Shown in pieces: positions 1-64,000 of a stretch of 64,000 nucleotides of DNA. How positions within the stretch are numbered: position 1 is the stretch's first letter; each line of letters starts with the position of its first letter. A program made the position numbers and the translations under genes. The notes under the pieces were generated by a model, which had not been told where the DNA came from, did not search any database, and was given only the letters and a program-made list of their open reading frames with translations. Origin of the DNA: a bacterium (GTDB taxonomy: Bacteria > Zhuqueibacterota > Zhuqueibacteria > Zhuqueibacterales > Geothermadaptataceae); NCBI GenBank assembly GCA_024275575.1, contig JAJRYV010000117.1, positions 62,001 to 126,000 on the forward strand. Reading direction: 5' to 3'.

Positions 1-97
1 GAGCAGTATAGTTTATTTCGCCGTCAACCTGCATGCAGGCGATGTGCTCGGGTAATGTCTGCGCGTGCTGTTCGAGAAAGTGGTGGATGAGGTGCAT
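1..97 (-). CDS. AMP-forming acyl ligase (N-terminal fragment, runs off the window)
   Basis: This gene is partial: only about 32 residues are in the window, read from an ATG at 97 leftward past base 1. The translation begins MHLIHHFLEQHAQTLPEH and continues with a short segment ending INYTA. That layout (aromatic/His-rich helix, then a TLP- or TPD-like turn, then a strand ending in an I-x-YTA/YAEL motif) is the usual N-terminus of acyl-CoA synthetases and NRPS-type adenylation enzymes. An AAAGG Shine-Dalgarno-like sequence lies about 7 nt upstream. It follows the ACP and LarA-like genes on the same strand, and acyl-AMP ligases often load such carriers, so the context agrees. The catalytic core cannot be seen, so substrate and exact family are inference. 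Confidence 0.55.
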   Translation of the reverse strand, partial: MHLIHHFLEQHAQTLPEHIACMQVDGEINYTA

Positions 98-160
98 TTA
101 AAACCTTTTGCGTTTGAATGTCGAAATATTGAGACGTTAAAACGTTGAAAAACAAAAACT

Positions 161-323
161 CATTACCAGGCTCTGCCTGGTAATGTCTTGCCGGATGCTT
201 AGCCTCCAGTGCCTGAAACTGCGTACTTTGCAGGCAGAGCCTGCGGGACTGCATTCCCGGCGAGAGACCGGGAACGAGATGAAATCGCTCGGCGAGGACG
301 CCTTCGCTCTATTTTCCTGTGGG
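161..323. repeat. Composite of three hairpins plus a repeated 3' motif
   Basis: This non-coding stretch between the LarA-like gene and the partial ligase holds three palindromes in a row. CATTACCAGG/CCTGGTAATG is at 161-185 (perfect 10-bp arms, 5-nt loop), GCAGGC/GCCTGC at 230-244, and TTCCCGG/CCGGGAA at 254-274. They are followed by GCTCGGCGAGGACGCCTTCG and then CTCTATT at 287-314. The last part recurs in degenerate form near 33304 and 19271. It looks like a dispersed extragenic repeat. Its hairpins could act on the mRNA between the two genes, but no T-tract marks a terminator. ORFs called across it are shadows. Confidence 0.7.
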
Positions 324-359
324 TATCTCAAAACAAAGGACTTTCAAACATTCACACGT

Positions 360-1595
360 TCAAACATTTATCTGAATACTTGCGTGTGGAAAAACCCCGA
401 CTTCACACCCACCCGGATGCCATTTATTTATTTTATCCACGACCGTTTCCCAATTTTTCGCGTAGTGATACCCTTCCCAGTAAATCTGATAAAACTCTTC
501 TTCGCTGACGCCGGGAACGAAAAAAAGCACATTGCGGTTTTTCAGAAAACGTTTGGGCATGGGTTTGCGGTAGAGCACGCCGGAACCGGGCTCGAAAAGG
601 CCGTGTTTACCCAAACCTTCGGAGCAGGCTGCGGTGATGACGATAGTGCCGTTTTCCCGCACCAGCTTTTCACCAACAGTGTGCATATACATAAAAGCAT
701 TTTCCGATTGTAGCAATTCGGTATCTTTGGGATAGGCATTAAAAATCGCCACATCGAGATTTTCTGCAGCTTCGGTGGCATAAATTTCTTTGGCAAACTT
801 TGCTGCTTTGCTGTGGGCTTCGATCAAATCTCCGGCAAAAAAACCAGCCACCTGGCGTTGCGAATTGACCACCACATTCAAACAAAAATCGATGCCCACG
901 TGGCGGGCGATCCGTTCGAACTCAGCACGAAAGCGGTTGTTTTCCAGCGTACCCGGTTTGCTGCGCAGGCCCATCATCACAGCCTTGTGCGTCCAGACGA
1001 TGGAATCGAGATTGGACAGGCCGGGCAGCACCATTTTGGCGCCGCCGCTGAAACCGGCAAAATGGTGCGGCACGACGCTGCCGATCAAAATACGAAAATC
1101 GGCTTCGAGAAATTCTTTGTTGAGCAGCACTTCCATCTTGCCGACCATCACGCCGGCCGGCGCCAGATTTTCACAGCAATCGTGGTTGATTACCCGCAGG
1201 TTGTCGACGATTTCCCTGCCCAGTTTTTTATAAAGCTGTGCTTTGCCGAGTTCCGTGTGCGTTCCCAGGCTCACGATTACGGTGATGGCATCGGCCGGTA
1301 CGCCGGCATAATCGAGCTCGGTGAGCAGTACTTCGAGCAGAAGCTGTGTCGGCGTTGGCCGGCTCAGGTCGTCGACAGCGATGACGATCCTTGTTTTATC
1401 TGCTACCAGTCCGGCCAGATTTTTCGTACCGACAGGTTCTTCGATGGCGGCGACGACTTCATCGTCCGTTAGCGCTATTGCATCCGCCATGGGAAAAGGT
1501 TTTACCTGCCAGCCGGGTCCTATCGACAGATGCAGCTCGCGATCACCATTCCACGCCGCCCACGGCAGCATGATGCCGTCATTTTCTGCGCTCAC
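360..1595 (-). CDS. LarA-like (DUF2088) nickel-pincer racemase/epimerase family protein
   Basis: This is a 411-residue member of the lactate racemase LarA family, which uses a nickel-pincer nucleotide to racemise or epimerise 2-hydroxy acids. Visible family motifs are DDLSRPTP (about 75-82, equivalent to DHTRPTP), LGTHTELG (about 110-117) and PHHFAGFSGGAK (about 176-187). The last carries the conserved His and the Lys that binds the pincer cofactor. The start is a GTG directly abutting the TAG of the upstream ACP gene, and an internal ATG at 1571 is an alternative. No LarB/C/E maturation genes are in the window. Placement between an ACP and an acyl ligase suggests action on a carrier-linked or polysaccharide-destined hydroxy acid rather than free lactate, which is inference. 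Family assignment is strong; substrate is unknown. Confidence 0.85.
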   Translation of the reverse strand: MSAENDGIMLPWAAWNGDRELHLSIGPGWQVKPFPMADAIALTDDEVVAAIEEPVGTKNLAGLVADKTRIVIAVDDLSRPTPTQLLLEVLLTELDYAGVPADAITVIVSLGTHTELGKAQLYKKLGREIVDNLRVINHDCCENLAPAGVMVGKMEVLLNKEFLEADFRILIGSVVPHHFAGFSGGAKMVLPGLSNLDSIVWTHKAVMMGLRSKPGTLENNRFRAEFERIARHVGIDFCLNVVVNSQRQVAGFFAGDLIEAHSKAAKFAKEIYATEAAENLDVAIFNAYPKDTELLQSENAFMYMHTVGEKLVRENGTIVITAACSEGLGKHGLFEPGSGVLYRKPMPKRFLKNRNVLFFVPGVSEEEFYQIYWEGYHYAKNWETVVDKINKWHPGGCEVGVFPHASIQINV

Positions 1596-1832
1596 CTATG
1601 CCGCTTTCTTTTCACGAATAAAAGTACTGATGGCATCGATCGAGTCGAAATTTTCCGGCATAAGTTCGTCATCATCGATTTTAACTTCGAATTCTTTTTC
1701 GAGATAACCGATCAAATCCATCATTTTCAATGAATCGATGATGCCCGCCAGCAGCAGACTGTCGTCATCTTCAACACCGTTATTTTCCAGTTCCGGCTCG
1801 AAAAAAGATCGTATTAATTCTTTGTTGCTCAT
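1596..1832 (-). CDS. Acyl carrier protein
   Basis: A 78-residue acidic carrier protein. The phosphopantetheine attachment motif is IIDSLKMMDLIGYLE with Ser34 as the modified residue, followed by helix III EKEFEVKIDDDELMPENF, typical of acyl or D-alanyl/peptidyl carriers. The ORF track begins at a TTG (1844). The ATG at 1832 is preferred because GGAG sits 6 nt upstream. It would carry an activated acyl group as a thioester in the cytoplasm. Its stop codon touches the LarA-like start, so the two are translationally coupled. The partial AMP ligase downstream is the likely loading enzyme (inference). It is not next to any fab genes, so it is unlikely to be the housekeeping fatty-acid ACP. Confidence 0.88.
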   Translation of the reverse strand: MSNKELIRSFFEPELENNGVEDDDSLLLAGIIDSLKMMDLIGYLEKEFEVKIDDDELMPENFDSIDAISTFIREKKAA

Positions 1833-1914
1833 CAAGTTCTCCAAATATTTCGTTAAAACTATAAAATTGTGCTATCAATTTGTCGGTTAATTGTAATGTC
1901 TGTCCCCTCGATAT

Positions 1915-1933
1915 GCAGGCAAAAAATGCCTGC
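1915..1933. repeat. Inverted repeat GCAGGCA-A5-TGCCTGC
   Basis: A perfect 7-bp-arm hairpin in the 180-bp gap between the GNAT gene and the ACP gene. Related wording (GCAGGC, TGCCTGC followed by TAC or CCTAC) appears in the larger inverted repeat at 58164-58217. It is probably a short copy of a dispersed extragenic palindrome rather than a terminator, since no T-run follows on the minus strand. Confidence 0.6.
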
Positions 1934-2013
1934 TACCCGGAATGCTATTTGTTGTTTTTCTGCAAGCCAACCAGATTGAATAATAATTTTAACCTGCAAC
2001 CTGTAACCCTCAA

Positions 2014-3078
2014 CTAAATATCTCTATCCCCCACAGTCATGTACCAGGCATCGGGGTTCAAAACGTTCCGGTGCAAGCCGTTGCTCTCACTGGTATAGGC
2101 CATGACTTTTGAGGTGGCGTCATCGCGTTCGCGGAAACCGAATTTTCGCAATTGCTGCACCAGCGGATTGGCTTCATGTAATTTTATCGACAGGGTGGAA
2201 AACCCTTTTTTACGATAAATTTTAAAGAGCTGCGCTATCAGCGATTCCAGCAGCCCGCCCTCCGGTGCCACAACGATGTCTGCAACGTGCACCATGCTGA
2301 ATTGCGAAGCAGCCAGTGCGTAACCGCGCAGTTTGCCGTCACGGTAAACTTTCAGCGTATCCACCTGATAGAGCGGGCAATCGATGTAGCGCCAGGTTAA
2401 GTAATCGGCATCACGAAAGCCACTCACCGGGTAATACCGGCGAATTTCCTGATAAAATTCTGTAAATTCTTCACCGAAGGGCTCTTTTTCCACAAAAGTA
2501 AACGACAATGAATCATCGCGGTTTTTCGGCTGCGGCAGGGCTAGATGCACCAGCGGTTGTGCAAAAAAGCCGGCAAAACGAGCCAGGGCCGGCACTTTAA
2601 CAATGTTCAAAAATTTGCGGTCTAATCGCAAGAGCGCCGCGTAGCGTTTCATCAGCCCAATCTGATGATGGCCAACCCGTTCGTGCACCACCGCCATACG
2701 ATCATTGGGGTGGGCGTAGAGAAACGGAACTTCGCCGCTGTCAACGCCATCTTTGGCCGCGCGGCGCAGTTTCACCGCAACGCCCAGGGCGCGGTATTTT
2801 TTGTCGATGGAAAAATCGGCACAATTCCAGGCGAGGCTCTCTTTGCCATCGACGCTCATTTTGCGGGGGAACCCCGCGGTAAAGCCGACGACTTCGCCGG
2901 TTTTATCATCTTCCACCACCCAGGCGGTAGCTTTGCCGTGGGGGTTTTTCAAATATGCCCATTCGAAACGGCGGCGAAAGAGATCGTCGTCGTCGTAACG
3001 CTCGCGGTTGCGCAGCAGGGTTTCCATGAGAATCGGCATTTCTTTTGCGAGATCAGCTTTGCGAACGATTATTGCCAT
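2014..3078 (-). CDS. GNAT-fold N-acetyltransferase, exopolysaccharide-associated
   Basis: A 354-residue soluble protein with a GNAT-like N-terminal half. After VVGFTAGFPRKM there is a strand NCADFSIDKKYRALGVAVKL (about 100-120) that matches the acetyl-CoA-binding motif A region, and PFLYAHPND then VHERVGHHQIG resembles the following strand-helix. The C-terminal half contains a second GNAT-like strand pattern (DTLKVYRDGKLRGYALAAS). It is typical of large double-GNAT acyltransferases found in surface-polysaccharide loci. Neighbours are a GT4 glycosyltransferase upstream and the ACP gene downstream, so it might transfer an acyl group to an amino sugar; that is inference. No membrane segments are visible. 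Confidence 0.7.
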   Translation of the reverse strand: MAIIVRKADLAKEMPILMETLLRNRERYDDDDLFRRRFEWAYLKNPHGKATAWVVEDDKTGEVVGFTAGFPRKMSVDGKESLAWNCADFSIDKKYRALGVAVKLRRAAKDGVDSGEVPFLYAHPNDRMAVVHERVGHHQIGLMKRYAALLRLDRKFLNIVKVPALARFAGFFAQPLVHLALPQPKNRDDSLSFTFVEKEPFGEEFTEFYQEIRRYYPVSGFRDADYLTWRYIDCPLYQVDTLKVYRDGKLRGYALAASQFSMVHVADIVVAPEGGLLESLIAQLFKIYRKKGFSTLSIKLHEANPLVQQLRKFGFRERDDATSKVMAYTSESNGLHRNVLNPDAWYMTVGDRDI

Positions 3079-3357
3079 CGTATTTAAAATACTCCATTTT
3101 TACAGATTGCGCGAATTCAGCTTTTATGATTCTATCCAACTCGCAGCGGCGCGAATCGTTATTTTCAAGAGTCAAGGGCAGTGCGGATTGCAGCGCCTTT
3201 GAATTGCAAATGGACGACTTCATATGATGCAAAGGCGCAGAAAAACAATGTCTCTAAATCCATCTCCATCGCTTCACCACGCCTTGAATATTTTCCGAAA
3301 AATTCTTTTTTAACCTGCTCTATTCATAAACTTTATTGTTTGCCTTCGGAGTGTATT
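3079..3357. other. Intergenic gap, nothing recognised
   Basis: This 279-bp AT-rich gap separates the GT4 gene from the GNAT gene. Plus-strand ORFs here overlap each other in different frames and resemble no protein. No hairpin with a T-tract was found. It probably contains the promoter for the downstream GNAT-ACP-LarA-ligase set, but no convincing promoter elements can be named. Confidence 0.4.
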
Positions 3358-4590
3358 TTAAATGAACTCCGGTGCTATTTCTATTTCAGGCAGCGAATGA
3401 ACCGGTTGCTGTACTTCGCGCCAACGGGTAATTTTTTCTTTTAATCTGGGGCTCAAGTTTAATTTTTCTTCCGCCAATTCGATGTACAGTTTTTCATAGC
3501 GCCGGATCATTTGTGTAAAAGTAAAATTCTCTTCTACTTTCCGGCGTCCGGCAGCGGCGAACGCCCGGCGTTTATCAGTGTTTTGCAGCAGATCGAGTAT
3601 TGCTGCCGCCATTTTTTCGTCATTATCCGAGGGTACGAGCAAACCGGTTTTATCGTGGCTCACCAGCTCGGGATTGCCGCCGACGTCGGTGGCGATTACC
3701 GTGCGTGAGCAGGCCATGGCTTCGAGGATGGTGTTGCTCATGCCTTCGCTGAAGCTCGGCAGAATGAACACATCCATCGCCCGGATGTAGTCGGGTATAT
3801 TTTTACGCCAGCGAATAAAAATCGTGTTTTCAGAAATGCCCAGCTCACGAATCATGGCTTTCGTTTCCGGATACAACGGCCCGGCGCCGACCAGCAATAG
3901 GCGTGCATTCGGCATTTGGGTGAAAACTTTTTTTGCTGCACGCAGAAGCAAGGGGTAATTTTTTACCTGCACCAGCCGGCCGACAGAACCGAAAACCGGC
4001 GTATCTTCCGGCAAATATACCAGCTTTTTAAAATCGCCACATCCGTCGTGAGCGCTAAATTTTTCCAGATCGACACCGTTGACCAGCGTGTGGATCTTTT
4101 CTCCGGGATAGCCGATGCGCTGCGCCAGTTGATCGCTCAGAACCCGGGAAACACTCAAAATACGGTCAAATCGATCCCAGATAAATCGCTGTACAATTTT
4201 ATGTTTGCGACTATCGTCTTTCATGGTGCCGTGTTCGCCGTGGATGAGCACCGGTGTGCGAGCTATTTTTGCCCCGGCAAATCCTTCGATGAGCGTGCTC
4301 CAGGCATGGGTGTGCAGCGCGTGGATTTCATGGCGGTACAGTTGCTGCGCCACTTTGAACGGCAGTGTTGAATCGTTGCCCCATTTGCGGCCGGTTGCAA
4401 CGATGGTGCAGCGCGCCGGGTCGACCATTTTCTGTAGCGAGCCACCCTTCAAAAAGGTGATAATATAATTCTCAAAAATGCTGTTATCGGTGTTGTTCAC
4501 CAAGTTGACAATGCCATTTTCCTTGCCGCCAAAATGCAGAACCTGCATCAGATGGGCAACACGGATTTTATCGATCGGATTTTTTTTCAA
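3358..4590 (-). CDS. GT4-family glycosyltransferase
   Basis: A 410-residue retaining glycosyltransferase with the GT-B fold. The N-terminal acceptor domain starts IRVAHLMQVLHFGGKENGIV. The C-terminal nucleotide-sugar domain has GSVGRLVQVKNYPLLLRAA (about 204-222), LLLVGAGP, and the E-x7-E signature region PSFSEGMSNTILEAMACSR followed by TDVGGNPELV. It should add one sugar from a nucleotide donor to a lipid-linked polysaccharide intermediate at the cytoplasmic membrane. Start is a TTG only 5 nt after the stop of the GHKL gene, so the two share a transcript and are probably coupled. Donor and linkage cannot be read from sequence. Confidence 0.88.
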   Translation of the reverse strand: MKKNPIDKIRVAHLMQVLHFGGKENGIVNLVNNTDNSIFENYIITFLKGGSLQKMVDPARCTIVATGRKWGNDSTLPFKVAQQLYRHEIHALHTHAWSTLIEGFAGAKIARTPVLIHGEHGTMKDDSRKHKIVQRFIWDRFDRILSVSRVLSDQLAQRIGYPGEKIHTLVNGVDLEKFSAHDGCGDFKKLVYLPEDTPVFGSVGRLVQVKNYPLLLRAAKKVFTQMPNARLLLVGAGPLYPETKAMIRELGISENTIFIRWRKNIPDYIRAMDVFILPSFSEGMSNTILEAMACSRTVIATDVGGNPELVSHDKTGLLVPSDNDEKMAAAILDLLQNTDKRRAFAAAGRRKVEENFTFTQMIRRYEKLYIELAEEKLNLSPRLKEKITRWREVQQPVHSLPEIEIAPEFI

Positions 4591-4595
4591 TGTTT

Positions 4596-7500
4596 TTAAC
4601 TCTGGGTGTTAAAAATTTTTTGTGTCATCCTCATAAAAATAGTATCTGTTTTATTTTTATGCGTTCCCTGTTTACTGCTTTTAGCTTCCCGGTGCAAATT
4701 CTTTAAGGCAGGTGTAGTCATTTCATGACCAGAATTGGCAGTGTTTTCCCCCGAATCTTCCAGCTTGCCGATCATGGAATCTTCTATTTTTACCCCAATT
4801 GCCTTTAGAAACCAATGCTTGAGCCAATCGCTGTCATCCTTCAGCCATTCCTGCGCCCAAAGAGGCAGTGCATCGGGATTCACGTTTTGGGGCGCCGCCG
4901 GCGAATAGACAATATTCTGCGGGCGAAAGCCGATGAGAAGATGTATGTTTTCGCTATTATAAGATAACTGGTCATCTTCATCCATGCCGTGCTCGAAAAC
5001 GTTTATTTCGATTTCGGCAGGCTTTTCCGTACGCCATTTATTGAATAGTTCAAAGAAAAATGCTTTTTGTACTGAAAGTTCTTCAGCAATGTTGGCCGCG
5101 AATGCCGGACAATAATAAGTCGCGTTATGAAGATTGGGTTGATAACAAATCACAGGTTTTTCAGCAATATGAAGCACCCAGCGGTCGCTGTTGAGGCTCA
5201 ACAGGTTATTGATTTCAAAATAACCATTCAGGATGAGTGCCGGCGCGATAAAACTGAAGTTTTGTGTGACAAAACATCCGTTGACAAGCTCCCTGTTGCC
5301 GGCCAGCGTTTTTATTTCAAAGCCGTTTAAAATATCGAAATTTTTTTTACTATGGCTATTTGAAATCGCATATAAAATCAAAAATGCGAGTTGATGGGCA
5401 TTTTGCAATACGGTTGTTCTTTTTTTCAATTCGTCAAAAATCATCGAATGCTTTTCCAGCACCCGCGGTTTGAAAATAGTATTTCTCAGAGAGACTTTAT
5501 TTTTGAAATTCGTGAACTGATCGAGGAGGTTATCGACAAAACCGCTGCTTACGGTAAAATGGAGCAATATCTTCGATAAATTTAACGGTGGCAGCATACC
5601 CAATTCAGCGATATCGAAGTTGACAATATAATTATCAAGTATATTTTCAATCTTGATAAATCCGCCCGCAGTCAGTTCGATGTGGATCTTGCGCTTAAAT
5701 TCTTCCAGCAGCTTTTCATTTTCTCTGTCCATCAGGCATTTGATAGCGATATCAAAAATTTTGTGCTGAAATGTGCCGTCATCGTAATTCTCATCTTGTT
5801 TAACGGTTATTTGAGGGATGTTCAACAAGTATTCGATCACCTCATCCTCAAAATCCACCATGTTATTGCGTATTTCCGGCTTATCGATCAGCGCTTCCCA
5901 TTCCGGATAAATAATTCGCTCCAATATGTGTTTATCCTGCATGAGATAGTTTTCCTGGAGCTCGGGAAAATATTCATCAGCCTTGATTTGGTAGGAATGC
6001 ATCCAGGTCGGGTATTGATCGGGTGAATACGGAAGCAGTTGCCCCAAAGGTTTGATCGCGCCTTGCATATCACAAAACAATGTCAATTCCGGGAGCCTGT
6101 CAAGAATTCTTCTGTCAAACTGATCAATAAAAGTGGAAAGCATTTTCTTTTTTTGATCAGTGTCAAGTTCATTTGCTTTTGATTTAACCGCATCCTGAAT
6201 CAGCTCTAACAGAATCGCATCTTTTTGCAGATAGAGCAACCTCTTTTCAATATTGAATTTTATCCTTCTAAACCTGTCGTCGGAAATATCGATATCGGAA
6301 AAGATAAAACCGATCCGGGTGAGTTCGTGCTCAATAGTCTGGGTATGGTCTAAACAAAATAATTTATTTTTATTAGCGTCCTGCGCCAGCTCATTGATAG
6401 AATAAAAAGCATCGGCAAATTTAAATAGTTTCAGCCTGAGAAATTTATTCATAAATTGAGCCGGTGGATTATAGCCGATATTGTCGTTTATTTCAACAAG
6501 CAGGCGGTAATATGCATCTTTATCTTCTTTTTCATTTTTTTCAACCCACTTGTTAAACTGCTTCATCTTGTGTTTATTGCTCAGGGCTTCGATGATATCC
6601 CTGACAGTCCAGGCTTTAAGGGAGAGTTTAGAGTCTGTTTTTTCATTGCCGTTTTTTGTAAAAAGGCTGGCTTCCTGCACCAACAGGTCGTCGGTCCAAT
6701 GAAACCATTCTATCTCGGCAATGCCGAGATCGGTAGGTTGAATATCGAGCGCGGTGTTTTTTATGCGGACATTTTTTATCGGCAGACACCAATTCTCGTC
6801 AGTTGATTGCGTAGGAATATTTTCCCGCAGGTAGGCTAACAGGGCTTCATAAAGCGGCTGGTCAATCCATCGCTTGTGCCTTTCTTTTGCTTTACCGCTT
6901 AACAGCAGGGTGGCATAGATAGATTTAAACCTTTCTTTATCCTTCTTTTTATAAACTTCCAGTTTTTCCGTCAATTTTTCGGCACATATTTCGAGCAGCC
7001 TTTCGTTGATACCATAACCGGATTTATCATTTGCATCACCGCCAACGTGCAGGCTGCTGCGATGGCTGCCATTGTAGAAAGCATTGGAATGGAGAATAAA
7101 ATTCAGATTGTGCACTTCGTCATCAAGGGGAAAAAACAGGTAAAAGTTGGGAAAACCTTTAATAAGCTCAGTGGAAATTTTATAATCACGACAATAGCCG
7201 AACAGCATTTCGATATCTCTGTTCTCACTGCCTTCGTCTTGCCAGGGGCTTATGTATTCATAGTCCGGACTGTGGTATGGAATCAGAATTTTCTCAAATT
7301 CAAGGTCTACAGGTTCAATTTGCTCGCTTGAATTCAAAAAAACATTGCGTAATCCCTTTTTCCCCGAAGCTTCGGCTGATTTATTCAATACGCTGAGAGA
7401 GAATTTCGCTCCATGTTCCAAATTCTCTCTTTCGAGATAGCTGCGCTTTCCCTTTCCGAGTTTTATAAAAAACAAGGAACCCTGCTCGAATTTCTTGAGA

Positions 7501-8279
7501 TCGATTTGACCTTTATATTTATTGAGCCATTCGGTTAATCTCATTAACTCCTGTGAAGCGAACAAGTCGTCTCGCTTTTGGTAGTTAATATCAAATACTT
7601 TTTCGTTGGGTTGGCAGGGAAAATTGGTCACCAAAATCTTGAACAGCCAGGGATCGGAATTGCCGCATTCATGCCTGTCCATCTCATAGCCGTCGCCGGT
7701 AATTTTTTTATAGTTTTGTGCTGCCGGCTGTATCTCGTCAATGCTTTTCAGGCTAATCAGTTCTTTCAACTGTGCTCTTTTTGCCCAACTGAAAATGACC
7801 GGCCCCAGGTGTTTTTGGGTCAATTCTTCAATCCCGGAATTCTCACCAATCAAGCGATGCACCAGTTTGAAGCCGATCCCAAACTTGCCGATATCACTCC
7901 TGCTATCTTTTGTCGATGAGCCAACATTCAGCAAAGAGCGCACACCTTCGAAATCAAATTGTTTACCATTATTCATAACCAATAAATAATCGTCGTCATA
8001 ATACATACAAAAATGAGTGCTGTCGGCATCCACTGCGTTCTGCAGAAACTCATAGAGCACCTGGCTGTCCTTTGCCATATCCAAAAAACTGGTGAGAAAA
8101 CTTCCCCTTCTGATATCCGCTTTATCACCATGATAAATGTGAAAAAAGCCATAGATATTTTTACCATTCGGGAATGTTTTCTTTTGACCCAGGAAGTGCT
8201 CAACTCTGCTCTCTTCGTGGAGGTCATTCACTTTTTCTTTGTAATAAGTTCGAAAGTCTCTGATGTTTTTAATCTTCAC
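4596..8279 (-). CDS. Sacsin-like GHKL ATPase, 1227 residues, function unknown
   Basis: A very large soluble protein. Its N-terminus holds a GHKL (Hsp90/histidine-kinase/MutL) ATP-binding site: N-box YEFLQNAVDADSTHF (about 76-90), G1 region LLVMNNGKQFDFEGVRSL (about 99-116) and lid/G2 region SDIGKFGIGFKLVHRL (about 128-143). The NADDA-like N-box and NNGKxF G1 are those of the sacsin/NOV-type subgroup. The remaining 1000 residues show no domain I recognise and no membrane segments. The start is a GTG with GGGAGGG about 8 nt upstream. By eye the gene is more AT-rich than its neighbours, hinting at acquisition. Related long sacsin-type ATPases occur in defence islands, so a defence role is possible, but none of the usual partner nucleases is present. 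Confidence 0.75.
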   Translation of the reverse strand: MKIKNIRDFRTYYKEKVNDLHEESRVEHFLGQKKTFPNGKNIYGFFHIYHGDKADIRRGSFLTSFLDMAKDSQVLYEFLQNAVDADSTHFCMYYDDDYLLVMNNGKQFDFEGVRSLLNVGSSTKDSRSDIGKFGIGFKLVHRLIGENSGIEELTQKHLGPVIFSWAKRAQLKELISLKSIDEIQPAAQNYKKITGDGYEMDRHECGNSDPWLFKILVTNFPCQPNEKVFDINYQKRDDLFASQELMRLTEWLNKYKGQIDLKKFEQGSLFFIKLGKGKRSYLERENLEHGAKFSLSVLNKSAEASGKKGLRNVFLNSSEQIEPVDLEFEKILIPYHSPDYEYISPWQDEGSENRDIEMLFGYCRDYKISTELIKGFPNFYLFFPLDDEVHNLNFILHSNAFYNGSHRSSLHVGGDANDKSGYGINERLLEICAEKLTEKLEVYKKKDKERFKSIYATLLLSGKAKERHKRWIDQPLYEALLAYLRENIPTQSTDENWCLPIKNVRIKNTALDIQPTDLGIAEIEWFHWTDDLLVQEASLFTKNGNEKTDSKLSLKAWTVRDIIEALSNKHKMKQFNKWVEKNEKEDKDAYYRLLVEINDNIGYNPPAQFMNKFLRLKLFKFADAFYSINELAQDANKNKLFCLDHTQTIEHELTRIGFIFSDIDISDDRFRRIKFNIEKRLLYLQKDAILLELIQDAVKSKANELDTDQKKKMLSTFIDQFDRRILDRLPELTLFCDMQGAIKPLGQLLPYSPDQYPTWMHSYQIKADEYFPELQENYLMQDKHILERIIYPEWEALIDKPEIRNNMVDFEDEVIEYLLNIPQITVKQDENYDDGTFQHKIFDIAIKCLMDRENEKLLEEFKRKIHIELTAGGFIKIENILDNYIVNFDIAELGMLPPLNLSKILLHFTVSSGFVDNLLDQFTNFKNKVSLRNTIFKPRVLEKHSMIFDELKKRTTVLQNAHQLAFLILYAISNSHSKKNFDILNGFEIKTLAGNRELVNGCFVTQNFSFIAPALILNGYFEINNLLSLNSDRWVLHIAEKPVICYQPNLHNATYYCPAFAANIAEELSVQKAFFFELFNKWRTEKPAEIEINVFEHGMDEDDQLSYNSENIHLLIGFRPQNIVYSPAAPQNVNPDALPLWAQEWLKDDSDWLKHWFLKAIGVKIEDSMIGKLEDSGENTANSGHEMTTPALKNLHREAKSSKQGTHKNKTDTIFMRMTQKIFNTQS

Positions 8280-8351
8280 TGATGTTCCCTCCCAGGCTCA
8301 GCTTTCTATGTTCGTTAAAAATTCTATGAGCACATAGAGCGCTTTGTCTCA

Positions 8352-8768
8352 TTATGATTTACCATGCACACAGGGCCCCAATTGCCCGTCAATCTTTTGG
8401 ATATGATTGACAAGCCATTCAGTCAGTACTTTATACATGCGTCTGGCGATCTCATCTGCTCCGCCTCCCTGGCGATATTCCTGCTGAAATCTCTCAAAAG
8501 TTTCGATAAAGACAGCATGGGCGGATTTATTCGCTTCTGCCGCCGGGCATTCATACTGTTCCATACATTGTTCCTCGCGGCCAAAATGCCACAAGGTATA
8601 GTATTTCAAAAGGTTCAGTATCTTTTGAAAGGTCTTGGCGGTCATGCCCTGTTCAATGCCGTCTGCGAGCTCATTGATGATGTCAATAAGGTACTTGTGC
8701 TGAACATCAACCGCTCGATTTCCCGTTTCTATCGATTTATCCCATTTGATTCTAAGAGAACCACTCAT
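8352..8768 (-). CDS. Bacteriohemerythrin-like protein with one ligand substituted
   Basis: A 138-residue hemerythrin-fold protein, normally a four-helix bundle binding a di-iron centre that carries O2 or senses redox state. The expected ligand pattern is H, HxxxE, HxxxH, HxxxxD. Here His24, His61, Glu65, His84, His122 and Asp127 are present, but the first residue of the HxxxH motif is Asn80 (NKSAH), encoded AAT, one base from CAT. Such a site could bind iron weakly or react differently. Start is supported by AAGGA 9 nt upstream. It lies between the Roadblock gene and the GHKL ATPase, all on one strand. The family call is secure; oxygen binding is doubtful. Confidence 0.85.
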   Translation of the reverse strand: MSGSLRIKWDKSIETGNRAVDVQHKYLIDIINELADGIEQGMTAKTFQKILNLLKYYTLWHFGREEQCMEQYECPAAEANKSAHAVFIETFERFQQEYRQGGGADEIARRMYKVLTEWLVNHIQKIDGQLGPCVHGKS

Positions 8769-8811
8769 AATTTTATTCCTTAAAGATTTAATAATTCACA
8801 TAGAGTTTTTT

Positions 8812-9183
8812 TTACAGGAATTTTTGTAAATCCTGAACAGTGCGTTTCAATTCCAGAAAGAGCAATCCTAATTTCGCCTTTTCCGAGGTTATGGTAATTA
8901 AAACCGCATCGTTGCCAATGTTCATCAAAACAATATAACCATTCGCACCTTTCACGAGCACCTGCAAAACCTCACCGCGTTCGAGCTCTTCAGCGCTTCT
9001 TTCACCTAATGCGATTAATGCCGCACACATTGCACCAATACGATCTTCCTCAATATCTGCCGGTAAAAGTCCCGCCATCAGCAGGCCGTCCGTGCTGACT
9101 ACGGCTACTCCTTCGACTTCAGGGGTGTTAGATTGAAAGCTTCTTAAGGTTGTTTGCAGGCGTTGTGATGTTGATTGAGCCAT
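8812..9183 (-). CDS. Roadblock/LC7 domain protein (MglB-like)
   Basis: A 123-residue single-domain Roadblock/LC7 protein. The pattern is typical: helix ending SNTPEVEGVAVVSTDGLLMAG, a central helix with MCAALIALGERSAEEL, then VLVKGANGYIVLMNIG and DAVLITITS, then an amphipathic C-terminal helix. Such proteins dimerise and act as GTPase-activating partners (MglB) or scaffolds for small Ras-like GTPases. No MglA-like GTPase is encoded in the window, so its partner must lie elsewhere or it works alone. A clear GGAG sits 8 nt before the ATG. It is followed 43 nt later by the hemerythrin-like gene, suggesting co-expression. Confidence 0.85.
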   Translation of the reverse strand: MAQSTSQRLQTTLRSFQSNTPEVEGVAVVSTDGLLMAGLLPADIEEDRIGAMCAALIALGERSAEELERGEVLQVLVKGANGYIVLMNIGNDAVLITITSEKAKLGLLFLELKRTVQDLQKFL

Positions 9184-9326
9184 TTAATTTCTCCTTTTCA
9201 AGGTTTTGATAATTTATTTAGAGTCCTTTCGAACGAGCATCATTCCGTCTTGTTTTTAAATATTTTATGCAGTTTTTCTCTGCGCCACTGCGTCTCCGCG
9301 AGAATAATAAAGGTCATGTTGAAGTT

Positions 9327-10499
9327 TCAGTCTTTAATCACTTTTTTAATCTGTTTTTTTATGTTCCGCCATTTTGCCTGTGCTGCAAAATGCGTTGCCG
9401 CTGCTTTGGAAAATGCGATTTCGAGAATAAACGTATCCCGTGTTTGATCGGTCCAGCGGAATTTGTAATCTTCCAACCCGCGCAGAAAATCATATTCATG
9501 TGCGCCTTCATCGAAGCTGGCTTCGATGGCTTTGCCCATGACCACCATACCGATGCTCTTCTTTTCCATTTCCGGTTCCATGCCGGCCTGGTAGTAATAA
9601 ACATGGCCGCCATAGGAAAAACAGTAAAGCGTCGCCACCGGTTGCTTATCAACTTCCAAAATAAAAAAACGCAAATAACCGCTTTGCAGGAGAACAGGGG
9701 CAATGTGCCGGTGAAATTTTTCTCGCTGCGGGTCGTCAAATTTGCTTGCTCCCTCGCGTGTCGCCCAGCGCTTGCGGTGCAGATCATAAAGTATGGTTAC
9801 CGCCTGCTCCGCCTCAGCCAGCGTTTCGGTCAGACGAAAATTCACACCGTGGTTTTTTTGCAAATTGCGCGTACGGCGGCGTATGTTGTAGCGCATGTTC
9901 TTTGAAAGGGAATTGATAAAACTGTCGTAATCTCCTTGCAGTGGGATGAATGGGCAGGTTTTCCAGTCGCGTTTTTCAGCATAAATCGTTTTTTGTGCGG
10001 CCCATTTTTGCAGAACTGGCACAAGAAACGAATCATCGCGCAAATCACTGAAGTGCAGGCCATGCGTCCCGGACTGCTGCAGTGATTCGAGCGCTATATC
10101 AACGATCTGTGGATCATGGTCTGCGAGGATGAGTGCATCAAGATATTCCGACGACTCATGACCGGAGCCGATGAAATAAAACAGGTGCAGCTTCCTTCGG
10201 AAAATACTTCGAACGGCAGCTTTGTATAAGGGTAAAATCGCCTGTATCTTACCGCTCACATCACGGATGACGATAATATGCAGTATTTTTTTCACCCCAA
10301 TAGTTTGGTAAAATTCCCACCAGTGGAATTGCCATTCCCAGGTCAGGAAAAAACTTTTTTTTGCGCTTTGTGCAAGCAGAGCATTCCATTCGTTTTTGAG
10401 CCGACGGAAAGCGGAAACCTCGCTAATTATTTCGATTTTTAGCTCAATTACGGGGGTGGGCACAACCGAAGTACATTCCGTCAAAACATCTGGCCTCAA
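9327..10499 (-). CDS. CelD/BcsL-family GNAT acyltransferase
   Basis: A 390-residue protein of the CelD/BcsL (Acetyltransf_6, FemAB-like) family common in exopolysaccharide loci. Visible marks are FFLTWEWQFHWWEFY near residue 50, SKNMRYNIRRRTRNLQK near 200, and the C-terminal GNAT half with VYYYQAGMEPEMEKKSIG and YDFLRGLEDYKFRW. The family transfers acyl or aminoacyl groups, probably onto polysaccharide or its lipid-linked precursor. The start appears to be TTG, overlapping the TGA stop of the deacetylase gene as TTGA, so it is translationally coupled to it. A deacetylase feeding an N-acyltransferase would fit re-acylation of an amino sugar; this is inference. Confidence 0.8.
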   Translation of the reverse strand: MRPDVLTECTSVVPTPVIELKIEIISEVSAFRRLKNEWNALLAQSAKKSFFLTWEWQFHWWEFYQTIGVKKILHIIVIRDVSGKIQAILPLYKAAVRSIFRRKLHLFYFIGSGHESSEYLDALILADHDPQIVDIALESLQQSGTHGLHFSDLRDDSFLVPVLQKWAAQKTIYAEKRDWKTCPFIPLQGDYDSFINSLSKNMRYNIRRRTRNLQKNHGVNFRLTETLAEAEQAVTILYDLHRKRWATREGASKFDDPQREKFHRHIAPVLLQSGYLRFFILEVDKQPVATLYCFSYGGHVYYYQAGMEPEMEKKSIGMVVMGKAIEASFDEGAHEYDFLRGLEDYKFRWTDQTRDTFILEIAFSKAAATHFAAQAKWRNIKKQIKKVIKD

Positions 10500-11533
10500 T
10501 TTAAAATCCGTTTAATTTTCCCCCAGACTCCGGTGATTTTTGACAGAAAAAACGGAAAGTTTGGCGAGCGTACGATATTGACCCTTTTCAAAGCGAAGAC
10601 ATCATCCCCGACGCGATTAAGGCCGTCAATTTGTGAAAATGCTGCGGCGTATCCGGTTTCCTGCAGAATGTTTTTATCCCGGCGGGAAAAATCTTTTTCA
10701 GTCCCGTTGGGATAGCTGAACAGGGTGCAGGGGCGGTTGAGCTGCGCTTCGAGTGCGATCTTTGCGTTGAGCAGTTCGGCCTTTACGTCATCGTGGGAAA
10801 GGGTCGATAAAATGGAATGGCTGCAGGTATGCGAGCCGATTTCGATAAGCCCGGACCCTGCCATTTGACTGATCTCATCCCATTGTAAAAACGCGTAGCG
10901 TTCGTCCATTTCATCGAGAAAATTGCGCACGCCATCGATTTGCTTTTCGAGCATCATGATATGCCGCTCACGTTCGGAGCGGCTTTTACTTTTGAGCAAT
11001 TTACGAATGCGATCTGATGACTTGATTTTATTCTCCGGCGTTGAAATGTCGAAAGTGCCTTCAGCGTCATCGATCGGCAGGCGCAACCGGCGAATGGTGG
11101 CGCTGTAAATGATCGAATCGATACGCTCTGTCCACAATTTCGCGCCTTTTGTCCCGATAAAATCCGTTGTTACAAAAATCGTTGCCGGGATGCCGTATTT
11201 TTGCAGCACCGGAAAAGCCACTTTAAAATTATTGTGGAAACCATCATCGAAAGTGACGGCAACAACATTTTCCAGCAGCATTTTTTCACCTTTGATCATT
11301 TGGACCAATTCGCAGAGATGCACCGGGCGATATTTCTTTTTCAACCAGTGCATCTGTTTTTCAAACATCTCTTTGGAAACACAGTTGCGGTTTACATAAT
11401 TTTCCGAACCGGTTTCAAGAACCCCATGATAGGTCAGGACGAGCGCTTTTTTTGAGTTTAACCGGCGCATCAACTCAAATAAACCCGTGATCTGCATCGA
11501 ACCGTAAAAAATGGATTTCAACAGCTTTGACAT
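10496..11533 (-). CDS. NodB-type polysaccharide deacetylase
   Basis: A 345-residue carbohydrate esterase family 4 protein. The NodB core is clear: ALVLTYHGVL, then AVTFDDGFHNN holding the catalytic/metal Asp pair, and EIGSHTCSHSILSTLS holding the metal-binding HxxxH. It removes acetyl groups from N-acetyl-hexosamine in a polysaccharide or precursor. The ORF track starts at 11575, but the ATG at 11533 (MSKLLKSIF) has GAGAG about 9 nt upstream and no extra N-terminal tail, so it is preferred. No strong signal peptide is seen; action may be cytoplasmic or membrane-peripheral. It overlaps the CelD-like gene by 4 nt. Confidence 0.87.
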   Translation of the reverse strand: MSKLLKSIFYGSMQITGLFELMRRLNSKKALVLTYHGVLETGSENYVNRNCVSKEMFEKQMHWLKKKYRPVHLCELVQMIKGEKMLLENVVAVTFDDGFHNNFKVAFPVLQKYGIPATIFVTTDFIGTKGAKLWTERIDSIIYSATIRRLRLPIDDAEGTFDISTPENKIKSSDRIRKLLKSKSRSERERHIMMLEKQIDGVRNFLDEMDERYAFLQWDEISQMAGSGLIEIGSHTCSHSILSTLSHDDVKAELLNAKIALEAQLNRPCTLFSYPNGTEKDFSRRDKNILQETGYAAAFSQIDGLNRVGDDVFALKRVNIVRSPNFPFFLSKITGVWGKIKRILN

Positions 11534-11760
11534 GGTTGGTGTTTCTCTCAAATTAGGATAAAAAAAATTACACATTAACGACAGATCATCGCCAAATTAA
11601 AACTGATACATTATCCATCCATGGTCTGTTCGAGGCAATCTTTTCTGAAAAAACGCATTTCTCCCTGCTTGCCATGAAAAAGGAGATGATTGAATTTACT
11701 AACCCGGGGAAAGGGGTGCCGCATGCTCTGCTCAGGCGAAATAATTGCTTGATTTATACC

Positions 11761-13128
11761 TTACAAGTGAACTGATTGCGGAGCTCGAATCCCTGGTTGC
11801 ACCGGTGTATTAACCGGTTTTTTTATCTGTTCTTCAATGATGTCGGCGTAGAGCGATTCACCGACAAGTTCCGCATTCGGAAAGCGTCTGTCGAGATTGT
11901 AGAGCAGGCAGCTAAAAGCAACAAACCAGTAAATCGTGTCCAGGTCCTGATAGTTGTGTGTATAGATGCCGGCCGTGATCCCGAGCATGCCGATTTCCAG
12001 GCCCAGGGCATAGAGTTGCAGATAGGTCGGCGGCCGGTCGTTTGATATTTTCGAGCGCACTTTACGGAAAAACCACCAGGTTGTCATCGCCATGGTCAAC
12101 CAGATGATGATACCCGGAAACCCTTGCTCGGCCGTAATTTTGAGATAGGTATTGTGTGCGTCCCGCACACCGGTGACGGCGAGTTCCTCTTCCGGCACGT
12201 AATCGACGGACATCGAGGAGTAATGGCCTTTGCCGATACCGAGGGGATAATCGGCGATCATTCTCAGGCTGGCATCATTGATGACACCGCGCGAGGCGGC
12301 ACTGCCTTCAGATTGCGGATCGAGGATGGTGGCCATATTGGTCCAGTAATCCGGCGGCGTCAACACAAAGACGAAAATAATGCCGCCGAAGGCAAAGGGC
12401 AGAATACTCTTTCGGCGAATACGATTCGGTGTAAAAATAAAGAAAAATGTGAAAGATGTCACTAACCCGACGAAAGTGGAGCGCATGCCCTCGTTAGTGA
12501 TCGGAAGAAAATCCAGAATAAAGGGAATGATGCCGTAAGCCATGATTTTTTCATATTTGCTGCCGTAAAGCGCGAAGAGAATGAGCATGGGGAAAAACAT
12601 GATCAGGTGCGTGCCGGTGCCGCCGGTAGCGATACCCATTTCTTCCTCGTTGATCCAGCCCCATTCGCCGCCCCAGCGCGCCATGAATGAGGTATAAAAA
12701 CAGGAAATCAAAATCACCCAGATGAGTGTTTTCATCTCTTTTTCAGTGCGTACGATTTTAAACATCAAATAACTGAAAAGTACAATTTTCAGAAAATCGA
12801 TCGTTTCGAGGAAGGCATAACCTTTGTCGATAGTTGCCCAGATGCAGGTGATAAAACCCCAGCCAAGAAAGAGAAATAACCATTTCAACGGCACTTCCAC
12901 ACGGTTTTCATCCTCACCGGTAAATTGATTGATATTGATCAGGTAAGAGATGATGAGCACGATGCTGAGTACGAACTGGAAACGAATATCTTCCAGTCCA
13001 CCGCCGAGCTGGCGTGGGTTCATGTGGAAAACAATGATATTGGCGAGCACCCCGATAAACGGCCGGCGCAGCATCCAGCCGCACGCGACGATAAGGATGA
13101 TGTATGCAAGTATTTCTCGTAAAAACAA
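11761..13128 (-). CDS. O-antigen ligase/polymerase-like membrane protein
   Basis: A 455-residue polytopic membrane protein with about 10-12 hydrophobic segments. The opening MFLREILAYIILIVACGWMLRRPF and IVFHMNPRQLGGG resemble the putative O-glycosylation ligases linked to exosortase-type loci. The periplasmic loop before VRDAHNTYLKITAEQGFPGIIIW carries the conserved Wzy_C His (H-N-x-Y). It should polymerise repeat units or ligate glycan to an acceptor on the outer face of the inner membrane. Start is a TTG with AGGGAAAG just upstream. It sits between the flippase and the deacetylase genes. Whether it is a polymerase or a ligase cannot be decided from sequence. Confidence 0.82.
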   Translation of the reverse strand: MFLREILAYIILIVACGWMLRRPFIGVLANIIVFHMNPRQLGGGLEDIRFQFVLSIVLIISYLININQFTGEDENRVEVPLKWLFLFLGWGFITCIWATIDKGYAFLETIDFLKIVLFSYLMFKIVRTEKEMKTLIWVILISCFYTSFMARWGGEWGWINEEEMGIATGGTGTHLIMFFPMLILFALYGSKYEKIMAYGIIPFILDFLPITNEGMRSTFVGLVTSFTFFFIFTPNRIRRKSILPFAFGGIIFVFVLTPPDYWTNMATILDPQSEGSAASRGVINDASLRMIADYPLGIGKGHYSSMSVDYVPEEELAVTGVRDAHNTYLKITAEQGFPGIIIWLTMAMTTWWFFRKVRSKISNDRPPTYLQLYALGLEIGMLGITAGIYTHNYQDLDTIYWFVAFSCLLYNLDRRFPNAELVGESLYADIIEEQIKKPVNTPVQPGIRAPQSVHL

Positions 13129-13321
13129 CTTTCCCTGTCTCCATTTTTAGAACTTCTTTGCTGGTGCAATAAAAAATTGCTGCCGCAGCGTCCTGCTCAA
13201 AACGAGGTATCACAAAAACCGACCTTCCCGGTCTTTGGGATTTCCAGCGATACCATTACCGCGAAGCGGTAGTTTTATGCAAAATTGAACCTGGTTTTAT
13301 TAGTAATACCTGCAAACACCT
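13129..13321. repeat. Intergenic region with palindrome TACCGC-GAA-GCGGTA
   Basis: The 193-bp gap between the flippase and polymerase genes holds a perfect 6-bp stem with GAA loop at about 13255-13270, beside lower-quality inverted segments (GACCTTCCCGGTC, a 5-bp-arm stem). No T-tract follows on the minus strand. It is probably another extragenic palindrome rather than a terminator. Confidence 0.4.
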
Positions 13322-14866
13322 TCAGACTGCGTTCTTTTTTTCTGAAAAAGAGAAAAACCGTGCTTTTGCTTTTCGTGCTTTTTTGCGGATTTTTTTCATC
13401 ATTTTTTGCGAATCACCACCGAGCTCCTTCAGTAGGTCTTGCACGAGCTGAAAACGAAAAAGAAAATGTGAGGCAAAATACACAGCCATGCCCAGCAACG
13501 TTAAAATGATCAGCATGGCCAGATTCGGGAGCGGGTGAGCGGTCTCAAAGGAAAACCTGGCAGCCAGCATTGCTGCAAGCATGCTGAGGCTGGCTACCGT
13601 CGCCGGCAACAAAGGTTCGAGGCAATCGAGCCAACTGATTTCAGATTTTTTTGTTATAATGGCGATCATCACCAGCATGACGATGAAAGAAACGATGAGC
13701 ACCGCGGCTGCAACACCGGCAAGGCCGAATTGCACACCGAAATAGGCTGCCACGCCGATGAGCACGAGCTCAATTCCACGACGAAAGGCAGTATATTTCA
13801 CAAAGCCGGTGGCCGTAAGCACAGAGTTGATGAATGGATCGATGGAGAGCAAAATACCGGCGGCACACATGATTTGCAGCGGTACGATGGTTTCCAGCCA
13901 CTGATCGCCGAGCAATACCGGCACGAGATACGGCGCCACCACCGCCATGCCGCTGAGGATGGGAAAACTCACCAAGCTGACGACGAGTACCACTTTGCGG
14001 AAGGCGGAACGCACCCGCTGCGGTTCATCCTGAATTCGTGCGACAGCGGCAAAAACCACGCTGTTCATGCCTTTTGTTAAATGTTTCTGCGGTAGACGCA
14101 TGAGACCGAAAGCTTTTTCGTAAATACCCAGGGCGCCGCCGCCGAGTACTTTTAAAACCATAAAATTTGCCGCATTGTCTGCCCCATAACGGAAGAGATT
14201 GCGCAGAAAAACCATGATGCCGAACTGAAAAAGCTCATTGGCGGCTTCTTTGTCGAGTTTTATTTTCGGCACCCATTTCATCATCATCGCGGCCCAGACG
14301 CCGACGATAGCAATACCGATGATTTTGCTGTAAATCAGGCTCCAGAAGCCATAACCCGCGAAAGCCATGGCGATAGCGATGATGCTTTCGATGATCCGTT
14401 CGGTCATCATGATAATGGAACGGTTTTTAAAATCGAGATTGCGCTGCATCATCGCCAGCGGAGTGGTAGAGAAACACTCCAGCACCATATAAAACGAGAT
14501 AACCGGCAGCGAAGCGACGAGACCGGTATAATCGACACCGTCAAAAAATGCTGCAATGGCTTTGGTGCCGATTAATATGATGATCCATAGTGTAATTTTG
14601 AATGCCATATCCATAGTAAACAATGTATTGATATGCACTTCCGTCACTTCGGCATTGCGCTGAATCAATCCCATATTGAAGCCGAATTCGCCGAATTTTG
14701 TAGCGAAACCGATGACCAGCCAGCCGGTTGCCGCCATGCCGAAATCTTCCGGCGTCAGCAGCCGGGCGAGAAAAATGATATTGATGAAATGCAATCCGAT
14801 GCCCGCGAAACGGGCGCCGCTGTTATATAAAATGCCGATTTTGGCTTTGCTTCCAAGATTTTTCAT
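13322..14866 (-). CDS. Wzx-type polysaccharide flippase (PST/MOP superfamily)
   Basis: A 514-residue membrane protein with about 12-14 transmembrane segments. It opens GILYNSGARFAGIGLHFINI and continues IIFLARLLTPEDFGMAATGW, the characteristic N-terminus of polysaccharide transporters (Polysacc_synt/PST family). It should flip undecaprenyl-linked repeat units across the cytoplasmic membrane. A basic, Lys-rich cytoplasmic tail (KKIRKKARKAKARF) ends the protein. ATG start, no strong ribosome site visible. It precedes the polymerase-like gene, giving a complete flip-and-polymerise pair for this locus. Confidence 0.88.
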   Translation of the reverse strand: MKNLGSKAKIGILYNSGARFAGIGLHFINIIFLARLLTPEDFGMAATGWLVIGFATKFGEFGFNMGLIQRNAEVTEVHINTLFTMDMAFKITLWIIILIGTKAIAAFFDGVDYTGLVASLPVISFYMVLECFSTTPLAMMQRNLDFKNRSIIMMTERIIESIIAIAMAFAGYGFWSLIYSKIIGIAIVGVWAAMMMKWVPKIKLDKEAANELFQFGIMVFLRNLFRYGADNAANFMVLKVLGGGALGIYEKAFGLMRLPQKHLTKGMNSVVFAAVARIQDEPQRVRSAFRKVVLVVSLVSFPILSGMAVVAPYLVPVLLGDQWLETIVPLQIMCAAGILLSIDPFINSVLTATGFVKYTAFRRGIELVLIGVAAYFGVQFGLAGVAAAVLIVSFIVMLVMIAIITKKSEISWLDCLEPLLPATVASLSMLAAMLAARFSFETAHPLPNLAMLIILTLLGMAVYFASHFLFRFQLVQDLLKELGGDSQKMMKKIRKKARKAKARFFSFSEKKNAV

Positions 14867-15059
14867 TAATGTGATTTAAAGTTAGAAGTTGAAAACTGGA
14901 ACGATTGTACTATTTTGTTAAACCGAATGATTTACGAATTTTTGAATCTGTCATGGTATATATGATTTCATTTTCAATAGCGAACTGCAGGTGATTTGAG
15001 CCACGGATATTCACAGATAAAATACTAATTTTGAAGTTTAACGATTGAATCAATAAGGA

Positions 15060-16424
15060 CTAAACAAGTTTTATCATTTGCTCACGGATTGCCGGTATTA
15101 TTGTTTTTTCCAACCCGGCAACTGTATCTTCAATTGAAGCACTTGTCTCCAGTATTTGAAAGTGAAAGCTTTCCGCGATCTCTTTATAGACCTGCTGCGA
15201 ATGCTCTAATTGTGCATGCGATAGCTGCGATTTGCGGGAAAATATAATTTCCGGCTCACACTGCAGCAGCACGCCAATATCGGGGCGCGGGTATTTTTTG
15301 CAAATTCTTTTTCGGATGCCCTGTTGGTAATCCATCGGCCGGTTTTTGTAGCCGGTTAAAATATCATAAATATAGCGATCGGCCAGTACGATCTGACCGC
15401 GCCGCAGCGCCGGCAGAACGCGCACAATCCAGCGGGTTTTCATCTCCATGAGGAGAAAAAAATAATAAACAGCGCAGCGAAAATTAAACTTCCATTTTTG
15501 CAAACCTTTGAGCCGACAGGGTTTATCTTTTCGTTTACCTGCATAAAAATCTTTGTAATCCGAACGATATGGGCTGGGGTTGAGCCAGAAAAATATCTTT
15601 CGCAATTTCAAAATGCTGCCGCCCCAGGGCCCCATATAAGCAACCTTTGTCGACAACCCTTGTTGCTTTAACTTTTGCCGCAGCGCTGCGATAATACTGC
15701 TTTTCCCGGCGCCGTCCGGCCCGATAAACGCGATAATCAATCCGCGTTTTTTGCCCCAAAACCGGGTTTTTAAAAGGCGAAATCTGAGCCGCAACAAGCG
15801 CAGCAGATTAACCGGTTGACGGCGTAAAATTTTGCGTACCTGCTTTCGCCATTGCCGGACGATCGCCGGATCGTCGCAGGCGGCTGCAAAATCCGGTATA
15901 ATTTGCCGGTAAACCGAGAGCAGTCCGAATTTTTCAAGGCGACTCTCAATGCGGCTTTCGTCGCATTTTTTCTGCTGTAATTGCAGCAAAACCACACGAT
16001 GTTTTTGCTGGATTTCGTTTTTGGCGAGAATATTATGCAGCAGTAGTGCTAAAAAATAATCTTCTCCGGACAGGAAGAAATAACCACCGCGCTGCACCCG
16101 GTTTTGCAGCAGGTTTTTCACATCGAGAAATTCCAGGCAGCGGAAGATCATTTTTTCGTGCACATCGAGCAGCGCCGGGCGTTTCCCGTGATAGTATAAA
16201 AACACTTTTTTGCCAGGGTTTAAATAGCCATCGCGAATCTGGGAAAAACCGTGTTCACGGGCTACTGCGGCAAATGATCGGCAGAATGCCGGATCGATGA
16301 GCAGATCGAGTTCAGCAAGTGGTTTTTCGGCAAGCGGGTCATCGCGAATAATGGCGTAGGCAATACCGGCGTTGTGGAGTCGATCGAGCAATTTGAGATA
16401 AATACTGTTGGGATGCGCACTCAT
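15060..16424 (-). CDS. Nucleotidyltransferase-like/thymidylate-kinase-like fusion
   Basis: A 454-residue two-part protein. Residues 1-200 resemble nucleotidyltransferase-fold proteins of sugar loci (AYAIIRDDPLAEKPLAELDLLIDP, with a DxD-like LDLLID), followed by a helical section. Residues from about 230 form a P-loop kinase: LIIAFIGPDGAGKSSIIAAL (Walker A), a DRYIYDILTGYKNRP segment like the DRY/F motif of thymidylate kinases, and PRPDIGVLLQCEPEIIFSRK matching the TMK lid region. It probably phosphorylates a small molecule or sugar rather than dTMP. ATG start overlaps the previous stop as ATGA. The fusion recurs in polysaccharide loci, but its substrate is unknown to me. Confidence 0.72.
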   Translation of the reverse strand: MSAHPNSIYLKLLDRLHNAGIAYAIIRDDPLAEKPLAELDLLIDPAFCRSFAAVAREHGFSQIRDGYLNPGKKVFLYYHGKRPALLDVHEKMIFRCLEFLDVKNLLQNRVQRGGYFFLSGEDYFLALLLHNILAKNEIQQKHRVVLLQLQQKKCDESRIESRLEKFGLLSVYRQIIPDFAAACDDPAIVRQWRKQVRKILRRQPVNLLRLLRLRFRLLKTRFWGKKRGLIIAFIGPDGAGKSSIIAALRQKLKQQGLSTKVAYMGPWGGSILKLRKIFFWLNPSPYRSDYKDFYAGKRKDKPCRLKGLQKWKFNFRCAVYYFFLLMEMKTRWIVRVLPALRRGQIVLADRYIYDILTGYKNRPMDYQQGIRKRICKKYPRPDIGVLLQCEPEIIFSRKSQLSHAQLEHSQQVYKEIAESFHFQILETSASIEDTVAGLEKTIIPAIREQMIKLV

Positions 16425-18175
16425 TCATTCATGATTTTTTTAATAACTTGCAGCGGTTCGTAATAATTGCGTCGGACAAATCCATCATCGAGATTTTTAA
16501 TTGTGCCGAGATGGCCGGCAAGACGCGCAGCCCAATAAATGACGAGCATGGGTTTCAACATCGATGCTTCAAAACCGAAAGCATCCCGGTACATTTCGCG
16601 AATTTTTTGAAAGAGTTTATCCGAAAGCATGATATTGAGCAAAGTTCCGGTTTTGGGCGAATTTGCTGCGGTGCGCCGGATATGTAAAAAAAAATGAAAA
16701 ACATCGAGGATCGGGAAGGTTTGCAGGCGTGCCATATCCCAATCGATAACACCACTGATTTTTCCGAGTTGCCGGTCATAGAGGATATTTTTTGCGGAAA
16801 AATCGCCGTGCCCGAGTGAAAGGGTAAATTTTTTATTTAAAAAATGCCGCCATAAAAATTCGTGAAGCTGCTTTTTAAATTCTCGATCAGCCCCTTCCGC
16901 CTGAACGAATTGTAGAGCAGCGGACACCGGTGTATAAATCAGTTGATCGAAAAGTGCTTCATCGATCGTAACCTCTTTGGCAAATCCCCGCTGCACTGCC
17001 AGCCAAAACGGAAAAACCTGCATTACCAGTGATCGGGCGTTGCGGCGGAAATCCGGCAGTGAAGCCATGGGTTCGCCGGGCACGATCGATTCGACAAAAT
17101 AGGCCTGATTGTCACGGATGCCTTCTGTGATCGGTTGCGGCACACGGTTGCACAAAACATCCACTTCCGAGGAGTTAATATAGCCCAGGGTCATTTGATT
17201 GACTTTCGCCCTTTTTACCGCATGGTGATTCAGTGGTAATTTAATCACGATGGGTTGTTGCTTTGCGGCGATTTTGAAATCGGCGAAAACATGGACTTTA
17301 CCACCAGGGAAAACGGCGAAATCGACCATCTCTCCTGCTGAAAATGCCGAGTTGGGCAAGGCCTCAAGTAACCGTGTCAAAAAACTTTGTGTCAGCTCGC
17401 GCTCCGCCGCGCCGACAGCAATCTCCTCGGTAGTGAGACGTTGCCGGAAAGGGTAGGAGTATTTTGGCGATAACTGCTCGAACGATCCGCTTATCGGTTT
17501 GATCACGCGCGGGTTTTTGTCGGTTGGGCTCAAACCCAGGGAGGCAAAAGGGACGATACCGAGGTTTTTAAATTGTGATCTGACTGTGCGCACACGGGTT
17601 TGATTTCTTCTGCCGGAGAAAGTGCCGGCAAAAGAATGGGTCGTACGGCTATTTGATTTTCGAAATAAACTTCGCACCCTGGCCTTAATGCTGGCCGGAC
17701 TGAAATTGTTTCCGGCAAGCGTCCAGACTTCCGTATCTGCATGGATGAATTTGCGGATCGTTGCCAGGGAGCGGATAAATGCGCTGTCCTTTTCTTCACC
17801 GAGTAAAATGATCAGATCGAATTTGCTGGCCAGCGAACCGATATCATCGATACAGGTGTAGTTATCGATTCCCTTGGCCTGCGCCAGTGTGTTGAAGATG
17901 CATTGGTCTTTTTCCGACAGGCCAAAAACGACGACGTGGGCACAGAGGCGGGCCAGCGATAGTGGAAAAGTCGTCAGACGATTGAGCAGCAGCAACACCT
18001 GTTTATCCGGGCGAACACCCATGTAAAACATCCAGGCTGAGGAGGTTTCGTATTGTATATCGCGGATGAGTTGTTTACGTTCACTCAGGGGAAGTTGGCG
18101 GCACTGTTCGAGGAATTGCTGCAGTGGTGTTGCAATGTGTGCGGTCTTGTCGTGGTTTTGATCGTCCAGATGCAA
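16421..18175 (-). CDS. Methyltransferase-like domain fused to APH/choline-kinase-like phosphotransferase
   Basis: A 584-residue protein. The C-terminal third is an aminoglycoside phosphotransferase/choline kinase fold: SLGHGDFSAKNILYDRQLGK (HGDxxxxN catalytic loop) and ISGVIDWDMARLQTFPILD (metal-binding IDWD). The N-terminal 160 residues look like a degenerate class I methyltransferase Rossmann domain (VVVFGLSEKDQCIFNTLAQA, KFDLIILLGE), but the glycine-rich SAM motif is replaced by LLLLNRLTTFPLSLARL, so SAM binding is doubtful. Start may be a TTG at 18175 and is uncertain. It overlaps the kinase-like fusion downstream by 4 nt, so the two products are probably made together and may act on the same intermediate. 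Confidence 0.65.
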   Translation of the reverse strand: MHLDDQNHDKTAHIATPLQQFLEQCRQLPLSERKQLIRDIQYETSSAWMFYMGVRPDKQVLLLLNRLTTFPLSLARLCAHVVVFGLSEKDQCIFNTLAQAKGIDNYTCIDDIGSLASKFDLIILLGEEKDSAFIRSLATIRKFIHADTEVWTLAGNNFSPASIKARVRSLFRKSNSRTTHSFAGTFSGRRNQTRVRTVRSQFKNLGIVPFASLGLSPTDKNPRVIKPISGSFEQLSPKYSYPFRQRLTTEEIAVGAAERELTQSFLTRLLEALPNSAFSAGEMVDFAVFPGGKVHVFADFKIAAKQQPIVIKLPLNHHAVKRAKVNQMTLGYINSSEVDVLCNRVPQPITEGIRDNQAYFVESIVPGEPMASLPDFRRNARSLVMQVFPFWLAVQRGFAKEVTIDEALFDQLIYTPVSAALQFVQAEGADREFKKQLHEFLWRHFLNKKFTLSLGHGDFSAKNILYDRQLGKISGVIDWDMARLQTFPILDVFHFFLHIRRTAANSPKTGTLLNIMLSDKLFQKIREMYRDAFGFEASMLKPMLVIYWAARLAGHLGTIKNLDDGFVRRNYYEPLQVIKKIMNE

Positions 18176-18199
18176 TGTATTAGTCCATTAAAAATAGCT

Positions 18200-18946
18200 T
18201 TAAACCATCGCGGTTTGCTTTGCTTTTTGAACTGCCGGTGTATCCTGTTCCATGTCTATGATGACGGGTTTGCCGAAAACACCGGACCAAATCGCTTTCA
18301 CCGGCTTTGATTTATCCAGCATGTTTTCATAGCGGTAAAATGAAACCCCAAAAAAGCTGATAAAACGCATTTTGTAAACGATAATTGCGCCCAGCCGTTT
18401 GTGTGTTTTCAACGACGCCGCATTCATGCCAACCATGAAGCCGTAATATTTATCGTAGTTCGAACTGGTCGTTGCATATTTTCCCAGGGCGAGATAAACG
18501 CCCTTCGAGCGGTACTCCCGCGTGACAAATGCATCATAGACCCAGACACAGTTCTCTTCGATACGAAATGTGCAGTTGACCTTGTTTTCTTTATTGAGCC
18601 GTGAGGTGCCGAGCCAAGCCATGCCGATACATTTTTCACCTTCAAGTGCGATGAAACAATCATCGTTGCGCTCGAACCGGCGACGCAGATTGTCGATGTT
18701 TTTACCCGGAAACAAGGTTTGAATCAGCGGTAAATCTTCAACGGTTGCATGGCGAAAAACAAAACGTCTTTGCAGCCGGTGCAGCAGCTTCAGCTCGATA
18801 TCTTCTCCTGCCCGGCCTGAATATCCGACATAAAAATTGATATAGCGAAACAGCCATAGCGGGATATAATTATACAAAGCCATCAATACCAGCTGGCCGC
18901 GCCCATCACGCATAAGTTTGATCATTTTAGAAATATTTGCAAACAT
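18200..18946 (-). CDS. GNAT-family N-acetyltransferase
   Basis: A 248-residue protein with a GNAT domain from about residue 62: FVFRHATVEDLPLIQTLFPG, then CIGMAWLG, CVWVYDAFVTREYRSKGVYLALGKYA (motif A, with RSKGVY in place of the usual R/Q-x-x-G-x-G/A), and GMNAASLKTHKRLGAIIVYKM (motif B with the N-x-x-S-x-x-x-H-x-x-L-G pattern). It likely acylates a sugar or amino-sugar intermediate. Encoded 24 nt before the APH-like fusion gene on the same strand, so probably one operon. No membrane segments. Confidence 0.8.
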   Translation of the reverse strand: MFANISKMIKLMRDGRGQLVLMALYNYIPLWLFRYINFYVGYSGRAGEDIELKLLHRLQRRFVFRHATVEDLPLIQTLFPGKNIDNLRRRFERNDDCFIALEGEKCIGMAWLGTSRLNKENKVNCTFRIEENCVWVYDAFVTREYRSKGVYLALGKYATTSSNYDKYYGFMVGMNAASLKTHKRLGAIIVYKMRFISFFGVSFYRYENMLDKSKPVKAIWSGVFGKPVIIDMEQDTPAVQKAKQTAMV

Positions 18947-19382
18947 TTTTTTGTCCCGGCCTGATCTGAAACTTTCAGTGCGAAAATATTTTTCTATCGG
19001 CTTAAATTCGAAGTCCCGAATTGTAATATACGCTGTACCGGGTCCGATTGCGGAGGCGATGGCGGCGGGAAGTATCGGAGAAAAAAGAGCGATAAATGAA
19101 ATTTCGTAACAGTTCAGCCATATCCGCCTGGCGGGATTTTTTTCATGCTTGTCAATCGTAGAATCCCGCCATTCAGCCGGTCGGGAATTCCTTGATAATG
19201 AGTATGTGGGCTTAAATCATCCCCAACGGGCAGAGACAGAAAACGTTTCGTCGAGGTCAACGTGTGTAACGCTCAGCGAGACGCTTTTGTTCTATTCGGT
19301 CAGTTTCTTGATCAAGCTAGTTCGGCGGGTGACTTGCTAAACAGCCACCCTGTAACCGTTCAGATGTTCCATTCTGAATTCA
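18947..19382. other. Gene-free region with inverted repeat and repeat copy
   Basis: These 436 bp separate the GNAT gene from the sorting-domain protein. GGCGGGATT (19130-19138) and AATCCCGCC (19162-19170) form perfect 9-bp arms. At 19271-19297 lies GCTCAGCGAGACGCTTTTG followed by TTCTATTC, a degenerate copy of the repeat also found near 287 and 33304. The frame upstream of the GNAT start stays open across the inverted repeat, but it lacks a start codon with a ribosome site and reads as repeat-derived, so I do not call a gene. Confidence 0.5.
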
Positions 19383-21107
19383 TTATTTCACCAGTGTTAC
19401 CGGCATCATCTGCCGCTTGTTGGCTGTTTTTACCTCAACATAATAAACGCCGGAAGCCAGCGGGCGATTCATCTGATCTCTACCGTTCCATTCGATTGTG
19501 CGCAAGCCGGTTTCGGAAATGCCGTGGAACAAAGTGCGCACACGGCGCCCCTGGATATCGTACACATGCACCTGAACCGCTGTGGGCGCGGGGACATTAA
19601 ACTGGATCATCGTTGCTTTTTTTCCACTACCCAGGCCGTTGGAAAACGGGTTCGGGTAAGCCGGATAAAGACGAAATGAATTGGCGATTTCCAGTTCGTT
19701 CTCACTGACGGCAGTACCCGGCGAGACCGTGGTTACCTGTTTTGTCGTCGCTGTTGTCAGCGGGTTCCAGTTGGCGTCGTCAAATTCTTTGCCACGATTT
19801 TCAGCATCGGGCGGCAGCATAAAAAGACGGATGTGCGAAATAACTGCTTCGCGTTTGTCGGTATCCGGTATTTCTTCGACATGCACGCCGTGATTGCCGA
19901 TGGCATTGTTGTCTTCACCGGTTAAATCAAAGAAATTGTTGTTGTCGACGTAATAAGAACTCACCGTACAACCGGGCAGCGCAGCAAACTGTCGCAAGTC
20001 TGTCCATAAAACGAGCGAACCCTGGTTTGCAGATGTTTGTGCCCAGGAGCTCGGACTGCTGCCACTCAAAGTTTCCGGCTGGCCGTCTAACTTTACATTG
20101 CTGTTGTATTCGTCGTAGTATTTTGTATTTGTGAGATTCTTTGAATAATCCATGTAAAACCATAGATCGGGCAAAGGGTGAACCCGATAATTCATTTGCA
20201 TGGCCACCATTTTACGATAGAAAACCGCCGAATAGGAGGTGGTTGGGCCGCTCGCGGCGCCCTGCACCTGGCGGATGGCGCGAACCGGGCCTACCCGGTG
20301 GCCGACGTAATCGCTGCAGCCGTCTTCATATTGACAACCGTTTGTTTTGGAACCCTCACTCCATAAATCTTCCGACTCGTTTGGCGGCACCAGGGCATAA
20401 GCGCGGAATTTAACGCGGTCGATGAGATCGATATTATTGCCGCCGAGCGCTGATTTCGGGCGGATTTCATCCAAAACCCAGCGGCGGCTGTAATGCAGAA
20501 AGTAGTAATCCGATTCGATATCCGCCCCTTGCTCGTTGGCCGGCCCTACCAGCGCATGGGAGACTTCCTCGCCTGCTGTGTAGTTCAGTGTTTTCGATAA
20601 ATAAATGTAGACATAAGCCTCGGCTGCGGCGTCTAGGGGATCGGAAATTTTAACTTCAACGCGCCGCATTTCAGTATCCGGCGCCCAGCTTTCATCGGGA
20701 TGCGGGGCTCTATCACCGCCATCTTCGACCATAAAAACGATTTCGTCATCGCTATCAAAACCCGGATCGCTGTCGGAAGTCGTTCCGTTTTGATATATTC
20801 CCGGTTCATCCGTCACGTAGAGGAGATCGGTTGCCGGATGCTTTTCGGGTTTGCCGGGAGGCACCGTGGTGTCGAAGAGAATTCGTTCATCCACCTGCAG
20901 TGGTATTTGTTTCCAGCGATTTTCACCGGCAATGTAAACAAAACCAAAAATCTCAGATGGTTTTTCGCCGAGAAGATCAGGAATTTGCGCCCCGGTGATG
21001 ATTACCGGTTGGTATTTGCGGGCAAAAGAGAAATTATTCCCGGCCAAAAGCTGGCTGAGAAAAAGAAAGCATGCTGTAGTCACTAAGATGGTCTTCTTCA
21101 TTTTCAT
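19383..21107 (-). CDS. Exported protein with C-terminal PNPF/FlgD-like sorting domain
   Basis: A 574-residue secreted protein. The N-terminus is a signal peptide (MKMKKTILVTTACFLFLSQLLAG). The body (about 30-470) is a domain I cannot name, containing RWKQIPLQVDER, DDEIVFMVEDGGDRAPHPDE, GAASGPTTSYSAVFYRKM and HPLPDLWFYMDYS. The last 85 residues read FRLYPAYPNPFSN, then VPAPTAVQVHVYDIQGRRVRTL, then IEWNGRDQMNRPLASGVYYV, the classical FlgD-like/type-IX-style C-terminal sorting domain. So it should be exported and anchored or released at the cell surface. ATG preceded by AAGGA. It has a paralogue immediately downstream (21352-22731), indicating tandem duplication. Confidence 0.8.
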   Translation of the reverse strand: MKMKKTILVTTACFLFLSQLLAGNNFSFARKYQPVIITGAQIPDLLGEKPSEIFGFVYIAGENRWKQIPLQVDERILFDTTVPPGKPEKHPATDLLYVTDEPGIYQNGTTSDSDPGFDSDDEIVFMVEDGGDRAPHPDESWAPDTEMRRVEVKISDPLDAAAEAYVYIYLSKTLNYTAGEEVSHALVGPANEQGADIESDYYFLHYSRRWVLDEIRPKSALGGNNIDLIDRVKFRAYALVPPNESEDLWSEGSKTNGCQYEDGCSDYVGHRVGPVRAIRQVQGAASGPTTSYSAVFYRKMVAMQMNYRVHPLPDLWFYMDYSKNLTNTKYYDEYNSNVKLDGQPETLSGSSPSSWAQTSANQGSLVLWTDLRQFAALPGCTVSSYYVDNNNFFDLTGEDNNAIGNHGVHVEEIPDTDKREAVISHIRLFMLPPDAENRGKEFDDANWNPLTTATTKQVTTVSPGTAVSENELEIANSFRLYPAYPNPFSNGLGSGKKATMIQFNVPAPTAVQVHVYDIQGRRVRTLFHGISETGLRTIEWNGRDQMNRPLASGVYYVEVKTANKRQMMPVTLVK

Positions 21108-21351
21108 AGTCCTTAAAACAAATGAAACTTATTGGTTAACGGTTGCACGAAAAATATCGCAGTATTCCTTCAGGTTATCGACATTTTGGTAATTTTCATC
21201 GATATCGGGATGCAGGTCAAACGATTGCGAATGAGAAATCAGGAATCAATTCAATTTCAAATTCGTTATTTCAACCCATTGATACGGTCGCCTTTTTAAT
21301 CACTCCCTGTGGATAGGCAAGTATTTTGCCAAATTTTCAAAGCAGGCTGAA

Positions 21352-22731
21352 TTACATTTGCCGAACCGCGATGCGAAGCGGGTTTTCCATATTTCTTGCG
21401 ATAGTCGCGCCGGCGCTTGCGGCATTTGCCTGCAGCATGAAAATTTTAAACCGCGCCACCACGGCTTTCAGTTTGTCGGTATCGGGAATATTGGTGAGAT
21501 GGACACCATGATTGCCGATCGCCCGGCCGTCTCCGGTCAAATCGTTAAATGCGCGATCGTCGCGATAATAGGATGAAATCCGCAGTTTTCTTCCCAAATT
21601 GAGAAATTCCTGCAAGTCCATCCAGGTGACGATAGAACCGGCAGCGCTGGACATTTGCCCCCAATTTTGGTTTTGTGAGGGCCGTACCGCATCATTGCGG
21701 CCATCGATTTTTACGCCGGAATTTTCAGCATCGAAAAATAGCGGTGCCGTCAGCTCCGGATCATAATCCATATAAAACCACAGGTTAGGCAGCGCATGCA
21801 CGCGATAATTGATTTGTACCTCAAACATTTTGCGGTAAAAATAGGCGAAATAACTGGTTGTCGGGCCGCTCGCAGCACCCTGCACCATGCGGATCACCCG
21901 CACCGGGCCGACTTTATGGCCGAGATACCAGCTACAACCGGATTTCGGGCTAAACTTGCAGGCGCCGGGGCCGTCGCTCCAGAACTCCTCAGTCTCGTTG
22001 AACATGCCCATTTTTCGCGATGGTTGTGGCGTCAGGCCATAGGCGCGAAATTTGACTTGGTCGATGAGATCCTCACCACTGCCGCGCAGCGACTTTTTGA
22101 TGCGAATCTGATCGAGCACCCAGCGGCGGCTGTAATTGACACGATAAAAATCGGTTTCGATCACAGCGCCATGTTCGCGCCGGTCGGTGAGGTGATAAAC
22201 GAGATTGTTTGTTTTGCGCATTAAATTTCCGGCACGAAAAAGATAGACATAGGCCACAGCGCCATTCACGGGGTCTGAGATGGCAATTTCGAGGCGCTGC
22301 CGGTCGGCACCTGCCGGCGCCGGCGCCGAGGCGGAAGCCTGATCGCCGGCATCTTCCAGCATGAAAACCAGCTCGTCGTCTTTATCGAAACGCGGGTCGT
22401 CATCGCGGGCGAGCCGGGCGCCGAGAATGCCGCCGGAAAAACCGACGTAAACATATTCCGCTGCCGGATGCTTGCGCTTGCCCGGCGGGATCGATAAATC
22501 CATATACTTGCGCTCATCGACCTGAACGGCGATTTGTGTCCAACGTTTTTGCACCCGCGAAAAACGATATCCGGCTATCTCCTGTGGATTAATACCGATG
22601 ATTTGTGGTAAATCCGCACCGGTGAGCACGATGGGTTCGTACAGTCGCTGCGGCGAAAAATTGTTCGGTCCGGCTGAAAGTTGCAGCAGGGAAAACAGCG
22701 AGGAAAAAATAATGACAAGCGATCGTCGCAT
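21352..22731 (-). CDS. Exported paralogue lacking the sorting domain
   Basis: A 459-residue protein with a signal peptide (MRRSLVIIFSSLFSLLQLSAG), homologous over its body to the neighbouring 574-residue protein. Shared blocks include RRWVLDQIRIK, GAASGPTTSYFAYFYRKM, HALPNLWFYMDYDPE and GNHGVHLTNIPDTDK. It ends soon after the shared block, at a short basic tail (NPLRIAVRQM), with no PNPF domain, so it probably stays periplasmic or is secreted another way. AAGGA lies about 8 nt before the ATG. It precedes the sorting-domain copy on the same strand. Function unknown; position beside a polysaccharide lyase-like gene suggests glycan binding or processing. Confidence 0.75.
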   Translation of the reverse strand: MRRSLVIIFSSLFSLLQLSAGPNNFSPQRLYEPIVLTGADLPQIIGINPQEIAGYRFSRVQKRWTQIAVQVDERKYMDLSIPPGKRKHPAAEYVYVGFSGGILGARLARDDDPRFDKDDELVFMLEDAGDQASASAPAPAGADRQRLEIAISDPVNGAVAYVYLFRAGNLMRKTNNLVYHLTDRREHGAVIETDFYRVNYSRRWVLDQIRIKKSLRGSGEDLIDQVKFRAYGLTPQPSRKMGMFNETEEFWSDGPGACKFSPKSGCSWYLGHKVGPVRVIRMVQGAASGPTTSYFAYFYRKMFEVQINYRVHALPNLWFYMDYDPELTAPLFFDAENSGVKIDGRNDAVRPSQNQNWGQMSSAAGSIVTWMDLQEFLNLGRKLRISSYYRDDRAFNDLTGDGRAIGNHGVHLTNIPDTDKLKAVVARFKIFMLQANAASAGATIARNMENPLRIAVRQM

Positions 22732-22895
22732 AGAGAGAATCCTTTTTCAGGGTTTTTAGGAAAATGTTCGCAGTGTTTTTGCCAGATTCCTTGAATTGAG
22801 ATTGTTAAAATTTCTCGCCACACAGATTAGAAAAGTAGCGGCAATTCATCTGTTTTGCGGGTGGATTGCTGAACAGATCCAGCAGGTTTTATAAC

Positions 22896-25274
22896 TTAAA
22901 AAACATCAATGAAATACACCGCCAGCCCCCTGGTTTTATCGCTGAAAAATACCGAGCCATGCGCTCCGGTATCACCGCTGGCGATGATTTGCCGATCGCG
23001 ACGTACGCGATATTTGACATTTCTGGCGAGTTGCGTGATCAAATGTCGGCTCTCGCCCCCGGTGCTGAGTTTGTAGGAAAGTTTGCGCAGCGGCGTTTCG
23101 CTCCGGCTGAAGATGACCACGCGCGAGCCGTCGAGCACGGCGCCAAACCAGCCATTGCCCGAAAGCGCCTGAACGTCCGCACTCTGCAGCATGGTGTTGG
23201 CGTCGCCAATTTGAAAAACGGTTAAAAACAAACCCTGATCCGAACGGATTTGCAGATTGTGATTACCGAGCAGAAATTGCGCCCGTTCGCCGAAACGGCT
23301 GGCATCAAAACTCACTGGCGTGCCGTCGGCAAAAACCCATTCCCGTCCCCTCCCGCCGAATTTATGAATCTCTACTTTTTGCGGCCACAATGAAGTGATA
23401 AACATTTTACCGTGGGCTCCGGAAAGACGATTGGTTATGCTGAACTTCCGCGCCGGACTGATCCAGTGACCGCTCTCAACAGGAAACCAGTTTTTTTCTT
23501 CAGCGATGATATCGGCCGGTGTGTGCAAAAGGAATGATTTTTTCTGCCTCGATTCGACCCGGTCCATCACTAACAAAAATTCGTCGTTTGTCCGGCCGCG
23601 CAGATAAACCAGCGTCCGGCGGGCCAGCCGCGCTTTGTCGCCACCTTTGTAGGATTTTGAATAATCGTAGTCGACATAGTCAAATGCGTTTTTTTCAAAG
23701 CGCAGCGCATCGACAAAACCGGCCTGCGAAACTTTACCGGTTTCAAAATCTTCCGGCTCATCGACTTTTTTCACCCGGCCGATCTGCAGGCGCACTTCTC
23801 TATCCGGCCCGATGCCGAGCACGTTGTTGAATGCCATGCTTTTGTCCGGCCGTTTGGCGCGCGGAATGTCTTTACCCGCACTCTTGCCATGCACTGAATT
23901 GACTGCCAGCGTACCGAATTTGTAAATGCCGAAATGGCCGTGATCCTGCTCATTATGGCCGTTATCATACCAGAATTTGGGCGCCGTAAACTCGATGAGT
24001 GTGGCATCCGTTTTGTCATGGCTCGAGCGGAATGCGTATCCTTGCCCCAAATGCACGCTCAATTCCACCCCCGCCTGCTGCGGCGATAACTTGGGCACGT
24101 GTTTGACGCCGAATAAAAATTTATAAAACAAGTCAAAGTTCTGCGGTTCGTAATAGCGATACGAATCGACGGGGTGGCCGTAGGGACTGCGCACGACGAT
24201 CCACGCTGCGAGACCGCTCATCTTCGGATCGGATTTGAGCAAATGGGCTGCTGCCAAACTAAGCATTGCCGAAGGCTGCCAGGAATTCACTTTCATGCAG
24301 CCGCCGGTATTGTGCTGGGTAAAATAATAGTCTTTTTTGTATGGCCAGGGCATGGCGCTGAAATAAACCCACAACGGCGAGTAGCGCAACCAGGCATATT
24401 CCTGAAACAGGTTTTGCCCGAGAGCCGGGCCCGAGACCGCCGCCAGCAGCATCAGCCCGATGTAACCATCCATGGCATAACCCTCGCCTTCGATCCAACC
24501 GCTCGAACCCTCGAAAAGACGTTCGGAAACCTGCATTTGCCGGCGGATAAAAACATCCTGAAAACTGTCCATCATCGCAGCGGCGCGATTTTGCCTCTGC
24601 CTGCCCAAATCGTCGTCACCGTAAAAACACAAGGCCCCGGCGTAAATATGCACATTGGCGGCGTAGTGATTTTCCAGCTTGACTTTGTTGGAATTGTAGC
24701 GGTTTTCCCACCACCGGATAAGTTTATCGGCGATTTGCTGCCGCTGTTGCAGGGTCGAAAATGCGGTTGTCCAGTCGTAAACGACCTGCAACGCCAGGCT
24801 GGCGACGCCACCTTTGCGTGTTGCCAGATTTGAGGCGCCGTGGTGTTCTTCTTGCCAGTTGTCGGGTAAATTGCTGCTGATATATGATGCCAGTTCAAGT
24901 GCTTTTTGCGCATAATTTTTTGCCGATAAAGCACCGTTAATTTGTCCAATCGACGCCGGATCGATGAGCGCCAGAAATGAAAATGAGCGTGTTGCACCGA
25001 AAATATCGTTGTAATCGGAAAGCCCTTTGCCACCCGGCGGTACGGTGCGAAGACGGTTCATATGGCGGACGAAATTCTGAAAATCCGGATGGTAAAATCG
25101 TGTGATGCGCTGCCGGATTTGTGGTAAATCCTGTTTTGTGAGAAAAAGCCGCGGATGCTGTTTGCGTGCAATGGGGCTATCGGATTTGGTGGTAAATTGC
25201 CGCGCCGGGAGGTTGTTGAATATCAAAACCGAGAAGATAATCAGCGATGGTAAAATGTTTTTATAGCGGCGCAT
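22896..25274 (-). CDS. Exported heparinase II/III-like polysaccharide lyase
   Basis: A 792-residue exported protein. The signal peptide MRRYKNILPSLIIFSVLIFN is followed by QHPRLFLTKQDLPQIRQRI, a hallmark opening of alginate-lyase/heparinase II/III proteins. An (alpha/alpha) toroid segment spans about 80-420 (ENHYAANVHIYAGALCFYGD, GSSGWIEGEGYAMDGYIGLM). The beta-sandwich begins near 450 with WYDNGHNEQDHGHFGIYKFG, the conserved heparinase II/III-type block. It should cleave uronic-acid polysaccharide by beta-elimination in the periplasm or outside. The ORF track starts at 25370, but the ATG at 25274 has AAAGGA 6 nt upstream and begins the signal peptide directly. It may trim the polymer made by this locus. 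Confidence 0.8.
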   Translation of the reverse strand: MRRYKNILPSLIIFSVLIFNNLPARQFTTKSDSPIARKQHPRLFLTKQDLPQIRQRITRFYHPDFQNFVRHMNRLRTVPPGGKGLSDYNDIFGATRSFSFLALIDPASIGQINGALSAKNYAQKALELASYISSNLPDNWQEEHHGASNLATRKGGVASLALQVVYDWTTAFSTLQQRQQIADKLIRWWENRYNSNKVKLENHYAANVHIYAGALCFYGDDDLGRQRQNRAAAMMDSFQDVFIRRQMQVSERLFEGSSGWIEGEGYAMDGYIGLMLLAAVSGPALGQNLFQEYAWLRYSPLWVYFSAMPWPYKKDYYFTQHNTGGCMKVNSWQPSAMLSLAAAHLLKSDPKMSGLAAWIVVRSPYGHPVDSYRYYEPQNFDLFYKFLFGVKHVPKLSPQQAGVELSVHLGQGYAFRSSHDKTDATLIEFTAPKFWYDNGHNEQDHGHFGIYKFGTLAVNSVHGKSAGKDIPRAKRPDKSMAFNNVLGIGPDREVRLQIGRVKKVDEPEDFETGKVSQAGFVDALRFEKNAFDYVDYDYSKSYKGGDKARLARRTLVYLRGRTNDEFLLVMDRVESRQKKSFLLHTPADIIAEEKNWFPVESGHWISPARKFSITNRLSGAHGKMFITSLWPQKVEIHKFGGRGREWVFADGTPVSFDASRFGERAQFLLGNHNLQIRSDQGLFLTVFQIGDANTMLQSADVQALSGNGWFGAVLDGSRVVIFSRSETPLRKLSYKLSTGGESRHLITQLARNVKYRVRRDRQIIASGDTGAHGSVFFSDKTRGLAVYFIDVF

Positions 25275-25507
25275 AAGCATTCCTTTGCTATCATTCTTTT
25301 TGCTGAAATTAAGCGCTTTAGCATATAAGTGCAGAGAAAAATGGCGAATTATTAATTGATTGCCCGGCATAGTTTTTCTGAAACAAAGTCAAGATATTCA
25401 CGTTCTGTGTGTCGTGCCAGAGCCGACCTGCCGGTTTACGGCAATCAAAACCTGCCCCCAAAACTTATCGCAACAATTTTTAATTTGCAGACGAGGAGAA
25501 ATAAACC
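25275..25507. promoter_or_regulatory. Divergent promoter region between lyase and adaptor genes
   Basis: The 233-bp gap between the minus-strand lyase start (25274) and the plus-strand adaptor start (25508) must hold both promoters. An AT-rich stretch around 25290-25350 suits this. No operator or riboswitch pattern could be identified, so only the position supports the call. The plus-strand ribosome site GAGGAGA ends 8 nt before the ATG. Confidence 0.4.
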
Positions 25508-26878
25508 ATGTCCAGAAAAAAAATAATTATCGGCATTTGTTTTTTGGTTGTCGTCGTTGCTGCTGTGGTTATGATGAATATGAACAACAAAAAATCTACG
25601 GCGATTACAGTGGAAACAGCCAAAGTTGAACGCAAAAACATCATCCAGACCGTCAATTCAAACGGCCGTATTCAGCCGGTGACACAGGTCAAGATCAGCG
25701 CTGATGTGAGTGCAAAAATTATGCGTCTGGGTCTCAAGGAAGGCGAGTGGGTTGAAAATGGAGACTTCCTCGTCGAGCTGGATAACGAGCGCTATCTCGC
25801 TGCTGTTGAAAGCGCTGAAGCGAGCGTGAACTCTGCTAAGGCAAATGCAAAACTGGCCAGGGAAAATATGCTGAAAGCGGAAAAGGACTATAAACGCATG
25901 CGGGAACTGTTTGCCCGAAAATTGGAATCACAAGCCAACCTCGATGCATTTGACGCCGCCTATAAAGTTGAAAAAGCACGCTACGAATCCGCTCTGGAGA
26001 TTGTTCAGCAAGCCCGCGCCGGATTGAAGCAAAATCAGGATGCCCTTTCGAAAACAACTATCTACGCGCCGATGAGTGGCACCATCAGCACCTTGAATAA
26101 AGAACTTGGAGAAATCGCCCTGGGTTCGCAATTCCAGGAAGATGTCATCATGATTATTTCCAACCTTGCCGGTATGGAAGCCCTGGTTGATGTCGATGAA
26201 AACGATATCGTGTCGATCGCCATCGGTGACTCGGCGAAAATCGAGGTCGATGCCATTCCTGAAATGATATTCCGGGGTGAAGTGACTGAAATCGCCAGCT
26301 CGGCAAAGGTTTCGGGGCAGGGTAGCACCGAGCAAAAAACTGATTTCGAGGTTAAAGTTGGTATTACCGGCATTTATAAAAAAACCGATGCCGGCGAAAT
26401 CACGGTGAGCAATGGCCATGCGAGCAAAGGTGATTTGCGTATTCCAGCACACGATCCACTGGCCGATTTGCGCCCCGGCATGAGTGCGAGCACGGATATC
26501 ATGGTTGAAGCGCACGACAATACGCTCGTTATTCCGCTCCAAAGTGTCGCTGTGCGAACTGTTGAACAGTTGAAAAAACATGCGGCCGGAGCGGAATCTG
26601 ATTCTCAGGACCATGAAGACAGCAACATGAGCACAGAGGAAAAATACCACCCGGACAAAGATGGTTTCGTGGAAATTGTCTTTGTCATCCGCGATAATAA
26701 AGCCTGGGCAGTTCCTGTTAAAACCGGTATCCAGAGCGATACGCACATCGAGATTCTCGAAGGTCTGCAGGAGAGTGACGAAGTGGTGACTGGTAATTAT
26801 CGGGCGATCAGCAAAGATTTGCAGAACAACACGGAAGTGACTATCAAAAACAAAGCGCAAGATCAAAAAGAATCCTGA
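25508..26878 (+). CDS. MacA/HlyD-like periplasmic adaptor subunit
   Basis: A 456-residue membrane-fusion protein. One N-terminal transmembrane anchor (IIIGICFLVVVVAAVVMMNM) is followed by a lipoyl/barrel-sandwich hybrid (VNSNGRIQPVTQVKISADVS and IYAPMSGTISTLNKELGEIA), a coiled-coil hairpin between them (about 100-180), and a beta-barrel (MEALVDVDENDIVSIAIGD). It would link an inner-membrane transporter to an outer-membrane channel, as MacA does with MacB and TolC. A His/Asp-rich insert (SDSQDHEDSNMSTEEKYHPD) near 360-380 is unusual and could be a flexible or metal-binding loop. It begins a three-gene operon with two FtsX/MacB permeases. No TolC-like gene is present. Confidence 0.88.
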   Translation: MSRKKIIIGICFLVVVVAAVVMMNMNNKKSTAITVETAKVERKNIIQTVNSNGRIQPVTQVKISADVSAKIMRLGLKEGEWVENGDFLVELDNERYLAAVESAEASVNSAKANAKLARENMLKAEKDYKRMRELFARKLESQANLDAFDAAYKVEKARYESALEIVQQARAGLKQNQDALSKTTIYAPMSGTISTLNKELGEIALGSQFQEDVIMIISNLAGMEALVDVDENDIVSIAIGDSAKIEVDAIPEMIFRGEVTEIASSAKVSGQGSTEQKTDFEVKVGITGIYKKTDAGEITVSNGHASKGDLRIPAHDPLADLRPGMSASTDIMVEAHDNTLVIPLQSVAVRTVEQLKKHAAGAESDSQDHEDSNMSTEEKYHPDKDGFVEIVFVIRDNKAWAVPVKTGIQSDTHIEILEGLQESDEVVTGNYRAISKDLQNNTEVTIKNKAQDQKES

Positions 26879-26996
26879 TCGAGGCTCAACTCCATCAGCG
26901 CCATCATCAGCCCTGCCCGGTGGCGGCGATCTGACGAAATTGTCTTGATTTCGCTGAAAACTATCTCTACCGCGCAAATTTTAGCATGGGATTATC

Positions 26997-28232
26997 ATGA
27001 AAAAAATTTATCAAAATATCGAAGCCATGCGCATTGCATTACAAGCGTTGGCTGCGAACAAATCACGCGGTATTCTCACCACGCTGGGCATCATCATCGG
27101 CATCGTTGCGGTGATCACCACGATGACTGCCGCCAACGGACTCGGCAATGCATTCAAGGAAAGCATTTCATCGATCGGCTCGGACGTGCTCTATGTTTCG
27201 CGCATGCCGTGGATCATCCAGGGAGATTTTTTTCAGTACCGCAACCGGAAAAATATCGAGCTGAAACATGCTGCCGCGTTACAAGCGAAACTGCCGCAGG
27301 CCATCGCCGTCAACCCCGGAACCAGCGCCAGCCGCCACCTCAAATACCGCTCGAAAGTCCTCGAAAACAACCGTATAATCGGTACCACGGATAAATTGAT
27401 CGTCGTTTCGGACATGTTACCGGAGACCGGCCGTTTTCTCATTCCCGCCGATGTCCAATACAAGAAGAATGTCTGCGTCATCGGTTCGGAAGTGAAAGAC
27501 CGTCTGTTCGGCACGACAAATCCTCTGAATAAAAAGATGAAGATCGGCATGTATAATTTTCGCGTCGTTGGCGTGATGGAAAAACAGGGGACAGGCATGT
27601 CGTTCGGCGGCCCCAATTTTGATATGCGTGTTTACATTCCCATAACCGCGCTGACCAAAAATTTCGGCAGCCGTAATCGAAATTTCGACATCGCCGTCAA
27701 AGCACCGTCGCAGGAAAGCCTGGCCGATTTTGAATACGCGGTCATCGGCGAAATGCGTAAAATCCGCAGTTTGCAACCCACTGAAAAAGATGATTTCTCC
27801 ATCAATAAAATGGATTCGTTGATGGATGCCTACAACAATGTGATGGGGGTTGTCCTGCTCATCGGCCTGGTGATCACCAGTGTTTCTCTGGTGGTCGGTG
27901 GTATCGGGGTGATGAATATCATGTTTGTTTCCGTTACCGAACGCACCCGGGAAATCGGCATCCGCAAAGCGATCGGGGCCACACAGCGAGCGATTTTAGC
28001 ACAATTTCTCTTCGAAGCATCGGCGATCTGCATTCTTGGCGGTTTGATCGGTCTGGCCATCGCTTTCGCTATCACCAGCGCGATCAACGACCAGGTGATG
28101 CCCGCGAGCATTTCGCCGTCGATCATCGTCGTTGCGCTCACGGTTTCTGCAATCACCGGCATCGTTTCCGGTTTGATGCCGGCCATCAAAGCCTCACGTC
28201 TTAATCCTATCGAATCGCTGCGCTATGAATAA
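26997..28232 (+). CDS. MacB-type ABC transporter permease
   Basis: A 411-residue FtsX/MacB permease: an N-terminal membrane helix (RGILTTLGIIIGIVAVITTM), a large periplasmic MacB_PCD domain (about 45-270), and three C-terminal helices. The last region includes the signature GGIGVMNIMFVSVTERTREI and GIRKAIGATQRAILAQFLFE. Unlike true MacB it has no fused ATPase. It should form a mechanotransmitting ABC exporter with the second permease and the MacA-like adaptor. Start follows the adaptor stop by 118 nt. The ATPase partner is not encoded in this window. Confidence 0.9.
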   Translation: MKKIYQNIEAMRIALQALAANKSRGILTTLGIIIGIVAVITTMTAANGLGNAFKESISSIGSDVLYVSRMPWIIQGDFFQYRNRKNIELKHAAALQAKLPQAIAVNPGTSASRHLKYRSKVLENNRIIGTTDKLIVVSDMLPETGRFLIPADVQYKKNVCVIGSEVKDRLFGTTNPLNKKMKIGMYNFRVVGVMEKQGTGMSFGGPNFDMRVYIPITALTKNFGSRNRNFDIAVKAPSQESLADFEYAVIGEMRKIRSLQPTEKDDFSINKMDSLMDAYNNVMGVVLLIGLVITSVSLVVGGIGVMNIMFVSVTERTREIGIRKAIGATQRAILAQFLFEASAICILGGLIGLAIAFAITSAINDQVMPASISPSIIVVALTVSAITGIVSGLMPAIKASRLNPIESLRYE

Positions 28233-28250
28233 TAAAACTGTGGAGTAAAA

Positions 28251-29498
28251 ATGCACATTCTCGAAGCTTTTAAAATGGCGATCACAGCGATCTTTGCGCA
28301 TAAATTACGTTCATTCCTCACACTTTTGGGCATCGTCGCCGGTGTCGCCTCAATCATCGCCGTCATGACCGGTATTTCAGTAATCCAAAATACCATCGAA
28401 AAAGAAATGAGCGTGCTCGGCGCGACGGTATTTCAAGTGCAGAAATTACCACGTGGCAACATCAGCAGCCAGGCGGAATTTTTGCGCATGTTGCAGCGTG
28501 AGCCGTTGACCATGCAACACGTGAAAGAACTGCGTGAAAAAGCGAAAAACGTGACGCTGGTGGGCGCGGAATTATGGAAATATGGCTATACGGCAAGATA
28601 CCGCGATGTCAAAACCAATGGCGACGGCAACATCTGCGGCGGCACACCGGAATATGGACCTAACAATACACATTACGTGGTACAGGGGCGTACACTCAGC
28701 CGCGAGGATATAAAACTCGGCCGTTTTGTCGTTGTGATCGGGCATGCTCTAGCACAAAAACTTTTTCCCTTTAGCAATCCTGTGGGAAAAACCATCAAAC
28801 TGGAAGGTCACAAATATCGCGTCATCGGTGTTTTTGATGAAAAAAAATCGAGTTTCGGCAGCGGTTATGATAAATATTGCCTGATTCCCATCACCAGCTT
28901 CATTCGTGTTTTCGGGTCGAAAGATGATCGAGGACTCCACAGGTCGGTTTACATCACGGTGCGGGCGAAAAATACGCTGGTGCTCGACGATGCCATCGAG
29001 GAAGTGCGCGGCATTCTGCGTATGAAACGCGCTGTGCCGGCACGCGAAGAAGATGACTTTGCCTATTTTACCAATGATAGCCAGATCAAAAATTTCAATG
29101 AGCAAACAGCTACGGTTAAAACAGGGTCAGCCATCATCGGCGCCATCGCACTCATCGTCGCCGGTATCGGCATCATGAACATTATGCTCGTTTCAGTTAC
29201 CGAGCGCACACGAGAAATCGGTCTACGGAAATCCATCGGCGCCAAAAAACAGGATATTCTCAGCCAGTTTCTGCTGGAAGCGATCGTTCTGTGCAATATC
29301 GGCGGTGCGATCGGCGTATTTGTCGGGTTTGGGCTGGGCAATCTCGTGAGTCTTTTCACCGGCTTCACGGTCTCCGTACCGCTGGAATGGGCGTTTGGCG
29401 GATTGGTTTTCTGCACCGTCATCGGCCTGGTTTTCGGCCTCTGGCCGGCAATCGTCGCAGCGCGCAAAGACCCGATTCTGGCTTTGAGTTTTGAATAA
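28251..29498 (+). CDS. MacB-type ABC transporter permease (second copy)
   Basis: A 415-residue paralogue of the preceding permease with the same layout: N-terminal helix (FLTLLGIVAGVASIIAVMTG), periplasmic domain, and the C-terminal AGIGIMNIMLVSVTERTREI with LRKSIGAKKQDILSQFLLEA. The two probably form a heterodimer. GGAG 7 nt upstream of the ATG and a gap of only 18 nt show tight co-translation. It is the last gene before the bidirectional terminator at 29671, so the operon is adaptor plus two permeases and no ATPase. Confidence 0.9.
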   Translation: MHILEAFKMAITAIFAHKLRSFLTLLGIVAGVASIIAVMTGISVIQNTIEKEMSVLGATVFQVQKLPRGNISSQAEFLRMLQREPLTMQHVKELREKAKNVTLVGAELWKYGYTARYRDVKTNGDGNICGGTPEYGPNNTHYVVQGRTLSREDIKLGRFVVVIGHALAQKLFPFSNPVGKTIKLEGHKYRVIGVFDEKKSSFGSGYDKYCLIPITSFIRVFGSKDDRGLHRSVYITVRAKNTLVLDDAIEEVRGILRMKRAVPAREEDDFAYFTNDSQIKNFNEQTATVKTGSAIIGAIALIVAGIGIMNIMLVSVTERTREIGLRKSIGAKKQDILSQFLLEAIVLCNIGGAIGVFVGFGLGNLVSLFTGFTVSVPLEWAFGGLVFCTVIGLVFGLWPAIVAARKDPILALSFE

Positions 29499-29670
29499 AG
29501 AAAATTGTCCTTATTAACCTGAATGATATGGCCGCCACAGAGACTTTGTTGTGCGCTATACAGATTGCCAGGTTTTAAAAAAAAGGTAAAAAGGTGCTTG
29601 TTTACTTGTTTTGTTGCTATTTTATATTTATAATAAAGTTGTGTTTCACTCCGATCGGTGAAGCTAATAT

Positions 29671-29706
29671 AAAAGGAGGGTTTGTTCGCAAATCCTCCTT
29701 TTTTTG
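29671..29706. terminator. Bidirectional rho-independent terminator
   Basis: AAAAGGAGGGTTTG, loop TTCG, CAAATCCTCCTTTTTTT forms a stem of about 13 bp with one G-T wobble and a stable UUCG-type loop. A T-run follows on the plus strand and an A-run precedes it, so it also works on the minus strand. It lies between the convergent plus-strand permease operon (stop 29498) and the minus-strand CBS gene (end 29723). Confidence 0.9.
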
Positions 29707-29722
29707 TCTGGTGATATCTAAC

Positions 29723-30481
29723 CTATTTCACTTTGTTGGCGACATCGATTATCAAACTTGCCGTCAAACGGGAGCGGTCGACAACCCCGGTAAAAATGCC
29801 CTTTTTATCGACCACCGGCAACATTTCCACGTTGAGTTTTTCCATTTTTTCCAGCACCGCCTTTTTATCCATGTCGTCGATGATGGCGTCTTCGGTGCCG
29901 ATAAAACCAGGTAGCGTACTCAGGGCTTTTGTGTCGCTATAACGGAGCCAGTTGGTAAAATCTTCAGAATCGAAAGTATGCTGCGGATTTTGAAAGATTG
30001 AATACAGCTCACGGGCATCAGCGATGCCGGCAAATGTTTTATTCTGATCGTTGATGACAATATAATTAAAGAATGGATAGGCGGTTAATCTGCGTAAGTA
30101 CTCTTCGATCGCAGACCCGGCATATCCCCCATAATTTAGTGTAAAAACCAGCGCTTCCGTTCTGCTATTGATGAGGCGTGGGATTTCTGCGACACCACTT
30201 TTGCGATTGCTGGTGACCATGCGGGTGGGGAATTTGACCGGCGTGATCTGTTCAGTGATCGGTGTAGTCGAGGCTTCGAGAAATGCCGATTGAATTTTCA
30301 GATCGCCGAACTCAAATTTTTCGATCCGGCCGGAGAGAAACAACCAGAGTACGATGGGAATCAGGGCGATTAAAATATCGGTTTGTTTGACTTCGGTATT
30401 TTTCAGATAGCGTATGCGAATAAAAATCATCGCCGCAATGACGGTGATAAAAATGACGATAGCAATGATTAAATCGATCAT
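29723..30481 (-). CDS. Membrane-anchored CBS-domain protein
   Basis: A 252-residue protein. Two hydrophobic N-terminal segments (MIDLIIAIVIFITVIAAMIF and QTDILIALIPIVLWLFLSG) anchor it in the inner membrane. The C-terminal half carries a pair of CBS motifs, FNYIVINDQNKTFAGIADARE (weaker) and MLPVVDKKGIFTGVVDRSRL (clear), which usually bind adenine nucleotides and regulate a partner. The ORF track extends 66 residues upstream, but AAAGGA sits 7-9 nt before the ATG at 30481 and the extension reads as non-coding, so the shorter start is used. It is monocistronic, ending at the bidirectional terminator. Partner unknown. Confidence 0.75.
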   Translation of the reverse strand: MIDLIIAIVIFITVIAAMIFIRIRYLKNTEVKQTDILIALIPIVLWLFLSGRIEKFEFGDLKIQSAFLEASTTPITEQITPVKFPTRMVTSNRKSGVAEIPRLINSRTEALVFTLNYGGYAGSAIEEYLRRLTAYPFFNYIVINDQNKTFAGIADARELYSIFQNPQHTFDSEDFTNWLRYSDTKALSTLPGFIGTEDAIIDDMDKKAVLEKMEKLNVEMLPVVDKKGIFTGVVDRSRLTASLIIDVANKVK

Positions 30482-30837
30482 GAATTTTTCCTTTGAATTA
30501 GTGTTGCAGGATTCGGCAAAAATGCCTGTTTTGCCGGGGAGATCAATCCGGCAAATCGTTCGAAATGAAAAAAACAGAATTAGCAAGAATGGTATGCATG
30601 CTAACAAAACGAACAGAATTGTATCTATTCGGCCTGCCGACTGGACACTAAGCCTGCCGAAGCGGAAGCGTCCTATCATCTTGTTTAGAGCACGCTCCCT
30701 CCAACAAGCTCTCGGAGCGTTATGCTGGCGCTGCCTGAACAGAGATACGCAGAATCCAGTCTAATGTCAAGAAAAACATGCTCTGAAGAGACCTGCCAGG
30801 TTTTTAAAACCCGGCAGGTCCGGTTAATGCTTTTACC
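30482..30837. repeat. Intergenic region with two inverted repeats
   Basis: The 356-bp gap between the amidase stop and the CBS start holds ACGCTCC (30692-30698) with GGAGCGT (30714-30720), and a 31-nt near-perfect palindrome GACCTGCCAGGTTTT with AAAACCCGGCAGGTC (30790-30820). The latter lies just past the amidase stop and could protect or end its mRNA, although no T-tract follows. Wording like this is common as a dispersed palindrome in FCB genomes (general knowledge, not checked). Confidence 0.6.
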
Positions 30838-32493
30838 TCATTCAAATCCCGGGGGAAATTGCAGATGAAAATCCGTGGCCTCCTGATACTTTTTCGCGAC
30901 CGCCAGCAAAGTGGCTTCGCCGTATAGTTTACCGATAAAGGTGATGCTCACCGGACTGTTTTTGCTGTTGAACCCATTAGGCAGAACCACACATGGATGA
31001 CCGGTGAGATTGGTGAGCAGTAGATTACTGCTGCCGAATGAAGGGCTGAGATATAAATCGATATCAGCCATCATTTTTGCCATCTGCTGGATGATGAGAT
31101 AGCGCGCGCGATTGGCTTGAATATATTCCACCGCCGGGATAAATCGTGAGGTGCGGAAGACATTAGGCCAGGCATTTTTTATCTGCCGTACGAGCAAATT
31201 ATCGCGGTTGTTCAGCGTCAATTCATCGAAAGCTGCGGCAGCTTCGGCGCTGAGAATAAAGCTCATATCATTCACCGGCATGTCCGGCAATTCGACAGGA
31301 AAGAGTATGGCGCCGAGATTGCGCAAGACCTCGAGTGTGGCCAGATCCGCTGCTTTGTTTGGATATTTTTTTTCAAATGCACTCTTGAAATAGCCGATAC
31401 GCAATTTGTTAAAAGCGATATTCGGATCGTAGTTGAAGGGTAAATCGATCAGCGTTTGATCTTGCCCGTCGGTACCGATGATAGCGTTGAAAACAAGAGC
31501 GCAATCTTCCACGCTGCGGCAAATGGGGCCAATTTTATCCATCGACCAGCTCAGTGCCATGGCGCCGGTGCGACTTACGCGGCCATATGTCGGACGCAGG
31601 CCAGTGCTGCCGCAGCGTGTGGATGGCGAAACGATGGAGCCCCAGGTCTCGGAACCGATGGAAAAGGCCACCAGCCCGGCTGCTGTCGCCGAGGCTGGGC
31701 CTGCCGAAGAACCGCTGGAACCCTGCTCGAGGTTCCACGGATTGCGGGTTTTGCCGCCGAACCACACATCGCCCCAGGCAAGGGCGCCGAGGCTTAGCTT
31801 GGCCAGCAGCACCGCTCCGGCCTCTTCGAGTTTTTTAATGACCACGGCGTTCGCTTCGATGACCTGATCTTTATAAACCATGGCGCCCCAGGTCGTTTTG
31901 TAATTTTTAACCGCGAGCAAATCCTTGGCGCCGTAGGGAATGCCGTGCAGCGGCCCACGGTATTTTCCGGCTGCAATTTCCACATCAGCACGTTTGGCTT
32001 GCTGTAACGCCAGCTCTTCGGTGAGCGTCACGACACAGTGCAATTTGCGGTCATATTTCTTCAATCGTTGCAGATAAAGTTGAGTTAATTGCAGTGAGGT
32101 GATTTTTCGATTTTTAATCAGTTCGCCCAAATCGCGCACGGAATAAAAGGCCAGTTCGGAAAAATTCTGCGGTACCTCAGTTTTTCGCGGCGGCCCCATT
32201 TTGAAGGTTTTTTCTGTTCTATCAAATGTGGTGCCGACAGGTACTGGGTTGAAATTGAGCGCCGGCGGCACCGCATTTTTTAATTTCAATTTGCGCAGCT
32301 TGAGATAGCTATCACGATTTGCTTGTAGTTCCGTGAGCATGGAATCGCGTTCCACTTCATCAAATTCCAGACCGATCAATTTTGCCGCTTCGATGACGGT
32401 CGAATGAGAGATCGTTATTTTATCACTTTGTGTCCCGAGAAAAAAGAAAACTACAGCGGCCAGGATGAAGAATAATTTCCAATGGTTTCGCAT
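30838..32493 (-). CDS. Exported amidase-signature hydrolase
   Basis: A 551-residue protein of the amidase signature (AS) family. After an N-terminal signal/anchor (LFFILAAVVFFFLGTQ) come the catalytic Lys in HGIPYGAKDLLAV (around 190), the glycine/serine stretch LEQGSSGSSAGPASATAAGL, and IGSETWGSIVSPSTRCGSTG with the Ser-Ser of the Ser-Ser-Lys triad. It would hydrolyse amides, with specificity unknown; the exported form argues against GatA function. GGAG 7 nt upstream of ATG. The preceding lipoprotein gene ends 21 nt before it, so the two are an operon. Confidence 0.87.
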   Translation of the reverse strand: MRNHWKLFFILAAVVFFFLGTQSDKITISHSTVIEAAKLIGLEFDEVERDSMLTELQANRDSYLKLRKLKLKNAVPPALNFNPVPVGTTFDRTEKTFKMGPPRKTEVPQNFSELAFYSVRDLGELIKNRKITSLQLTQLYLQRLKKYDRKLHCVVTLTEELALQQAKRADVEIAAGKYRGPLHGIPYGAKDLLAVKNYKTTWGAMVYKDQVIEANAVVIKKLEEAGAVLLAKLSLGALAWGDVWFGGKTRNPWNLEQGSSGSSAGPASATAAGLVAFSIGSETWGSIVSPSTRCGSTGLRPTYGRVSRTGAMALSWSMDKIGPICRSVEDCALVFNAIIGTDGQDQTLIDLPFNYDPNIAFNKLRIGYFKSAFEKKYPNKAADLATLEVLRNLGAILFPVELPDMPVNDMSFILSAEAAAAFDELTLNNRDNLLVRQIKNAWPNVFRTSRFIPAVEYIQANRARYLIIQQMAKMMADIDLYLSPSFGSSNLLLTNLTGHPCVVLPNGFNSKNSPVSITFIGKLYGEATLLAVAKKYQEATDFHLQFPPGFE

Positions 32494-32514
32494 CTGTGCT
32501 CCTTTTGGGTTCGG

Positions 32515-32973
32515 TTATTTTTTTGATGATGAGGTATGGTCCTGAACGATAAACCAGCCATCCTGCGTTTTGCGAAATAATAATGTAAAAAGTCCGTTCG
32601 GACTATCGTTTTTTCGTTGCAAACGCCAGCGCCCGAAGACCAGGGCGGCGTCGGAGTTTAACACCGTAATGCCGGTTTCCGAGAAATCGAGCATGCCCAT
32701 AGCTGCACGGTCGGGATAGGCTTTTTTGTAGCGCTGCAGCGTCGTTTGCCAGCCGAAAGTCACCTCGCCACCGGAGGCAAAGCGCAGCGAGTCGGTGTTC
32801 AAATAGCCGGCCATGAAACCATCGATATCGCCCGCGTTCCAGGCCGCGACCTGCGCCTTGAGTACGGCCATAACCTCGTTTTCTATTGCTGTGGAATCGG
32901 TGTTTTTTTGTTTCCCGCACGCCGGTAAAAGCATCGCCAACACCAGCACGGTGATGCTTGGCAAATCTCTCAT
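32515..32973 (-). CDS. SnoaL/NTF2-like (DUF4440-type) lipoprotein
   Basis: A 152-residue lipoprotein. The lipobox is LLPAC (signal MRDLPSITVLVLAMLLPAC), and the mature part is an NTF2-like cone: VLKAQVAAWNAGDIDGFMAG, FASGGEVTFGWQTTLQRYKK, and ALVFGRWRLQRK with LFTLLFRKTQDGWFIVQDHT. This is the DUF4440/SnoaL-like pattern seen in many small exported proteins of unclear activity. The ORF track starts at 32988, but the ATG at 32973 follows a near-perfect AGGAGGTGA at the right spacing. It precedes the amidase in a two-gene operon, so it may assist it; that is only inference. Confidence 0.8.
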   Translation of the reverse strand: MRDLPSITVLVLAMLLPACGKQKNTDSTAIENEVMAVLKAQVAAWNAGDIDGFMAGYLNTDSLRFASGGEVTFGWQTTLQRYKKAYPDRAAMGMLDFSETGITVLNSDAALVFGRWRLQRKNDSPNGLFTLLFRKTQDGWFIVQDHTSSSKK

Positions 32974-33499
32974 TGTCACCTCCTGCATTTATTTTAGCAT
33001 TATGATTTAAAAACGAAAGGTAATAATTTAGAGGATTGAATGCCCCTCGTTTTGTCGTTTAATATGAATTAAAGCCATTTATTTCACGCAAAAGCGCAAA
33101 GCGCGAAAAGATTTGCGAAGGGTCGAAAAATCAACAATTTGATCTCAAAGCATATTACTATATCATAACTCCTATATTCTCAGTAGCTTTCGAAAGGGTA
33201 CCCATGGCTTAACTTAATGAAGTTGCGTGGTATCTGTTCAGCCTGCACAATTTTTGAACATAGAGAGCAAAGCGGTGCCCTCGCCGGGCAGCACGAGTTT
33301 TACGTTCAGCGAGGGCTCTTTCGCTCTATTTATTGGGAAAAGGCTGCGAGTGAGAAACAACAATTTCCTTCCATTTTGCAATACCCTTCAATCTACTTTC
33401 CCGGCTTGCCGATATTAGACTAAAATTCTAAAAACGCTTATTATTTATTTTAAAATTAACGGATTGATCTGCATTTCCTGCAGAATGGAGTTTTAAGGT
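32974..33499. repeat. Divergent intergenic region with dispersed repeats
   Basis: This 526-bp gap separates the lipoprotein (minus) from the transporter (plus) and must hold both promoters. TTCACGCAAAAGCGCAAAG at 33084 is part of a TTCACGCAAA-type repeat also found at 37171. A large imperfect inverted repeat runs from ATAGAGAGCAAAGCGGTGCC (left arm 33260-33284) to GCGAGGGCTCTTTCGCTCTA (right arm 33309-33329). The right arm matches the copies at 287 and 19271. Short ORFs across this stretch are repeat-derived. Confidence 0.65.
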
Positions 33500-35152
33500 A
33501 TGGATTCATTTCGCCAACTGGTATCGCAGAGCGAGCCCCTTTTATTATTTTCTGTTATCAGCATTGGATTTGTCATGGGGCAAATTAAAATTCGTGGTTT
33601 CAAGCTTGGTGTGGCAGGCGTATTGTTTGCAGGCCTGTTTTTTGGCGGCTGGCAACCGGCTGGCTCGGAGCCGTTGGTTATCGTGCATCAAGTGATGCAA
33701 ATCGGTCTGATACTCTTTGTCTATACTGTGGGTTTGACGAGCAGTGCCGGCTTTTTCGCGGCGTTAAAAAGCCACGGACTAAAATTCAATATCGCCATAC
33801 TGTATTCCCTCGGCATCGGCGCATTTATAACCATCGTGGTCGGCATGTGGATGCAGCTTGAAGTTGGGCAAATTGCCGGTGTTTTTTGCGGCGGCCTGAC
33901 GAATACGCCGGCATTGGCCTCGGTGACGGAGCTCATCAGGAATACCGGCATTGGTGATCCGCGCGACCCCGCTGTCGGTTATTCGGTAACCTATCCCTTC
34001 GGCATTATCGGTGGCATGCTTGCTTTCGAGTTGTTTTTTAAAATTTACAACAAAGCTGCGCGGAAAGAAAAAACGGAAAGCGATTCTCACAATGCGGTGA
34101 AATTAAGTTTGGCGACCGCAAATTTTGAAATCACCAATCCGGAAATCATCGACCGTTCAATTGGCGAATTACGCGTCCGTGATAAAATTGGATTGATCAT
34201 TTCAAGGCATCAGCATGATGGCGAACTTAAAGTGCCGACCAAATATGCACGATTGCTAAAAAATGATATTGTAACGGTTGTCGGCCAGGAAGCCGACATT
34301 GAAAAAGCGACTGAATTTTTTGGCGCTCGTTCACAAGCGCGTCTGGAAACGGAAAACGAGACGATTTCCATGCGCCGGATTCTCGTATCAGATAAAAAAC
34401 TCGCAGGAAAACCGATCGGTGAACTCAACCTTGATCAAAAATTTGGGGCGCAAATTACCCGAGTGCGGCGCGCAGATGTTGATTTCGTGCCGAACGATGA
34501 GACCACGCTGCAGGTCGGTGACCGCGTGAGAGTCGTCATGCCGCTGGAGAAGTTTAAAACCGTTTCGGATTTCTTCGGCGATTCGGAAAAAGGAATATCT
34601 GAACTGGATTACACAGCGCTCACCCTGGGTATCTCTCTTGGGGTGCTCATTGGAATGATACCGATCCCATTACCGGGCGGCACATTTGTCTCGCTTGGTT
34701 TTGCCGGCGGCCCGCTTGTCGCCGGCCTTGTGCTTGGCAGAATCGGCAGAAGTGGAAAGCTGGTTTGGCAATTGCCGTTGGAATCCAATAAAGCGCTCTG
34801 TCACATTGGGCTTTTGTTTTTTCTCGCTGCCGTCGGTGTTATGGCCGGCAGCCGTTTCTTCGAAGCTTTGACAACGAACGGGTGGCAGCTTTTCACGCTC
34901 GGACTGATTACAACGACTGTGACCACGACGCTGACGCTGCTGTTGTTGCGCCACTACGGAAAGGCATCAATCGTATCTGCAATCGGCGCTACCTGTGGGA
35001 TGCAAACACAACCGGCGACTCTTGCACATGCCTATGAAAAATCAAAATCGGAAGAGACCTACGTCGCTTACGCAACGACTTACCCGGCCGCAATGATCGG
35101 CAAAATAATGCTGGCACAACTCATTCCGGTTCTTTGCAATTTATTTTTGTAA
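33500..35152 (+). CDS. AspT/YidE-family (AAE) transporter with two RCK-C domains
   Basis: A 550-residue transporter of the aspartate:alanine exchanger family (TC 2.A.81). Two membrane halves (about 1-180 and 375-550) flank two soluble TrkA-C/RCK-C domains: IDRSIGELRVRDKIGLIISR through TVVGQEADIEKATEFFG, and GKPIGELNLDQKFGAQITRV through VVMPLEKFKTVSDFFG. The membrane halves share a Gly-rich GGLTNTPALASVTEL and a later TCGMQTQPATLAHAYEKSK motif, consistent with an inverted duplication. Substrate may be a dicarboxylate or amino acid; only the family is certain. GGAG lies 9 nt before the ATG. No adjacent aspartate decarboxylase, so Asp/Ala exchange is unproven. Confidence 0.85.
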   Translation: MDSFRQLVSQSEPLLLFSVISIGFVMGQIKIRGFKLGVAGVLFAGLFFGGWQPAGSEPLVIVHQVMQIGLILFVYTVGLTSSAGFFAALKSHGLKFNIAILYSLGIGAFITIVVGMWMQLEVGQIAGVFCGGLTNTPALASVTELIRNTGIGDPRDPAVGYSVTYPFGIIGGMLAFELFFKIYNKAARKEKTESDSHNAVKLSLATANFEITNPEIIDRSIGELRVRDKIGLIISRHQHDGELKVPTKYARLLKNDIVTVVGQEADIEKATEFFGARSQARLETENETISMRRILVSDKKLAGKPIGELNLDQKFGAQITRVRRADVDFVPNDETTLQVGDRVRVVMPLEKFKTVSDFFGDSEKGISELDYTALTLGISLGVLIGMIPIPLPGGTFVSLGFAGGPLVAGLVLGRIGRSGKLVWQLPLESNKALCHIGLLFFLAAVGVMAGSRFFEALTTNGWQLFTLGLITTTVTTTLTLLLLRHYGKASIVSAIGATCGMQTQPATLAHAYEKSKSEETYVAYATTYPAAMIGKIMLAQLIPVLCNLFL

Positions 35153-35370
35153 TTTGCTTCGGCAAGTTCTTCTCCATTATTGCCCCTGCTGACTTTTTTT
35201 GTATTTGGGGCCGCGAGCGGATAAAACCGATGAATTTACCTTGCATCGTGTTAGATTATTTATTATGGTGAGATCACCTGTAGCGATGATATCTTTTTAA
35301 TAACAGACTCTTTGCAGCAAAATTGTCTAAAAGATGAAGTTGTGTCCAATCTAAAAGCAGGGAGGCAAAA

Positions 35371-36897
35371 ATGAAGGGGCCCGGTTTAATTCATTTTTTC
35401 ATTCAAAAAATAACGATATCAACCTGTTTATCATTAATCTTCATTTTCTCTTCACCACTTCACGCACAATATGAGATAAAACTTTTTCCCCTATCTCCGC
35501 AGAAATGCCTCGTTGTCTGGGAAAAATGGGGCGAAAATACAGCGACGGCGGTCTACATCGATGGCGATGGAGAACCCCTCAGCGCGCCGTTTCAGTTCGT
35601 GCCGGCGCAGGATGTCGTTTTCAAGGCAGAAGGTGAGTTTTTCGCCGCTTACACATTGGGCTTCGGCGATCCCGGATTCGGCCAATTTGCCGTCAGCGCG
35701 TTCTTCTACCGGGAAAATCAAATCAGCAGCGATTCCATCTTTTTTCGCGTCGCAACATGGCCCTGGTGCGGCACCGGCTTTTTGGGACTGGAACTGTGTT
35801 CCCTCCAACTCGGCGATAATCTCATTTACGTCGATCAATATGACGGCATGCTCAATCTCCAGTTATACGCCGCCGACGGAACACAGCGCCTGCTTTTTCA
35901 ACCTGAGGATTATCAGCGACGTGCTTTCCGTCTCAATGCAGCTGGGTTAGGCAACGGTTCATTTCTCGTCACCTGGATTTCCGACCCATATTTGCCATTC
36001 GAAATGCAGGCGGGGGTTTATGCCACAATTTTTGATGAACAGCAACAACTGCTGGCGGAAAAATTGCTCATCGTGCCATTGAATTTCTGGTCTAAAGATA
36101 GTTTGTACTATTTTGAAGACGACGTTCCGATGAAAAACATGCATTCGTTTTCAGATTCTACATATCGACTTGTACTGCTGTATCCGGATTCAGTGCAATT
36201 AGCGATTTATGAACTTGATACGCAAGGCGGAATCATTCGTCAGGAAGTTTTACAGTTACCGCAATTTGAGCGACAGTCGGATAGCGGCGGGCAGGTCTAT
36301 TGCTGGAGCGCAGCCAACCCATTTTCGCAAAATCGTTCCCTTTTCGTATCTGTTTCTCAATATTTTAATGGTCAAAATCATGTGTACAATTACCTGATTT
36401 ACCTGCCTGAAAATTCACTCCGACCGGAGGAAATCGTCGTTGACCGGCGGCAATCATTTAATGAGCGTGATTTCCGTTTTCGCAGCGGCGAACGCGAGTT
36501 TATCAACGCGCGGCAGCAGGGGCAGCATATCATCTTTGAAAAATACCGCAATTTTGAGCTTATAAACAGCACCAGATTGAACATTGCCACCGATGTCAAG
36601 ATTGATACTGCAACGCCCCAACACAACCCCTCACTGGCAATTTTCCCCAATCCATTTTCAGGGAACACGACGATTCAAATCCGGTTTGATGCGGTGCTAA
36701 AGTTTCAGGTTGGTATTTTTGCTGCTAACGGCCAACGCGTAAGACGGTTTATCAATCAGCAGTCTACAGCTGGAATGACTACTTTTACCTGGGATGGGCG
36801 CGATGAATATGGCAGATTTTTACCCTCGGGTATCTATTTCGTCCGGGTGATCGCGGGAGAATTGGGCATTGTTGAGAAAATCTCCCTTATCCGCTAA
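35371..36897 (+). CDS. Secreted protein with C-terminal PNPF sorting domain
   Basis: A 508-residue exported protein. A signal peptide (ISTCLSLIFIFSSPLHAQ) is followed by a beta-rich body of repeated strand-turn units (KCLVVWEKWGENTATAVYID, GNGSFLVTWISD) reminiscent of a beta-propeller or similar fold; I do not recognise a catalytic motif. The C-terminus carries LAIFPNPFSGNTTIQIRFD and TFTWDGRDEYGRFLPSGIYF, the FlgD-like sorting domain. GGGAGG lies about 6 nt before the ATG. It follows the transporter by 218 nt and is probably transcribed separately. Function unknown. Confidence 0.78.
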   Translation: MKGPGLIHFFIQKITISTCLSLIFIFSSPLHAQYEIKLFPLSPQKCLVVWEKWGENTATAVYIDGDGEPLSAPFQFVPAQDVVFKAEGEFFAAYTLGFGDPGFGQFAVSAFFYRENQISSDSIFFRVATWPWCGTGFLGLELCSLQLGDNLIYVDQYDGMLNLQLYAADGTQRLLFQPEDYQRRAFRLNAAGLGNGSFLVTWISDPYLPFEMQAGVYATIFDEQQQLLAEKLLIVPLNFWSKDSLYYFEDDVPMKNMHSFSDSTYRLVLLYPDSVQLAIYELDTQGGIIRQEVLQLPQFERQSDSGGQVYCWSAANPFSQNRSLFVSVSQYFNGQNHVYNYLIYLPENSLRPEEIVVDRRQSFNERDFRFRSGEREFINARQQGQHIIFEKYRNFELINSTRLNIATDVKIDTATPQHNPSLAIFPNPFSGNTTIQIRFDAVLKFQVGIFAANGQRVRRFINQQSTAGMTTFTWDGRDEYGRFLPSGIYFVRVIAGELGIVEKISLIR

Positions 36898-37297
36898 ATT
36901 GCACCGCCGGTAGCCAGGCATTTTTTCATCTTGATCAATCTATAAATTGATGGCTATTTTGGCGACAATTGCACTGGATATACCGATTGTATTCGTTCAG
37001 GTGCCCCATTGATAAAAATCTGGTCCATCCGCCTGATCCGTGTTCTTTTTTAAAAATATGGGACACGGATTAAGCGGATTGAACGGATATTCACGGATAC
37101 GGGACTCTCGGCTTAAAGCGCCAAAAAATGACAACAGAATAACCTGCGATAGTTTTTTTCTGAATAATTTTCACGCAGTCGCAAAGCGTGCAACGAAAAA
37201 CTTTTAAAAAACTTTGCGCTCTCTGCAGCTTTGCGTGAGATGTTTTTTTTAAACGTCATGTTTTATTGATATCCACTCAACAGATTAAGAGAGAGCT
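36898..37297. repeat. Intergenic region with two dispersed inverted repeats
   Basis: This 400-bp gap has two repeat units. At about 37027-37099, ATCCGCCTGATCCGTGTTC pairs with GGACACGGATTAAGCGGAT, followed by ACGGATATTCACGGAT, a string also present near 15003. At 37171-37240, TCACGCAGTCGCAAAG pairs imperfectly with CTTTGCG and TTTGCGTGA. Both look like repeats scattered in the host genome. No gene is called. A T-run at 37242-37249 could end plus-strand transcription after the second hairpin. Confidence 0.6.
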
Positions 37298-37651
37298 ATG
37301 AAAAAGAATTTGCTCACATTCTCCCAGTTACTGCCGGTAATTTTGAGTTTTTTACTGATCACTGCCCATTTCAGCCGGGCGGCCAATTTACCGTTTATGG
37401 TTATCAGTCTGCTTTTTTTACTGAGCCTGGTTTTTCCGTATCGGCTGGTTGCGCGCAGTGCGCAGGCGGCCTTGGTCGTCGCAGCGGCGGAATGGTGTTA
37501 CACCATTTACCGGCTCGTCAACCTGCGCATGGAAACCGGGCAGCCGTGGCAGCGGCTGGCGATCATCCTTGTATTCGTTGCACTCTTTACTTTGTGTTCA
37601 ATCCTGTGTTTTCATTTTAAAAATGTACGGTTGAGATATGGGTTGAAGTGA
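37298..37651 (+). CDS. Small polytopic membrane protein, unknown
   Basis: A 117-residue protein with about four hydrophobic helices (LLPVILSFLLITAHF, LPFMVISLLFLLSLVFPY, AALVVAAAEWCYTIYRLVNL, AIILVFVALFTLCSILCF) and a short basic C-terminal tail. GAGAG lies about 5 nt before the ATG. I recognise no family. It stands alone on the plus strand and ends 33 nt from the converging minus-strand glycosyltransferase gene. The length, start and hydrophobic pattern make it a plausible real gene. Confidence 0.65.
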   Translation: MKKNLLTFSQLLPVILSFLLITAHFSRAANLPFMVISLLFLLSLVFPYRLVARSAQAALVVAAAEWCYTIYRLVNLRMETGQPWQRLAIILVFVALFTLCSILCFHFKNVRLRYGLK

Positions 37652-37684
37652 TCGGATGAACGGGAAACATTGAGTCCAATTGGA

Positions 37685-38863
37685 TTACGCCCGGTTTTGC
37701 AGGACTTTTTCGTAAATGGCCATCAGTGATTTATAACCTACCTGTGGTGTGTACAATCTTTCAAATTCCACTTTTACGGCGCGGCTCATCTGTTGCAATG
37801 TCGGTTTATCGTGAAAAATCGAGCGGGCTTTTTCACATAAGTCCAGTTCGTGCATCGGTTCAAAAAGCCGGCCGGTTTTTCCATCTTCGATGAGCTCGGC
37901 GAGACTGCCGATACGACTGGCGAGAACGGGAATGCCTGCCGCGAAAGCCTCGAGCACAACCGTCGGCATACCTTCATACCAATTCGAAGGCACCACGAGA
38001 AAGCGGGCTTCTGCCAGCAATTCCGTCCGTTTTCGGGAATTGACAAATCCCAGCAATTCCACGTGCGTTATATCTTCAGTGATGAGTTTCGTTGCCATCG
38101 CTTCGATGAGTGGGCCGCTGCCAGCAATCTTTAGCGGAATATCAGGCAGGTTTTCCCAGGCATTGACCAGCGTGCCCAGCCCTTTTTCCGGGCTCAGGCG
38201 ACCGATAAACAGGGCAAATTTTCCTGGGCCGTTTCTTTTAACCTGCACCGGGTGGGTGAAGTTGGCGCGGGTAAAAATCTTATCCCCGGGCAATCCACCC
38301 TCGATAAATTTTGATTTGTGAAAATCAGTCAATGCGATAAATCCACTGATCAATCGCTTAAACGTCTGGCGCTTGCGGTGCTGGTGCAGCATATTGGCGA
38401 CCACTGTTGTCTGTAGATACGAATCGCGATAACAGCCATAAAAAACGCTATCGACAAGCGAACGCTTGTGGCATTTTTCGCAGATTTTTCCATCTTTCAA
38501 GAATGTTGCCGCCGGGCAAAGCAGCCGGAAGTTATGCAAAGTTTGAATCACCGGAACACCGTGCTGGGCGCAGGCATAATATACCGACGGACTGATCAGC
38601 GGCAAGGTATTGTGGATGTGGGCGACATCCGGGCGCGCCTAGGCAATGATATTATCGATATCGGCATAGGTCTGCTCCGACCACAGAGTGTCGCGCAGCA
38701 GTTGCAGCCGCTCCTTGAAAGTAAAATTGGCGATCTCGCGGCTGTCTCGCATGTAAGGAATCACCGTGTGACCGTAATTTTCCAGCAAATTGATCTCGGC
38801 CTGCACGACGGTATTTTCACCGCCTTTATAACGATATTTATTGTGAATAACCAGTATTTTCAT
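37685..38863 (-). pseudogene. GT4-family glycosyltransferase interrupted by an in-frame TAG
   Basis: Read as one frame this is a 392-codon glycosyltransferase. It starts MKILVIHNKYRYKGGENTVV (38863) and runs to DNIIA, then TAG (38641-38639), then continues ARPDVAHIHNTLPLISP to the end. The second part has the GT4 donor domain: LFIGRLSPEKGLGTLVNAWE, then VVPSNWYEGMPTVVLEAFAA. The ORF track splits it at 38639 and 38605, the latter from a TTG read as Met. The fragments are in the same frame, so only one codon is affected (a CAG-to-TAG change is the simplest explanation). It may be a pseudogene, a sequencing error or a read-through product. Its start overlaps the SGNH gene's stop by ATGA. Confidence 0.85.
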
Positions 38864-39879
38864 TTTTCATTCTGTAGATAATCGGTGATCGCTTCTGCGA
38901 CCATGAGGTGTCCGGTGGCCGTCGGGTGGCTGTCGCGAATACCTTTGACGGTCAGTTTTTTATAATCGAATTTATGCTCATGCAGAAAACGGCGGAAACG
39001 GGGAAACAGATTGATGTGCGCGATCTTCTGTTTTTTTAAAAACGTTAAAATATCCCGCTGCGCCGCACTCTCCGATTCCGGCGCCGCCAGTTGATAGGTC
39101 ATGGGAAAAACGATGACGAGCAACGGAATATCGGCATTTTTGAGTAGGGCATCCATTTCTGATAATTTTGCTTTCATTTCGCGCCAACGGGCCGTCTTAA
39201 TTTTTATATCGATATAGTTTGGGTGATAATCGAAAAACGCCAGTGCTGCACGCTCGAAAACTTCTTTCAGGGCCATCACCAGATAACTCTGCTTCAGCCA
39301 GGAAGTGTAACTTTTTGGAACCGGCGCAGCCGATGTTTCAGCGAATTTCTGCCGCCCGTCCGCGGTTTCGATGGCCGTGTTGCCGTCAGCATCATTGAAA
39401 ACAAAACCGAGCACGACGCGATCCGGTTTGTAATGCAAAACGATTTCCTGTAATTGAGAGAATTCCTGCCAGGTATTATAACCCGGCACACCGAAATTCA
39501 GCACCTCAAGGCTATCGTTGGCTGCGAGCCGTTGTTGCAGCAATGCAGGGTAAATTTTGTTTTTATCGTAAATTCCCAATCCGAAACAGTGCGAATCACC
39601 GATGCAGGCAATGCGCTGTACACCGCCGGTTTTTTCCACTGAAAACGACGGGCCGCGGAACCCAGCCGCGTTGATGCTGTATTTTTCAGATTGAAAACCC
39701 GGGGTTAATTCCCAGCCCAGACCGGGGATCGAACTCCTGCGTAAAAGCCGCGCTTCCGCCGCCGGCGAGCCTTTTTGCTGAATAAAACGCAGCCCCCATT
39801 CGCAAAGCAACAGCATAAAAACAACAGAAAAGCTAAAAAGAAAAAAAACGGCGATTTTATTTTTCACGGTTGTCTGCAT
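38860..39879 (-). CDS. SGNH/GDSL-fold hydrolase, membrane-anchored
   Basis: A 339-residue protein. One N-terminal membrane helix (KIAVFFLFSFSVVFMLLL) places the catalytic domain outside. The SGNH blocks are IACIGDSHCFGLGI (block I nucleophile Ser), LNFGVPGYNTWQEF (block II Gly), GFVFNDADGN (block III Asn) and GIRDSHPTATGHLMVAEAI (block V Asp-x-x-His). It probably adds or removes acyl groups from the polysaccharide, as GDSL esterases do. The ORF track starts with a TTG at 39900, right after the upstream stop; the ATG at 39879 is used because it leads directly into the anchor, but the TTG remains possible. Confidence 0.82.
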   Translation of the reverse strand: MQTTVKNKIAVFFLFSFSVVFMLLLCEWGLRFIQQKGSPAAEARLLRRSSIPGLGWELTPGFQSEKYSINAAGFRGPSFSVEKTGGVQRIACIGDSHCFGLGIYDKNKIYPALLQQRLAANDSLEVLNFGVPGYNTWQEFSQLQEIVLHYKPDRVVLGFVFNDADGNTAIETADGRQKFAETSAAPVPKSYTSWLKQSYLVMALKEVFERAALAFFDYHPNYIDIKIKTARWREMKAKLSEMDALLKNADIPLLVIVFPMTYQLAAPESESAAQRDILTFLKKQKIAHINLFPRFRRFLHEHKFDYKKLTVKGIRDSHPTATGHLMVAEAITDYLQNEK

Positions 39880-39900
39880 ATAGTTGAAGAAGAAACTCAA

Positions 39901-40776
39901 TTATTGCCGCACTGGTATGGAGGCGACATCAGCCACTTTTTCAATCCATATCCATTGATTCATTTTTTTTTGCCACCAGTCCAGCGACCGGCTCACCGTT
40001 TTCACACCGCTGCCGAGAACGGCGACCGCTGTGCGCAAATTGACGACAAAACCGAACAAGCGGTCTTTTTCCCAGAATTCGTCCTTTGCAGCCTGACGAA
40101 TAAATTGATCGAGCCATAAACCACTGAGGTGGGCAGGCGCCCTGGAGAAATCCTGCAAAAGGAAATAGGCCGGCGTAGTGCCGAGATAAAGCGGATTTTG
40201 TACTGAATAAACGAATGGGCCGTTCGATTGCTTTTGCGCTATTGCCGCTAACAAAACCCGCGCTCGGGCATAATTATAATGCGACAAAACCCAGTCGACT
40301 TGTTGTTCGACTTCGCGTGTTTCAAAATCTTCGGGTGCAATATCGGTCACCGGAACATAGGTGACGTTAAGATATTTACGTTCGACAAATTCCTCAATAT
40401 CTGCAAAAGGCGATACTTTTTGTAAAAAAGCGGCGAGCAGCGCCTGGTATTTTTCTCTCGTTTCCGCTGTCGGCGGTACTTCAAAAAGCAGGTAGCTGTA
40501 GAGCCCGAAACCCGTTTCCTCCGGCTGTTGCACAATGAGAAAATTGCGCACGGTGAGGCGATTTTCAGGTTTCACAGCTTTCGGCTCTCCGGATGCAGCG
40601 CCCTGCGTATCTCCCGGTTTAAGCGGCTGTACATCTTTATCGGCGGGTTCGTATTCAGCGTCTTTCGGGTTTAATCCGCCCATATTTCGCACCGACCGTG
40701 AAGTATAAATCCCGGCCAAAAAGATGAGCACAAAAATGCCCGTAATCATTAAAATGTATTTTAGAAATCGTGGCAT
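39901..40776 (-). CDS. Membrane-anchored protein of unknown function in polysaccharide operon
   Basis: A 291-residue protein. One N-terminal membrane helix (YILMITGIFVLIFLAGIYT) is followed by an acidic linker (AEYEPADKDVQPLKPGD) and a roughly 220-residue extracytoplasmic domain of mixed helices and strands (YSYLLFEVPPTAETREKYQA, VLSHYNYARARVLLAAIA). I recognise no family. The ORF track starts at 40848; the ATG at 40776 is preferred because GGGGA lies 5 nt upstream and it falls 1 nt after the stop of the 68-residue gene, implying coupling. It lies between the small membrane gene and the SGNH hydrolase, so it could support polymer modification or export (inference). Confidence 0.65.
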   Translation of the reverse strand: MPRFLKYILMITGIFVLIFLAGIYTSRSVRNMGGLNPKDAEYEPADKDVQPLKPGDTQGAASGEPKAVKPENRLTVRNFLIVQQPEETGFGLYSYLLFEVPPTAETREKYQALLAAFLQKVSPFADIEEFVERKYLNVTYVPVTDIAPEDFETREVEQQVDWVLSHYNYARARVLLAAIAQKQSNGPFVYSVQNPLYLGTTPAYFLLQDFSRAPAHLSGLWLDQFIRQAAKDEFWEKDRLFGFVVNLRTAVAVLGSGVKTVSRSLDWWQKKMNQWIWIEKVADVASIPVRQ

Positions 40777-40777
40777 A

Positions 40778-40984
40778 TTATTCCCCGTTTTGCTTTCGCA
40801 GGTGCCTGATTTGTCTTCTTTTAACCCAAAAAACGAGAATCGCCACAAAAGCGACCACGGCGATCATTTCTGATTCATTCAGTGGATAATCAGGCAGCAG
40901 CCATTTAAAAACAGCCCAGATGAGCAGGCAGGCAACAAAGAGAATTATAACGAAAAACTTCACGTCCTGTATCCTGTTTTTCAA
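40778..40984 (-). CDS. Small two-helix membrane protein, unknown
   Basis: A 68-residue protein with two membrane helices (FFVIILFVACLLIWAVFKWL and MIAVVAFVAILVFWVKRR) joined by a short loop (LPDYPLNESE) and a basic, cytoplasm-facing tail. Its TAA stop is 1 nt from the next start, so the two are coupled in one operon. I see no family match. The hydrophobic pattern and tight packing make it a credible gene too small for confident homology calls. Confidence 0.6.
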   Translation of the reverse strand: MKNRIQDVKFFVIILFVACLLIWAVFKWLLPDYPLNESEMIAVVAFVAILVFWVKRRQIRHLRKQNGE

Positions 40985-41000
40985 AAATTTATGAGGTTAC

Positions 41001-42485
41001 TTATTCGGCGCCGTAAACAGCATCTTCGAATATTCTTTTTATAGCTCCGGCGGCGTTGCGCGGGCACAACGCCAACCGGGAAATACCCCGCAGAACAGCC
41101 TGAAAATGCGCCAGGCTGAACACGACAGCTTTTGATCCTGACGCGAAAATATGCCAATAATATAAACACTGAACCATAAGAATTGCGACCTCTATTTTGC
41201 GGTCACTCAAATTATTTCCACATTTACCGGCTGCCGCAACGATATTGTCCCAGCTTGCCACTGTTATTTTTTTCTCCGCAACGCCTCTTTCATAATCGAC
41301 GGTACGCGGATAGGGTACGGTTACCGAGGTGATTTTAAAGCGAATGCCGATCTTTTTCAGCATTTTTGCCGATTGCCAAATCTGAGCGGCCGTTTGCCCC
41401 GGCAGTCCGGCGAGGTGGCCGGATTCCAGCTTGATACCGGCATTTTTAAGCAACTCGACTTGCTGCCGCACCTGCTGCAGTTTGATGTTTTTTACACTAT
41501 CCATCAACCCGGCATGAGCGGTTTCAATACCGGCTTCAACTCGGTGACAACCGGCACGGCTCATCAAATCGATCAGCCGTTCATCGAGCAGGTCGATGCG
41601 GGTCTGACACGACCAACGCAGATCATATTTTCGTGTGATAAGCCCCAGCAGCAATCCTTCAGTTGCGCGGCGTTTTATACCAAAGCTCAAATCGCCAAAA
41701 AACAAATAATTGATTTTGTATTTACTGACCAGTAAATCGATTTCTGCAAGGATCCGCGAGACTGAAAAATGGCGCACTTTGCGGCCATACATGGAAAGAT
41801 TGCAAAAGCTACAAGCGAAGGGGCAACCACGGGTGGTCTCGATGAAAGCGAAACGGTGGCCGGGATCATTTATCCGCGAGTAAAAATGATGCTGATACCG
41901 GTGCATGGGTAATAAATCGTAGGCCGGTTGCGGCAAGCTGTTCAAATCAGACACGTGTCGCTCATCGGCGAAATGCACGACATCGTCCAGGATGCGGGCG
42001 GAAATTCCGGGTACGTCCTCGAAGGGACGCTGCTGCACTACCCGGTCGATAAAAGCATCGACGCCAGGTTCCGGTTCGCCGCGAATGATGTAATCGACTT
42101 CGGGAATTTCTTTGAGAAAATGTTCCGGCAACAATGTCGGGTGCGGCCCGACGGCGAGCAGCAAACCTTCGTAGCCGGTTTTGCGCACAGTGGCGACAAA
42201 ATCCTTCTGCCGTTCGATGCAGGGATAAGGATTTTGCCAGCGATCCACCGGTTGGCTCATCAGCACCAGCACGCCGGGATTTTCTGCGATTATTATTTCG
42301 CTGAGGCAGCGGTTATCCCAGCCACAGGCATTGGCATCAAAAATGCGTACGGTGTGGCCTTTTAACCGCTGCATTTCCGCCATGATGGCGGTGACCGCCG
42401 GCGTCCACATGCGGTTGACTTTGTAAACCAGCCCCCTGCGAAAATGGCCCTGTTCGATAATTGCAAAAACGATTTTTAGTTTCAA
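41001..42485 (-). CDS. B12-binding radical SAM protein
   Basis: A 494-residue protein with an N-terminal cobalamin-binding Rossmann region (about 1-150: MKLKIVFAIIEQGHF, RIFDANACGWDNRCLSE) and a radical SAM core with the 4Fe-4S cluster motif ETTRGCPFACSFCNLSMYGR (CxxxCxxC) near residue 220. Downstream the TIM-barrel strand pattern appears (FFGDLSFGI, RVEAGIETAHAG, SGHLAGLPGQT). This class usually performs methylations or rearrangements on unactivated carbons. Located among sugar genes, it may methylate or rearrange a sugar or lipid precursor (inference). Start is TTG, overlapping the previous stop as TTGA. Substrate unknown. Confidence 0.85.
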   Translation of the reverse strand: MKLKIVFAIIEQGHFRRGLVYKVNRMWTPAVTAIMAEMQRLKGHTVRIFDANACGWDNRCLSEIIIAENPGVLVLMSQPVDRWQNPYPCIERQKDFVATVRKTGYEGLLLAVGPHPTLLPEHFLKEIPEVDYIIRGEPEPGVDAFIDRVVQQRPFEDVPGISARILDDVVHFADERHVSDLNSLPQPAYDLLPMHRYQHHFYSRINDPGHRFAFIETTRGCPFACSFCNLSMYGRKVRHFSVSRILAEIDLLVSKYKINYLFFGDLSFGIKRRATEGLLLGLITRKYDLRWSCQTRIDLLDERLIDLMSRAGCHRVEAGIETAHAGLMDSVKNIKLQQVRQQVELLKNAGIKLESGHLAGLPGQTAAQIWQSAKMLKKIGIRFKITSVTVPYPRTVDYERGVAEKKITVASWDNIVAAAGKCGNNLSDRKIEVAILMVQCLYYWHIFASGSKAVVFSLAHFQAVLRGISRLALCPRNAAGAIKRIFEDAVYGAE

Positions 42486-44551
42486 TTGCTGTTTTGTTTC
42501 CTGTTTAAAGCAAATTCAATTGCCGCATCAAAACCGGCAAGAGATTTTTCCAGCGGCCAGTTTTTGATGCTTTGCAGCGCCTTGTGCTGAAGATTGCGGC
42601 AATACTTTTCGTCGTGCAGCAATTTATCGAGAATTTTCGCCAGCGCACTGCTGTCCTTTTCCGGAAAAATCAAGCCGTTGATTTCATGCTGAATCAGTCC
42701 GCCCTGTCCCGCGCCCACAGCGTCGCTGAGAACGATAGCACAGGACTGGCACATGGCCTCATTGACCACAAACCCCCAGGGTTCCTTAAAACGCCCGGTG
42801 GTGATGGAGGGCAACACAAAAACATCGGCAAGCGCGTAATATTTATATAGTTGCGCATTTTCGACGTAGGGCAGGAGCAGTCCATTTACCTCATTTTTAA
42901 ATGTAGTACGCAGTTTTTCTTCCATCTTCCCCGCACCGATAATCAGCAAACTTACTTCTGCCGGGTCGAGTTTTGAAAAGGCCGCGAGCAATGTTTCAAG
43001 GCCTTTTTCTTCGACCAGCCTGCCGATAAAAAGGATGACTTTTGCGGTTCTGATGCCCAGTTCGCTGCGCAATTTTTCGATTTCAGCAGCCGGAAAGTGA
43101 TGCAAAAAAAGTGTGGTATCGTGTGCCTGATAAGCCGGAAATATTTTTTGCCGGTCAATACTTTTCTGCCTCAGATAATGCGTAACATGGTCGCCGTAAA
43201 CCACGATGGCATCCGATTTTTTGTAGATGAAATCGACCAGTGGCCAGGCTGCCTTGTGAAATCTGGTTTGCAAATCGTGCCACAGACCGGTCCATAAAAT
43301 AAAAGGCAGGCCGTGAATTTTTGCTGCGACAAATGACAGTAGCAGTGGCAACGGGTCGTTGATGCATTTGATGATAATATCCGATTTTCGCCGGAAAATC
43401 AGTGGCAGTAATCCCGGCGTCAGGCGCAAATGGGGCGCGAGCTTCAAACCCTTGAGGTAGCGTCCATCGAATTCACCCAGGGCTTTGCTGCCCAAGCCGT
43501 CGTAGTAGTTTTCATCTCCCGCAGAGAAAAAGAGAAACTCAATGTCATATTTTTTCGCCAGCTCTTCGAAGAGTTTACGGCGGTAATGGGTGCAGACATT
43601 GAAAATAAATTTAATGCGCGTTGCATTTCTTTTCGGGCGGTATTCCTCGAATTTCACGTTAAAAATACCACAGAGGTGTCCGGTTTGCACAAGTATTTTT
43701 TGTAAGCGACGGACGAAATAGCGCCGCCCGAGTAAAGATTCAAATGGCAAGATAAGCGAAAATACCACTATACCTGCCGTCGATTTAAAGAACCGGTTAA
43801 AACTCTGCCCCTTGCCGCTGTGCAGTTTTTTACGAATTTTCGTATAGCTGAGCCCACCGCGGAATGCACGCCGCAATAACCAGCGAATATTCACGCGTTC
43901 ACAGGGAAAATACTCCCGGACAAGCGCACCATCGCAGCAGAAAAAAAGATGGCCGTCATTCTGCATGCGGGCGAACAGTTCCACATCGCTGCCGCCGAGA
44001 CGGCCAAATGCCGGGTCGAAGCGGTAGGGCGCCAGACATTCACGTCGGATAAAAGCATTGCTCGTGCGGGTTTGCGCATAAGTCAGGCGGGCGCCATCGG
44101 CCGGGCGCGGACGTTGAAAACAGTCTTCCCCCTTCAGCCAATGTCTCACATCGGATTCGAACTGCGGCAGTACCGGGCCGAAAAAACCGGCAGCGGAAAT
44201 TTTCCGGCTCATTTGCCAAAAATTTGCCAGCCAATCGCGTTCAGCTTCTTCGTCATCATCGATGAAGGCCAGCCATTTACCACGCGCAAGCTGCAGCGCT
44301 TTATTGCGTGCGTGTGATATGTTTTGCCGCGGCTCGATGCTATATTTTAGCGGAATTTCCGCCCGCCCGGTTATCTGCAGAGCCGGTTTACCGCTGCCCT
44401 GCACGTCATTATCAACGATGATTATTTCGCATTTCAAATGGGCTGCCGCAGTTTGATTGTGCAGGCTGGCCAAAAGCCTGCGGAGCCCCTGCGGGCGTTG
44501 ATACGTCGCGATGCAGATGGAAATATCCGGAGTAAAGTCTTTTTTGTCCAA
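42482..44551 (-). CDS. Fused GT2-GT4 glycosyltransferase
   Basis: A 689-residue protein with two transferase domains. Residues 1-260 are GT2: DISICIATYQRPQGLRRLLA, ISHARNKALQLARGKWLAFI and DDDEEAERDW with the DxD motif. Residues about 310-689 are GT4 (GT-B fold): VCTHYRRKLFEELAKK, then VILFIGRLVEEKGLETLLAA and KEPWGFVVNEAMCQSC. One protein can thus add two successive sugars. A basic hydrophobic bridge near 250-300 joins them. The start is TTG, 3 nt beyond the polymerase stop. The fused order is unusual, and each domain alone is common; linkage specificities cannot be read. Confidence 0.85.
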   Translation of the reverse strand: MDKKDFTPDISICIATYQRPQGLRRLLASLHNQTAAAHLKCEIIIVDNDVQGSGKPALQITGRAEIPLKYSIEPRQNISHARNKALQLARGKWLAFIDDDEEAERDWLANFWQMSRKISAAGFFGPVLPQFESDVRHWLKGEDCFQRPRPADGARLTYAQTRTSNAFIRRECLAPYRFDPAFGRLGGSDVELFARMQNDGHLFFCCDGALVREYFPCERVNIRWLLRRAFRGGLSYTKIRKKLHSGKGQSFNRFFKSTAGIVVFSLILPFESLLGRRYFVRRLQKILVQTGHLCGIFNVKFEEYRPKRNATRIKFIFNVCTHYRRKLFEELAKKYDIEFLFFSAGDENYYDGLGSKALGEFDGRYLKGLKLAPHLRLTPGLLPLIFRRKSDIIIKCINDPLPLLLSFVAAKIHGLPFILWTGLWHDLQTRFHKAAWPLVDFIYKKSDAIVVYGDHVTHYLRQKSIDRQKIFPAYQAHDTTLFLHHFPAAEIEKLRSELGIRTAKVILFIGRLVEEKGLETLLAAFSKLDPAEVSLLIIGAGKMEEKLRTTFKNEVNGLLLPYVENAQLYKYYALADVFVLPSITTGRFKEPWGFVVNEAMCQSCAIVLSDAVGAGQGGLIQHEINGLIFPEKDSSALAKILDKLLHDEKYCRNLQHKALQSIKNWPLEKSLAGFDAAIEFALNRKQNSN

Positions 44552-44554
44552 GTT

Positions 44555-45895
44555 TCAGGCTCGCGTTTTTTCGTTTGCCGATGGCTCCGGGGTGTTGGCG
44601 GCAAAATCACGGTGGGCGGCGATACAGGCCATGATCAGCACCACCAGCCAGCCGAGACTGGAGCTACGGCAAAAACTCGTTTCAACGTAATTATTGAGAA
44701 TTTGCGCCAGCATCATAAAAAAGCAAACAACGCCCAGTTCTGTCTCCCGCAACATCAGACGCCATGATTGACGCGTCGATTTGATGATAAAAAAAAGAAA
44801 AATCAGCGCACCGGCAACGCCGAGTTCGTTGAGAATATCGAGATAGCCATTGTGCGCTTGCCCCGGGTCCCAGCCCAATTGCTGAATCAGGTGGCCGGCG
44901 ATATCATTGCTGCTGATCCAGAAACTGTTGTAACCCGAACCGAAGACGGTTTGGGCGCCGATATTTTCGGTAAACGCTTTCCACAAAATCGTGCGTCCGG
45001 TGAACGAAGTATCACGCTGCAAGGTGGAAAAAACCATTTCATCGAGGCTGGCGTTTTGGAAATTCAGCATCCAAAACAAAATGAGAAGTACGGGAATGGG
45101 CAACAACAGGATTTTGATTTCCCGACGCAGAGGGAATTTGAAAACAGCCCACCAACTGAAAATGATCAAAAAAATCACCAGCGCCGTCTTGCTGTTGCTT
45201 TTGAGCAGCAGCATAAAGGCCGTCGTTAAAATGATCAGAGTATAAAACCTGGTTTTCGCGGATTTTGCCTCCGAGAGCGCGGGCAGCCATAATATCATCG
45301 CCAGCACAGTAACTTGCCCGAGAATGTTTTTATGGGAAAAAATGCCACGCCAAGCACCGGTTGCCGGTTCGATTGTCATCGCCGGGCGAATAAAAGCGGC
45401 AAGTATCGAGGCGAGTAAAGCGGTCGCAAAAAGAAACCGTAATAGCGTGAGTATTTTCTTGGGTGAATCCGCAGGCAGCAACGCGCACCAGATCACCAGA
45501 AGAAAGCCGGCAAATTGCGCCCAGCGCTTGAATGCGACAGCGGGCGAGGAAGCCCAGAGCACGGTGAGCCCGGTATAGATGACCAGCAGTACCAGCATTT
45601 TATTTTCATTGACGAACTGCTTCGTCGCACCGCGGCATCGCAGCAAAGCGAAACCGGCGAGCAAAAACGCCAGGCTGAAAATGATGCGCTTGTTCATATC
45701 GCCCATAGCCTGCAATTGCATTTTAGTCATACCGGTTCCGAGACGGGGCGAGGGCATAAAAAGCACGAATGCAATGATCATCAACAGCGGCAGAAAATGC
45801 AGCAGCGGTAGCCACTCTCTGCGCATTTGCAGTAAAAAACTCTGCCCCGCCGGAGGCAAATCGTCATGTGTTTTTTTTGGATGAATTGAAGCCAA
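44555..45895 (-). CDS. Wzy_C-type O-antigen polymerase/ligase
   Basis: A 446-residue polytopic membrane protein with about 10-12 hydrophobic helices. The Wzy_C/O-antigen ligase motif is DPGQAHNGYLDILNELGVAG (about 330-350), with the conserved His. The region IFSHKNILGQVTVLAMILW shows the usual SHKN-type motif of this family. It should polymerise or ligate repeat units in the periplasmic leaflet. It sits between the GT2-GT4 fusion and the WecG-type gene. This is the second such protein in the window (the first is at 11761-13128), so the two loci likely build different polymers. Confidence 0.88.
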   Translation of the reverse strand: MASIHPKKTHDDLPPAGQSFLLQMRREWLPLLHFLPLLMIIAFVLFMPSPRLGTGMTKMQLQAMGDMNKRIIFSLAFLLAGFALLRCRGATKQFVNENKMLVLLVIYTGLTVLWASSPAVAFKRWAQFAGFLLVIWCALLPADSPKKILTLLRFLFATALLASILAAFIRPAMTIEPATGAWRGIFSHKNILGQVTVLAMILWLPALSEAKSAKTRFYTLIILTTAFMLLLKSNSKTALVIFLIIFSWWAVFKFPLRREIKILLLPIPVLLILFWMLNFQNASLDEMVFSTLQRDTSFTGRTILWKAFTENIGAQTVFGSGYNSFWISSNDIAGHLIQQLGWDPGQAHNGYLDILNELGVAGALIFLFFIIKSTRQSWRLMLRETELGVVCFFMMLAQILNNYVETSFCRSSSLGWLVVLIMACIAAHRDFAANTPEPSANEKTRA

Positions 45896-45992
45896 TGCTG
45901 ATCTCGGTCATGTTCACAAAGCGTCCTTGCTGAGCTCAATGCATCCTCAGCGGGAGGCTTTTACGCAATATTTTTTAGTTAAAGATAGGGGT

Positions 45993-46844
45993 TCACTCCC
46001 GCGTCGTCCTGCTGCGAATCCGACGACGTGAGGCGCGCCATTTCACCCCGACTTCCCGCATAATCGCCAGGATAAACAAAGGGTTGTAAATCAGATAGCG
46101 CATCCACAGACGGCGTGGTTCGTATAACAGGCGAAAGAGCCATTCGAAGCCGTGATTGCGCATAATCGGGGCGGCCTGTTTTTTGGTGCCGGCGTGAAAC
46201 TCGAAAGCTGCGCCAACCGCCGCGAGCACCGGTGTTTGCAATCGCGGGCGCATTTTCGCCATCCATTTTTCCTGTTTCGGGCTACCGATGGCGATCCACA
46301 GCACATCGGCCTGGGCCGCGTTTATTTCAGCGATATGGGTTTCTTCCTCAGCCGCTGTCAGCGCCCGGAAAGGCGGAGAGATTTTGCCGGCGATTTGCAG
46401 AGTGGGAAAATGCCGCAACAAGTTTTTTTCGAGGGAATCGAGAACGCGTTTATCGCTGCCGTAAAAAAAATGCCGGTAACCCGCATTTTCGCTCAGCGCA
46501 CAAAGTTTCAAAAACAAATCCGGCCCGTAAACTCTTGTTTGCAAAGGGGTATCGGTAAACCTGGATAACCACACCAGTGGCATACCGTCGGCGACGGACA
46601 GGGTGAAATTTTCAATGGCACGATTGAGTTCGGCATCAAACTGTGAGCACATGATGGTGTAGACATTGGTGAAGCCAACAGACATCGCCGAGCGGTCACG
46701 AATCGCGGTCTCGATTCTGGCGATGGTTTGGGCATAATTCACGAGATCGATGCGTGTACCGAGCACTTCGGCGGTGCGTGGCTGGTTTCCCTGAAAAATT
46801 CCTCTTGCGGCAATCGATTCGAATGGAGTATCCTGGCTAATCAT
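45993..46844 (-). CDS. WecG/TagA/CpsF-family glycosyltransferase (GT26)
   Basis: A 283-residue GT26 protein. Core motifs: GTRIDLVNYAQTIARIETAI, FTNVYTIMC, SVADGMPLVWLSRF with the catalytic Asp region, ADVLWIAIGSPKQEKWMAKM (GxPxQE) and HGFEWLFRLLYEPRRLW. The family adds the second sugar (often ManNAc-type) to undecaprenyl-linked GlcNAc. A C-terminal basic tail is probably membrane-associating. It overlaps the Wzz stop by 1 nt (TGATG), so it is translated straight after it. No priming phosphoglycosyltransferase was seen, so that enzyme must lie elsewhere. Confidence 0.9.
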   Translation of the reverse strand: MISQDTPFESIAARGIFQGNQPRTAEVLGTRIDLVNYAQTIARIETAIRDRSAMSVGFTNVYTIMCSQFDAELNRAIENFTLSVADGMPLVWLSRFTDTPLQTRVYGPDLFLKLCALSENAGYRHFFYGSDKRVLDSLEKNLLRHFPTLQIAGKISPPFRALTAAEEETHIAEINAAQADVLWIAIGSPKQEKWMAKMRPRLQTPVLAAVGAAFEFHAGTKKQAAPIMRNHGFEWLFRLLYEPRRLWMRYLIYNPLFILAIMREVGVKWRASRRRIRSRTTRE

Positions 46845-48271
46845 CAGTTCCTGTGTAATTCTGAATGAATTCCTTCTCCGCCTAATAATGCGGCTGTAAC
46901 CCGTTGCATCGTCGATTGTTCTGCGTCTGGGTTTTCGACGGAATATTTATGTACGTAATGCGTGACAAAAGCAACGCTCAGGCCGCTGAACAATCCAACG
47001 AAAAGCGAGATAATAAAACCGATCCGCCGCTGCGGACGCGAATGGTGAATCGGTACCAGCGCCGGGCTGACGGTGAGCACCCGGATGCCGTGCTGCGCTT
47101 TTTCCATCGAAAGGCGGGCGTTATCGCGCTGGCGCAGAAGCATGGAATAGAGTTCACGCGTATCCGCGATACCGCGGGAAATTTGTGTCAATTTATAATC
47201 CGTGGTCGAAAGTTTCCTGATTGCAATGCGCACACTGTCCATCGCTATCTTTAATTTTTGTTCCTGCGATTCTAACACTTTGATGCTCGTCTCTTCCTGC
47301 TCAATGATGTCATTGATTTCTTTTAAAAACTTTTCCTCGGCTGAGGCGATGCGGCTTTCCACCTCGACGACTTCACTGTAAGTCGGTGAAAAATTACGTA
47401 ACAGCTCATCACGCTGTGTCTGTAAAGTATATAATTCCGTCTTTAATTTTGTTAAATATTCAGCCCGGCTGGGACTGTCGCTGATCTCGGTCGCCGGAAT
47501 GACGGTTTCCTTGCCTACCTGTACTTTCTCACGCATGATCGCCAGGCGCGATTCCTTGCCGATGCGTTTTGTCTGGAGGTTGTTCAAAATCGACTGGTAG
47601 TCCGAAAGTTTGGCCAACAGCAGCGTCCCCTGCGATTTCGGTTCTACCAATACCGCCGTATTTTTAAAGCCGCTTTGTTTTGATTCCAGGGCCTGCAGCC
47701 GCTTGTCTGCTTCCGCAAGCTGGTTTGAATAAAACTCGTAGGCCTCGGTTTCCCGGAACAGGTCAGTGCGGTATGTCCGATAGGATTTGATCACCTGTTC
47801 AAGAATTCGGGCGGCCACATCAGGAGCAAAGCTTTCATAACGCAAGCGCAGAACTGCGGAATTGCTCAATTGTGTGAGGCGAATATTCTCACGTAAATTC
47901 TCAATACATTCTTCGCGGACAAAACGCAGGTCTTTTTCATCGAGTGGTAAATCATCGGTGGTAAAATTATCGAGCCCGATAGCTGTGATGGTCATTTCGG
48001 CGACAGGCCGGCTTTTAATGATTTGTATTTCCGCATTGATCCAGTCGAGTTTGTCGAACAGATTGGGGATATTGACGCGAAAAAGCATCGCCTTTTCAGA
48101 GTCGTTTAGTTTCTCCAGCAAGATATCAGCCACAGATTCATATTTTTTCGGCATCAGCAGGAGAATGAGCACTCCCAATAATGTAATACCAGTCGTTATT
48201 GCGGCGATAAGTCGCTTGCGCTGAAAAATGATCGAGACAGCTTCGAGCAGGCGGCTGTTCCCTGTTTCCAT
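46844..48271 (-). CDS. Wzz/GumC-type chain-length/copolymerase protein
   Basis: A 475-residue inner-membrane protein: N-terminal transmembrane segment (LIAAITTGITLLGVLILLLM), periplasmic alpha/beta base (about 45-160), long coiled coil (about 190-400), and a C-terminal helix after the PxxP region (PIHHSRPQRRIGFIISLFVG). It controls polymer length and connects the inner-membrane machinery to Wza. The ORF track begins at 48313, but the ATG at 48271 has AGGAG 6 nt upstream. There is no fused BY-kinase domain (no Walker A), and no separate kinase gene lies nearby. Confidence 0.88.
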   Translation of the reverse strand: METGNSRLLEAVSIIFQRKRLIAAITTGITLLGVLILLLMPKKYESVADILLEKLNDSEKAMLFRVNIPNLFDKLDWINAEIQIIKSRPVAEMTITAIGLDNFTTDDLPLDEKDLRFVREECIENLRENIRLTQLSNSAVLRLRYESFAPDVAARILEQVIKSYRTYRTDLFRETEAYEFYSNQLAEADKRLQALESKQSGFKNTAVLVEPKSQGTLLLAKLSDYQSILNNLQTKRIGKESRLAIMREKVQVGKETVIPATEISDSPSRAEYLTKLKTELYTLQTQRDELLRNFSPTYSEVVEVESRIASAEEKFLKEINDIIEQEETSIKVLESQEQKLKIAMDSVRIAIRKLSTTDYKLTQISRGIADTRELYSMLLRQRDNARLSMEKAQHGIRVLTVSPALVPIHHSRPQRRIGFIISLFVGLFSGLSVAFVTHYVHKYSVENPDAEQSTMQRVTAALLGGEGIHSELHRN

Positions 48272-48490
48272 ATGAAACTCCTGGCTAAAATTGAAATTTT
48301 TTTGATACACCATGCCGGCGTATTATCATCAGGTGAAGTATCTCGTTCGGCAGCTCACGCACATTACTGCGGGCTTCATCTAAAAGTAACTGGAAACGCC
48401 GCAGTATCTTGCCTGCCGCAATGAATGGCTGGATTCTACAATTGACAAGCAAGAAGAAAATCTCGCCATGGATATGGCTGAACAGATACT

Positions 48491-49201
48491 TTACTGCCAG
48501 AGCAGAGCACGTACGTAAACATCGATCGGGGGTAAAATTGTGCTATAAAATTGACGCATAATCTTATTGGCATTGCCCAAAGTGGTGGCAGGGACAAATA
48601 TTAAATCGCGTGCCTGGACATATCCCAGTTTTTGCACCGCATTGCGTTTCGCAATCGGCCGCAGGTTGAGAAAAAACTCCTGTTTATCCGTCAGGCCATC
48701 ACCGCGGATCAGCAGGACATGGCTCAGTTTTGCCATATCCGTCGGCCCGCCGGCCACCGTCAACGCCTGCAGATAAGTCATTTCATTGTCGAGTGGATAC
48801 ACGCCAGGTTCATTCACCTCCCCGAATACAAAAACTTTCTGGCTGGCAAATTCTTTGACAAAAACTGTGACCTCGGGATCGATGACAAACGCTGTATAGG
48901 CTGTTGTGATGACGCTGTCGAGCTGGGCAGGCGTTAAACCGGCTGCGGTCACATCACCAATACGTTCGAGGGTAATACGTCCGTCCGGTCGCACGGTTTG
49001 CTCCCGGGAAAAACGTTCGTTTTTATAGAATTTCACTTCGATGATATCACCGCAGCCAAGGCGGTATGCCGGGAATGTTTTTACTGATGGGGCAACAGCG
49101 GTACGGTTCGTGGAGAGCGCAGGTGCGGAAACGCCGCAACCCGCTAAAAAATAAATCCCTGCAAGCAACAGAGTGGATAAGATATGCTTTTCGACCATCA
49201 T
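48491..49201 (-). CDS. Wza-type outer-membrane polysaccharide export lipoprotein
   Basis: A 236-residue lipoprotein of the polysaccharide biosynthesis/export family. The signal ends in the lipobox LAGC (LSTLLLAGIYFLAGC). The Poly_export domain is YRLGCGDIIEVKFYKNERF, and the SLBB domain is VFVFGEVNEPGVYPLDNEMT. It should form the outer-membrane channel for the polymer. It lies 219 nt upstream of Wzz and heads the locus. Two adjacent ATGs (49201 and 49198) are possible starts, with GAGAAGAGAG upstream. It is short compared with E. coli Wza, typical of GumB/EpsA-like members. Confidence 0.9.
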   Translation of the reverse strand: MMVEKHILSTLLLAGIYFLAGCGVSAPALSTNRTAVAPSVKTFPAYRLGCGDIIEVKFYKNERFSREQTVRPDGRITLERIGDVTAAGLTPAQLDSVITTAYTAFVIDPEVTVFVKEFASQKVFVFGEVNEPGVYPLDNEMTYLQALTVAGGPTDMAKLSHVLLIRGDGLTDKQEFFLNLRPIAKRNAVQKLGYVQARDLIFVPATTLGNANKIMRQFYSTILPPIDVYVRALLWQ

Positions 49202-49489
49202 TCTCTCTTCTCCGCTCCCTGGAGAAAAATAGCTGTGAACAGATTATATGGTTGCAAAAATCGCGGCTTATGCAAAGGCATCCCTTCCGGCAACCAGTCG
49301 ATTTTTGTTCAGAACGAAATTTTCATTGATTTTGCAGGTTTTACTAAACCATGAGTATTAAAAAATTACCATCGTCGAGCCCAAATGCTGAAACCTATTT
49401 TAAAATGGGTAAATCAGTCTGTTGTCATTTGGCTAATATTATCTAAATTGTAGGAAACTGGCGGGAAAATATGGGCAGGATTGTAGCGC

Positions 49490-51382
49490 TTATTCCAAAT
49501 AAGTATAGCCGGCGATACCCTGGCGGTAAATCTCCAAAATCCGACGCGCCTCCGGCATGGCAATCTGTTTCTGCCGCAACGCTTTTTCAATTTTTTTGCG
49601 AAAATCGGAGACCAGTGATTCATCGTTGAAATGAACATATTGCAAAACATCGCGCACCGTGTCGCCATCTTCGACATGTTCGATGGAATAAGCTTGTGTC
49701 TCCTCATCCCAGGAGATATGCACGGCGTTGGTATCGCAGAACAAATTGTGTAAATCGCCGAGAATTTCCTGATAAGCACCGACCAGAAAAAATCCCAGCA
49801 GATAGTTTTGCTTATCCTCAAGTTCATGCAATAACAAGGTCTGCCGGGTGCCGTTTTCATCGATAAACAGATCGATTTTGCCGTCTGAATCACAGGAGAC
49901 GTCGGCGAGCACGGCGTGCCGCGACGGTTTTTCATCCATTTTTTGAATGGGAATTGTTGGAAAGAAATGATTGATCGCCCATGTATCTGGCAGCGATTGA
50001 AAAATAGAAATATTGCAGAAATAAACATCGGCGAGTTTTTTTTCCAAACGCGCCAGCTCCACCGGAATGGGGTCCATTTGGCAGGCCATCTGCCAGATTT
50101 TTTGCAGCGCCACCCAGTAGTAAGATTCGGCAAGCGAGCGCCAGTGCAGGTTCAGGTAGCCGAGGTTGAAAAGATCGAGAATTTGTTTGCGTAAATCGAT
50201 AATATCATGATAAACCTTGCGAAAATTATCAGTCGTAATTTCTTCGTAAGCCTCTTTCAAAATTTGTAACTGCAGTGGCATATCATCATTATCGGTTATG
50301 GGCAGAATGCAGCAGGGCACCTCGGCAACCCCGAGAACATTGGTGATCAACACAGAGTGGTAAGCCGTCAGCGCCCGCCCTGCTTCAGTGATGATGATTG
50401 GTGGGGTAATTCCATTTTCTTCACAGATATTTTGGAATTCATAGACCACCGTATTGGCATATTCCTGTATGTTATAATTTGTCGAAAAGGAACGATTTGA
50501 ACGCGATCCGTCATAATCCACCGCCAATCCGCCGCCGGTATCGATGTATTTCAAGTCTGCGCCCATTTTTTTTAATTCGACATAATACTGGCCGGCTTCC
50601 CGCAACCCGTATTTTAGCGTGCTGATACAATTGACCTGGCTGCCGATGTGGTAATGAATGAGTTCGAGGCAGGCCAGTTTATCATATTTTTTCAGCATCT
50701 CGATGGCGCGCGTAATCTCGATAGGCCCCAGGCCGAATTTCGAGCGGTCGCCACCGGATTCAGCCCATTTCCCGGCTCCTTTCGAGCTCAACCGCAAGCG
50801 GATGCCGATACTGGGAACCACCTCTGTTTTCTGTGCCAATTCAAACACCAGCGCCAGTTCAGAGAATTTTTCGATGACGATTATGATATTTATCCCCAGT
50901 TTTTTCGCTGCCAGCGCCAATTCGATAAATTCCGCATCTTTATAACCGTTACAAATGACCAACGTCTGTTGATCCATCACTAACCCCATGACCATGAGCA
51001 ATTCGGGTTTTGAACCCACTTCCAGACCATATTGGTAGTCGCGTCCGAAATCGACAATCGATTCGACGACCTGCCGCATCTGATTCACTTTCACCGGATA
51101 CACACCCTGGTAGCAACCGGCGTACTTTAATTCGTCGATTGCCCGGGAAAAAGCGCTGCAAATCTCCCGCATCCGTTCGAACAAAATATCTGAAAATCGC
51201 AACAGAATGGGCAATTGAATACCACGTGACTGCAGTTCTTCGATTAAAATTTTCAAATCGATCTGATCTTGCGAATTGCGTTTCGGCATAACGGTCACAT
51301 TGCCTTCATCGTTGATCCCGAAAAAACCGTCTCCCCAGTTGTCAATATTATAAAGCGCAAGCGAGTCTTTTGTCGTCCACAT
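49490..51382 (-). CDS. speA: Biosynthetic arginine decarboxylase
   Basis: A 630-residue PLP-dependent fold-III (alanine-racemase-like) arginine decarboxylase, converting arginine to agmatine for polyamines. The start is set at the ATG 51382 (MWTTKDSLALYNIDNWGDGF), where known SpeA proteins begin, rather than 51436. The PLP lysine is in YQGVYPVKVNQMRQVVESIV (about residue 80-100). Gly-rich IDTGGGLAVDYDGSRSNRSF and IITEAGRALTAYHSVLI hold the phosphate and substrate sites. The long C-terminal part has the usual SpeA layout. It stands alone on the minus strand with 291 bp to the Wza gene. Confidence 0.92.
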   Translation of the reverse strand: MWTTKDSLALYNIDNWGDGFFGINDEGNVTVMPKRNSQDQIDLKILIEELQSRGIQLPILLRFSDILFERMREICSAFSRAIDELKYAGCYQGVYPVKVNQMRQVVESIVDFGRDYQYGLEVGSKPELLMVMGLVMDQQTLVICNGYKDAEFIELALAAKKLGINIIIVIEKFSELALVFELAQKTEVVPSIGIRLRLSSKGAGKWAESGGDRSKFGLGPIEITRAIEMLKKYDKLACLELIHYHIGSQVNCISTLKYGLREAGQYYVELKKMGADLKYIDTGGGLAVDYDGSRSNRSFSTNYNIQEYANTVVYEFQNICEENGITPPIIITEAGRALTAYHSVLITNVLGVAEVPCCILPITDNDDMPLQLQILKEAYEEITTDNFRKVYHDIIDLRKQILDLFNLGYLNLHWRSLAESYYWVALQKIWQMACQMDPIPVELARLEKKLADVYFCNISIFQSLPDTWAINHFFPTIPIQKMDEKPSRHAVLADVSCDSDGKIDLFIDENGTRQTLLLHELEDKQNYLLGFFLVGAYQEILGDLHNLFCDTNAVHISWDEETQAYSIEHVEDGDTVRDVLQYVHFNDESLVSDFRKKIEKALRQKQIAMPEARRILEIYRQGIAGYTYLE

Positions 51383-51609
51383 TTTATGCTCAAATTGGAA
51401 ATCGTTCCAGGTAAAAAATAAAGCGCAAATGTGCACAAATTAATTTTCTCGTTCAAGAGAATTTCATCGACTTGTTGAATATCCCCGGGATTGCGATTTG
51501 CGAATTCCTATGAGCTGATAAGACGAGCAGGTTGAGCAGGCGTATTGATCAGATATCGACAGACCACTTCAATTGGCAATGCAATGGAGTGTGAAAAGTA
51601 GAATCGGCG

Positions 51610-52533
51610 TTATGATTTACAAATTTCACTGCAAATTTTAACTTTGTTGCCGCCTGTTTTTTTAGCGAGATAAAGGGCTTTATCTGCCTGGTCGATAATT
51701 TCCGTCGAATTGGCCGGAGCGCCGTCTTTCCACATGGAAACACCGATAGAACAAGTAATACTGATCTCGGTATCACCGAGCAGGATTGATTCATCCCCGA
51801 TGGTCGCGCGCATGCGTTCGGCCAGGCGGATCGCATCGTCTTCCTTACATCCGGGTAAAACGACGAGGAATTCTTCGCCGCCAAAGCGGCCGATACTATC
51901 GTATGGCCGCAGGGAGTTTTGCATACGATTGACAGCCTGTCGTAAAACTTCATCACCGGCGAGATGGCCGTAACAATCATTGACATCTTTGAAATGGTCG
52001 AGATCGATCATCATTACGCTGAGAATGCCCTTCTCGCGCCCGGATCGGTTAATTTCCTTTTCCAGAATTTCAAAAATGGCCGCCCGCGTCCAGCCCCCGG
52101 TAAGCGGGTCATGATTCGCCTGATACTGAATGGCATCGCGAGCCCGAACCAGGTCATCCTGCAACTCGAGTATGCGATTGCCGGCGCGCAAGCGAGCACG
52201 CAATTCCTGATCTTTGAAAGGTTTAGTCATAAAATCATCGGCGCCGGCATCCATCCCCTGGAGAAAATCCGACATCTGATCCCGTGCCGTGAGCAGGATG
52301 ATATAAACATAATCCTCTCTCGTCGATCTGCGGATTTCCGAACAAACGGATATACCGTCCATTTCCGGCATCATCCAGTCGAGAATGGCCAGTTTCGGGC
52401 CATCATCTTGCAGTAAAAGCTCCAATGCAAGCGTGCCGTTGTTGGCTGCCATCACTTCATATCCCCATTTTGACAGCCGCATTTGCAGCAGTTTATTCAG
52501 ATATTGATCATCATCTGCTATCAAGATTTTCAA
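51610..52533 (-). CDS. Response regulator diguanylate cyclase (REC-GGDEF, PleD-like)
   Basis: A 307-residue protein. The N-terminal receiver (1-120) has the phospho-acceptor Asp in LAILDWMMPEMDG and the usual acidic pocket (IADDDQ). A helical linker leads to a GGDEF domain with the active-site GRFGGEEFLVVLPG. Just upstream is RPYD, the RxxD inhibitory (I) site for product feedback, at the expected five-residue spacing. It should make c-di-GMP when phosphorylated. Start is TTG with AGGA about 8 nt upstream. The partner kinase is not adjacent. c-di-GMP commonly controls polysaccharide export, so control of the loci in this window is plausible but unproven. Confidence 0.92.
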   Translation of the reverse strand: MKILIADDDQYLNKLLQMRLSKWGYEVMAANNGTLALELLLQDDGPKLAILDWMMPEMDGISVCSEIRRSTREDYVYIILLTARDQMSDFLQGMDAGADDFMTKPFKDQELRARLRAGNRILELQDDLVRARDAIQYQANHDPLTGGWTRAAIFEILEKEINRSGREKGILSVMMIDLDHFKDVNDCYGHLAGDEVLRQAVNRMQNSLRPYDSIGRFGGEEFLVVLPGCKEDDAIRLAERMRATIGDESILLGDTEISITCSIGVSMWKDGAPANSTEIIDQADKALYLAKKTGGNKVKICSEICKS

Positions 52534-52603
52534 AATTTCATCCTGTCGGTTGCACGGGGCTGTAAAACAGATAGCCGGGCTATGTTCACAGAGAAAACGG
52601 AGT

Positions 52604-53818
52604 TCATATTATCTCCAGGCTGAGCAAAGTGATGTCATCATCAAATTTCGAATTGCCATTCCAGTCATCAACTTTTTCGATCAGCTTTTCGATGCTCTCG
52701 TGCAGCCCATATTGTTGTAACGCAGCAATATTTTCAACCAGATTTTCGACGCCAAATTCCTGACGTTCTTTATTTTTGGTTTCATTCATGCCATCGGAAT
52801 AAAAATATAAACGATTGCCTGACTGTAATTTCAGCGTCACATCGGTGTATTCAGCGTGCTCGTCAAATCCGACGGGCAAGCCGTGACAAGGCAACGCCTC
52901 GGCGCCGGCGCCGTTGTTGGCCAAGATCACCGGTGGATGCCCAGCCGAGGAGAAGCTGAATTCCAGTGTCCTGGTATTCAGAACACCATAAACGATAGTA
53001 AAATACTGGCCGGTTTGGATATCCATGGGAAAATGCTGATTTAACGCCTGCAGTACTTTCGATGGCGGATAAGTTTCGTATGCACCCGTACCGGAGTTGT
53101 ACCGGCACAGCATCGTCGATTGCCGCTGCTGCGGCGTCAGAAACCGGTTCACCGTCACCGAAAGCAAAGCCGAGGCGACACCGTGGCCGCTGACATCGAG
53201 AACATACATGCCGATATTGTCGTTATCCAGTTTAAAAAAATTCAAAATATCACCGGCGAGCTCATCGCACGGAACATATTTCCACTTGAATTTTACACGG
53301 TCAATTTCCGGCTGTTTCGTCGGCAGAAGCGCCGCCTGCATTTTCGCCGCAGCCTGAAGTTCGTCTTGCATTCGGGCATTCGCCGCAGTAATCTGCTCAT
53401 TTGCGATGCCCAGTTCCTGATTTTTCGCCGCCAGGTTATTTTCCAGCGCGATAATGCGCTCGCCCGCATGCAGGCGCAGCGCCAGTTCTTCCTTGTCAAA
53501 AGGTTTGGTGATGAAGTCATCTGCGCCGGATTCCCAACCATAGGTGATATCCTGTTTTTCCGATTTCGAAGTAAGCAAGATGACATAATGATATTTTCCG
53601 ATTTCAGAAGCCCGTAAACCGGCGACGATTTCCGGGCCGTCTTTGCCCGGCATCATCCAGTCGAGAATGACCAGTTGGGGTGCATCTGGTTGCATGAGAA
53701 GCTCCCACGCTTCGGCGCCATCGGCCGCTGCTGTTACCTCATGCCCAAACTTCTCCAACGTAACTTTTAACATTTTTCGCGTGACTAAATCATCTTCTGC
53801 AATCAAAATTCTGGACAT
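52604..53818 (-). CDS. Response regulator with SpoIIE/PP2C phosphatase output (RsbU-like)
   Basis: A 404-residue protein: receiver (1-120, ILIAEDDLVTRKMLK and LVILDWMMPGKDG with the Asp), a coiled-coil linker (EQITAANARMQDELQAAAKM, about 135-160), and a SpoIIE-type PP2C phosphatase (IGMYVLDVSGHGVASALLS with the metal Asp, FSFSSAGHPPVILANNG, YFYSDGMNETKNKE). It should dephosphorylate an anti-anti-sigma or similar serine-phosphorylated protein. AAGG lies 6 nt before the ATG. Its stop is 70 nt from the GGDEF regulator's start on the same strand, so they are likely co-expressed outputs of one signalling pathway. Confidence 0.92.
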   Translation of the reverse strand: MSRILIAEDDLVTRKMLKVTLEKFGHEVTAAADGAEAWELLMQPDAPQLVILDWMMPGKDGPEIVAGLRASEIGKYHYVILLTSKSEKQDITYGWESGADDFITKPFDKEELALRLHAGERIIALENNLAAKNQELGIANEQITAANARMQDELQAAAKMQAALLPTKQPEIDRVKFKWKYVPCDELAGDILNFFKLDNDNIGMYVLDVSGHGVASALLSVTVNRFLTPQQRQSTMLCRYNSGTGAYETYPPSKVLQALNQHFPMDIQTGQYFTIVYGVLNTRTLEFSFSSAGHPPVILANNGAGAEALPCHGLPVGFDEHAEYTDVTLKLQSGNRLYFYSDGMNETKNKERQEFGVENLVENIAALQQYGLHESIEKLIEKVDDWNGNSKFDDDITLLSLEII

Positions 53819-54347
53819 TGACTACCTTTACAAATTTTGAAACTCACTGAACTCTTCAGCCAAAATTTCAACTTTTCATATCATTGAATATCGGAGGCAA
53901 GCTCAACGGCGGCCATTTTATTTTGAAATCATAATAATGGCACAAAAACCATTTTTTGCTTTTACATCCGGTTTAATCACGCCGTGTTGTCACGGCAGGC
54001 TGTTAATCCGGGGAGATTGTTTTAATCAGGTGCGGTCTTTGTATCAAAATCGGCAAAACCCGATTATTTATTAACTAAAATATCCGTGAGATTTGCCGTC
54101 AGAAGTATGAAAAAAAAGCGACCGCGGCTGTTGTTTGCAATAAAATTCCGTGCTTGTAAAACACAAAAGTTATCTTATTTTAGCGCAACAAAACGAAATC
54201 AATTATTTATCAAGCTCTTTTTCAGATTTTGTCAATAATCCAGGTTAAAACCTGAACACATTCGTATGTTAGCCTCGGATTTACACCGATTGAACACGGG
54301 GTTTGGTTAAATTTGTAACTATCTCCAATTTAGCGAGTTGATGCGCT
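53819..54347. promoter_or_regulatory. Divergent intergenic region, promoters inferred
   Basis: A 529-bp, AT-rich divergent gap between the response-regulator gene (minus) and the PabB-PabC gene (plus). It must contain both promoters. TAAATTTG at 54308-54315 matches the TAnnTTTG -7 element known from Bacteroidota, about 35 nt upstream of the start, but no convincing -33 element accompanies it. CAGGTT-AA-AACCTG at 54241-54254 is a small palindrome. Nothing else could be recognised. Confidence 0.35.
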
Positions 54348-56111
54348 ATGGGAGCGATGGAAAAATTTTCAATACAACTGGATAACTTCCTGCATCCGGA
54401 GATGTCGGGATGCTTACGCTTCTCCAGATTAACTGACATCGTTTTATGCCACAAAGTCGGGCAAGTGATTCCAGCCCTGAATCGCATCGAAAAAGCTGTG
54501 CGCTCGGGTTTGCATGCCGCCGGTTTTATCAGCTATGAAGCAGCCGCGGCAATGGACCCGCTTTACCAAACATTTCCGGCAAATGATCTGCCGCTGCTCT
54601 GTTTCGGTCTTTTTAAAAAAAAGCAGGTTGTCAGATTCAGATCAAAACCCCGTAAATTTTATTCGTTCACCTCGCTTCGCGCAGAGACCAACCAGCAGGA
54701 GTTCGGTCGTGCGATCGAGGCTATTCATGCCCGCATAAAAGCCGGAGATACGTATCAGGTCAATTATACCTACCGGATGAGCGGAGATTTTTTCGGGGAT
54801 GTACGCTCATTTTACCAGCACATCAGTGAAAACCAGCGGGCGGAATATTCAGCGTTACTGCAGTTCGATCAATACACCATCGCTTCGGCTTCGCCCGAAC
54901 TTTTTTTTCGCTGGCAAAACGGTGTTTTACAAACCAAACCGATGAAAGGCACGGCAGCACGCGGTGTCGATCTTGCCGGTGATGAGATTAGCGCGAGATA
55001 TTTGCGACATTCGCCAAAAGAAAAAGCCGAAAATGTGATGATTGTCGACCTGCTGCGCAACGATATGAATCGTATCTCAACCCCCGGCAGTGTGCATGTG
55101 GACAAACTTTTCACGGTTGAGAAATATGAAACTGTTTTACAGATGACCTCGACGATCCGTTCGAAATTGTCGCTGCACTGCGCTTTTGCAGAAATTTTCC
55201 AGGCGCTTTTCCCCTGCGGCTCCATCACCGGAGCACCGAAAATCAGCACCATGAAAATTATCCGCGAACTCGAAGCTTCGGCGCGTGGAATTTACACCGG
55301 CTGTATCGGTTATTTTTCCCCCGGTCCGGAGGCTGTTTTCAATGTCGCCATTCGCACAGCGCTTATCGATCGTTTGCAGCATAAAATCAAAATCGGCATC
55401 GGCGCCGGCATTACCATCGGCTCTGAAGCGGAAAAAGAATTTGCAGAATGCCGCCTAAAAAACCGCTTTCTCAACACCAAATCACCACAATTTCACCTGC
55501 TTGAGACCTTACGCTGCAGAGCGGACGGCACGATATTTTTGCGGCAGGAACACCTGGAAAGGCTGCGGAATTCGGCGCGATATTTTCGCTTCATCTTCCC
55601 TGAAAAGAAAATCAGGGCGTTGCTTGTGAAAAGTGCAGAAAAAACAGACAGAGGTGCCTGGAAGATCCGACTGCTTCTCCATAAAGACGGGCGTTATGAG
55701 ATGCAGATTCATCCCTTGCCGCAGCCCGATGCCAACAGAATTCTACGCCTGCGGATTTGTTCCGATCCAGTACGGAGTCGTGATATTTTTCTGTTCCACA
55801 AAACGACCCATCGTCAGGTTTACGACAAGCGTCTGGCACAATTCCCCGACTGTGATGACATCATTCTCATAAACGAAAAAGGCGAAATAACCGAGACCAC
55901 CATCGGCAATATCGCGGTGCAATTGGGGGGTAAGAAGTTTACTCCGCCGCTGCAATGCGGGCTGCTCGCCGGGACATACCGCGGTTTTCTTTTGCAGGCC
56001 GGTGAAATCGAAGAGCGCATTTTGCGACGGGAAGACCTCATTGCCGCTGAAAAAATTTACCGGCTCAATTCGGTTGCCGGTATGCAGAAATGTGAGTTGG
56101 TTATGGATTGA
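54348..56111 (+). CDS. pabBC: Fused aminodeoxychorismate synthase component I / ADC lyase (PabB-PabC)
   Basis: A 587-residue bifunctional enzyme making p-aminobenzoate for folate. Residues about 1-370 are PabB: ARIKAGDTYQVNYTYRM, SPELFFRWQNGVLQTKPMKG with the PMKGT lysine typical of PabB rather than the PIAGT of TrpE, and PCGSITGAPKISTMKIIREL. Residues 380-587 are class IV aminotransferase PabC: FHKTTHRQVYDKR, ILINEKGEITETTIGN and PLQCGLLAGTYR. The amidotransferase PabA is not adjacent. Starts at 54348 or the ATG at 54357 are both possible. This fused order is known from other bacteria, so it is not itself novel. Confidence 0.92.
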   Translation: MGAMEKFSIQLDNFLHPEMSGCLRFSRLTDIVLCHKVGQVIPALNRIEKAVRSGLHAAGFISYEAAAAMDPLYQTFPANDLPLLCFGLFKKKQVVRFRSKPRKFYSFTSLRAETNQQEFGRAIEAIHARIKAGDTYQVNYTYRMSGDFFGDVRSFYQHISENQRAEYSALLQFDQYTIASASPELFFRWQNGVLQTKPMKGTAARGVDLAGDEISARYLRHSPKEKAENVMIVDLLRNDMNRISTPGSVHVDKLFTVEKYETVLQMTSTIRSKLSLHCAFAEIFQALFPCGSITGAPKISTMKIIRELEASARGIYTGCIGYFSPGPEAVFNVAIRTALIDRLQHKIKIGIGAGITIGSEAEKEFAECRLKNRFLNTKSPQFHLLETLRCRADGTIFLRQEHLERLRNSARYFRFIFPEKKIRALLVKSAEKTDRGAWKIRLLLHKDGRYEMQIHPLPQPDANRILRLRICSDPVRSRDIFLFHKTTHRQVYDKRLAQFPDCDDIILINEKGEITETTIGNIAVQLGGKKFTPPLQCGLLAGTYRGFLLQAGEIEERILRREDLIAAEKIYRLNSVAGMQKCELVMD

Positions 56112-56216
56112 AGGATATCTCCACCAACCAAATAATTCTATTGCACGGCTTGGGCTTGTTTTATATCTTGAATAATTCCTACATGTTGAGATTTAAATTA
56201 TCATAACGGTGTCCAT

Positions 56217-56465
56217 ATGGTGAAAAAAAGCCTGATGTTTTGCGTCATTTCCTACTTGCTGGCGCGGCTGGAACTGGCGCTGCACATTTCCAAAACCACG
56301 TTTGAAAAATTAAAACCCGGCGCCCAGATTGAACGTTTGAGCCGCTTCGACGTGCCCTTTGACCGAGGTGAGTGGATTTTCTCTGAAGATCAGAATTATT
56401 ACCTCAATTTTACCCGGGAGAAGAAAATAATGCTGCACCAATTGCCGCCGCAATCGCGCAATTGA
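56217..56465 (+). CDS. Small conserved-looking protein, unknown
   Basis: An 82-residue protein between the PabB-PabC and fumarase genes on the same strand (106 nt after one, 50 nt before the other). The sequence (LMFCVISYLLARLELALHIS, then PFDRGEWIFSEDQNYYLNFT) has an amphipathic first half and a charged second half, with no family I recognise. ATG start without a strong ribosome site. It may be real given its position and codon regularity, but confidence is limited. Confidence 0.45.
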   Translation: MVKKSLMFCVISYLLARLELALHISKTTFEKLKPGAQIERLSRFDVPFDRGEWIFSEDQNYYLNFTREKKIMLHQLPPQSRN

Positions 56466-56515
56466 GCTCAATTTATCAACAAAAGCCTTAAAACCAGAAA
56501 GCACAGGAGTTGGAA

Positions 56516-58114
56516 ATGGCAGAATTTGTCTATCAGGAAATGTTCCCCTTAGCGGAAGATACAACGGAATACCGTCTTTTGTCGAAAAACCATATCAGTG
56601 TCAAATCATTCGAAGGAAAAGAAATGCTCGTGGTCGAGGAAGAGGCGTTGACCCTGCTGGCGCAGCAATCCTTTAAAGATGTTTCCCATCTTTTTCGCAC
56701 CGCCCACCTGAAACAACTGAAAAAAATTCTCGATGACCCGGAAGCCTCGAGCAATGACAAATATGTTGCCACCGAACTTTTGCGCAATGCGGTCATCGCT
56801 GCGGATATGGTTTATCCCAGTTGTCAGGATACGGGCACGGCGATCATCATGGGTTACAAAGGACAGCAGGTATGGACCGGTTTCAACGACAAGGAAGCGC
56901 TGGCGCGCGGTATTTATAACACCTACACCAGCAGTAATTTGCGTTATTCACAAAACGCCCCCATCACCATGTATCAGGAAAAAAATACCGGTACAAATCT
57001 GCCGGCACAGATTGATATCTATGCTGCCAAAGGCAATGATTACAAATTTCTCTGCGTTGCCAAAGGCGGTGGTTCGGCTAACAAATCCTATCTGTATCAG
57101 GAGACCAAAGCTGTGCTATCGCCCGGGCGGCTGGTGCCGTTTCTCGCTGAAAAGATGAAAACGCTGGGAACTGCCGCCTGCCCGCCCTACCACATCGCTA
57201 TCGTCATCGGCGGTACTTCGGCCGAGGTCAATTTGAAAACGGTGAAGCTGGTTTCCACCGGTTATTACGACGGTTTGCCCGCCAGGGGCAGCGAATCAGG
57301 GCACGCTTTCCGCGACCATGAGCTTGAGAAAAAGCTTTTTGAGGAGGCAACAAAAATCGGCTACGGCGCTCAGTTCGGCGGCAAGTATTTTGCCCACGAC
57401 GTACGCGTGGTGCGCCTGCCGCGTCACGGCGCATCCTGCCCCATCGGCCTCGGCGTCAGTTGCAGCGCCGACCGCAACATCAAAGGCAAGATTACCAAAG
57501 ATGGTATTTTTATCGAAAAGTTAGAGACCAACCCGGGGCAGTTCCTACCGCAAAAAAGCGAGACCAGCGGCGAGGTCAAACGCGTCGATCTCAACCGGCC
57601 GATGAAAGAAATTCTGGCGGAACTGTCGCGATATCCGGTGGCCACCATGCTGCTGCTCAACGGTAAAATCGTCGTCGGTCGCGATATGGCTCATGCCAAA
57701 ATTAAAGAGCGCCTCGACGCCGGAGAGGAAATGCCGCAATATTTGAAAGATCACATTATTTACTACGCCGGCCCGGCCAAAACACCCGAAGGCCAGGCCT
57801 CGGGATCGTTCGGCCCGACCACAGCCGGCAGGATGGACCCGTACGTCGCAGAATTTCAGGAAAAAGGCGGCTCGATGATCATGCTCGCCAAAGGCAACCG
57901 CTCGAAACAGGTTACCGACGCCTGTAAAAAATACGGTGGCTTCTACCTCGGCTCCCCCGGCGGCACTGCAGCGCGGCTCGGCAAAGATTGTATCACCAAT
58001 GTCGAAGTGCTGGAATATCCCGAGCTCGGCATGGAAGCGATTTTCATGATCACCGTGAAAGACTTCCCCGCTGTCATCATCGTCGATGACAAGGGCAATG
58101 ATTTCTTTGCGTAA
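56516..58114 (+). CDS. fumA: Class I fumarate hydratase ([4Fe-4S], single chain)
   Basis: A 532-residue FumA/FumB-type hydratase, catalysing fumarate to malate in the TCA cycle. Alpha-type segment: [20 protein letters not shown] (cluster Cys in PSCQDTG), [15 protein letters not shown] and [17 protein letters not shown]. Beta-type segment: [40 protein letters not shown] and [20 protein letters not shown]. Fused single-chain form is typical of FumA. The ORF track starts at a TTG (56510), but the ATG at 56516 with AGGAG 6 nt upstream is right. Sensitive to oxygen, which suits an anaerobic or microaerophilic lifestyle. Confidence 0.92.
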
Positions 58115-58163
58115 AAATTAAACGGGTTCGTCGTCAAAACGTGCTCTGAAAAGGCTCTACCGG

Positions 58164-58217
58164 GTAGGGCAGACATCGCACCTGCCGTAAAAAAAGCAGG
58201 CACGATGCCTGCCCTAC
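58164..58217. repeat. Nested inverted repeat after fumarase
   Basis: GTAGGGCAGACATCG (58164-58178) pairs with CGATGCCTGCCCTAC (58203-58217) with one mismatch, enclosing a second small stem CCTGC/GCAGG. It sits 50 nt after the fumarase stop. It resembles the extragenic palindrome at 1915, sharing GCAGGCA/TGCCTGC wording, and may end or stabilise the fumarase mRNA, though no T-tract follows. Confidence 0.65.
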
Positions 58218-58365
58218 ATATAAACAATTATTACATCAACTCAGTTAATCTGCACGACAAGTTAAAATACCCTGTTACCGGCTCATTCTTTTTCTATGAT
58301 TTTATTATTATTCTACTATTTTCCTTTTCCAAACTGAAAATTATAATCATTTCGCGGAGGCTGAA

Positions 58366-61300
58366 ATGCGTAACATTTTGTTTATAATAATGCTGTTGTT
58401 CATCGGCATCGTCCTGTTTGCAGGAGAAAAAGAAGAGAAAGAGAAATGGGATGTCAATAAGATACACGGTCTCGCCGACTCGCTCGAATTCACCACCTAT
58501 GAAGGAACGTGGATGAATCTCGATGTCAGCCCCAGCGGTGATGAGATCGTTTTCGATATGCTCGGTGATATTTATCTCGTTTCCATCAATGGCGGGCAGG
58601 CCGTTGCGCTGCGCAAAGGCCCGGCCTTTGAAGTGCAGCCGCGCTTCAGCCCCGATGGCCGAATGATCAGCTTCACCAGTGACGCCGGCGGTGCCGACAA
58701 TATTTGGGTGATGGATCGCGACGGTAATGATGCACGCCAGGTAACAAAAGAGGATTTTCGCCTGCTCAACAACGCCGTTTGGACGCCAGGCGGGCAGTAT
58801 CTCGTCGCACGCAAGCATTTTACCAGCCGCCGCAGCCTGGGCGCCGGCGAGATGTGGCTGTACCACATCTCCGGCGGTAAAGGCATTCAGCTCACCAAGC
58901 GCAAAAACGACCAGCAGGATGCCGGTGAACCTGCCGTTTCCCCTGATGGCCGTTATGTCTATTTCAGCGAAGACATGTATCCTGGCGGCTATTTTCAATA
59001 CAACAAAGACCCCAACAAACAAATATACGTCATCCGTCGTTACGATCGTGAAAAAGGCAAGCTGCGCACAATTGTCAGTGGCCCCGGCGGCGCCGTACGG
59101 CCGCAGCCTTCACCGGATGGCAAATTATTGGCATTTGTCCGCCGTGTTCGCCTCAAATCCGTGCTCTATATTCGTGATTTGGCCACCGGTGAACAATGGC
59201 CGGTTTACGATGAACTCAACCCCGACCAGCAAGAGGGCTGGGCGATCTTTGGCGTATACCCGAATTTTGACTGGATGCCCGATAGTAAAAATATCGTATT
59301 CTGGGCCAAAGGCAAAATCTGGATGATCGATATTGCGACAAAAAAAGTGAAAAATATTCCTTTTCAGGTCAAAGCAAAACACCAGATTACGCGAGCATTG
59401 CGTTTTGATCAAAACATCGGGCAGGAAAAATTTGCCGTCAAAATGCTGCGTGATGTCACCACCTCACCGGATGGCAAGTGGGTTGTTTTCAGCGCCATGG
59501 GGCGCCTGTGGAAGAAAAAATTGCCAAACGGCAAAGTTGAACGCCTGACCAAAGATGTGCATTTCGAGTTTTATCCTGCTTTTAGCAGCAATGGCCGCTG
59601 GCTGGTCTATTCAACCTGGGGCGATGATGAGCACGGCGCACTTTACAAGTTGAAATTTCCTTCCGGAAAGCCAAAGAAAATCACCCGTGAAAAAGGCTAT
59701 TTCATGGAGCCTGTTTTTTCTCCGGACGGCAAGCGCCTCGCTTATCGCCGGGGGAGTGGGGATTTTCGTCTCGGATATGTTTTCGCCGCCGAGCCCGGCC
59801 TCTATTGGATCAGCAGTGATAGCGGGCCTGAACATAAAATCATCAGCAACGGGCGCAAACCGGTATTCAATAAAAAAGGCGACCGCATCTATTTCCGCAG
59901 CGGTGGCGGATTGAAAAAGAAATTCAAATCCGTTCAGCTCGACGGCAATGATGAGCGTGAAATTTTCGATCTCAAATATGTCACCGATATCAGCCTGAGT
60001 CCGGATGGCAACTGGCTGGCTTTCAGAGAGTTGTTTCATGCTTATATTGCCCCTTTTCCGCAAATCGGCAAAAGCTTTGCCCTGAACAAAAATACCAAAG
60101 CCATCCCGGTGAAAAAAGTCACGCGTGACGCCGGCGATTATCTGCATTGGTCCGGTGATTCGCAGAAACTGCACTGGACGATCGGGCCGGAATATTTCAC
60201 CCGGGATCTCAAAGATTGCTTCACCTTTGTGCCCGGCGCAGCGGACAGCCTGCCGGCAATCGATTCCAGTGGCGTGAACCTAAGCTGGCAGATGGATGCC
60301 GATATCCCCGATGGCAAAATTGTCCTCGCAGGCGCGCGCATCATCACGATGAACGGTGATGAAATTTTTGAAGACGGCACCATTATTATCGAAAAAAACC
60401 GCATCACCACGGTTGGCAACTCGGCTGATATCAGTTTGCCGCAGGTTGTGACTACCATCGATGTTTCCGGCAAAACCATCATTCCCGGCCTGATCGATGC
60501 CCATGCCCATGCCGGAAATTTCGGCAAAGGTTTGCTGCCGCAGCAACACTGGGGTTATTTCGCCAATCTCGCCTACGGCGTCACCACGATGCACGATCCC
60601 TCGACGACGACGGAAACCAGTTTTACTTTCGAAGAAATGGTGCGCGTCGGCGCCATGGTGGGGCCACGAGCATTTTCCACCGGCACGATTCTTTACGGCG
60701 CCGATGGCGATTTTAAAGCCGTGATCAATTCGCTCGAGGATGCCCGCAGCCATTTGCGGCGCATGAAAGCAGTGGGCGCTTTTTCAGTAAAAAGCTATAA
60801 CCAGCCGCGGCGCAACCAGCGCCAGCAGGTTTTACAGGCGGCGCGCGAACTGCAGATGGAAGTCGTGCCGGAGGGCGGCTCGACGTTTTTTCACAATATG
60901 ACGATGATTTTGGACGGTCACACCACTATCGAACATAATATTCCCATTTCGCCGGTTTACAAAGATATTTTATCACTGTGGGCAGCGAGCAAAACCGCCT
61001 ACACCCCGACATTGCTAGTTTCATATGGCAGCATTTCCGGTGAATACTACTGGTATCAGCATTCGAATGTCTGGGAAAATAACCGCTTGCTCACCTTTTT
61101 CCCTCGGCCGATTATCGATTCACGCTCGCGTCGCCGGCTGAAATTGCCGGAAAATGATTTCGGCCACATTCGTGTTGCCCGAGATCTGAAAAAACTCATC
61201 GAAGCCGGTGTGAAAGTGAACACCGGCGGCCATGGCCAGTTGCAAGGTCTCGGTATGCATTGGGAATTGTGGAGTATCGCTCAGGGCGGCCTGACACCGC

Positions 61301-61626
61301 TACAGGCCTTGCGCTGTGCTACTATGAATCCTGCCGAAAGCCTGGGGCTGGATAAACACATCGGCTCGTTGGAGACCGGGAAACTGGCCGATCTCGTGGT
61401 GCTGGAAAAGAATCCGCTGGATAATATTCGCAATACCGACAGTGTCGTTTATGTGATGGCCAACGGCCGCTTGTATGATGCCGCCACGATGGACGAGATT
61501 GGCAATTATTCAAAACCACGTAAAAAATTCTATTGGGAACGCGGCAAAGCCAACGACGCCTTTATCTGGAAAGGTGAAGCTCTCGGCTTCGGCCCCGAAA
61601 CCTGCGGTTGCTTCAGCGTGCATTAA
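58366..61626 (+). CDS. Exported TolB-propeller/amidohydrolase fusion
   Basis: A 1086-residue protein with a signal peptide (MRNILFIIMLLFIGIVLFAG). Residues 40-640 form a TolB/WD40-like beta-propeller with repeated SPDG blades (RFSPDGRMISFTSDAGG, VSPDGRYVYFSED, PSPDGKLLAFVRR). From about 650 an amidohydrolase begins: ARIITMNGDEIFEDGTIIIE, TIIPGLIDAHAHAGNFGKGL (HxH metal ligands), then TTIEHNIPIS and NTGGHGQLQGLGMHWELW, ending NPLDNIRNTDSVVYVMANGR. Such fusions are common in secreted metallo-hydrolases of FCB bacteria and may degrade peptides or cyclic amides. GGAGG about 6 nt upstream of the ATG. The substrate cannot be inferred. Confidence 0.88.
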   Translation: MRNILFIIMLLFIGIVLFAGEKEEKEKWDVNKIHGLADSLEFTTYEGTWMNLDVSPSGDEIVFDMLGDIYLVSINGGQAVALRKGPAFEVQPRFSPDGRMISFTSDAGGADNIWVMDRDGNDARQVTKEDFRLLNNAVWTPGGQYLVARKHFTSRRSLGAGEMWLYHISGGKGIQLTKRKNDQQDAGEPAVSPDGRYVYFSEDMYPGGYFQYNKDPNKQIYVIRRYDREKGKLRTIVSGPGGAVRPQPSPDGKLLAFVRRVRLKSVLYIRDLATGEQWPVYDELNPDQQEGWAIFGVYPNFDWMPDSKNIVFWAKGKIWMIDIATKKVKNIPFQVKAKHQITRALRFDQNIGQEKFAVKMLRDVTTSPDGKWVVFSAMGRLWKKKLPNGKVERLTKDVHFEFYPAFSSNGRWLVYSTWGDDEHGALYKLKFPSGKPKKITREKGYFMEPVFSPDGKRLAYRRGSGDFRLGYVFAAEPGLYWISSDSGPEHKIISNGRKPVFNKKGDRIYFRSGGGLKKKFKSVQLDGNDEREIFDLKYVTDISLSPDGNWLAFRELFHAYIAPFPQIGKSFALNKNTKAIPVKKVTRDAGDYLHWSGDSQKLHWTIGPEYFTRDLKDCFTFVPGAADSLPAIDSSGVNLSWQMDADIPDGKIVLAGARIITMNGDEIFEDGTIIIEKNRITTVGNSADISLPQVVTTIDVSGKTIIPGLIDAHAHAGNFGKGLLPQQHWGYFANLAYGVTTMHDPSTTTETSFTFEEMVRVGAMVGPRAFSTGTILYGADGDFKAVINSLEDARSHLRRMKAVGAFSVKSYNQPRRNQRQQVLQAARELQMEVVPEGGSTFFHNMTMILDGHTTIEHNIPISPVYKDILSLWAASKTAYTPTLLVSYGSISGEYYWYQHSNVWENNRLLTFFPRPIIDSRSRRRLKLPENDFGHIRVARDLKKLIEAGVKVNTGGHGQLQGLGMHWELWSIAQGGLTPLQALRCATMNPAESLGLDKHIGSLETGKLADLVVLEKNPLDNIRNTDSVVYVMANGRLYDAATMDEIGNYSKPRKKFYWERGKANDAFIWKGEALGFGPETCGCFSVH

Positions 61627-61648
61627 AATTAAGAATACCGGAGAAAAC

Positions 61649-62311
61649 ATGCCGGAACTACTTGAAAAATTGACCTATGCCGTCGAGCGGGGAAAAGTCG
61701 ACCGTGCCTCTGCTTTTCCGCCCGACCTGGCGGCTGCGGACGGGGCTGATGAGCTGACCCGACAGGCGCTTGCCGCAAAAATTTCGGCGAATGAAATTTT
61801 GCAAAATGCGCTTATGCCCGCCATGGCAAAAGTCGGCGATAAATTCGGGCGCGGCGAAGCCTATATTCCCGACCTGCTGATCGCTGCGAAAGCGATGAAT
61901 GCCGCAATGAAACATCTGCAGCCGTTTTTTAAATCCGGTGCGGCACAACATCGTGGCGTTGTTGTCATCGGCACAGTCGTCGGCGATCTGCATGACATCG
62001 GTAAGAATATCGTCAAAATGGTGCTCAAAGGTGATGGCTGGAATGTCGTCGATCTTGGTGTGAGCGCCGGTGTGGAAAAATATCTCGCAGCGATTGCAGA
62101 ATATCCCGGTTGTTACGTCGGTTTGAGCGCATTGCTGACGACGACGATGATGCAGATGGAGCAAATCAACGCAGCTATTAAAGAGAAATTTCCGGTGACT
62201 AAGGTTTTTGTCGGCGGCGCACCGTTAACGCAGGAGTTTAACGATAAAATCGGCGCCGATGGTTATTTTGCCAATCCGCACACTTTTACACAGTACCTGC
62301 AGACGTTGTAA
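61649..62311 (+). CDS. Corrinoid (cobalamin-binding) methyltransferase protein
   Basis: A 220-residue corrinoid protein of the MtaC/MtbC/MttC type. An N-terminal helical cap (ISANEILQNALMPAMAKVGD, KFGRGEAYIPDLLIAAKAMN) precedes a Rossmann B12-binding domain with GTVVGDLHDIGKNIVKMVLK (DxHxxG, His as the cobalt ligand), GLSALLTTTMMQMEQINAAI and VFVGGAPLTQEF (the GG of the nucleotide tail). It carries a methyl group on cobalt between a substrate methyltransferase and an acceptor methyltransferase. The ORF track starts at 61475, inside the upstream gene; the true ATG at 61649 has GGAG 5 nt upstream. It is first in the corrinoid operon. Confidence 0.92.
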   Translation: MPELLEKLTYAVERGKVDRASAFPPDLAAADGADELTRQALAAKISANEILQNALMPAMAKVGDKFGRGEAYIPDLLIAAKAMNAAMKHLQPFFKSGAAQHRGVVVIGTVVGDLHDIGKNIVKMVLKGDGWNVVDLGVSAGVEKYLAAIAEYPGCYVGLSALLTTTMMQMEQINAAIKEKFPVTKVFVGGAPLTQEFNDKIGADGYFANPHTFTQYLQTL

Positions 62312-62341
62312 AAGTGAGTAATGCAACCCGCAATTTGAGTA

Positions 62342-63076
62342 ATGATGCGTAGAATGCAAGCCACAATCCAGGTTTTTTCGCCCGCGGCAACGGAGCTGGA
62401 AATAAACAGGAACGCCATTAAACTGGCGATGGGATACGACGCAACTCACGCCCCTTTTTTGTATGCCGGACTGGTGGATGAACTCCTTGAACAAGCACAG
62501 CAGTATCTTGCTTTGCAAACCGGGTACCGGATTTTTCCTCCCGGTGAGGCCAAAGCGGCAAATGGCCGGGTTCAGTTGCAAGATACTATTTTGGGAACCG
62601 GAAAACTCATCGCCGGACGCTTAAAAAAAATTGCCGGCGCTGCTATTTTCACCGCCACTGCCGGCGCAGAATTTGATGCGTGGTTACGTCAATTTTTTGC
62701 AGAAGAAGACCCGGTTTCAGGCTTCATCGCCGATCTCATCGGTTCTGAATACGTCGAAGCTGCCGCAGACTGGATCGAGGAAAAAATCAGCGGCATGGCC
62801 AGTTCTTTCGATCTGGGTTGCAGCAACCGCTATAGCCCCGGTTATTGCAGCTGGAACGTCGCCGAACAGCACAAATTGTTCGCATTTCTGCCAACCGGAT
62901 TTTGCGGTATCAGTTTGTGCGATTCAGCATTGATGCAGCCAGTCAAGTCGGTGAGCGGCATTATCGGTATCGGGCCGGCAATTGTTAAAAAAGAATATCA
63001 ATGCAATATTTGCAATCTGCAAGATTGCTACAAACGCCAAATTCAACCACGAAAATCACAGCATGAAACCTCCTGA
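62342..63076 (+). CDS. MetH-activation-domain-like protein with C-terminal Cys cluster
   Basis: A 244-residue protein resembling the activation (reductive methylation) domain of B12-dependent methionine synthase. The key block is CSNRYSPGYCSWNVAEQHKL (as RxxPGYxxCPDH in MetH), then LFAFLPTGFCGISLCDSALM and PVKSVSGIIGIG. The C-terminus adds CNICNLQDCYKR, a Cys-rich tail that could bind an Fe-S cluster for reductive reactivation of oxidised cobalamin. It follows the corrinoid gene by 30 nt and overlaps the next gene by 14 nt, so it should serve that corrinoid protein. Start is ATG, with ribosome site weak. Confidence 0.85.
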   Translation: MMRRMQATIQVFSPAATELEINRNAIKLAMGYDATHAPFLYAGLVDELLEQAQQYLALQTGYRIFPPGEAKAANGRVQLQDTILGTGKLIAGRLKKIAGAAIFTATAGAEFDAWLRQFFAEEDPVSGFIADLIGSEYVEAAADWIEEKISGMASSFDLGCSNRYSPGYCSWNVAEQHKLFAFLPTGFCGISLCDSALMQPVKSVSGIIGIGPAIVKKEYQCNICNLQDCYKRQIQPRKSQHETS

Positions 63077-64000
63077 GATCGAACAATTGAAGCGCACGTT
63101 GAGACGGCAAAAAGCAGCCTACGTGCCGTTGGTTGAACTCGGTATCCATGCCGAAATTAAAGCAAAATTTCTCGGCAAACCGGTGTTGACTTTGCAGGAT
63201 GAGGTCGAGTTCTGGTACAAAGCCGGTTATGATTACATCAAGCTGCAGCCGGACGCTGATTTTAACCCGACACAGCAAGGGCCGGCCGGCAAAATAACTT
63301 ATAACGAAGACGGCTCTCCTGTAAGAAAATGGGCAACGAATGATCAGAGCATCATCAATTCATTTGCCGATTTTGAACAATTCCATTTTCCACAAAAAAC
63401 TGATTTTGATTATACAAAATTCGAACAGGTGGGCAAATATCTGCCCGAGGGCATGGGGGTCATCGGCCAGTACGGCGATATTTTCACCCTGACCTGGGAA
63501 ATGATGGGTTTTGAGAATTTTTCCCTCGCACTTATGCTGCAACCTGATCTCGTCACTGCGTTAATGCAGAAAATCGGTGATCTGGTCTTCAGTATGTTTG
63601 AGTACTTTGCCGAGAGTGAGACCGTCGATATCCTTTGGTATAGCGATGACATCGCTTTCACCGAGGGGCTGCTCATCTCTCCCGACTTATTGCGACAGTT
63701 TTTTTTCCCTTGGTTGCAAAGGATCGGCGATCTCGCCAAAGCACACGATAAACCCCTGATTTACCACACCGACGGCGTTCTGTGGCAAGTCTTCGGGGAT
63801 ATCATCGATTGTGGGGTTGATGCCATTCATCCGATCGAGCCGAAAGCGATGAAAATTGCCGGGGTGAAAGAAAAATATGGCGACCGGCTGGCGCTGATCG
63901 GCCATGTCGATGTGGATCTGCTGGCACGCGGTACAGCAGCGGAGGTGCGGCAGCAAGTACTGAAAAACGTCAAAGAAGCAGGATATAATGGCGGTTATTG
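63063..64000 (+). CDS. UroD-family corrinoid methyltransferase (C-terminus beyond window)
   Basis: This gene is absent from the ORF track because it runs off the window. From the ATG at 63063 the frame is open for 312 codons: MKPPEIEQLKRTLRRQKAAY, then VELGIHAEIKAKFLGKPVLT, FTLTWEMMGFENFS, ILWYSDDIAFTEGLLISPD, and PLIYHTDGVLWQVFGDIIDC then GVDAIHPIEPKAMKIAGVKE. This is the uroporphyrinogen-decarboxylase fold shared with MtaA/CmuA methyltransferases (HTDG, HPIEP blocks). With a corrinoid protein and an activation protein just upstream, it is more likely a methyltransferase than a haem enzyme. The overlap of 14 nt with the preceding gene shows coupling. Substrate unknown. Confidence 0.85.
   Translation, partial: MKPPEIEQLKRTLRRQKAAYVPLVELGIHAEIKAKFLGKPVLTLQDEVEFWYKAGYDYIKLQPDADFNPTQQGPAGKITYNEDGSPVRKWATNDQSIINSFADFEQFHFPQKTDFDYTKFEQVGKYLPEGMGVIGQYGDIFTLTWEMMGFENFSLALMLQPDLVTALMQKIGDLVFSMFEYFAESETVDILWYSDDIAFTEGLLISPDLLRQFFFPWLQRIGDLAKAHDKPLIYHTDGVLWQVFGDIIDCGVDAIHPIEPKAMKIAGVKEKYGDRLALIGHVDVDLLARGTAAEVRQQVLKNVKEAGYNGGY

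Follow-up and report, generated by a model that had tools for sequence, protein, structure and literature searches.

A divergent LarA-like gene beside acyl carrier protein and acyl ligase genes in a surface-polysaccharide locus of Calditrichota

At a polysaccharide locus in a bacterium of the phylum Calditrichota, we found a gene for a LarA-like protein that directly adjoins a gene for an acyl carrier protein (ACP), and downstream, in the same orientation, is the gene for an AMP-forming acyl ligase. Relatives from two families have this trio too. We judge it an evenly balanced proposition that the three genes form a glycan-acylation cassette, in which the LarA-like protein would set the stereochemistry of a 2-hydroxyacyl group, supplied by the ligase and the ACP, for the decoration of an amino sugar. 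The DNA that we analyzed (the window) is a stretch of 64,000 nucleotides (G000:C96:62001-126000) from a genome of 4.96 Mb that is 97.7% complete. On the minus strand the gene order is GNAT, ACP, LarA-like, ligase and wecB. The features of the locus, with some positions outside the window given as L002 coordinates, are:

1596-1829, minus strand: acyl carrier protein, 77 aa (PF00550, E = 2.7e-8; alignment of 15 homologs)
360-1595, minus strand: LarA-like protein, 411 aa, GTG start (PF09861, E = 1.2e-46; alignments)
1-97, continuing outside the window to L002:10565, minus strand: N-terminus of the AMP-forming acyl ligase (PF00501/PF13193)
L002:10288-9170, minus strand: wecB, after the ligase (TIGR00236, 339 bits)
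2014-3078, minus strand: tandem-GNAT-like protein, 354 aa, directly upstream of the ACP (PF00583, E = 1.4e-9)
3358-4590, minus strand: GT4 glycosyltransferase (PF00534, E = 2.9e-39)
9327-10499, minus strand: FemAB-like acyltransferase, a candidate alternative for acyl transfer (PF13480, E = 1.4e-34)
10496-11575, minus strand: polysaccharide deacetylase, CE4 (PF01522, E = 1.6e-24)
11761-13128, minus strand: O-antigen ligase/polymerase-like protein, TIGR03097-like, context (PF04932, E = 4.3e-18)
13322-14866, minus strand: Wzx-type flippase, context (PF13440, E = 4.6e-71)
45993-46844, minus strand: WecG/TagA-family glycosyltransferase (TIGR00696, 146.8 bits)
46844-48313, minus strand: chain-length determinant, context (TIGR03007, 100 bits)
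48491-49201, minus strand: polysaccharide export protein, context (PF02563, E = 4.1e-21)

The initial annotation of this DNA reported that the ACP stop abuts the start of the LarA-like gene and that a ligase N-terminus follows on the same strand, and the coordinates confirm this: the TAG stop of the carrier gene directly abuts the GTG start of the LarA-like gene, with 0 nt between them. Its description of the trio as a packed set fits this pair, but not the LarA-like and ligase genes, which lie 262 nt apart with palindromic repeat sequence in between. Intergenic palindromic repeats occur at window positions 160-290, in this gap, and at 1905-1935, between the GNAT and ACP genes (for example, accaggctctgcctggt and gcaggcaaaaaatgcctgc). 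The setting is unmistakably one of polysaccharide synthesis and export, of the Wzx/Wzy type for a surface polysaccharide, and the presence of wecB and a WecG/TagA-type transferase suggests that the polymer may contain a ManNAc-type sugar.

Most of the ligase gene lies to the left of the window. Extending the sequence beyond base 1, as the annotation had proposed, gave a whole gene (L002:12097-10565, 510 aa) whose product is predicted to be a complete ANL-type (AMP-forming) adenylating enzyme, which removes the concern that the left-hand gene might not be one. It matches PF00501 (E = 1.5e-86, 291 bits) and PF13193 (E = 4.3e-19, 69.7 bits), and its P-loop, YGATE, HTGDL, GRKRDMIKSG and PKNASGK motifs are intact. 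The phosphopantetheine serine of the carrier is intact too, in a DSL motif (within GIIDSLKM) that is conserved in an alignment of 15 homologs. In the pocket region, LarA-linked ligases read LPFPYVYG and LarA-free ligases read LPFYYIYG or LPFYYVFG; we considered naming the ligase substrate from these residues, and the contrast points to no particular substrate.

We searched for relatives in 82 Calditrichota genomes, all of them metagenome-assembled genomes (MAGs), which cover this one phylum in depth. Full-length relatives of the window's LarA-like protein are limited to the window's own order among these 82, with sequence identities of 76–80% in G068 and G069, and 53–55% in G076, G077, G079 and G081. 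In G074 there is a C-terminal LarA fragment at a contig end, and LarA was not found in G075 or G078, MAGs in which such absences may be assembly gaps. The ACP gene adjoins the LarA gene in all six genomes where both are readable, and the ligase gene is downstream on the same strand every time. Spacing between the ACP and LarA genes ranges from an 8-nt overlap (G076 and G077), through gaps of 0 (the window genome, G000), 16 (G079) and 35 nt (G081), to 137 nt (G069). Because this gene order and LarA identities of 53–80% persist across two families, the arrangement is far beyond chance; the initial annotation had left open that the trio might not be conserved, and the co-occurrence search that it suggested found that it is. 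The LarA clade has 100/100 tree support, and the branch that joins it to other Calditrichota LarA proteins is long, at 2.16 changes per site. Splits follow one another in the same order in the ligase and LarA trees. A single-protein query of public contigs, which is sensitive to close relatives only, found nothing beyond two known relatives; plasmids gave only ordinary LarA matches with at most 34% identity to the window protein, and two scans of viral contigs found no further LarA-like homologs.

In three of the genomes, other genes lie between LarA and the ligase: a helicase-PLD gene in G069, and SBBP-repeat genes in G076 and G079. The G069 insert (L039:4869-8129) encodes a defense-like helicase-PLD protein that resembles MkoA (181 bits). 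The inserts in G076 (L041:3288-9465) and G079 (L042:13022-16312) encode proteins of about 1000 aa in which VAVDxxGNVYVTG (SBBP-type) units recur and whose C-terminal tail is T9SS-like.

The ligase and ACP also occur together without LarA. Ligase homologs with 48–51% identity lie near an ACP gene in six Calditrichota genomes that have no member of the LarA clade (G056, G067, G038, G013, G037 and G004), and more distant homologs do so in three others, also LarA-clade-free (G007, G048 and G057). These LarA-free pairs are in polysaccharide or other loci, and several of the loci contain FemAB-like transferases as well as an AsnB-type amidotransferase and a NadE-like protein. A module of ACP, AMP ligase, AsnB-type amidotransferase and NadE-like protein recurs in other Calditrichota polysaccharide loci (L088, L089, L090 and L095). 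We considered whether LarA is a simple swap for AsnB/NadE and found no support for this, as G056, G067 and G004 have neither beside the ligase and the window's own genome has AsnB-type genes elsewhere. The ACP and ligase are thus an older, established acyl-loading pair in the phylum, which this LarA joined in one order only. Since the pair also occurs without LarA, its conservation alone is no proof of a 2-hydroxy acid. The annotation's view that a hydroxy acid is activated and loaded onto the ACP holds up as far as the adenylating ligase and the conserved trio are concerned, but the acid need not be a 2-hydroxy acid.

The LarA-like protein contains a Lar_N domain (PF09861, 158.9 bits against a cut-off of 23.3), and its identity to the LarA superfamily is approximately 25–35% over residues ~45–330. 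The nearest curated models are LarAH6/MAR2 malate racemase and LarA, with which it shares the residues that bind the nickel-pincer nucleotide (NPN) and both catalytic histidines. The equivalents of the NPN-site residues (LarA numbering in parentheses), D76 (D72), R79 (R75), K187 (K184) and H203 (H200), are invariant in all seven clade members and in the wider phylum set, and the same is true of the catalytic histidines H113 (H108) and H177 (H174) and of Q296 (Gln295) across the phylum's aligned LarA proteins. It differs from these in that it has Asn at the position of Lys298 (Asn299, in 7/7 clade members; the 23 LarA proteins from elsewhere in Calditrichota in the alignment all have Lys), lacks the Trp358 segment, scores far below every NCBIfam cut-off, and is linked to an ACP. 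The motif Q295-x-V297-K298 reads Q296-x-E298-N299 in every clade member, ungapped from Q to N and followed by a 4-residue insertion, and about 27 C-terminal residues, including the Trp358 region, are absent from the clade. It reaches the cut-off of no named LarAH subfamily, whether that for lactate, for malate, LarAH10 or another, the best score being 269.3 bits against a cut-off of 500, for LarAH6. An AlphaFold model made from three input sequences had a pLDDT of 45, too poor for inspection of the pocket. In LarA, K298 is counted among the catalytic residues and W358 is placed in the substrate pocket (PMC7583248), and R73, H107, H173, Q295 and K298 hold the substrate carboxylate (PMC11851776). 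Because Lys298 is replaced by Asn in all seven proteins and the Trp358 stretch is missing, we regard the protein, from its sequence, as a divergent member of the LarA family and not a textbook free-acid racemase; the LarA-like racemase of the annotation need not be a standard 2-hydroxy-acid racemase.

The window's genome has all three cofactor genes that the annotation had suggested looking for, on other contigs and each above its curated cut-off (larC, 451.4 bits; larB, 280.7; larE, 311.2), so a lack of pincer-cofactor synthesis is not an objection. As larB, larC and larE exceed their cut-offs and the window's LarA-like protein is the genome's single match to the Lar_N model, this protein is the sole evident user of the cofactor there. 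The presence of these genes, together with the invariant cofactor, acid-base and Q295 residues, makes it likely that the protein depends on nickel-pincer nucleotide. Across the window's order, larC was found in 12 of 15 genomes; it was not found in G074, the MAG with the LarA fragment at a contig end, possibly because of an assembly gap.

In the cassette that we propose, the ligase would adenylate a small acid and load it as a thioester onto the carrier, as the intact motifs of these known families suggest. The LarA-like protein, with nickel-pincer nucleotide made by the genome's LarB, LarC and LarE, would set the configuration of the alpha carbon of a 2-hydroxy acid by proton-coupled hydride transfer, acting either before loading, on the free acid, or after it, on the carrier-bound form. 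The GNAT or the deacetylase-coupled FemAB-like enzyme would then attach the hydroxyacyl group to the amino sugar. The complete ligase, the intact ACP serine, the adjacency of ACP and LarA in 6/6 genomes, and the congruent ligase and LarA trees support this scheme, as do the cofactor genes with this protein as their one evident user, the invariant cofactor-site and acid-base residues, the polysaccharide setting, and the restriction of strong GNAT matches to the LarA-carrying order. Counting against it are the change of Lys298 to Asn, the loss of the Trp358 segment, the ligase–ACP pairs without LarA, the GNAT apart from the trio in G081, and the larC gene not found in G074.

A narrower form of the cassette reading, in which the LarA-like protein acts on a 2-hydroxyacyl thioester on the ACP and not on the free acid, is rather unlikely in our view, though it would account for several features of the clade. 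A thioester has no free carboxylate, which could explain why a carboxylate-binding Lys and part of a C-terminal lid have been lost: Asn replaces K298 next to an invariant Glu in 7/7 members, followed by the 4-residue insertion, and the ~27 C-terminal residues are gone. An ACP-bound substrate could likewise explain why LarA is tied more tightly to the ACP gene (from an 8-nt overlap to 137 nt apart) than to the ligase gene, from which helicase or SBBP-repeat genes split it in G069, G076 and G079. However, we found no thioester-acting LarA homolog in the literature that we read, the protein retains the carboxylate contacts R75, H108, H174 and Q295, and a hydrogen bond between Asn and a carboxylate would still be feasible; with these four other contacts in place, action on a free acid is at least as likely as action on a thioester.

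Slightly less probable still is that the LarA-like protein uses the pincer cofactor for hydride chemistry other than racemization, such as an oxidation, or a dehydration via a 2-keto intermediate, on an acid or a sugar. The long branch to other Calditrichota LarA proteins is consistent with such a change, and non-racemase hydride reactions have been raised for LarA homologs without K298 or H174 (PMC7583248), but the two histidines on which racemase catalysis depends do not vary, and the conserved set includes no gene for a second redox partner. We hold it equally improbable that the three genes are neighbors without being one pathway, in which case the ACP and ligase would serve glycan decoration, and the role of LarA would lie in general metabolism, as a source or sink of a hydroxy acid. 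ACP–ligase pairs without LarA elsewhere in the phylum, and the unrelated genes that split LarA from the ligase in several genomes, favor such a reading; against it, the adjacency of ACP and LarA, including the overlap, has held across two families despite insertions nearby, and the LarA clade is absent elsewhere among the 82 genomes searched.

As regards the transferase in the proposed cassette, the initial annotation chose the adjacent GNAT, which is one of two candidates. Strong matches to the GNAT occur within the phylum only in the LarA-carrying order, but in G081 it is away from the trio, beside a GT4 gene, and GNAT and GT4 genes are neighbors in the window too. No structure match to the GNAT was found by sequence. 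The CE4 deacetylase and FemAB-like genes overlap by 4 nt (window 9327-11575), and the deacetylase could free an amine for later acylation. This pair, in the same locus, is an equal candidate for acyl transfer. The VimE/VimA pair of the Porphyromonas linking-sugar pathway likewise combines, within a glycan locus, a CE4 deacetylase with a neighboring acyl/aminoacyl transferase; it has been proposed to swap N-acetyl for another acyl group (PMC7468200). That system differs in transferring Ser/Gly, and the phrase 'acyl carrier' is absent from the text of PMC7468200. VimA relatives occur in PEP-CTERM loci.

Among known systems, the XrtA/PEP-CTERM exopolysaccharide loci have a ligase and neighbors like those here (TIGR03098, and TIGR03097, TIGR03088 and TIGR03007, respectively), all with scores below cut-offs; against TIGR03098, the model for an XrtA-associated ligase, our ligase scores 431.6 bits where 592 is required. 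We rejected an exosortase/PEP-CTERM identity for the locus, as every XrtA-like score is sub-cut-off and exosortase (PF09721) was not found in the genome. To our knowledge the described XrtA/PEP-CTERM set has no LarA. The DltA/DltC D-alanyl ligase and carrier are similar in being a dedicated ligase and small carrier that decorate a surface polymer, and differ in their amino acid load, the lack of LarA, and the weak similarity of the ACP (19 bits). For the loading of a 2-hydroxy acid by ACP and ligase for a polysaccharide, the described parallel is the tetronate set of Vibrio cholerae O1 (VC0248-VC0252, wbe/rfbKLMNO). An ACP, an AMP ligase and a transferase are among its products, and dehydrogenase/reductase enzymes synthesize its acid de novo; we know of no LarA protein in it. 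The initial remark that no described system has exactly this trio is thus right about LarA, which is the new element, but the ACP–ligase part has this parallel.

In the literature that we searched, we found no text that connects an acyl carrier protein with any LarA/DUF2088 protein, and a glycan-decorating role is not described there for the LarA family. The physiological roles of many LarA homologs are unknown, and groups without K298 have been noted whose substrates are unknown and in which inversion of the stereocenter is perhaps absent (PMC7583248). The window protein belongs to a Lys298-lacking clade whose gene neighborhood suggests what its substrate may be, so that such proteins gain a concrete candidate substrate class, a 2-hydroxy acid or 2-hydroxyacyl-ACP. 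If the cassette reading is true, nickel-pincer chemistry would reach the assembly of surface polysaccharides. We give only a low probability to its boldest version, a nickel-pincer enzyme dedicated to surface-polysaccharide decoration that epimerizes or otherwise transforms a 2-hydroxyacyl thioester held by the ACP; as far as the literature that we read shows, no other LarA superfamily member depends on a carrier, so that this one would be the first.

The trio locus also seems to collect defense-like inserts. Inside the polysaccharide locus, a Sacsin/HATPase-type protein of 1227 aa (window 4596-8279) is a defense candidate, with a PADLOC match to TmtA of 679 bits. A diversity-generating retroelement lies approximately 3.4 kb to the left of the window (L002:6889-8608, equivalent to G000:C96:56889-58608), with an Avd-like gene (PF22296) and a reverse transcriptase gene that is split by a frame break. 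Its template and variable repeats are 119 bp long and identical at 106 of 119 positions, with the differences nearly all at template adenines. The variable repeat terminates an FGE/lectin-like stretch, and there is a NACHT-domain ORF upstream, at 4892-5791.
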